Virus record (IMG/VR): IMGVR_UViG_3300004092_000008
Location: 1-24,070 of that record
Direction: 5' to 3' (one strand)
Length of the DNA stretch: 24,070 bases
Origin: a virus
Part shown: piece by piece, positions 1 through 24,070 of the stretch
Position numbering within the stretch: the stretch's first letter is position 1
Layout: every line of letters begins with the position of its first letter
Made by a program: the position numbers and the translations under genes
Notes under the pieces: generated by a model
Seen by the model: only the letters and a program-made list of their open reading frames with translations
Databases searched by the model: none
Told to the model about the DNA's origin: nothing

Positions 1-129
1 TTTGCAAGATTTAGAGAAGGTCGTAATGACTTTATCAGAAGCATCCGAGCTAGCATCATGGAAGCTCAGAAACCTAAGCAACAAACTCAACTCAACAAGG
101 ATATTGAACATGGCAACGAAAATGAGTAA
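1..129 (+). CDS. C-terminal end of probable portal (head-tail connector) protein, partial
   Basis: Reading frame 1 is open from the first base to the TAA at 127-129 and gives a 42-residue tail that begins FARFREGRNDFIRSIRAS and ends in a polar, Gln/Asn/Glu-rich stretch. Its start lies outside the window. Gene order supports a portal protein: in T7-like phages the gene just before the scaffolding protein is the portal, a dodecameric ring through which DNA is packaged and to which the tail attaches. The fragment itself is too short to prove the family, so the product name is inference from position. The stop lies 20 bases inside the next gene, so the two are probably translationally coupled. 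Confidence 0.55.
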   Translation, partial: FARFREGRNDFIRSIRASIMEAQKPKQQTQLNKDIEHGNENE

Positions 130-283
130 ATCAGAGGCAGAAAGATACCGTTCATCTAAGATGGAAGGCTCTACGAAAGTGGGAAGCGATCGCCTTAAAA
201 AAGTCAGTGAAAAACCCAGCAAAATGAAGGGTGGTGCTGAAAGCACAGGCGGTGCCATGAAGGGTCGTATGAAAAGTAAATAA
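110..283 (+). CDS. Small basic hypothetical protein between portal and scaffold
   Basis: A 58-aa ORF starting at ATG 110, chosen because AAGGA at 97-101 sits 8 bases upstream. The frame is open further upstream only through the overlapping portal tail. The product is hydrophilic and very basic, rich in Lys, Ser, Gly and Met, with a Gly/Met/Lys-rich low-complexity C-terminus ending in KGRMKSK. There is no membrane segment or signal peptide. It overlaps the preceding gene by 20 bases and ends 22 bases before the scaffold start, so it belongs to the head-assembly operon. I do not recognise the family. A DNA-binding or small head-assembly role would fit its charge and place but is only a guess. 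Confidence 0.6.
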   Translation: MATKMSKSEAERYRSSKMEGSTKVGSDRLKKVSEKPSKMKGGAESTGGAMKGRMKSK

Positions 284-305
284 TAGAATCCATAGTTGAG
301 GTTAT

Positions 306-1034
306 ATGTCTGATGAAAGCGTTCAAGCTGGAACACCTGAGGTGCCTGGCTCAAATCCTGATGCGCCTGTAGAATCAGGCGAAAACTCTGCACCCGCTGA
401 TGATATGCCATGGCTTCTACGTGATAAGTTCAAAGGCGAAAGCACCGATGAACAAATCCGTAATCAAGCCATGGCCTATCCTGAATTGCAAAACAAGATG
501 GGTAAATGGTGGGGCGCGCCCAAAGAGGGTGACTATGATGTGGCAGCCCTTGAAGAATATGGGATTGCTGCCGAAGACCCTATCCTGTCTGGCATGAAAA
601 ATACCTTCAAAGAAATGGGCTTATCTAATGAGGCCGTCAAGAAATTGGCAGCATCATATGATGACTCCATGAAAGGTATGGCTCGTAAGATGGAAGAGAA
701 TCTGACCAAATCCATGACACCAGAATTTGCAGCCCAAGCCAAACGGGTTGAGGGATGGATGGGTAAGTTCACCAAGCCAGAGCAAGACGTGATGAAGGGA
801 TGGCTACAGACGCCAGAGGATTTCAAAGCTTTTAATACCTTGATAGCGCTTAATCCTAATGCTGGAACGACTAATGTTCCACCACAGGGTGCGACTTATG
901 GTCATAGATATGAGACTGCAGCTACTGTTGAGCGTGAAAAGATTGATAATCATGCCAGATACAAGAAAGATGCGGGTTATCGTTCAGAGGTTGCACAGCG
1001 TATGCGTGATGCTTTGACGAGAGAGAGGAAGTGA
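306..1034 (+). CDS. Capsid scaffolding (assembly) protein, T7 gp9-like
   Basis: A 242-aa acidic N-terminus/basic C-terminus protein placed between the portal region and the major capsid protein, where T7-like phages carry their scaffold. The first 30 residues are Pro/Glu/Asp-rich and probably disordered. The middle (about residues 45-160) is helical and charged. The last 27 residues contain RYKKDAGYRSEVAQRMRDAL, which resembles the C-terminal capsid-binding helix of T7 gp9 (RYRTDANYRRQV-type). Such proteins line the inside of the procapsid, direct coat assembly around the portal and leave before DNA enters. The start at 306 has GAGG at 298-301. A rho-independent terminator follows about 30 bases after the stop, so this gene closes the upstream transcript. 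Confidence 0.78.
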   Translation: MSDESVQAGTPEVPGSNPDAPVESGENSAPADDMPWLLRDKFKGESTDEQIRNQAMAYPELQNKMGKWWGAPKEGDYDVAALEEYGIAAEDPILSGMKNTFKEMGLSNEAVKKLAASYDDSMKGMARKMEENLTKSMTPEFAAQAKRVEGWMGKFTKPEQDVMKGWLQTPEDFKAFNTLIALNPNAGTTNVPPQGATYGHRYETAATVEREKIDNHARYKKDAGYRSEVAQRMRDALTRERK

Positions 1035-1063
1035 TGAACTATTCGGATTAACCGAAAGGTTGG

Positions 1064-1088
1064 AAGCCACGCAAGTCGTGGCTTTTTT
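1064..1088 (+). terminator. Rho-independent terminator after the scaffold gene
   Basis: A perfect 8-bp stem (AAGCCACG 1064-1071, CGTGGCTT 1077-1084) with a 5-base loop runs into six Ts (1083-1088). A weaker 5-bp hairpin, TTCGG-attaa-CCGAA at 1042-1056, lies just before it. It would end or attenuate the transcript carrying portal and scaffold before the capsid gene. Confidence 0.85.
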
Positions 1089-1090
1089 AT

Positions 1091-1104
1091 GTCTAAATTT
1101 AGAC
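1091..1104. repeat. 14-bp perfect palindrome GTCTAAATTTAGAC
   Basis: A perfect dyad with no loop directly after the terminator's T-run. With no loop it is more likely a protein-binding site or chance than an RNA hairpin. Confidence 0.6.
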
Positions 1105-1149
1105 CATGGACTAAATGGCTCTTAATCTTAGCATGAATTCAGTCGATCA

Positions 1150-1165
1150 AAACCGAATTCGGTTT
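1150..1165. repeat. 16-bp perfect palindrome AAACCGAATTCGGTTT
   Basis: A perfect dyad. The same two half-sites, AAACCGAA and TTCGGTTT, recur on the other side of the inverted-repeat element at 1401-1425, there separated by 9 bases. The symmetric placement suggests a paired protein-binding site or a nested repeat structure. Confidence 0.65.
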
Positions 1166-1173
1166 AGCCATAA

Positions 1174-1192
1174 CCGAATAGCACATATTCGG
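1174..1192. repeat. Hairpin CCGAATA / TATTCGG
   Basis: A perfect 7-bp stem (1174-1180 and 1186-1192) with a 5-base loop, seven bases before the left 17-bp inverted repeat. Confidence 0.6.
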
Positions 1193-1198
1193 CTTTAG

Positions 1199-1389
1199 TT
1201 TGGTTCATGCCGAAAAATGCGTACGCAGCGGCGCTCGATTCGCATTATTCGCTTTTTCGCGCAGAGTCAGAACTTTCGCACCGTGTTGATTTATATACAA
1301 TTTATCAAATAAAAAATGCGAATAAAAAGCGGAAAACCCTCTTTCGCCTTTTTTCCGCATGTGATATAGGGGTTTCGGCATGAACCAAA
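1199..1389. repeat. 191-bp segment bounded by 17-bp perfect inverted repeats
   Basis: TTTGGTTCATGCCGAAA at 1199-1215 is the exact reverse complement of 1373-1389, leaving 157 bases between them. The interior contains the palindrome TGCGTACGCA (1218-1227), repeated TTCGCATT/ATTCGC motifs, an AT-rich core and an internal hairpin at 1329-1358. No transposase and no clear target-site duplication is visible at the edges (TAG before, ATC after). It resembles a MITE-like element or one large cruciform-forming unit. The class is inferred; the repeat itself is directly visible. Confidence 0.7.
1329..1358 (-). terminator. Possible minus-strand terminator-like hairpin
   Basis: Arms GCGGAAAA (1329-1336) and TTTTCCGC (1351-1358) form an 8-bp stem with a 14-base loop. 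Read on the minus strand, the right arm is followed by TTTTTATT, as in a rho-independent terminator. No minus-strand gene lies upstream, so it may only be part of the repeat array. Confidence 0.35.
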
Positions 1390-1405
1390 ATCTCATACCG
1401 AAACC
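1371..1405. repeat. 13-bp imperfect hairpin overlapping the right inverted repeat
   Basis: GGTTTCGGCATGA (1371-1383) pairs with TCATACCGAAACC (1393-1405) with one mismatch and a 9-base loop. It shares its left arm with the 17-bp inverted repeat, so local folding competes with the long-range pairing to 1199-1215. Confidence 0.6.
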
Positions 1406-1425
1406 GAAAACGATTGATTCGGTTT
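1401..1425. repeat. Hairpin AAACCGAA / TTCGGTTT
   Basis: A perfect 8-bp stem (1401-1408, 1418-1425) with a 9-base loop. It overlaps the previous hairpin at 1401-1405, so both cannot form at once. Confidence 0.6.
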
Positions 1426-1426
1426 T

Positions 1427-1468
1427 ACCGCAACTGTGATATTGCGGTACAGTTTTTCGCAGTTGCGG
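1427..1468. repeat. Two mutually exclusive hairpins ending at the promoter
   Basis: CCGCAACTG (1428-1436) pairs perfectly with CAGTTGCGG (1460-1468). Alternatively ACCGCAA (1427-1433) pairs with TTGCGGT (1442-1448). The longer form ends on the first base of the capsid promoter -35 box. Confidence 0.6.
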
Positions 1469-1496
1469 TGACATCATTTAATTCATGTGCTACACT
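1468..1496 (+). promoter_or_regulatory. Sigma70-type promoter for the capsid gene
   Basis: -35 GTGACA (1468-1473), a 17-base spacer, an extended -10 TGC and TACACT (1491-1496). Transcription would begin near 1503, giving a leader of about 110 bases before the capsid start. Its place after the terminator suggests that the capsid gene gets its own strong transcript. Confidence 0.65.
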
Positions 1497-1514
1497 TTGT
1501 GTAATTACGAAAAG

Positions 1515-1574
1515 GCCCGTGAAAAAACCGGATACCGCGAAAGCGCCCGTCAAGATAATGGATACCCTTGAAGT
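1515..1574 (+). repeat. Two copies of a 30-bp degenerate tandem repeat in the capsid leader
   Basis: GCCCGT at 1515-1520 and 1545-1550 and GGATACC at 1530-1536 and 1560-1566 recur with an exact 30-base period. Read in the +1414 frame the units give PVKKPDTAKA and PVKIMDTLEV, with valine kept by different codons (GTG, GTC). That hints at a once-coding repeat. No start codon or ribosome site supports a present-day gene. Confidence 0.5.
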
Positions 1575-1613
1575 GAGACGATTTTATTATTGTTTTGTTT
1601 TAAGGAAAACACC

Positions 1614-2453
1614 ATGTCAATGTCACTAGACCAAATTGAGATCCAACAATTTATATCCGATGCTCACGCAGAATTCCAATCCGAAGGTTTCTTGCTCGAA
1701 CCCTCTGTTCGTGTAAAGCAAGGCACCCGCGGTGAAATCATCAACTTCCCAGTGTTTGGTAAAGGTATTGCCAACCAGAAGGGTGTACAGGATGATGTAA
1801 CTCCTCTTGATATCAACTCACGAAATGTGACGTTGACCATGCAAGATTGGTTCGCACCTGAATACGTTGACCGTACTTTCAAGTACAAGTTGGCTGTGAA
1901 TGCTACCCAGGAATATTCTAGTCTTTGCGCACAGGCAATCGGCCGTCGTTCAGATCAGATGATTATCAATGTTATCGCATCTGCTAACTATGGTGGTGGT
2001 TCTGAACAGGGAAATACCGTGCCTGTTTCTGGTAATGCTACCTACGATCAGTTCCTACAAGGCCATAGATTCCTGCGTCAAAATGCAGCTGCCAAAGGCG
2101 ATTTATTCTGCATCATGGATGCCGATGCCGAAGCAAATCTGTTAGCCGATGACCACTTTACCAATATCTTCTTCATGAAGTCACAAACCTTAGCCGGTAA
2201 CGGTCTTGATGGACAAGAAATCTTAGGTATTCGTATCATCGTTCTACCCAATATGCCAGAAGGCGGTTTGACAGACGGCACATACTATATGTACAACCGT
2301 CAAGCAGTTGGTTATGCAGCTAATGCAAGATTGGAAGGTACGATTGACTGGGTTCCAACCAAGGCATCATACCTCATCAATATGTGGTTAGAAGCTAACG
2401 CATGCGTCATTGACCAAACTGGTATGGTTAAATTGACTTATACACCTAATTAA
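1614..2453 (+). CDS. Major capsid protein
   Basis: A 279-aa protein directly downstream of the scaffold gene with its own promoter, as expected for the coat protein of a T7-like phage. The start at 1614 is chosen because TAAGGA (1601-1606) lies 7 bases before it; a second in-frame ATG at 1620 is possible, and an ATG at 1590 precedes the ribosome site. Typical coat features are an N-terminal helix (about residues 4-22), beta-rich segments with RGEIINFPVFGK and a later LEGTIDWVPTKASYLINMW region near the C-terminus, and no signal peptide or membrane segment. It would form the icosahedral shell by HK97-fold packing. The identity rests on position, size and general resemblance to podophage coat proteins. 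No known catalytic motif is expected. Confidence 0.82.
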   Translation: MSMSLDQIEIQQFISDAHAEFQSEGFLLEPSVRVKQGTRGEIINFPVFGKGIANQKGVQDDVTPLDINSRNVTLTMQDWFAPEYVDRTFKYKLAVNATQEYSSLCAQAIGRRSDQMIINVIASANYGGGSEQGNTVPVSGNATYDQFLQGHRFLRQNAAAKGDLFCIMDADAEANLLADDHFTNIFFMKSQTLAGNGLDGQEILGIRIIVLPNMPEGGLTDGTYYMYNRQAVGYAANARLEGTIDWVPTKASYLINMWLEANACVIDQTGMVKLTYTPN

Positions 2454-2474
2454 TTTTAAGTAAGGAATACTATT

Positions 2475-3653
2475 ATGGCATTCTCCTTTAGCTACTTAGC
2501 ACGTAACTCTTCATCAGGTAATATTGATGCTGGTAAAGCGTGGATATACAACGGCACCGCTGCAACAGGTTCAAATGAAACTTTGGCCACAATCGTCACA
2601 AGCGGATATTTTAATGATGCTCAGTCAACATTGGTAAATCCCTTTCCTGTTGGTTATACCGGCACCCTAGGCCCATTCGCTATAGGTGATATGCTGGAAA
2701 TCAGAGGTAATGATTCAAATGGTCAGTACTACGTTACAGCGATTGCGCCTAATGTGACATTGGCTGTTTGGCAATCAACTTCTGGTGTAACTTACTCAGG
2801 CTCACCAGCCAATATAGGTGACTTAGCATCTTATGGTAACACCTCTGGTGACATCGTAGATTCTGGGGTTGCAGCTACTAATTTGGTGCTGTTAACGCCT
2901 AGTGGAGACCAGACAATTACAGCAGATAGCTTGATAATTGAGTCAGGTAATTTGGTTGCAGGGTCTAGCGGACATGCTGGTACCTTGTCATCTTATCCTG
3001 CGACTTCTGCTAAAGGTCATTTGGCGGTCGTGGGTGTTGCTAATACGGGTAATACAGTTACCACGATTAGCAATGCTGCGATGGGTCAGGCATCTGTGGT
3101 ATCTATTCCAGATCCGGGAACATCCACCGCTGATTTCGTCGTAGCCCCCGGAGCATTGGTAGATCAAAACTTAGTCAAAGCCTCTGGTACAGCTGGTCTT
3201 GTTGCTGATGCTGGCGTCTCTGTTGCAAGCATAACCAATCTACGCACTGTCACCGTAACTATGGATACGGCTGCAGTTGTAGGCGCTTATGCAGCTCCTG
3301 TACTAATCGCTCCGGCTCCTGGTGCTGGTAAAGCTATTATGCCAATTGCTGCACAAATCGTTACCGAGGTATCAACTGCCTTCGCAACCGGTGGTGATGC
3401 CCAGTTACAATGGGATAGCACAGTTAATGCAGGTGGTACATCATGCCTTGATGCAACCATCCCAGCAGCTGAGATTACCGCAGCAAGTTCTCAGGTTTAC
3501 ACGCAATATGGCGTTCCAACCACAACCGTAACAGCTACCGCAGGCATCACGGGTCTTGGTGTTTACTTTACCAATGCAGCAGGCCCCTACAGCTTGGGTA
3601 CCGGCTCTACGGTAACAGTAGTTCTAACTTACCAAATCATCCCAGCAGTTTAA
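2475..3653 (+). CDS. Head fibre / capsid decoration-like structural protein
   Basis: A 392-aa, Ala/Gly/Ser/Thr/Val-rich, beta-structured protein with TAAGGA before its start. Three parts are visible. The N-terminal part (1-115) is unrecognised. The fibre-like middle (115-255) has two related motifs, SGDIVDSGVAATNL near 124-137 and SGTAGLVADAGVSVASI near 237-253, flanking a GHLAVVGVANTGNTV repeat seen in phage head fibres. The C-terminal domain (about 256-392) begins with a TVTVTMD strand and contains PVLIAPAPGAGKAI, a motif I associate with phage capsid-surface and minor structural proteins. Lying right after the coat gene, it is likely exposed on the head. A role in binding host surfaces or stabilising the capsid is inferred. 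Confidence 0.65.
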   Translation: MAFSFSYLARNSSSGNIDAGKAWIYNGTAATGSNETLATIVTSGYFNDAQSTLVNPFPVGYTGTLGPFAIGDMLEIRGNDSNGQYYVTAIAPNVTLAVWQSTSGVTYSGSPANIGDLASYGNTSGDIVDSGVAATNLVLLTPSGDQTITADSLIIESGNLVAGSSGHAGTLSSYPATSAKGHLAVVGVANTGNTVTTISNAAMGQASVVSIPDPGTSTADFVVAPGALVDQNLVKASGTAGLVADAGVSVASITNLRTVTVTMDTAAVVGAYAAPVLIAPAPGAGKAIMPIAAQIVTEVSTAFATGGDAQLQWDSTVNAGGTSCLDATIPAAEITAASSQVYTQYGVPTTTVTATAGITGLGVYFTNAAGPYSLGTGSTVTVVLTYQIIPAV

Positions 3654-3666
3654 TGAGATGACAATA

Positions 3667-3688
3667 AGGGGAGAGGAAACTTTCCCCT
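3667..3688 (+). other. Hairpin between head-fibre and tail tubular A genes
   Basis: AGGGGA (3667-3672) pairs with TCCCCT (3683-3688) around a 10-base loop, with further flanking complementarity. There is no T-run, so it is more likely an mRNA processing/stability or translation-separating stem than a terminator. GGAG of the next gene's ribosome site begins five bases after it. Confidence 0.4.
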
Positions 3689-3702
3689 ATTGGAGATAAT
3701 TC

Positions 3703-4308
3703 ATGCCTATGATCCAACAGGTATACGCTGCAGCCCAAACCGATGCAGAAATCATCATGCAAGCTGGCGTTATCTGTGGTCAATTCAATGTGCTCCTAAA
3801 CGAAACAGGTAACCGCTTCGCTCAATCAGCTGCAGCCCTATACGGTGGATTAGTCAGCGCAGAGCTAGGCTCCAATCGTTGGCGCTTCTGCCAACACACC
3901 CAGCAGATTTCAATATTTGAAATGATACCACCACCCCTTCAATGGGATTCGTGGATCTACAAAGCTAAACTACCAGGCGATATGCTCATCCTCAATTCTA
4001 CATTCCCATTCGTGCGTTATGCCGTTTGGGGCGATGACATTCTGCTCACCGGTAATAGCCCTATCATCCTTAAATATTTACGCTATGTCCCCGTCACCCA
4101 CTGGGATGTAGCCTTCCGATTCTTCATTACCTATCAACTAGCTGAACATATGGCAATGTCCGTATGCCCCGCTGAAAAAACAGCTCAGATTGTAGCTATG
4201 CGTAAGCACTGGGAATCCAGAGCACTATTCGCTAATGCACAATCAACACCTCAAAGACCATTCATTCACAATCCATGGTGGGACTACCGTTTCGAAGGCG
4301 GTACCTAA
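3703..4308 (+). CDS. Tail tubular protein A (head-tail adaptor, T7 gp11-like)
   Basis: A 201-aa protein matching the gp11/adaptor pattern. An N-terminal helical part carries AAALYGGLVSAELGSNRWRFC, followed by a strand with ISIFEMIPPPLQWDSWIYK and LPGDMLIL (about 85-105). Further on come Y-I/V repeats ending in LKYLRYVPV, a C-terminal helix FFITYQLAEHMAMSV, and the terminal arginine-containing segment. In T7 this protein forms a ring below the portal and joins the head to the tail nozzle. GGAG precedes the start. The stop overlaps the next start in TAATG, so it is co-translated with the nozzle protein, as in other podophages. The length (about 200 aa) is usual for the family. Confidence 0.8.
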   Translation: MPMIQQVYAAAQTDAEIIMQAGVICGQFNVLLNETGNRFAQSAAALYGGLVSAELGSNRWRFCQHTQQISIFEMIPPPLQWDSWIYKAKLPGDMLILNSTFPFVRYAVWGDDILLTGNSPIILKYLRYVPVTHWDVAFRFFITYQLAEHMAMSVCPAEKTAQIVAMRKHWESRALFANAQSTPQRPFIHNPWWDYRFEGGT

Positions 4309-6752
4309 TGCTCAGAACGACCCAGAATTGCTTCACAAAAGGCGAGCTTGACCCCACCCTATTGGCACGTTATGACGTAGATGTCTACGGCAAAGGCGCA
4401 CGTAAGATGCGCAATATGGTCGCATTGTGGACAGGCTCAGCAAGACTTGCCCCCGGTTCACAATATATTGATGTGGTGCTTGATAGAACGGCTATGCCAC
4501 CTACGCCAATCATGGATATAACCAAAGTAATTGGATGCCTTTTTGAATATAATGCTGAAAACTCTATCGACTACACAATCATTGTTAGACCCGATACGAC
4601 ATCCACAGTAGCCATCGATATTTATTTGAACCAGGTATATCAGGTTTCAATCCCCGCTAGCGATTATACCGTAGCAGATATACCTAATATTGATTTTGCC
4701 GTGGGGCAAGACAGAGTTCTATTCATGCATGAAAACATACCAACCCACCAACTCATGAATAATGCCAGCCCTACCTCATGGACTTTTTCATTATTTTTAT
4801 TCTCCACTTATCCAGTATTCGATTTTACTGTTATCGGTGGCACTCAATATCGAGTTCCTGGATTTACCTTTACACCGAGCGCCGTCACAGGAAGTGTCAC
4901 AATAACGGCATCAAGTGCCATATATACATCAAATCATGTGGGTGGCATATATGTTGGAAATGCAGGTGTTGCTCGTATCACAGCAGTATCTAGCACCACA
5001 GTCTGTACAGCCACTGTACAAAATGCCTTCAATGCTACGTCCGCAATCCTGGGCACAGAGTCTTCTCTTAGTGAAAAAATGTGGACAAGTGGGGGCGGAA
5101 GTCCTGCAGGCGCTAATCGAGGCTGGCCAGCGCGTGGGTGTTATTATACTAATCGATTGGTGATGGGTAGGTCTCTCATCCTCAATAATGTCATGGCATT
5201 CTCAACTATCGGTGTCTATGATAATTTCGATGACTCGGATATAGCTGATACAGATGGATTCACCTACACAATTAACTACAAAGGCAATGACGCCATAGAA
5301 GATTTCTCTGGAGATGACGCCTTCATCATCTTCGGCGCAACCCGTATGTATGCCACAAATCCACTCACCGAAAATATCATCAATGTCACAGCATTCTATG
5401 CACCCCCTCAAGGCGGTGAAGGCTCATCTTATGTGCCATCAGTTAATATCGATAACCAAATATTTCATGCTACAGGTGACAGAACATCAATCATAAAAGT
5501 GTACTACGATACCTATAAAGCTAAGATTAACTCTTTGCCCGCAGCCCTACTCTCAACCCATTTGATTGACGTAGTGAACTCAATGGCAGCTTGGTTACCA
5601 GGTAATATCGCGGGTAAGTTTGTATTTGCCACTCAAGAAGATGGCACAATGCTCATGTATTCAACACTTGAGGATGAGGTTGTCAATGCCTGGAGTCTTC
5701 GAAATACTCGAGGTAATTATTTCCAGGTCATGGGATTAAAGACTTTATGTCAGACATTGGTTCAAAGGCAGGTTAATATCGGGAATTCATATTCTGATAC
5801 TCCTGAGTATATCTATAATACTGATGCTAATATGGATGGTTATCAATTCATAACCAATATACTTCCTCAACAAATCTTGTTAGTAGATGATGCTTATCTT
5901 TTGATTGGTCATGAATTACCTTATACCGGCTTAGCGGTGACATTGAGTGTTAATGCCAGTGCTAATTGCCAATTAACGTTTGAGTATCTTGATGTCAATG
6001 GTAACTGGAATTTCTTTAGTCCAACCGATGGTACGACGGGAATGACGGGTAATGGAAACATTACGTGGAGTTTTACAGATGTTTCAGATTGGGCACCCAA
6101 TGATATATTTGATAGTCAGAATAACATCTATCAGCAATTCTGGATTCGCATCAGAACCAATAACGCTGCCTTGGTGACGGTGCCTACGTTATCAGCATTG
6201 CAGATGAATCTTGGTACACGCATTTATTTAGAGCAGATGGATTTTGATACATACATGGATAGCCAGGTGACTGTGACGGCGGATAGTTCATCGAATGTTA
6301 CCGGGGTTACGAATTTAGCGGGAGAGCAAGTTTATGCCATATCGAATGGAACAACTTATGGCCCTTATTTTGTTAATTCTAGCGGTGCTGTTACTGTCGA
6401 CGATGATTTAGCGAGTTTGACGTTTGCATTAGGTTTTCAGTTTAAGCCGATTCTGGTACCGATGCCAGTTTATGCCCCGACGCAGGCTGGAGATAATGTA
6501 TTTGCTGAGCGTTACTTTGAGATGATGTATATTGATTATTATAATTCGTTATATATTACGGCTGCAGAGATGTCGGTACCTGTGATGAATTATGGGCAAT
6601 ACACATTGGATAGTAATATTGAGCCACAGAGTGGTTTCTTTCGGATTAATCCGATGTCTGGGGCATGGCAACCGAGGCAAGAGATTGTGATTAGCCAGTC
6701 GATACCGGGGCCGATGACAATCAGATCTGTTTCCTACAACGTGAGGATTTAA
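4308..6752 (+). CDS. Tail tubular protein B (tail nozzle, T7 gp12-like)
   Basis: An 814-aa protein starting at the ATG that overlaps the previous stop (TAATG). The N-terminus reads NCFTKGELDPTLLARYDVDVY followed by GARKMRNMVALWTGSARLAPGS. This is the G-E-L-D/S-P-x-L-x-x-R-x-D-x-x-Y...N...GG-x-x-R-x-P-G pattern of podophage tail stabilisation/nozzle proteins. The rest is beta-rich with WSLRNTRGNYFQVMGLKTL near 460-480. Six copies would form the conical tail tube beneath the adaptor ring through which DNA leaves. Base use changes abruptly within the gene: codons end mostly in C up to about 5700 and in T or G afterwards (see findings). The length agrees with gp12-type proteins (about 800 aa). 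Confidence 0.8.
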   Translation: MLRTTQNCFTKGELDPTLLARYDVDVYGKGARKMRNMVALWTGSARLAPGSQYIDVVLDRTAMPPTPIMDITKVIGCLFEYNAENSIDYTIIVRPDTTSTVAIDIYLNQVYQVSIPASDYTVADIPNIDFAVGQDRVLFMHENIPTHQLMNNASPTSWTFSLFLFSTYPVFDFTVIGGTQYRVPGFTFTPSAVTGSVTITASSAIYTSNHVGGIYVGNAGVARITAVSSTTVCTATVQNAFNATSAILGTESSLSEKMWTSGGGSPAGANRGWPARGCYYTNRLVMGRSLILNNVMAFSTIGVYDNFDDSDIADTDGFTYTINYKGNDAIEDFSGDDAFIIFGATRMYATNPLTENIINVTAFYAPPQGGEGSSYVPSVNIDNQIFHATGDRTSIIKVYYDTYKAKINSLPAALLSTHLIDVVNSMAAWLPGNIAGKFVFATQEDGTMLMYSTLEDEVVNAWSLRNTRGNYFQVMGLKTLCQTLVQRQVNIGNSYSDTPEYIYNTDANMDGYQFITNILPQQILLVDDAYLLIGHELPYTGLAVTLSVNASANCQLTFEYLDVNGNWNFFSPTDGTTGMTGNGNITWSFTDVSDWAPNDIFDSQNNIYQQFWIRIRTNNAALVTVPTLSALQMNLGTRIYLEQMDFDTYMDSQVTVTADSSSNVTGVTNLAGEQVYAISNGTTYGPYFVNSSGAVTVDDDLASLTFALGFQFKPILVPMPVYAPTQAGDNVFAERYFEMMYIDYYNSLYITAAEMSVPVMNYGQYTLDSNIEPQSGFFRINPMSGAWQPRQEIVISQSIPGPMTIRSVSYNVRI

Positions 6753-6753
6753 T

Positions 6754-7323
6754 ATGGGCGCACCAGTAGCTATAGTCGCAGCTCAAGCAGCAATGGCAGC
6801 TGCCTCAGCCTATGGTCAACATAGAGCAGGGCAAGCTCAAGAACGTGTCAGCAAAGCCGAAGCAACCCTCGAACATGGTCAACAAGATTTTGAGTTGGCC
6901 AGAAAAGCAGCTATAGAGTCCGAAAACTATAGGCGTAGCTTGGCTACGGCCGTATCGTCTGCGTCAGCTCGTGGCGTCTCTGCTCGTCAAATAGGTAGTC
7001 AATATGAGGCATCTTTCTCACAAGACTTGCAAGCCATCGAGAGGGCACGCCGTGTCAATGATATTCGTAAGATTAATCGATACGCTCAGGCTGCATCAGG
7101 CTCTAGTACCACGAGTTTAGGCGCCACCACAGGATTGGGTAAGGATATCCTTGGTGCCTCTGCCTTGCAGATTGGATTAGGCGCCTCGACTAAATCCCCC
7201 GTGGCTCCTGTTGATAATAGTGCTATTGCGAGATTTAAACCTAATATTCCTATTGCGCCAACGAGTAATATAGCGGGCACAATATCAGGGAAGTATGACC
7301 CATTGGGACAAAGAAAATGGTAA
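6754..7323 (+). CDS. Internal virion protein, T7 gp14-like (ejection protein 1)
   Basis: A 189-aa protein. The N-terminus has a hydrophobic Ala-rich stretch (MGAPVAIVAAQAAMAAASAYG). A long charged helix follows (about 22-110) containing ESENYRRSLATAVSSASARG, and the Ser/Gly/Ala-rich tail ends in PLGQRKW. The size, Ala-rich start, central coiled region and place directly after the nozzle gene match the gp14 type. Such internal core proteins are ejected first and form the outer-membrane part of the DNA-translocation channel. It starts two bases after the previous stop with GAGG upstream and overlaps the next gene by 7 bases. Sequence similarity to gp14 is weak, so the call relies on order and architecture. 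Confidence 0.68.
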   Translation: MGAPVAIVAAQAAMAAASAYGQHRAGQAQERVSKAEATLEHGQQDFELARKAAIESENYRRSLATAVSSASARGVSARQIGSQYEASFSQDLQAIERARRVNDIRKINRYAQAASGSSTTSLGATTGLGKDILGASALQIGLGASTKSPVAPVDNSAIARFKPNIPIAPTSNIAGTISGKYDPLGQRKW

Positions 7324-9737
7324 GAGAAATACAGCCTCGTCAACAAACCGTAGGTGAAATCGGCATATCCGGTGGCACTAACACGGTATTTCAACAAAAG
7401 GCGAGTAACTTAGCCGGATTGAATCAAGTTGTTCAGGAAGTGACTGACCCTATAGCCGAAGGGATATTATCTGCAGAAGCTGAGGGAAAAAGGCTTGCCA
7501 AGTATGAGGCAGAAAAGGATTTACCTATTGAGCTTATACCCAAGGAAGAGGGGGGATTTAATCCATTCTCTTTAACCAAATGGGGACGAATGTATGACAA
7601 GTCTTACAATGAGATTGACAAGCAGCTTGTGGGTTATAAGGCGCAGGAAGCGTTAACAGAGAATGCGCTTAATTTATCTAGGCCAGAGAATCAGGGGCCA
7701 GGTATTACGGCCAGGTATGCAGCGGAATCAGATAAGATAATCAAGGCATATGTTGACAGTGCGAGTCCTGCCAATCGTAATGAATTGATGATGAGCTTAA
7801 CGGCGAAGGCACGCGAGAAAGAGTTTGGTATAGCTGAGACCGAGGCCAATTATAATCGGGTACAGATTAAATCACAGCTTGAGCAGACCACGAAAAAGCT
7901 TGATGCAGATTTATTAGAAGCTGGATTTCATAAGGATGATGCCCGAATAGCTGAACTTAGCAGTGAGCTGATATCGAATGTAAACTCACAGCAAAATCTT
8001 AATCTTCTGACAGCTGCAGAAGCTGATGCGATGAAGCTTGATATCTCTAGTCGAGCCAAGCAAGCCTATATTACAGGTCAATATATACAGGCTAAATCGG
8101 AAGGTAATGAAGATGCTTTTATACGTGATGTTGCCGAAAATCCTGATAGATATAGTCTTACGATGGGTGAGGCCGAAGGTGTTGTAACCAATATACTCAA
8201 GGTTAATGCTTTAGAGGATAAGGCGGCCAATGAATTTTATACTATGCAGGGGTTGCAGTTTGAGGCTGATTATTATACTGGAGAGTCAACAACTCACGCG
8301 GACTTAGCCAAGTATGAGTTGAATGATAAACAGGTATTAAAATATTCGGCTTTCATCTCTAAAGAGAATGCGAAGACAGGTAAAAAGCAGAGAAATTATA
8401 ACCAAGCCATCAAGGAGATTAGTGCTAATCAGGGTGCTGGTGTTGACAAGGCTTTGATAGATGGGTTGCAAGATAATGCTGTATTGGCGACACAAAATGA
8501 GATTGGTCGTGTTTTGACGCTGCCTGAGCAGTATAGTGTATTGCGTGGTGAGGGGCCATTTCCGGCTTCCACGATTCCAGGTTTAAGCTTAGGTACTAAT
8601 GTGCCGAGTTTTGATAGAAGGGTTAGCGGTGCTTTAACCAGTGAAGACCCAGGGGCCATGATACAGGGTGCATTGGTTTACCAGGCTAGTGTTTCTAGTG
8701 GAAACCCGAATACATTGAATCTCACAGGACAAGCGCTGCAGTCGGCCGTGATGATGACATCATTGATGAATGGGAATGTAGATCCGATTCAAGCAGCCCA
8801 AAAAGTCACAACAGCCGTACTTAAACAAGATGAGGCTGGCACAGCTCTAAGGCTAAAAGAATTCAACAGTACAGACATTCAAGATACGTTGCCCAACGCA
8901 TTTAAAAAGGCTACAGGCGCTAGCTCGGATAAAAATCAATTCGTATATGGAGACTATGTTAATCAGGCTCGTGTCAACTTTGCAGCGGGTTTAGATATAG
9001 ATGATGCCATTGAAGCAACTTCACATAATTTCAAGAACATTACCAAGTCGGAATATTTTGTACCTGGCGCGGTTGGCCCATTGGCTCCAGAATCATTACC
9101 ACAAATTGGTTATGAGATTAAGAATCAGATGGCGTTATCTGTACAAAATTTGATCAATAATGGGGCATCCGGCAAGGGTGGCTTGCCTGTCGAATGGGCA
9201 AATCCTAAGGATGCGATAGATCTTAAAACAATCAATACAGATGAATTAGTTTCAACGCCTCTATCAGCGGTGAGTAATGGGGAAGCTGGGCTATACCCCA
9301 TTGGCGACCCTGTATATAATACCAAGTTACCCAAAATCAAAGTAGGTAATGTCGTATCTAATGTTTATCTGATGCCTGGCGCTCGTGTTAGATATGGCGA
9401 TAATGGAAGGCCAATTTATCAATTAGGTTATGTTGATGATATAGGAGCCTTGCAGCCTATTACTGATAGAAGAGGGCCTAATCAGCAAGCTACTTTTTCA
9501 CCTGTTTCCGCAGACCAGTTTGCCCCCAACTATTTCGCAAGCGATAGCGCAAAGAAACGCGTCGCTTTAATCAAAGAAGCATCTAGGGAAAAAGCAACCC
9601 GAGAGAAGATTGATAGATTTGGGCTTAACTATGCCAAACGTATGTTTGAACCTGGCGGATTAAGTAATAATTTTGACTTAGAAGCAGCCGAAAATGAACA
9701 AAAGATAGCCGAAGGTCTTAACAAGGCAGGCTTATAA
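7317..9737 (+). CDS. Internal virion protein, T7 gp15-like (ejection protein 2)
   Basis: An 806-aa mostly helical, charged protein with no membrane segment, the second of three consecutive internal proteins. The N-terminal 40 residues include TVGEIGISGGTNTVFQQKAS, like the flexible starts of ejection proteins. Residues about 110-400 are helical with many Ala, Glu and Lys. A Gly/Pro-rich part follows (about 690-760), then a basic C-terminal helix. I see no enzyme motif. By T7 analogy it assembles with the gp14- and gp16-like proteins inside the head and then forms the periplasmic tunnel. The ATG overlaps the previous stop, and its own stop overlaps the next start (TAATG), consistent with equal translation of the set. 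Confidence 0.66.
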   Translation: MVREIQPRQQTVGEIGISGGTNTVFQQKASNLAGLNQVVQEVTDPIAEGILSAEAEGKRLAKYEAEKDLPIELIPKEEGGFNPFSLTKWGRMYDKSYNEIDKQLVGYKAQEALTENALNLSRPENQGPGITARYAAESDKIIKAYVDSASPANRNELMMSLTAKAREKEFGIAETEANYNRVQIKSQLEQTTKKLDADLLEAGFHKDDARIAELSSELISNVNSQQNLNLLTAAEADAMKLDISSRAKQAYITGQYIQAKSEGNEDAFIRDVAENPDRYSLTMGEAEGVVTNILKVNALEDKAANEFYTMQGLQFEADYYTGESTTHADLAKYELNDKQVLKYSAFISKENAKTGKKQRNYNQAIKEISANQGAGVDKALIDGLQDNAVLATQNEIGRVLTLPEQYSVLRGEGPFPASTIPGLSLGTNVPSFDRRVSGALTSEDPGAMIQGALVYQASVSSGNPNTLNLTGQALQSAVMMTSLMNGNVDPIQAAQKVTTAVLKQDEAGTALRLKEFNSTDIQDTLPNAFKKATGASSDKNQFVYGDYVNQARVNFAAGLDIDDAIEATSHNFKNITKSEYFVPGAVGPLAPESLPQIGYEIKNQMALSVQNLINNGASGKGGLPVEWANPKDAIDLKTINTDELVSTPLSAVSNGEAGLYPIGDPVYNTKLPKIKVGNVVSNVYLMPGARVRYGDNGRPIYQLGYVDDIGALQPITDRRGPNQQATFSPVSADQFAPNYFASDSAKKRVALIKEASREKATREKIDRFGLNYAKRMFEPGGLSNNFDLEAAENEQKIAEGLNKAGL

Positions 9738-12700
9738 TGCTTGAACAAACAACCATAATTGATGAGCTTAATCCAACTCCTATCGAAACATTAGACCAGG
9801 CTGAGGAAGGGCCAATCCCCGAGCTTATCCCTACCACTGAGCATATTGCAGCCGAAGGTGAGCCAGACCCTAAAACACCACCCGCTGAAATACCAGTCCA
9901 AGAATTTAAACCTTTCGATACCGATATGCTCGTAGTCCCAAAGATGAATAATTTTGTTCCACGTGAAACATATGTTCCACAAGAGGATAATGACGGTTCG
10001 GTTTTCATGGCTAACTTAGAGAATGAAAACACGATTTGGTCATGGGCTACGAGTCGGCGCGCTAAGGATGTGTCAGAGGTTGATTATAATAAATTCAACT
10101 TCGCAGAGCATCTTAAGCCTGAACAGGTGCCAGATCTGAAATACTACGCCTTCGCTATGAGCCAAGAAGAAATCGATGATATTACCGTTCAAATTGCGCG
10201 TGAACGTAAAAATGATGCCATTATGCAAGCACATCCTATTCAAAGTTTATTAGCAAGCGCGGTGTTATCACCATTAGAGTTAACAAACTATTTTCCAGGT
10301 GGGGTAGCCTTTAACCGATTTAAAACGATTGGTACAGTTGCCAGAGGCGCTATCGCTGTAAGTGCATCGAACCTAGTATCTACCGTCGCCTCAGAAGTTG
10401 CACTACATAACAGTCAACTAACAAGAACAACAGAGGAAAGCGTATGGAATGTGGCTACTTCGACATTGTTGGGCGCAGCGATTGGAGCAGGCGCAGCAAG
10501 ATTAGGCCCAGAATATCAGGTATCAAAAGCTGTTGAGCAACAGGCGCGTAAACAGATAATGGATATCTACACAGATACACCGCCCTCTGTAGGTGCTGCA
10601 CGTGTACAAGAATTGGACAATTCACTTGCCAATATGCCAGAGATTACCAAGAAAGCTATGTTCATGAGTCCTGGTGCCAGATTGGAGTCATCAGAATTTA
10701 AGAGCGCTAATCTTTTCAAGAACCAGATATTAGAAGGGTCATTATATACAGAAGCTAATACAAAGGGACAGACGCATGGGCAAGCCCTTGAGACCATGAT
10801 CAAGACAAGAAAAGGTGCTCCCCGTGAGCATATCCTAGAATACAATAACGCATATTTGGCTGAGATTGGTATCGAGGGCGGGGCTTTTAAAAAGACACGC
10901 GCCTTTTTTACAGAGATTGCAGGCAATAAAATGTCAGCAGCTACCTTTGCTCAGAAGGTGGCAAAACATATCTTTATGGCTACAGATGATACAAACCCAA
11001 ATGTGCAAAGGGGCGTTGTCGCAATCAGAAAGATAGCAGAAGACGATACCAAGGTGCTTAGAGAATTGGGCAAGCTCAAAGAAGGTGAAGGTACAGCTAC
11101 GTCAGCAGGCCATTTAACGATTATTCCGAATAAACAAAAGATATTAGAAGAAGGGGGAAGAAATGCCAGAGGGCCCGGAACCTATCCTGAGACATTAAAA
11201 GATGAAATGAAAAAGACGATGCTTATCGCCGATGAGTTTAGGCAGGGGCCTATCCATACTGCCATACAAGATAAAATTAAAGTTTTAAAGAATCGTATAA
11301 AAGGGTTGCCACCCGAAGAGCGGACGGCTATTGAAAAGGGTATATCTGAAAGCAAGAAAAAGATTAAAGATGTGGAGCTGAGAAGTTCGGAAAAACTTAT
11401 TGCTGAACAATCAAAGTTAGACATGCTCACCGAACATTATAATGAAAATATAGAACACTGGGAATCTCAAATCTCTGAACATAAGAAAGAGGCCATTTCA
11501 ATTGCCCAGGACTTTAGCGAAAATTGGCATAAAGATATTGAGTTACTGGATAATGAAATCAAGATTTATAAAAAAGAGATAGCGACAAATGAAGCAAAAG
11601 TTTCAAAATTAAATACTGAAAATGAAGTTAACAAGGAAAAGATAAAGCATCTTAAAGAAGATAGTAAAAGTTATACAGCTAAAGATAATAAAATTAAAGG
11701 TGATACAGCGGAAATTGAACGCCTAAAAAACGAAATCTCTGTGGCTAAATTATATATATCAGAGCTTAAATCTGAAAAATCATCGGTTTCTGAGATTGTA
11801 AACTTATTTAAAAATCAATCGAAAGGTTACTTTGAAAATCTTTCATTATCAAAAGAACTTAAAAAAATATCATCTTTTCCAGTAGAACAATTTCAAAAAT
11901 TTGTATCTAAAGTTGAGGTGGCTGGCATTAAGCCAATCAAGGATAGAAAACAATATAATTCATTCAAGACAAAGTTAGGGCAGATAGATGTATTGCTTTC
12001 TGATATTAATAGAGAAACAGACGTTCTTCGTAAACATACTAAGAAAACTGCTAAATTAGATAAGGAATTCCTATCTAATGCAAGCGCAGAAGCAAAGAAA
12101 TATGTACAAGATATTAAAGATTATGAGAAAGGAAAACGCCCACTAAAGCAGAGTGAGAAAAAGGCTTTAAGAGAAGAGATAAGGGCGCATCGTGAACAGA
12201 TTAAAGAAGACGCCATAAAATATAATCCACTTATAATCAATAGAAAAACAGGCAAGCTATGGAAAATGGTAGATGATGATGTACTTTGGTCAAGCGCCAT
12301 TAATGTCATTGATAAACAATTATCCATGGAAGAAGATACATTATTGAATCCCATGTTTAGGGATTTTGGCAATCCTAACTCCCTTAAGGGTCGCGTATTA
12401 ATGGTGCCACAAGAGAAATTATTCCCTTGGCATAATCAAGATCCGGTTAAAATATCATTACTAAACAATCGCGCTTTATCCCCCTTTATCGCAAAAGAAT
12501 TATTCGCCAGAGAAAAAGGCTTTAACGATTTCGATGAAATGAAAGTCAACTTCTCGAATCGCTTAAAAGCAGAATATGATGAAAAATCCGTCATTAAAAC
12601 TATCGTTGACGGAAAACTTGTTATAACACCAAAGACAGGAAAGGAGGCTGCGAAACTTAAAAAGGAATTTGATACCATTCGTGAGGATATGCAAGCAACA

Positions 12701-14011
12701 CTTGATATCTTAGATGGCATATATGGTCAGGGCGAAAATACAATCACATCAACAAAATCCGCTAAATTCTTACAAGGCTTTAGAGATTTTAACTATGTGC
12801 GTATGATGGGAAGTATCACTCTCCAGTCATTCAATGATATAGGCTCAATCATGATTAGAAATGGCGTATTCAATACCATGTATCATGGATTATTGCCAAT
12901 GCTAACTGATATGAGACATATGTCTAAGAGGGACTTAAAAGCTATACATTATGGCATGGATTCTGAACTAGGTATGATATCTCAACGCTATATGGATCAG
13001 GAACCCCTGTCCACAAACCCAGGTATATTCACCCGCTCCATGGATACACTAAAATCAGCCTTCGGTGACCTAACCCTATTCAATCAATGGAATGGCTTCG
13101 CTCAACGCCTATCAATGAATACAAGCATCAATCATACCCTCGATACCATCCACAGAATCATCAATGGCCAAACAGTAAAAAAGAAAGATAGAACAAGATT
13201 GGCTCAGCTCGGCATACATGAGGAATACTTCGACTACATAGCCCGCAAAACTTCAGGCCCAAATAATATAAGCACAAATGGAACCAGGGTCGCAGATTGG
13301 ACAACATGGAACCCCACAACATCCTTTGAAGCTAACGCATTACGTGACTTTCAAGCAGCTACCATCAGAGATGTAGACCAAACCGTACTAACTGTTGGTG
13401 CTGGCGATAAACCACTATGGACTCACGACTCAATAGGCAAAACAATTACACAATTTAAAGGCTTTGGCTTTGCTTCAACTAATAAAATTACACTGTCAGC
13501 TATCCAAAGAAGACATGACGCAGAAGTCTATACCGGAATAACTGCTATGCTTACATTAGGTGCAATGAGCTATGCAGCTACTCAGTATATACGCGGGAAA
13601 GAACCTGACTTTAGCCTGGGAAACCTAGTACTAGAATCAATAGACCGCAGCGGTATCATGGGTATAATGATGGAAGGATTCGATATAAGCCAATCAATGG
13701 GCATCATCCCTGGCCAAGGCGTATCACGTTACCAATCGCGAGGCATACAGGGCGCTTTATTAGGGCCTACAGGTGGGACAGCCGTAGATATAAGCATATT
13801 GCTAGGCAAGATTGTTGGCAGTGGGTGGAATAAAATAGGCCAAGAATTAGGAATTGATTTGGGTGATATGGAATTGACCACATCCGATATCAATAAAATA
13901 CTAAAACTTTTACCGTTAAGTAATTTGGCATATATAAATTGGCTGGACGAACAACTCGTAACAAGAATCGGTGAAGCATTTAATCTCAAAGAAACAAGGG
14001 CAGGACACTAA
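9737..14011 (+). CDS. Large internal virion protein, T7 gp16-like (ejection protein 3)
   Basis: A 1424-aa protein, close in size to T7 gp16 (about 1300 aa), third in the internal-protein set. Residues 1-75 are Pro/Glu-rich and probably disordered. Hydrophobic helices occur near 165-190, 198-225 and 235-258 and again near 1265-1288 (ITAMLTLGAMSYAATQYI). A Gly-rich C-terminal part contains GALLGPTGGTAVDISILLG, typical of large ejection proteins. From about residue 512 to 735 lies a long Lys/Glu coiled coil coded by very A-rich DNA (11270-11940). I do not see the N-terminal lytic transglycosylase domain of T7 gp16, so wall opening during entry must be done otherwise or not at all. It probably forms the inner-membrane part of the channel. 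Confidence 0.68.
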   Translation: MLEQTTIIDELNPTPIETLDQAEEGPIPELIPTTEHIAAEGEPDPKTPPAEIPVQEFKPFDTDMLVVPKMNNFVPRETYVPQEDNDGSVFMANLENENTIWSWATSRRAKDVSEVDYNKFNFAEHLKPEQVPDLKYYAFAMSQEEIDDITVQIARERKNDAIMQAHPIQSLLASAVLSPLELTNYFPGGVAFNRFKTIGTVARGAIAVSASNLVSTVASEVALHNSQLTRTTEESVWNVATSTLLGAAIGAGAARLGPEYQVSKAVEQQARKQIMDIYTDTPPSVGAARVQELDNSLANMPEITKKAMFMSPGARLESSEFKSANLFKNQILEGSLYTEANTKGQTHGQALETMIKTRKGAPREHILEYNNAYLAEIGIEGGAFKKTRAFFTEIAGNKMSAATFAQKVAKHIFMATDDTNPNVQRGVVAIRKIAEDDTKVLRELGKLKEGEGTATSAGHLTIIPNKQKILEEGGRNARGPGTYPETLKDEMKKTMLIADEFRQGPIHTAIQDKIKVLKNRIKGLPPEERTAIEKGISESKKKIKDVELRSSEKLIAEQSKLDMLTEHYNENIEHWESQISEHKKEAISIAQDFSENWHKDIELLDNEIKIYKKEIATNEAKVSKLNTENEVNKEKIKHLKEDSKSYTAKDNKIKGDTAEIERLKNEISVAKLYISELKSEKSSVSEIVNLFKNQSKGYFENLSLSKELKKISSFPVEQFQKFVSKVEVAGIKPIKDRKQYNSFKTKLGQIDVLLSDINRETDVLRKHTKKTAKLDKEFLSNASAEAKKYVQDIKDYEKGKRPLKQSEKKALREEIRAHREQIKEDAIKYNPLIINRKTGKLWKMVDDDVLWSSAINVIDKQLSMEEDTLLNPMFRDFGNPNSLKGRVLMVPQEKLFPWHNQDPVKISLLNNRALSPFIAKELFAREKGFNDFDEMKVNFSNRLKAEYDEKSVIKTIVDGKLVITPKTGKEAAKLKKEFDTIREDMQATLDILDGIYGQGENTITSTKSAKFLQGFRDFNYVRMMGSITLQSFNDIGSIMIRNGVFNTMYHGLLPMLTDMRHMSKRDLKAIHYGMDSELGMISQRYMDQEPLSTNPGIFTRSMDTLKSAFGDLTLFNQWNGFAQRLSMNTSINHTLDTIHRIINGQTVKKKDRTRLAQLGIHEEYFDYIARKTSGPNNISTNGTRVADWTTWNPTTSFEANALRDFQAATIRDVDQTVLTVGAGDKPLWTHDSIGKTITQFKGFGFASTNKITLSAIQRRHDAEVYTGITAMLTLGAMSYAATQYIRGKEPDFSLGNLVLESIDRSGIMGIMMEGFDISQSMGIIPGQGVSRYQSRGIQGALLGPTGGTAVDISILLGKIVGSGWNKIGQELGIDLGDMELTTSDINKILKLLPLSNLAYINWLDEQLVTRIGEAFNLKETRAGH

Positions 14012-14013
14012 AC

Positions 14014-17000
14014 ATGGCAAACTTCAAAGTCAATGACGTACCATCATGGATACAATATACCGCTACAGCTTCACAAACTGAGTTTTCCATCCCCTTTCCT
14101 TTCATCGATAATAGCGATTTGTCTGTATGGCAAAATGGCATATTGCTTACACTCACAACAGATTATACCCTAACAGGCGCTCAAACAGCATCAGGCGGAC
14201 AACTCACCCTTAACACCGGCGCATCCCTGAATGATATCATCACCATTCAAGATTTAATGGTAGTAGACAGAACCAATATATATTTACCCACTATCAGCGC
14301 CCTCACAGGCTCAGCGCTAAACAATGACTTTAACCGTGATGTCATCATGATTCGTGACCTAGAAACCACAGTTAACTATCTCATGCTGCAGTACGAGCCC
14401 TACGTTCCTATCTCTCAAGATATCGACGTAACCACAGATAGAATCATCCCTTTATTGCCAGCTCGTAACGTATGGCGTAAAGACCCTACCAATATGTTTA
14501 TCCAGGCCATCCTATTGCCCGATAATCCCGTTGGGACGGCTACCGTATTCACGGCTGATAATAGGATTGTCACAACTGATTTGCCATCAGGTAATACCTA
14601 TATCAAGCAAACTGATTTACAAATAACCAGTGATACGATAACCGCCATATCCGGTAGTTTGAATTTGGTCGGCACCAATGATGTAAATATCACAACGCCA
14701 GGGAATATTTCTCTGACGCCTGGTGGAATGCTTACATTAGTCGGGTCGATATGGCCATTGAGTGGAGCTGCGCCTTATAAATTCTTAGGCTTTGGGTCTG
14801 GTAGTTCGACTCAGCTAACATGGAATTACGGGGTATTTGTGATTGGGACGCCGGTAGATGGTGCGGTTGTTGTCTTCTCTGGTACCACAGGCATGATAAC
14901 GGCATCAAATCTGAGCATTAGCACTGATACTCTGTTGTCAAGATCGGGTGATTTAACGATTGCTGCGGACTCTGGTAATCAGTTAGTGCCTAATGACCCC
15001 ACAGAAGCATTAGGCATTGCTACTAAACAGTATGTTGATACGGCATTTGCTGGAGCGGTGACAGGTGGCGTTAATCTAGGGGCTGGCATTGGGATATTTG
15101 CTGGCTTATCTGGTCAGACCATGGAATTTAATAGCGTAACAGCCACAGGTTCTAGCACTGCAAGTTTATCAGGTGGCACGATAACGATTAATTCTGTTGG
15201 TACAGAATATGCGTACCTTAATTCTCTATGGATTGCTCAACAAAACGGTAGTGATTCCAATGCTGGAACCAGTATTGATACACCGCTTTTATTGGTACAA
15301 ACCAGCGTAACCGCAGCTAGCACGGTGAACACTGCGTTATATGTTGTAGATTCTAATCTAGTAAATGCCGAGACTATAACGACGCTAGGCACAGGTCAGA
15401 CCTTATACATTGATGCAATTGGTACAACATTTACCGGCGCATTCACAATTTCAGCTGGAGATACCGTTTATCTTAATTGTGTAGTATGTACGAATTTGAA
15501 TAATGCGGGCACGTTATATCTCAATTCACAGCAAACCTCTACCATTGCATCTAATACGGGCAATATCTATGGTAATAATAATGGTATTACTTTTGGTGCA
15601 CCTGGCGTGGCTGCAAGCACCTCTAGCATACCGGATTATACGTGGCCAGTAGGTTCACCATCAGCAACGGGGCAGGTGCCAACGAGTACAGGCACAGGGC
15701 CAGGGGCTACAACAACATGGCAAAATGGGGGCGGTGGGTCTAACTTTGCTTATACAAACACATATTGGGTAGCTCAGACGGGTGGGAATGATGCCAATGG
15801 CGGGGCAAGTATTAACCTTCCTGATTTGTTGGTTCAAACGGCCTTTACATCCGCGGGAACTACTCAATCGATGATTTATGTTGTAGATGCTTTTCAGAAT
15901 AATGAAACGATTGTGGCAGATGCAGGTTGCTACATATTGCTAAATGCGCCTGGAACGGTATTTAACGGATCTATTGAAATTGGAGCCGGTGGATTTTTAG
16001 GCGGTAATTTCGATAATGTAAATTCTATAATAATGGATACAAGTGCCGAGGCTTCTTTGTTAATCTCTAACGGGGTAGATGTATCGCTTACACTAGCTGG
16101 TAGTAATACATTATATCTTAATGCTGCCTCATCAATCCAGGGTATCGCAAGTACAGGCGGTTCTAATTTTATATATCTAAATACTCAAATACTATTCTCT
16201 CCCAATATTGGCGCAGGTGATACCGCATATATTTATGCTGGACTATGCAGTGGTCTGACGAATGCTGGGACAACTTATATATCATCACCTTCCACCACAG
16301 CAATCACCAACTCTGGCGCACTTTATATCACATCGCCAGGAGGTTCATTAACTTCTAACACGGGTAATATCTATGGTGTAATCGGGAACACCTATTACGG
16401 TTTAAATACTATTTGTGATTCTGTAGGCGCTAACGTTCTCACGTTCGTAGAAAATGCAAGTGCTGTTAACTATATCAATATAGCGAATGGTGCCACTGGT
16501 AATGCACCCGTCATTGCAGCTATTGGCAGTGATACCAATATAAGCCTTGTTATGAAGGGACAGGGAAGTGGCGCAGCTGTATTAGCTGACTCTACAGGTG
16601 CAGCTGCTATTGCAGGTGTTGGCGTGGCTTCTCCTGTTAACTTTATCTATGCTCAAAACTCAGCCACGGGGAATGCTCCCGAACTACAGGCAGCCGGTAG
16701 TGATACCAATATAGATTTCATCATTAGAAGTCAAGGCACAGGTGGCGTCTATACGAGCGGTGCAACAGATGGTAGTACCCCTGCCACTGGCTTTGTAGGC
16801 GAGGTTGTAACAAGCAATATACCTTTCGTTTCAGCTATAACCTTGACAACAGATAGCACAATATATGACGTCACAAGTATCTCTCTACCAGCCGGTAACT
16901 GGGCAATCGATGGAAGCGTGTTTATTTTCGATTCAGGAAATCTTTTAACAGCGGCCAATGCGTGGGTTAATGATGCCTCTGTCACCGCTCCAGATCAATC

Positions 17001-17175
17001 TGTCTTTTCTAAATTTCAAACACTTACTTCTACATTTATAGATTGGGGCGCAGCAGTTCCAAAGAGAATTTATAACCTTACAACTACAACCACAATATAT
17101 TTAAGCGCGTATTCAGAGTTTACAGGCGCATCACCCGTCGCATGTGGAACCATAACAGCAACAAGACTACCGTAA
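14014..17175 (+). CDS. Tail fibre with T7-type anchor and duplicated beta-helical domains
   Basis: A 1053-aa protein. Residues 1-130 have the pattern of the T7 gp17 N-terminal anchor that docks fibres on the tail (FSIPFPFIDNSDLSVWQNG, later RTNIY and NNDFNRDVIMIRDLE). Residues 130-398 form a beta-rich shaft with SGDLTIAADSGN-type motifs. Two WIAQ/WVAQ domains (399-520 and 579-788) look like parallel beta-helix starts (NGSDSNAGTS...P.LLVQT). A 40-residue unit repeats at 818-857 and 875-914. The last 130 residues (FVGEVVTSNIPF to ITATRLP) form a C-terminal head domain common in phage fibres and probably drive trimerisation or receptor contact. It would bind, and may hydrolyse, host surface glycans; no catalytic residues can be assigned. 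Confidence 0.8.
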   Translation: MANFKVNDVPSWIQYTATASQTEFSIPFPFIDNSDLSVWQNGILLTLTTDYTLTGAQTASGGQLTLNTGASLNDIITIQDLMVVDRTNIYLPTISALTGSALNNDFNRDVIMIRDLETTVNYLMLQYEPYVPISQDIDVTTDRIIPLLPARNVWRKDPTNMFIQAILLPDNPVGTATVFTADNRIVTTDLPSGNTYIKQTDLQITSDTITAISGSLNLVGTNDVNITTPGNISLTPGGMLTLVGSIWPLSGAAPYKFLGFGSGSSTQLTWNYGVFVIGTPVDGAVVVFSGTTGMITASNLSISTDTLLSRSGDLTIAADSGNQLVPNDPTEALGIATKQYVDTAFAGAVTGGVNLGAGIGIFAGLSGQTMEFNSVTATGSSTASLSGGTITINSVGTEYAYLNSLWIAQQNGSDSNAGTSIDTPLLLVQTSVTAASTVNTALYVVDSNLVNAETITTLGTGQTLYIDAIGTTFTGAFTISAGDTVYLNCVVCTNLNNAGTLYLNSQQTSTIASNTGNIYGNNNGITFGAPGVAASTSSIPDYTWPVGSPSATGQVPTSTGTGPGATTTWQNGGGGSNFAYTNTYWVAQTGGNDANGGASINLPDLLVQTAFTSAGTTQSMIYVVDAFQNNETIVADAGCYILLNAPGTVFNGSIEIGAGGFLGGNFDNVNSIIMDTSAEASLLISNGVDVSLTLAGSNTLYLNAASSIQGIASTGGSNFIYLNTQILFSPNIGAGDTAYIYAGLCSGLTNAGTTYISSPSTTAITNSGALYITSPGGSLTSNTGNIYGVIGNTYYGLNTICDSVGANVLTFVENASAVNYINIANGATGNAPVIAAIGSDTNISLVMKGQGSGAAVLADSTGAAAIAGVGVASPVNFIYAQNSATGNAPELQAAGSDTNIDFIIRSQGTGGVYTSGATDGSTPATGFVGEVVTSNIPFVSAITLTTDSTIYDVTSISLPAGNWAIDGSVFIFDSGNLLTAANAWVNDASVTAPDQSVFSKFQTLTSTFIDWGAAVPKRIYNLTTTTTIYLSAYSEFTGASPVACGTITATRLP
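15208..15573 (+). repeat. Tail-fibre beta-helix domain, copy 1
   Basis: Codes for residues 399-520, from YLNSLWIAQQNGSDSN to SNTGNIYG. Copy 2 begins at 15748. Shared landmarks in order are W-I/V-A-Q, G-x-D-x-N, P-x-LLVQT, YVVD, ETI, F-x-G and the closing SNTGNIYG. Confidence 0.7.
15748..16377 (+). repeat. Tail-fibre beta-helix domain, copy 2 (expanded)
   Basis: Codes for residues 579-788, with the same start landmarks as copy 1 (TYWVAQTGGNDANGG, LLVQTA, YVVDAF) and the same end SNTGNIYG. It is 88 residues longer because of extra TLYLNAA/IYLNTQ/ITSPG-type rungs in the middle. Confidence 0.7.
16465..16584 (+). repeat. Tail-fibre 40-residue unit, copy 1
   Basis: Residues 818-857 contain ATGNAPVIAAIGSDTNI and KGQGSGAAVL. 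Confidence 0.75.
16636..16755 (+). repeat. Tail-fibre 40-residue unit, copy 2
   Basis: Residues 875-914 contain ATGNAPELQAAGSDTNI and RSQGTGGVYT, offset by 57 residues from copy 1 and aligning without gaps. Confidence 0.75.
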
Positions 17176-17188
17176 TCAGTGAGGTAAT

Positions 17189-17593
17189 ATGGAAATAGTA
17201 AAAGATGATGAATGGGGCCTATATCCCAACTTTGTAAAAGATGAGTTCGTATGTAGACACACTGGTATATGCCTCATGACTCACAAGCTCATGAGGCTTA
17301 TACAAGACATCAGAACCCTGTATGGCAAACCTATCATAATCTCATCCGGTTACCGTGACATATCACACCCCGATGAGAAGTTTAAACCCTCACCAGGTGA
17401 ACATACCATGGGCATGGCTGCCGATATCAAAGTATGGGGTGAAGACGCACTATCCCTCACAGGACACGCCATCATGCAAGGATGTGGACGCATAGGCCTG
17501 TCACAACGTGGTGAGTATACAGAGCGTTTCATCCATCTAGGCGTCGGTGACCATGCCGTAAATCGATTTGCAGTCGGAATCTGGACGTATTAA
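17189..17593 (+). CDS. Endolysin: M15-family D,D-peptidase-like zinc enzyme
   Basis: A 134-aa single-domain protein of the M15A-type (D-Ala-D-Ala carboxypeptidase-like) family, which cuts peptide stems of peptidoglycan. Visible hallmarks are the F-x-K-D-E-F-x-C start (about 15-22), SSGYR at 52-56, the zinc ligands H72 and D79 in GEHTMGMAADI and H116 in RFIHLGVG. All three expected ligands are present, so it should be active. There is no signal peptide or membrane segment, so release to the wall would need a holin or another route. GTGAGG precedes the start. It follows the tail fibre by 13 bases, the usual end-of-late-operon place for lysis genes. The length is usual for phage M15 endolysins. 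Confidence 0.86.
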   Translation: MEIVKDDEWGLYPNFVKDEFVCRHTGICLMTHKLMRLIQDIRTLYGKPIIISSGYRDISHPDEKFKPSPGEHTMGMAADIKVWGEDALSLTGHAIMQGCGRIGLSQRGEYTERFIHLGVGDHAVNRFAVGIWTY

Positions 17594-17598
17594 ACTAA

Positions 17599-17706
17599 AT
17601 GTATTACTGCTACGGTGTGCTACGGATGGGTGCCGGCTCAAGGGCAATGCTCAATCGTTGTTCCTGTTCTTGGCGACGTGCAGAGGTAGAAAAGCAACAC
17701 CATTAA
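17599..17706 (+). CDS. Candidate 35-aa Cys-rich microprotein
   Basis: An ATG five bases after the endolysin stop opens a 35-codon frame reading MYYCYGVLRMGAGSRAM and on to a Cys/Trp/Arg-rich segment ending in EVEKQHH. It has four Cys and no membrane segment. It has no clear ribosome-binding site, though close spacing to the endolysin could allow re-initiation. An imperfect 10-base repeat (GCTACGG twice) lies in its start. It fills an otherwise gene-free 130-base gap in a packed genome, which is the main argument for it. I do not recognise a family. Confidence 0.3.
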   Translation: MYYCYGVLRMGAGSRAMLNRCSCSWRRAEVEKQHH

Positions 17707-17725
17707 TTAACCAAAGGAGACAATC

Positions 17726-17986
17726 ATGTCAGTGAATAAGATGATGAAGGATGGTATGCCAGCTAAAGGCAATACCCAAGACTTTAAGGCACGTGATGCC
17801 TATGCGTGTAAACGACCTATGAATACACCTATGCCTATGAGCAACCCTGTAGGGCTTAAAATGGCTATGCACAACACGTTTGACGGTATGCCAGCCTATC
17901 CTAACACGTATGTATTTGAAGGCATTACACGCGAACCTATGCGCCCCGGTGAAATGCGTGAACGTGAAGGGGATGATTGCCCATGA
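17726..17986 (+). CDS. Met-rich hypothetical protein with internal repeat
   Basis: An 86-aa protein with an excellent ribosome site (AAAGGAGA, about 8 bases upstream). Twelve of its 86 residues are Met, and Pro is frequent. A short internal repeat is visible: DGMPAKGNTQDF near residues 9-20 and DGMPAYPNTYVF near 53-64. It is hydrophilic, with no membrane segment. It heads a chain of three very small genes joined by ATGA overlaps or short spacing and ends inside the start of the next (17983-17986). I do not recognise the family. A minor virion or assembly role is conceivable from its place between lysis and packaging genes, but unproven. Confidence 0.7.
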   Translation: MSVNKMMKDGMPAKGNTQDFKARDAYACKRPMNTPMPMSNPVGLKMAMHNTFDGMPAYPNTYVFEGITREPMRPGEMREREGDDCP

Positions 17987-18117
17987 CCAAAAGGCCTATA
18001 ACTCCTACCCAAACCCCTAAACCTTGCCCAAAGCCTGCGCCCAAGACATTCAAAACGGGCGTACAGGGTAAGGTTTGGGGTAAACAATACAATGATTGGA
18101 CAAACCCTAACCCATGA
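17983..18117 (+). CDS. 44-aa Pro/Lys-rich microprotein with TFKTGV motif
   Basis: Starts at the ATG overlapping the previous stop (ATGA) and ends overlapping the next start in the same way. A Pro/Thr/Lys-rich N-terminal half (TPTQTPKPCPKPAPK) is followed by TFKTGVQGKVWG. The hexapeptide TFKTGV recurs in the next gene, with 12 of 14 bases of the coding DNA shared. It is hydrophilic, basic and probably unstructured. Function unknown. Confidence comes from the tandem ATGA junctions on both sides and the shared motif, which random frames would not give. Confidence 0.5.
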   Translation: MTKRPITPTQTPKPCPKPAPKTFKTGVQGKVWGKQYNDWTNPNP

Positions 18118-18233
18118 GAAGCACACCGAAGAGACAACCAAGGCAGACGTTTAAAACGGGCGTTACATCGCCTATACGTGGCGCATCAACGCATGTGCCT
18201 ATGGGTCAATTGAATCTGCCGGTAGTGAGGTAA
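18114..18233 (+). CDS. 39-aa basic microprotein with TFKTGV motif
   Basis: Begins at the ATG of an ATGA overlap and reads MRSTPKRQPRQTFKTGVTSP, then a short Gly/Pro/Leu tail ending NLPVVR. It shares TFKTGV with the preceding product, again about 20 residues from the start of the motif-bearing region. It is very basic with no hydrophobic segment. The weak own ribosome site suggests translation by coupling. It may be a diverged duplicate of its neighbour. Function unknown. Confidence 0.5.
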   Translation: MRSTPKRQPRQTFKTGVTSPIRGASTHVPMGQLNLPVVR

Positions 18234-18235
18234 TC

Positions 18236-18370
18236 ATGCCATTAAAGAAATCAGCAACTAAGAAAGCACGAGAAGCTAACATAAAGACAGAGATTGACGC
18301 GGGAAAGCCAATTAAGCAAGCTGTGGCCATTGGTTACTCGGTGCAACGTAGGGCTAAAAAAGGTAAATGA
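18236..18370 (+). CDS. Small conserved phage protein (DUF6496-like)
   Basis: A 44-aa ORF with GAGG before the ATG, two bases after the previous stop and overlapping rusA by ATGA. It reads MPLKKSATKKAREANIKTEI followed by AGKPIKQAVAIGYSVQRRA. The pattern K-S-x-K-K-A-x-x-x-N-I-K-x-E-x-x-A-G-x-P-x-K-Q-A-V-A-I-x-Y-S belongs to a small protein family that I recognise as widespread in phages and prophages (DUF6496-type). Its function is not known. It is basic and predicted to be two short helices. Confidence 0.75.
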   Translation: MPLKKSATKKAREANIKTEIDAGKPIKQAVAIGYSVQRRAKKGK

Positions 18371-18729
18371 AGGATGTCATATCCCTTGACCTTCCATGGC
18401 CACCCACTATCAATCATTACTGGTTACAGCGAGGTAAACGCAAATTCCTTTCTGAAAGAGCTCACGGATTCCGAGCAGAAGTCTTTGCAGCATTTAGCGC
18501 CACGCGTTGTCCAGGCTTTGATGCAGATGCTCGACTGGGCTTATCTATCATTGCTTATCCCCCTGATAAACGGAAAAGAGATTTGGACAATCTATTTAAG
18601 GCACTTCTTGATAGTCTTGAACATGCTGGTGTATTTTTTAACGATAATCAGATAGACAGGTTATACATTGAAAGAAAAGAAGCCAAGCTCAACAAGGTCA
18701 TAGTGACTATATGCTCGTTAAAACCATAG
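18367..18729 (+). CDS. rusA: RusA-family Holliday junction resolvase
   Basis: A 120-aa protein, the normal size for RusA, which cuts four-way DNA junctions symmetrically and acts as a dimer. The start LDLPWPPTINHYW matches the family's PPSxN-type N-terminal strand. The core PPDKRKRDLDNLFKALLDSL and FFNDNQID carry the acidic metal ligands D72, D74 and D93 and the lysine K78, equivalent to the D70, D72, D91 and K76 of the E. coli enzyme. All are intact, so it should be active. It would clear branched replicative DNA before packaging. The ATG overlaps the preceding stop (ATGA), and its 3' end overlaps terL by 19 bases, tying it to the packaging motor. Confidence 0.9.
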   Translation: MKDVISLDLPWPPTINHYWLQRGKRKFLSERAHGFRAEVFAAFSATRCPGFDADARLGLSIIAYPPDKRKRDLDNLFKALLDSLEHAGVFFNDNQIDRLYIERKEAKLNKVIVTICSLKP

Positions 18730-20057
18730 ATTACTTTGAGGATATATTCCGAGCTTACCCACATCAGCGTGATTTCTTCTCTGCATTCTTCGTGGGTGAG
18801 GCGCATTACTTCATGGAGAAACTACACAGGCGAGCGGGCAAAGATGCTGAGGCTTTTAATTGTGCTGTGCTATATGCTTGTATGGTTCCTGGTAACTATG
18901 TTTATACGCTGCCTAAGATAGGGCAGGCGCGTAACGTGATTTGGGATGGTAAGGATTTAGAGGGGCAGAGATGGATTGATAAGATACCGAAGCACCTTAT
19001 TAAGAGTCTGAATCAATCAAACTGCAAGATAAACTTTCGTAATGGTTCCATCTTACACATCACAGGTGCAGATGCTCTGATGCAATCACACTTAGGTAGC
19101 AACCTGAAAGGTATAGTGCTCAGCGAGTATCATAAGACCAATCCATCTATTTGGGATTACGTGAGGCCGATTATCAAGCGCTCAGGGGGTTGGGCTATCT
19201 TCCTATTTACGGCTTATGCTAAGGGCCATGCCTTTCGTCTCATGCAAGCTAATATGGATAACCCGCAGTGGTGGTGCAGGTCATTAACTGTGGATGATAC
19301 GCGAGATAATGAAGGCAAGTATATCTTCAGCCCCGAGGATATAGAGGAAGAGAGGCGTTCAGGGATGGATGAGGCTCTTATACAGCAAGAGTATTACTGC
19401 AGTGAAGAGGCTGCCATAAAGGGCACCTTCTTTACCGAGCAAATAGAACACGCATACAAGGAAGGTCGCATAAAGCAGGGCGTAACAGTTGATAAGCATT
19501 TGCCTGTTTTCACCTCTTGGGATATTGGTAGCCGTGATACTAATAGTATATGGTGGTTTCAGAAACAGGGTGATAATTTCGTTTACTTCTATCAGCATGA
19601 TAAAAACTACGGCTCAATTGATTACTACCTGCAGTTGCTTGAGCAAGTACGTGTTAAGTTCCAGTTTCACAAGTACGGCGGTCACTTTCTACCACATGAT
19701 GTTAGTCAGACTGAGTGGACATCGGGAAAGACGCGCCATCAGGTCATGAGAGAGCGAGGGTTGCACATAATGCCCGTACCACGCATGAAGGTGATGGAGC
19801 GTGTACAAGTGGCTCGTAGCTCATTTAAACACGTTATAATTGATAGTGTGGGTTGTAAGAATGGTCTTGAGGCCTTGACAGTGGCCAGGAGCGTGTGGGA
19901 TGAGGCCCGTAGATGTTTTACTTCTGATGAGGAGCATGACTGGAGCTCTCATCCGTCTGCTGCATTCCAGTATGGACTTGTTGGATGGCATGATACTTAT
20001 GCGAAGCAACATCTACAACGGGTACAAGCATATGCAAGAACATACAGCGATGAGTGA
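18711..20057 (+). CDS. terL: Terminase large subunit (packaging ATPase and nuclease)
   Basis: A 448-aa protein. The ATPase part has a Walker A-like HRRAGKDA (39-46), a Walker B GIVLSE ending in the catalytic E139, and a likely coupling motif FLFTAYAKG (164-172). The RNase H-like nuclease part has TSWDIGSRDTNS with D271 and FLPHD with D330. The final motif HDWSSHPSAAFQYG (409-422) has Ala417 where relatives carry Asp (usually SH-x-x-D-A-F-R-Y). It would dock on the portal, pump DNA and cut concatemers. The start overlaps rusA by 19 bases and has only a weak ribosome site (AAGG 13 bases away), suggesting coupling. A TerS-like gene is not upstream but on the opposite strand at 20781-21392. Confidence 0.88.
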   Translation: MLVKTIDYFEDIFRAYPHQRDFFSAFFVGEAHYFMEKLHRRAGKDAEAFNCAVLYACMVPGNYVYTLPKIGQARNVIWDGKDLEGQRWIDKIPKHLIKSLNQSNCKINFRNGSILHITGADALMQSHLGSNLKGIVLSEYHKTNPSIWDYVRPIIKRSGGWAIFLFTAYAKGHAFRLMQANMDNPQWWCRSLTVDDTRDNEGKYIFSPEDIEEERRSGMDEALIQQEYYCSEEAAIKGTFFTEQIEHAYKEGRIKQGVTVDKHLPVFTSWDIGSRDTNSIWWFQKQGDNFVYFYQHDKNYGSIDYYLQLLEQVRVKFQFHKYGGHFLPHDVSQTEWTSGKTRHQVMRERGLHIMPVPRMKVMERVQVARSSFKHVIIDSVGCKNGLEALTVARSVWDEARRCFTSDEEHDWSSHPSAAFQYGLVGWHDTYAKQHLQRVQAYARTYSDE

Positions 20058-20232
20058 CAGGATTGGTATAGCCACGGATGCAGAGGCTTTGAAGCTGCTC
20101 AGAGATTGCTTGAGACGTGATTTAGAGAGAGAGCCGGGGAGTTTGTTAATCAGGGGTTATCTTGATGCGGTTGACAATAGGCTAGAGCAGTTGGCCAATA
20201 ATGGGGGTATTACATCCACTCTTGAGCTTTGA
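20050..20232 (+). CDS. 60-aa hypothetical protein coupled to terL
   Basis: Starts at the ATG at 20050, which overlaps the terL stop by 8 bases; another in-frame ATG at 20032 is possible, and neither has a strong ribosome site. The product, MSDRIGIATDAEALKLLRDC followed by a charged helix with LEREPGSLLIRGYLDAVDNRLEQL, is helical and hydrophilic. It resembles small helical proteins often found beside terminases but I do not recognise a family. Its last 23 bases overlap the end of the convergent minus-strand operon, so transcripts from both sides run into each other here with no visible terminator. Confidence 0.6.
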   Translation: MSDRIGIATDAEALKLLRDCLRRDLEREPGSLLIRGYLDAVDNRLEQLANNGGITSTLEL

Positions 20233-20305
20233 TCATCATATAAACCATAAACACAATGAAGCCCACAAAGAAACCAGACACTAGTCCATACATCAAACCA
20301 ATCAT
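20210..20305 (-). CDS. 31-aa single-span membrane microprotein
   Basis: On the minus strand, ATG 20305-20303 overlaps the stop of the upstream gene (ATGA). It codes for MIGLMYGLVSGFFVGFIVFM and a short tail VYMMIKAQEWM. Nearly the whole chain is one membrane helix with a charged C-terminus, and a GAGAG ribosome site lies about 10 bases upstream. It is the last gene of the minus operon, and its 3' end overlaps the end of the rightward 60-aa gene. Function unknown. A lysis or membrane-regulatory role (holin-like or a small inhibitor) is possible because no standard holin is seen, but it is shorter than usual holins. Confidence 0.5.
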   Translation of the reverse strand: MIGLMYGLVSGFFVGFIVFMVYMMIKAQEWM

Positions 20306-20478
20306 TTATGGAAGCTCTCAAGCGTCTTAGCTAGTCTTGCTTCTTTAGCAAGCCTTGGGTTCTTACTATGCTCGGCAGCATTGATCTTACCTTCTGGTAT
20401 CTTCTGCTCAAGCGGTACGTGTAACGCCCTGTGTAGCGCACCTGGGCGCTTTATAGCGCCTGCGATCCAATTAGACAT
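20302..20478 (-). CDS. Conserved small phage protein (MSNWIAGAIKRPGALH type)
   Basis: A 58-aa minus-strand ORF with GGAGGAG as ribosome site, about 10 bases before the ATG. It begins MSNWIAGAIKRPGALHRALH and continues with a Lys/Ala-rich helix NPRLAKEARLAKTLESFHK. I recognise this as a recurrent small phage/prophage protein (K-x-P-G-A-L-H-x-A-L-x-V-P followed by SKNP-x-L-x-x-x-A-x-L-A-K-T-L). Its role is not known. It is joined to both neighbours by overlaps: the upstream stop overlaps its start in TAATG, and its own stop overlaps the next start. It is basic, with no membrane segment. Confidence 0.75.
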   Translation of the reverse strand: MSNWIAGAIKRPGALHRALHVPLEQKIPEGKINAAEHSKNPRLAKEARLAKTLESFHK

Positions 20479-20648
20479 TATTCTAGCTCCTCCACTAATT
20501 TGTAGTAAATCTTTACAGCTTCATCAAATGCCCACATGGGGCACACCTCAGCATCTTGTCGGACTTGTGCCCATGTTATAATCTCCTCAGCTAATCCTCG
20601 TACGATCTCCAGATGGTCTTCTGCTATCCGCGTCAGTCTACTGCTCAT
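20478..20648 (-). CDS. 56-aa helical hypothetical protein
   Basis: A minus-strand ORF from ATG 20648 (GAGG about 7 bases upstream) to the TAA at 20480-20478, overlapping the next gene by one base. It codes for MSSRLTRIAEDHLEIVRGLA, then EEIITWAQVRQDAEVCP and a C-terminal helix VKIYYKLVEELE. It is acidic, all-helical and soluble. I do not recognise it. Its start overlaps the stop of the upstream gene by ATGA, so it is one cistron of a strictly coupled operon with the TerS-like gene at its head. Confidence 0.65.
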   Translation of the reverse strand: MSSRLTRIAEDHLEIVRGLAEEIITWAQVRQDAEVCPMWAFDEAVKIYYKLVEELE

Positions 20649-20821
20649 TTCTTATCCTCTATCTTATGTTCTACAGCTTCTACCACATCAAGTATCAGTT
20701 CAAGTGTGCTTAATGAGGTGGTTGTTTTAACCAGCTTAACTAAGAGCGGGTCCAGGCTTAGCTCATCTAACCGTTTAATCTCATGATTCAGTGCATTCAG
20801 TGCTTGTCTGACCTTGTTCAT
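20645..20821 (-). CDS. 58-aa helical hypothetical protein
   Basis: A minus-strand ORF. The start at 20821 (MNKVRQALNALNHEIKRLDE) is preferred because AAGGA lies 5 bases before it; an in-frame ATG at 20839 has no ribosome site. It overlaps the 3' end of the TerS-like gene by 41 bases in another frame. The chain is two helices with a Leu-rich segment LVKTTTSLSTLELILDVVEA and a Lys-rich end. It could be a small helical partner of its neighbours; no family is recognised. Confidence 0.6.
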   Translation of the reverse strand: MNKVRQALNALNHEIKRLDELSLDPLLVKLVKTTTSLSTLELILDVVEAVEHKIEDKK

Positions 20822-21392
20822 CTTCTTCCTTAAACTCATTTACAGCCGTGCCACCCTTTAGGGCTATCTCAATCTCATCTATACGCTTAGCCAGTTCAGA
20901 TGTTTCATTGACTCGCTGTGCCGTCTCAATCAGATTAGCAAGCTTCACAGCCTCATCAGTATCATAGAGGCCTTTTTGCAATCCTTCAAGAACTACAGTC
21001 ACCATAGTACGAGGGGAGTCGGGAGTTAATAGGCTATTGCTTTCGAGTTGATCTGGCTTCTGTCTAGAATGCTTTTGAAGTTCTTTATAAATCTGTATGT
21101 TTAATGTCTCTGTACCATCAGCCTTTACCTCTACCTGATACTGCCTGAGCAAATCTATCATATGTTCATCAAACTTTATCTTCCCAATGTGATAAGCAAG
21201 CTTAAAATCAGGATAAAGATTTAACCATCTGAAAAAAGTATAAGAAGGCAAATTATTCTCAGAACAAAAAGTATGGTAACTCTTTCCGCTCTCCATTAAC
21301 TGTATTATCTGTGTGCAATGAGTAGGTAAAAATTCCTTGGGTTCCCATGCCTGATACGATCTCGCTGGTTTTTCACCCTTCGGCCAAGCCAT
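20781..21392 (-). CDS. terS: Terminase small subunit-like DNA-binding protein
   Basis: A 203-aa minus-strand protein. Residues about 24-70 show the TerS-type helix-turn-helix: IIQLMESGKSYHTFCSENNL, then PSYTFFRWLNLYPDFKLAYHI (compare G-x-S-x-x-x-x-C-x-x-x-x-x-x-x-x-T-x-x-R-W-L-x-x-x-x-x-F...Y in phage TerS). A charged central part (75-125) follows, then a helical region (about 128-178, with ETAQRVNETSELAKRIDEIE) that could oligomerise, and an acidic Glu/Asp/Gln-rich tail as seen in many TerS proteins. TerS recognises pac/cos DNA and regulates TerL. Unusually it is divergent from the rightward operon and convergent to terL. AGGTG stands about 9 bases before the ATG. A DNA-binding regulator with the same fold is the main alternative. 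Confidence 0.65.
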   Translation of the reverse strand: MAWPKGEKPARSYQAWEPKEFLPTHCTQIIQLMESGKSYHTFCSENNLPSYTFFRWLNLYPDFKLAYHIGKIKFDEHMIDLLRQYQVEVKADGTETLNIQIYKELQKHSRQKPDQLESNSLLTPDSPRTMVTVVLEGLQKGLYDTDEAVKLANLIETAQRVNETSELAKRIDEIEIALKGGTAVNEFKEEDEQGQTSTECTES

Positions 21393-21417
21393 AATGATTA
21401 CACCTGTAGTATTAGTT

Positions 21418-21437
21418 ACTGAGTAAGCTTAGTAAGT
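21418..21437. promoter_or_regulatory. Operator-like imperfect 20-bp palindrome
   Basis: ACTgAgTAAGCTTAgTaAGT is symmetric except for two pairs, with a perfect TAAGCTTA centre. It lies 26-45 bases upstream of the TerS-like start, just downstream of the candidate minus promoter. A repressor or TerS autoregulation site is possible. Confidence 0.4.
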
Positions 21438-21465
21438 CTCATATTTATTTATCATCTTTTGTCAT
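21438..21465 (-). promoter_or_regulatory. Candidate sigma70 promoter for the minus operon
   Basis: Read on the minus strand: -35 ATGACA (21465-21460), 16 bases, -10 TATGAG (21443-21438). The -10 box matches only four of six consensus bases. An overlapping alternative is TTGTCA (21479-21474) with GATGAT (21456-21451) at 17 bases. Confidence 0.35.
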
Positions 21466-21502
21466 CTTTTTGTTGACAAATTGATTCGACTCATTTATCA
21501 TC
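21447..21502. repeat. Direct repeat ATTTATCATC in the divergent control region
   Basis: Copies at 21447-21456 and 21493-21502, 46 bases apart, the second covering the rightward -10 box. A partial copy, GTCATCTTTT, lies at 21461-21470. It may be an operator pair shared by both promoters or simple AT-rich redundancy. Confidence 0.4.
21473..21501 (+). promoter_or_regulatory. Strong sigma70 promoter of the rightward small-gene operon
   Basis: Consensus -35 TTGACA (21473-21478), exactly 17 bases, then -10 TATCAT (21496-21501). Transcription would start near 21508, about 40 bases before the first gene. Its -35 overlaps the alternative minus-strand -35 site, so the two promoters may interfere. Confidence 0.75.
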
Positions 21503-21547
21503 ACTTTAAGTAGAGGCAATCACGCCGAACTTAAAGAGGTAAACATA

Positions 21548-21850
21548 ATGAGTAGTGTAACGGAAATTAAAGAAATATCAATATCCCCTGATGACCAGGT
21601 CGAGATTAAGCAAGCGGTTAGTTCTGCGTTATCTTTGGGCTTATCAACTGAGGTATGCGGTACCTGGGTATGGGTGAGTGGTGATACTAAGCCTGTTAAG
21701 GACACATTAAAAGAGCAAGGTTTTAAGTGGTCACCTAAGAAGAAGGTCTGGTATTTTAAGCCCTCATCATGCAAACGATTCTTTCGTTCTAATACTGATA
21801 TGCAAGATATACGCTTGCGCCACGGGTCATTAAGATTGAGGGCTAAATAA
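21548..21850 (+). CDS. Small protein with conserved WVWV...LKEQGFKWSPKKKVWYF motif
   Basis: A 100-aa protein, first gene of the rightward operon, with AAAGAGG at 21533-21539. Residues 37-72 carry CGTWVWVSGDTKPVKDTLKE, then QGFKWSPKKKVWYFKP. I have seen this compact W-rich alpha/beta motif (W-x-W-V-x-G-x-T...LK-x-x-G-F-x-W-S-x-K-K-x-x-W-Y) in proteins of phages and plasmids, where it is often fused to DNA-metabolism domains. The remaining N- and C-terminal parts are short and charged, the C-terminus basic (RLRHGSLRLRAK). It is possibly nucleic-acid binding; the function is unknown. The stop overlaps the next start (TAATG). Confidence 0.7.
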   Translation: MSSVTEIKEISISPDDQVEIKQAVSSALSLGLSTEVCGTWVWVSGDTKPVKDTLKEQGFKWSPKKKVWYFKPSSCKRFFRSNTDMQDIRLRHGSLRLRAK

Positions 21851-22050
21851 TGAATGGTGAAGAGTTGCTAATGCACGTTAACACTGGGTCTGTAGCTTCT
21901 TATGATGACTGGCTAAGTGATTATCTTGATAGCTGCATAAGTGGCGAGGAATCAGTATTTTGTCCTATCTCATTTTATGAGTGTATATCCAATAAATCAC
22001 TTATTCCCGTCGTAGAAAATGAAAATGGTGATTTTGTTGAGAGGCGTTAA
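21850..22050 (+). CDS. 66-aa acidic hypothetical protein
   Basis: Starts in the TAATG overlap with the previous gene and ends two bases before the next start. The product is acidic, MNGEELLMHVNTGSVASYDD followed by WLSDYLDSCISGEESVFCP and an ending ENGDFVERR. It is soluble with three Cys residues and no known motif. Its place in a tightly packed early-type operon supports it as a real gene. Function unknown. Confidence 0.6.
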   Translation: MNGEELLMHVNTGSVASYDDWLSDYLDSCISGEESVFCPISFYECISNKSLIPVVENENGDFVERR

Positions 22051-22052
22051 TT

Positions 22053-22208
22053 GTGAGTAAATATGAAGATCTTGCTTGTAAGGTATTTATAGGTGGTTCG
22101 GTTGTCATTGGTCTTTTTGCCAATGACATGGATAATCCTGACCTGTTTACCAAGGTTGTTATGATTAGCCTGGTAGCGATTACGCTTAAAATAGCTAGTT
22201 TGAGATAA
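22053..22208 (+). CDS. 51-aa two-span membrane protein with GTG start
   Basis: The start is GTG at 22053, chosen because GAGAGG lies 8 bases upstream and the frame fills the gap between two certain neighbours. It codes for MSKYEDLACKVFIGGSVVIG and ends in FTKVVMISLVAITLKIASLR. Two hydrophobic stretches (about 11-24 and 34-50) are separated by a charged DMDNPD loop, a helical hairpin topology. It is short and Cys-poor, as in phage superinfection or membrane-regulatory peptides and some holins. No family is recognised. Confidence 0.55.
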   Translation: MSKYEDLACKVFIGGSVVIGLFANDMDNPDLFTKVVMISLVAITLKIASLR

Positions 22209-22217
22209 GGGGGTAAT

Positions 22218-22403
22218 ATGTCAAACGAATATAAATGTTTAATGTGCATGGAAACATTTACATATATTGAGAATGATAACTGGAATGATAATATGGCTGT
22301 TGAAGAGTATAAAAAGGAGTTTCCTGATGATGTACTAGAGGACATGCGCATCGTCTGCGAAGTTTGCTATGAATTCGCCATGAGCAAAAGGGTAACCAAA
22401 TGA
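22218..22403 (+). CDS. 61-aa possible zinc-binding CxxC/CxxC protein
   Basis: AGGGGG precedes the ATG at 22218. The chain has two CxxC knuckles: C7 and C10 in YKCLMCMETF, and C47 and C50 in IVCEVCYEF. They are separated by 36 residues of acidic and aromatic sequence, and the C-terminus is basic. The arrangement is that of a zinc ribbon or treble clef in which the four cysteines bind one zinc ion. Small phage proteins of this kind often bind nucleic acid or host RNA polymerase, but that is inference. The stop overlaps the next start (ATGA). Confidence 0.65.
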   Translation: MSNEYKCLMCMETFTYIENDNWNDNMAVEEYKKEFPDDVLEDMRIVCEVCYEFAMSKRVTK

Positions 22404-22579
22404 ATAAAATCATAAAGTATGCGGTGACCTTAGTATGCGATTCTGAGGGCAACTATTATATTATCGGCTCAAGCTATTGTCACCTCAATGAGAATCAAAA
22501 GCCCCATACAAATTCCCTTTTTGAAGCGTTCCAGATATTAAGTGCATATGCTTGTGAGATGGAGAACAAAGATGAATGA
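22400..22579 (+). CDS. 59-aa hypothetical protein
   Basis: Starts in an ATGA overlap with the preceding gene and overlaps the next by 8 bases. It codes for MNKIIKYAVTLVCDSEGNYY, IIGSSYCHLNENQKPH and a C-terminal helix ending in YACEMENKDE. It has beta-strand character in its first half, an acidic tail and three Cys residues. It is too short and unfamiliar for a family call. The overlaps at both ends and consistent base use support it. Confidence 0.55.
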   Translation: MNKIIKYAVTLVCDSEGNYYIIGSSYCHLNENQKPHTNSLFEAFQILSAYACEMENKDE

Positions 22580-22907
22580 TGAATCAACACAAAAAGGTAT
22601 AGACCTGATAGAAAAAGCATCAAAGCAACTCAATCCATTAAACGATATTGATAAGGCTCTTCTCCAATCCTTCATGCTATTTTGTCGTGCCTGGTCACAC
22701 AAAAACGGCAAAGATAGTCGCGTTATCATATCTCTTGACCAAGACAAAGTACTATCAGAGCTTGTCAAGAAACAAGGCTTGGTCACTAACCCAGATGAAA
22801 AAGACACCCAATCATTGCATGACGCCAAGGTTTGTGGTGTCCGTATCTGGGTTATCAAATCTCAAGCTGAGATTGACGCTGAGAAACCGCTAATCATTTT
22901 AAAATAA
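22572..22907 (+). CDS. 111-aa hypothetical protein
   Basis: The start at 22572 is chosen because GGAGA lies 8 bases upstream and the frame's earlier ATG would lie deep in the previous gene. The N-terminal half is helical (MNDESTQKGIDLIEKASKQL, ALLQSFMLFCRAW). The second half has strands and ends in VCGVRIWVIKSQAEIDAEKP. There is no membrane segment or known motif. It sits in the small-gene operon and its stop overlaps the ribosome site (AAGGAG) of the following gene. Confidence 0.65.
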   Translation: MNDESTQKGIDLIEKASKQLNPLNDIDKALLQSFMLFCRAWSHKNGKDSRVIISLDQDKVLSELVKKQGLVTNPDEKDTQSLHDAKVCGVRIWVIKSQAEIDAEKPLIILK

Positions 22908-22918
22908 GGAGTAATGTT

Positions 22919-23356
22919 ATGTCAGATTCAGATGAACTTCGAGTAGCCGGTGAAGTTACCCCGGATATATTTTTATACCTTCATAATTTCGTAAGCCCCA
23001 TTAATATTAATGAAACGTTCGTTGAATACTACGCGCTAAGAGATATGGTTAAACAAAATGATGAAGATATCAGGATTCTGATAAACGAAAGTATGGCTAT
23101 TCGCAATAAAGTCGATGAAATCAGTTACACTATCGATATCGTAGTCAATGAGGGGATTTATTTCCGTGACTTTATGAATCAAACCATGCAAAGAAATCAA
23201 GAATTACCAGCCCCTGTTATCATGCGACCAGTCATCAGTGAGTCTTATATCGAAAACATAAAGCATCGCTTTGAGAAGCTCTTCTATCTCTATGGGTTGG
23301 GGCTTATTTTTCTCAGTATCAGTCACTTAATCCACATCATAGGAGCGCATTCATGA
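22919..23356 (+). CDS. 145-aa protein with C-terminal membrane anchor
   Basis: AAGGAG about 7 bases before the ATG. The N-terminal 110 residues are acidic and helical, with a probable coiled coil near 45-75 (QNDEDIRILINESMAIRNKV). One membrane helix lies at about 122-142 (FYLYGLGLIFLSISHLIHII), giving a tail-anchored topology with the bulk in the cytoplasm. The stop overlaps the next start in ATGA. It could tether a phage function to the inner membrane or modulate the host envelope. No family is recognised. Confidence 0.65.
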   Translation: MSDSDELRVAGEVTPDIFLYLHNFVSPININETFVEYYALRDMVKQNDEDIRILINESMAIRNKVDEISYTIDIVVNEGIYFRDFMNQTMQRNQELPAPVIMRPVISESYIENIKHRFEKLFYLYGLGLIFLSISHLIHIIGAHS

Positions 23357-23565
23357 AATTCATACAATTGTTAGATGGCACACTCATCAATGTCAACATG
23401 ATCGTAGCTGTCGTTCACACCTCTACAGATGAAGATCAAAAAGGGTATGCAATAAAATACAAATTCTCTGACGGCTATTGGTCAGATGAGGAATTTAAAA
23501 CATCCAAAGAAATGATGGATAGATTTCTTAAAGTAGCCACATACCTACTCGGAAGCCCATCATGA
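23353..23565 (+). CDS. 70-aa hypothetical protein
   Basis: Starts and ends in ATGA overlaps. It codes for MKFIQLLDGTLINVNMIVAV, a beta-hairpin-like start, then YAIKYKFSDGYWSDEEFKTS and a helix KEMMDRFLKVATYLL. The pattern of strands followed by a helix resembles small phage proteins that bind a ligand or partner, but I cannot name it. It is acidic and soluble. Confidence 0.6.
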   Translation: MKFIQLLDGTLINVNMIVAVVHTSTDEDQKGYAIKYKFSDGYWSDEEFKTSKEMMDRFLKVATYLLGSPS

Positions 23566-23780
23566 AAGATAAAGATAAAAAAGGCATAAGTCTCGATAAA
23601 ACCGTTAAAGAAGGTTTGGACAGGGCGTGCAATTACCATGAAAATAACCCCCGTAGCGCTGATTGCAGGTATGGCGTATGCGATATGACCGTCGAGTCAA
23701 CATCAGGTAACACACTTTTTGTTGAAATCTATTGCACCGTTAAAACCCTTGAAAGAAACCTGTCAAAGGAGAAGCATTAA
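23562..23780 (+). CDS. 72-aa hypothetical protein, possible paralogue of the next gene
   Basis: Starts in ATGA. It codes for a Lys-rich start MKDKDKKGISLDKTVKEGLD, then RACNYHENNPRSADCRYGV, a strand FVEIYCTV and the end LERNLSKEKH. The last six residues (LSKEKH) and the DNA that encodes them and serves as the next gene's ribosome site recur at the end of the next gene. Both products are 72-73 aa with an AC-x(n)-AD-x(n)-Y pattern at the same distance, suggesting old duplication. Function unknown. Confidence 0.6.
   Translation: MKDKDKKGISLDKTVKEGLDRACNYHENNPRSADCRYGVCDMTVESTSGNTLFVEIYCTVKTLERNLSKEKH
23760..23773 (+). repeat. 14-bp repeat CTGTCAAAGGAGAA, copy 1
   Basis: Codes for the LSKEK end of the 72-aa gene and supplies the AAAGGAGAA ribosome site of the next gene. 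An identical copy is at 23983-23996, 223 bases later. Confidence 0.7.
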
Positions 23781-23781
23781 A

Positions 23782-24003
23782 ATGGAAAGCAAGACACTAG
23801 CTGATTTGTCGGGGCATATTTTTGATAAGATCGAAGAGGCCTGCATGGATTTCGCTACCCAAAACAAACCAGCCGATAATGATGAGCTATACAGAATAGG
23901 CATCGTCAAGCTTGCTGCACGCAATGGCGTAGCGTATGACGCTGTCGTGGGGTGTCACATAAAACCAAGTGTGGTCAACGAGCTGTCAAAGGAGAAACAC
24001 TGA
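23782..24003 (+). CDS. 73-aa hypothetical protein, possible paralogue of the previous gene
   Basis: The start at 23782 is chosen because AAAGGAGAA (23765-23773) is 8 bases upstream. It codes for MESKTLADLSGHIFDKIEEA, CMDFATQNKPADNDELY and an end VVNELSKEKH. It is acidic to neutral, helical and soluble. See the previous gene for the shared ending. The stop overlaps the next start (TGATG), continuing the run of coupled genes. Confidence 0.6.
   Translation: MESKTLADLSGHIFDKIEEACMDFATQNKPADNDELYRIGIVKLAARNGVAYDAVVGCHIKPSVVNELSKEKH
23983..23996 (+). repeat. 14-bp repeat CTGTCAAAGGAGAA, copy 2
   Basis: Identical to 23760-23773. It again encodes LSKEK and again acts as the ribosome site of the following gene. 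Confidence 0.7.
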
Positions 24004-24070
24004 TGAGAGTATTTACTGTGACAGAAGACATGCTAAGTCTGATGACAGAAATAATATTAACGGATTACCC
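24003..24070 (+). CDS. Start of a further small gene, cut by the window end
   Basis: The ATG overlaps the previous stop (TGATG), with AAAGGAGAA just upstream (6 bases). It codes for MRVFTVTEDMLSLMTEIILT and continues past the edge. The product cannot be named from 22 residues. Confidence 0.55.
   Translation, partial: MRVFTVTEDMLSLMTEIILTDY

Follow-up and report, generated by a model that had tools for sequence, protein, structure and literature searches.

Every tailed phage particle needs hundreds of capsid subunits, and these must be made in step with the scaffold. In phage T7, the leader of gene 10 is a translational enhancer in front of the capsid gene. To our knowledge, conserved RNA control of capsid genes has hardly been described for DNA phages. 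The leader RNA described below lies upstream of the capsid gene in a 24,070-base virus record with podovirus genes (the window, meaning the whole stretch of DNA that was analyzed). It shares the position of the T7 leader, a short leader between a dedicated promoter and a podovirus capsid gene. The T7 leader, as we know it, lacks the paired C/AYAM loops found here, and the two are likened by function, with no common membership implied. The coat-protein operators of MS2 and Qβ and the leaders of ribosomal-protein genes likewise present a small helix with an asymmetric loop before a gene whose product is made in fixed amount. Unlike these operators and leaders, the leader of the window has two inverted copies of its loop and occurs in double-stranded DNA phages.

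The same intergenic gap also contains a candidate DNA operator. Two-part operators of dimeric phage or bacterial repressors and activators similarly have inverted half-sites at fixed spacing beside promoters. Unlike these, the window has the half-site AACCGAA/TTCGGTT and combines one gapless unit with one unit that has a 9-base gap.

Gene context of the scaffold–capsid gap

The window encodes tail and internal virion proteins and terminase in addition to its head genes. A scaffold-like ORF (306–1034, stop codon at 1032–1034) is followed by the major capsid protein gene (1614–2453, plus strand, 279 aa), which matches the phrog_3437 major head protein (E = 3e-34) and is preceded by an RBS-like AAGGA at 1602–1606 on the plus strand, assigned from the sequence. 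The earlier note had described about 380 gene-free bases at 1089–1467. This stretch is indeed overlapped only by short unsupported ORFs (58 and 90 aa), but the true gap is larger, extending over the 579 bases from 1035 to 1613. Elsewhere in the window, a gene for a RusA-type Holliday junction resolvase (18367–18729) is found immediately 5′ of the terminase gene; the large terminase subunit is encoded on the plus strand (18711–20057) and a small-subunit-like gene on the minus strand (20781–21392).

A palindrome-dense stretch downstream of the scaffold gene

The stretch 1089–1467 (no strand) contains 14 maximal perfect inverted repeats of at least 8 bp, compared to 1.84 ± 1.39 (maximum 9) in 1000 dinucleotide shuffles. 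The longest is 17 bp, a length reached in 0 of the 1000 shuffles (maximum 15), and no perfect inverted repeat longer than 10 bp was present in any other 379-base tile of the window. Single-strand folding gave z = −5.7 with DNA and z = −4.7 with RNA parameters, and no shuffle folded equally well. The dense inverted repeats that had been claimed for this stretch are therefore far above chance, both by counts and by folding. The 17-bp repeat consists of a left arm, TTTGGTTCATGCCGAAA, at 1199–1215 and a right arm at 1373–1389 (both plus strand), which are exactly complementary over all 17 nt and bound 191 bp, as reported. The half-sites AAACCGAA and TTCGGTTT were found again at 1150–1165, with no gap, and at 1401–1425, with a 9-base gap. 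Arms can be used by alternative hairpins, since 1371–1383 is also able to pair with 1393–1405, and a further hairpin (arms 1427–1439 and 1457–1469, plus strand) abuts the −35 hexamer of the capsid promoter. The array had also been called symmetric; the symmetry is only partial, and a second 23-bp site at 1172–1194 had been overlooked.

Three viral contigs (L002–L004) encode nearly the same capsid protein, at 93, 95 and 98% identity within the aligned region. The distance from scaffold stop to capsid start is 153–185 nt in these relatives, compared to 579 nt in the window. Reading downstream, each of their gaps has a −10 box TATACT followed by a leader, in some cases with a terminator ahead of them; the palindromes are present in none. 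When the 379-base stretch was sought in 21 related records, no match was found at the scaffold–capsid junction, and the only match was a weak one (E = 0.0015) in the record of L128. Because the palindromes are missing from L002–L004 and from this junction in the 21 records, the sequence from 1091 to approximately 1465 is a lineage-specific insertion or expansion, and it looks recently acquired. As read from the sequence, the insert is placed between a terminator and the conserved capsid promoter. The putative terminator, a hairpin of 10 pairs with a T tail, follows the scaffold gene at 1062–1090 (plus strand) and has a terminator-like equivalent in L004. The sigma-70-like promoter is found at 1468–1496 (plus strand; GTGACA-17-TACACT, with a TG before the −10), and the relatives have TATACT in place of the TACACT of the window. 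A single promoter-like match alone is no better than chance, and the support for this promoter is its conserved position. The right part of the gap (1468–1613) thus consists of this promoter and a conserved leader RNA, outside the palindromic insert.

On one reading, the insert is what is left of a decayed MITE or transposon, with the 17-bp repeats as its ends and no present function. Like MITEs, it is a gene-free segment of about 190 bp (here 191) bounded by 17-bp perfect terminal inverted repeats, and it is missing from close relatives. Unlike in MITEs, no second copy was seen in the viral sequence searched: the 17-bp ends did not occur as a pair in 2.9 million viral contigs, four single exact 17-bp matches were rejected as being at about chance frequency, and no relative of the 191-bp hairpin was found. 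No target-site duplication is visible either, the flanks (...CTTTAG and ATCTCA...) having no direct repeat. In addition, the 17-bp ends do not enclose the conserved compound site described below, which other phages carry by itself. The suggestion of a MITE-like insert is thus weakened, and we regard it as unlikely.

A switching RNA had also been suggested. On this reading, 1089–1467 acts as RNA, and its alternative folds form a switch, or an attenuator, before the capsid gene. The RNA folding score and the shared arms that permit alternative pairings would suit such a role, as would the excess of terminator-like hairpins in 1000–1620 (5 versus 0.7 expected). However, the three close relatives do without any such sequence, which leaves no covariation to count, and, with a strong terminator before it and the conserved capsid promoter after it, the stretch need not be part of the capsid mRNA. 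A switching RNA at this place is not supported, and we consider it very unlikely. A cluster of terminators was rejected as the sole explanation of the array, since some of the sites found again in other phages have no T run after them.

A compound DNA site recurs in other phages

The left part of 1089–1467 is a two-unit site, AACCGAATTCGGTT-n7-AACCGAAT-n7-ATTCGGCT, and a third unit with equal spacing starts at 1402. Site I (1151–1164) is the gapless palindrome AACCGAATTCGGTT. Site II (1172–1194) is AACCGAAT-N7-ATTCGGCT with the spacer AGCACAT, and site III (1402–1424) is AACCGAAA-N7-ATTCGGTT with the spacer ACGATTG and the same spacing as site II; none of the three sites has a strand. The core TTCGG/CCGAA occurs 11 times in 1035–1467, while other windows of the same size have a mean of 0.54 and a maximum of 4. 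The weak match in L128 lies 1.1 kb from the capsid gene, ahead of a leftward gene, and its layout is like that of the window: the palindrome AACCGAATTCGGTT, 6–7 bases, then AACCGAAY-N7-ATTCGGYT.

We then scanned all viral contigs with a pattern that left the gaps free (ACCGAATTCGGT-N4-14-ACCGAA-N5-12-TTCGG). It matched five contigs, corresponding to four different phages, and site I was the same in all of those that carry it (L128/L230, L228/L232, L229 and L231). The gap between the 7-bp half-sites was 9 in every one, although it had been left free, and in 1.48 Mb of sequence examined the half-sites occurred only at gaps of 0 or 9. With 23 fixed bases and 88 gap combinations, a simple count suggests that far fewer than one match would be expected in up to about 1e11 bases. 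The contexts of the sites differ and include the start of a leftward operon, a divergent intergenic region and a position beside replication genes. BLAST gave nothing useful, either for the whole scaffold–capsid gap in annotated phages or for the 50-bp compound site in phages and plasmids; short palindromic sites are poor queries for it. A match of site I to papillomavirus in published papers was rejected as a short-palindrome coincidence. Three of the phages with the compound site (L228, L230 and L231) have in common a gene for a VRR-NUC-type nuclease.

Recurrence in unrelated gene contexts, at a fixed 9-bp gap, is better explained by control DNA to which a protein binds than by a MITE or a switching RNA. 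Such a protein-bound site had been among the possibilities raised initially, and it is supported by the same compound site, with equal spacing, in four unrelated phage contexts, although the binding itself is deduced from these features. Half-sites that are repeated, held at fixed spacing and conserved between genomes are what an operator array would show, and the palindromic half-sites, the recurrence and the proximity to a promoter appear likewise as expected of a protein-bound operator. The earlier note had held that repeat-free sequence at this junction in homologous phages would point to drift of junk DNA. The close relatives do have such junctions, and the palindromes are dispensable in them, yet the core site recurs elsewhere; because of this recurrence, 1089–1467 is not mere drift.

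The main rival to the operator reading takes the compound site for cruciform-forming DNA that serves in recombination or resolution, or as a replication origin, and not as a transcription operator. Inverted half-sites around a 7-bp spacer resemble the core sites of tyrosine recombinases, and some carriers have VRR-NUC nucleases and the window a RusA resolvase. However, sites II and III have different spacers, so that the two are not a recombining pair, and no recombinase common to the carriers was found among the carrier pieces examined. The 24-kb window record, which may be a fragment, had no match to the integrase family PF00589; it thus shows neither a nearby recombinase nor the identical partner spacers of a tyrosine-recombinase site. 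A DNA-binding protein common to the carriers was not found in the carrier pieces examined. We think a recombination or origin site improbable, and we retain the operator reading, in which a site common to five phages points to one common, still unnamed regulator.

A structured RNA in the capsid leader

The window and its relatives share a stretch after the promoter, AAGGCCYG-n-GGATACC-GCGNAAGC-GCCCG-n-GGATACCCTT; the stretch was also recovered by pattern scanning from a phage whose capsid is only 41% identical. This stretch (1512–1569, plus strand) would fold into a rod in which one asymmetric internal loop, a C opposite AYAM, is present in two copies of inverted orientation. Its helices, all on the plus strand, are P1 (1512–1515/1566–1569), P2a (1517–1520/1558–1561), P2b (1529–1531/1547–1549) and P3 (1536–1538/1543–1545), the last closed by a GAAA loop. 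In the outer internal-loop module (1515–1566, plus strand), C1516 is opposite AUAC 1562–1565, and in the inner module (1530–1547, plus strand), which has the opposite orientation, AUAC 1532–1535 is opposite C1546.

A model made from six leaders detected others, also before capsid genes; among these non-seed hits, the best E-values were about 1e-6. Capsid-guided searches and looser patterns brought the collection to 31 distinct leaders. All 31 share the order P1, C/AYAM loop, P2a, P2b, the same loop reversed and P3, with a P3 hairpin of 8 to 45 nt. Compensatory base-pair changes are evident among them. The outer helix changed on both sides (AAGG/CCUU to UUGG/CCAA), and the GNRA tetraloop was kept despite a variable loop base. 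In 24 leaders picked by primary sequence only, and thus free of structure-filter bias, the first two variable positions of P3 were 100% paired, compared to 48–49% with shuffled partners, through GC, CG, UA, UG and AU pairs; P1, P2a and P2b also had positions that paired far above shuffled partners. Among the 31 leaders, 8 of which were kept via a structure filter that favors structure, the mean numbers of contiguous pairs in P1, P2a, P2b and P3 were 3.00, 2.77, 2.61 and 3.23, compared to 1.52, 1.41, 1.59 and 0.94 after strand swapping, and for each of the four helices 0 of 5000 swaps reached the observed value. In a 26-row model alignment, 98.1% of the cells were paired (83.1% when shuffled), 37 cells had double changes (9.4 when shuffled), and the covariation score was 0.325, compared to 0.088 when shuffled and at most 0.13 when the partner was slid. 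At the level of whole pairs, 5 had a double change, which is not above the shuffles (4.2), so the strength of this test lies in the cells. All of these tests leave the relatedness of the sequences in place. The window RNA alone folded only slightly better than shuffles (z = −0.9).

The two loops may change together, as in L022, which has AUAA with ACAA, and L126, which has AUCC with AUCC. In the L126 leader, before position 839, both loops have gone from AUAC to AUCC, as if the same partner reads both. In L012 and L024, which have the same sequence, a third module, CCUAG-C-CCGAAAGG-ACAC-CUAGG, separates the promoter from the main leader RNA.

Searches of the capsid leaders with Rfam 15, at gathering and at permissive thresholds, returned no family; the only hits were two tRNAs elsewhere. 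No prior description of the capsid leader RNA or of its motif was found in the open-access literature. Judged from the alignments, 1512–1569 is a structured leader RNA new to Rfam. The earlier note had proposed that an undescribed phage regulatory element might reside in 1089–1467; such an RNA does exist, but outside that stretch, and its role in regulation is presumed.

Distribution of the leader RNA

The leader RNA was found 31–94 nt before capsid genes, a largely constant position. A loose pattern scan and a scan of one genome per species gave 75 contigs for examination, 20 of which passed a helix test; the 55 that failed were set aside and include a few known carriers missed by the stricter test. 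In 18 of the 20 passing contigs, an ORF of more than 120 aa with a capsid-like start followed 31–47 nt downstream, and the other two reach the end of their sequence. Representative downstream proteins match the phrog_3437 or phrog_267 major head proteins. A strict pattern run over one genome per species from 84,980 bacterial and archaeal species gave one match, a low-complexity repeat rejected as chance.

More distant capsid leaders were searched for single modules, defined by an inner helix of four pairs and an outer helix of three. At least one module was present in 22 of 80 such leaders, many of them near-duplicates that reduce to about eight types, compared to 0.5% of 1475 control windows and 0.5% of 1600 shuffled leaders. 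Where distant leaders have two modules, these often form two separate hairpins, one per orientation. Among cultured Autographiviridae, the script found the module in the capsid leaders of Roseobacter phages CRP-403 and CRP-804, and modules with shorter outer stems were seen by eye in Rhizobium phages RHEph01 and TRX32-1, Bordetella phage BB8, Pelagibacter phages HTVC019P and HTVC200P and Roseobacter phage CRP-118. No clear module was found in the capsid relatives HTVC010P, Vibrio 1.257 and Baldr. For the T7-like relative LUZ100, a local phage promoter has been mapped to the capsid gene from transcript data (PMC10134795). This agrees with a dedicated capsid transcript and says nothing on the motif itself.

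Other features were seen in front of capsid genes. A larger and different multi-stem leader, CCCUUAACGCAAGUAACCUUGUCG..GGCUAUCGUAAAUAGCAAGCAC..GGCCCAG..CUGGCAUACC..AGCGAUUAA, is present in Methylophilales phage MEP301 (L106, about 1380–1480). Leaders of this type also occur in podoviruses L026, L029, L031, L033, L034, L036 and L038; they are strongly conserved before capsid genes, have a related C/CNNA loop and match nothing in Rfam. In two distant T7-like phages, a tRNA-Asn gene lies just upstream of the capsid leader (Rhizobium phage RHEph01, L233, 242–312; Pseudomonas phage LUZ100, L234, 116–191).

Discussion

On balance, we favor the view, somewhat better than even in our judgment, that the gap 1035–1613 is a two-layer capsid control region, in which an acquired operator array is followed by a conserved leader RNA and each layer is presumably bound by a protein. 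The leader RNA is the stronger of the two finds and the main reason to follow the finding up.

In the DNA layer, the core of the insert would be a compound operator for a dimeric DNA-binding protein, made of sites I and II, with the layout of site II repeated as site III. Site III would lie about 90 bp upstream of the likely transcription start, and the rightmost hairpin touches the −35. A protein bound there would most likely tune the capsid promoter, as an extra regulator in the lineage of the window.

In the RNA layer, the promoter at 1468–1496 would start the capsid mRNA about 8 nt before P1, judging from the position of the −10. Close to the 5′ end of this mRNA, a protein most likely binds both loops; their two-fold arrangement suggests a dimer, and the protein is probably a dimer or two-headed. 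Once bound, it would set the stability or the translation of the capsid mRNA, with the capsid protein or a host protein as the reader. The leader RNA thus probably controls how much capsid is made.

Two narrower accounts of the leader RNA each seem to us to have a minor but real chance. The first is that the RNA is a passive 5′ stabilizer that needs no partner protein. Its distance of about 8 nt from the presumed mRNA start is like that of known 5′ stem stabilizers, such as the ompA leader. However, a passive stem would not need two inverted C/AYAM loops, which are conserved across capsids of at most 41% identity. The second, about as tentative as the first, is that the RNA is an operator for the capsid protein itself, so that free capsid protein would bind the loops and repress its own translation. 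The explanation that we favor leaves the binder open and includes this account as one of its forms. The RNA was found before capsid genes only, and the carrier capsids tested match phrog_3437 or phrog_267, which overlap, consistent with autoregulation; a host factor bound in all carrier phages would, however, give an equal distribution.

Returning to the favored two-layer reading, a bolder extension, which we consider doubtful, is that the inverted C/AYAM pair at the 5′ end of the capsid mRNA is an ancient device, present in HTVC010P-like and T7-like podoviruses of many hosts, that senses the level of free capsid protein or of a universal host factor. If this were true, capsid supply would be matched to assembly. 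The leader RNA remains recognizable while capsid identity falls to about 40% and below, in abundant aquatic phage groups, and it would give a testable handle on the control of capsid dosage, as well as a marker for capsid genes in metagenomes.
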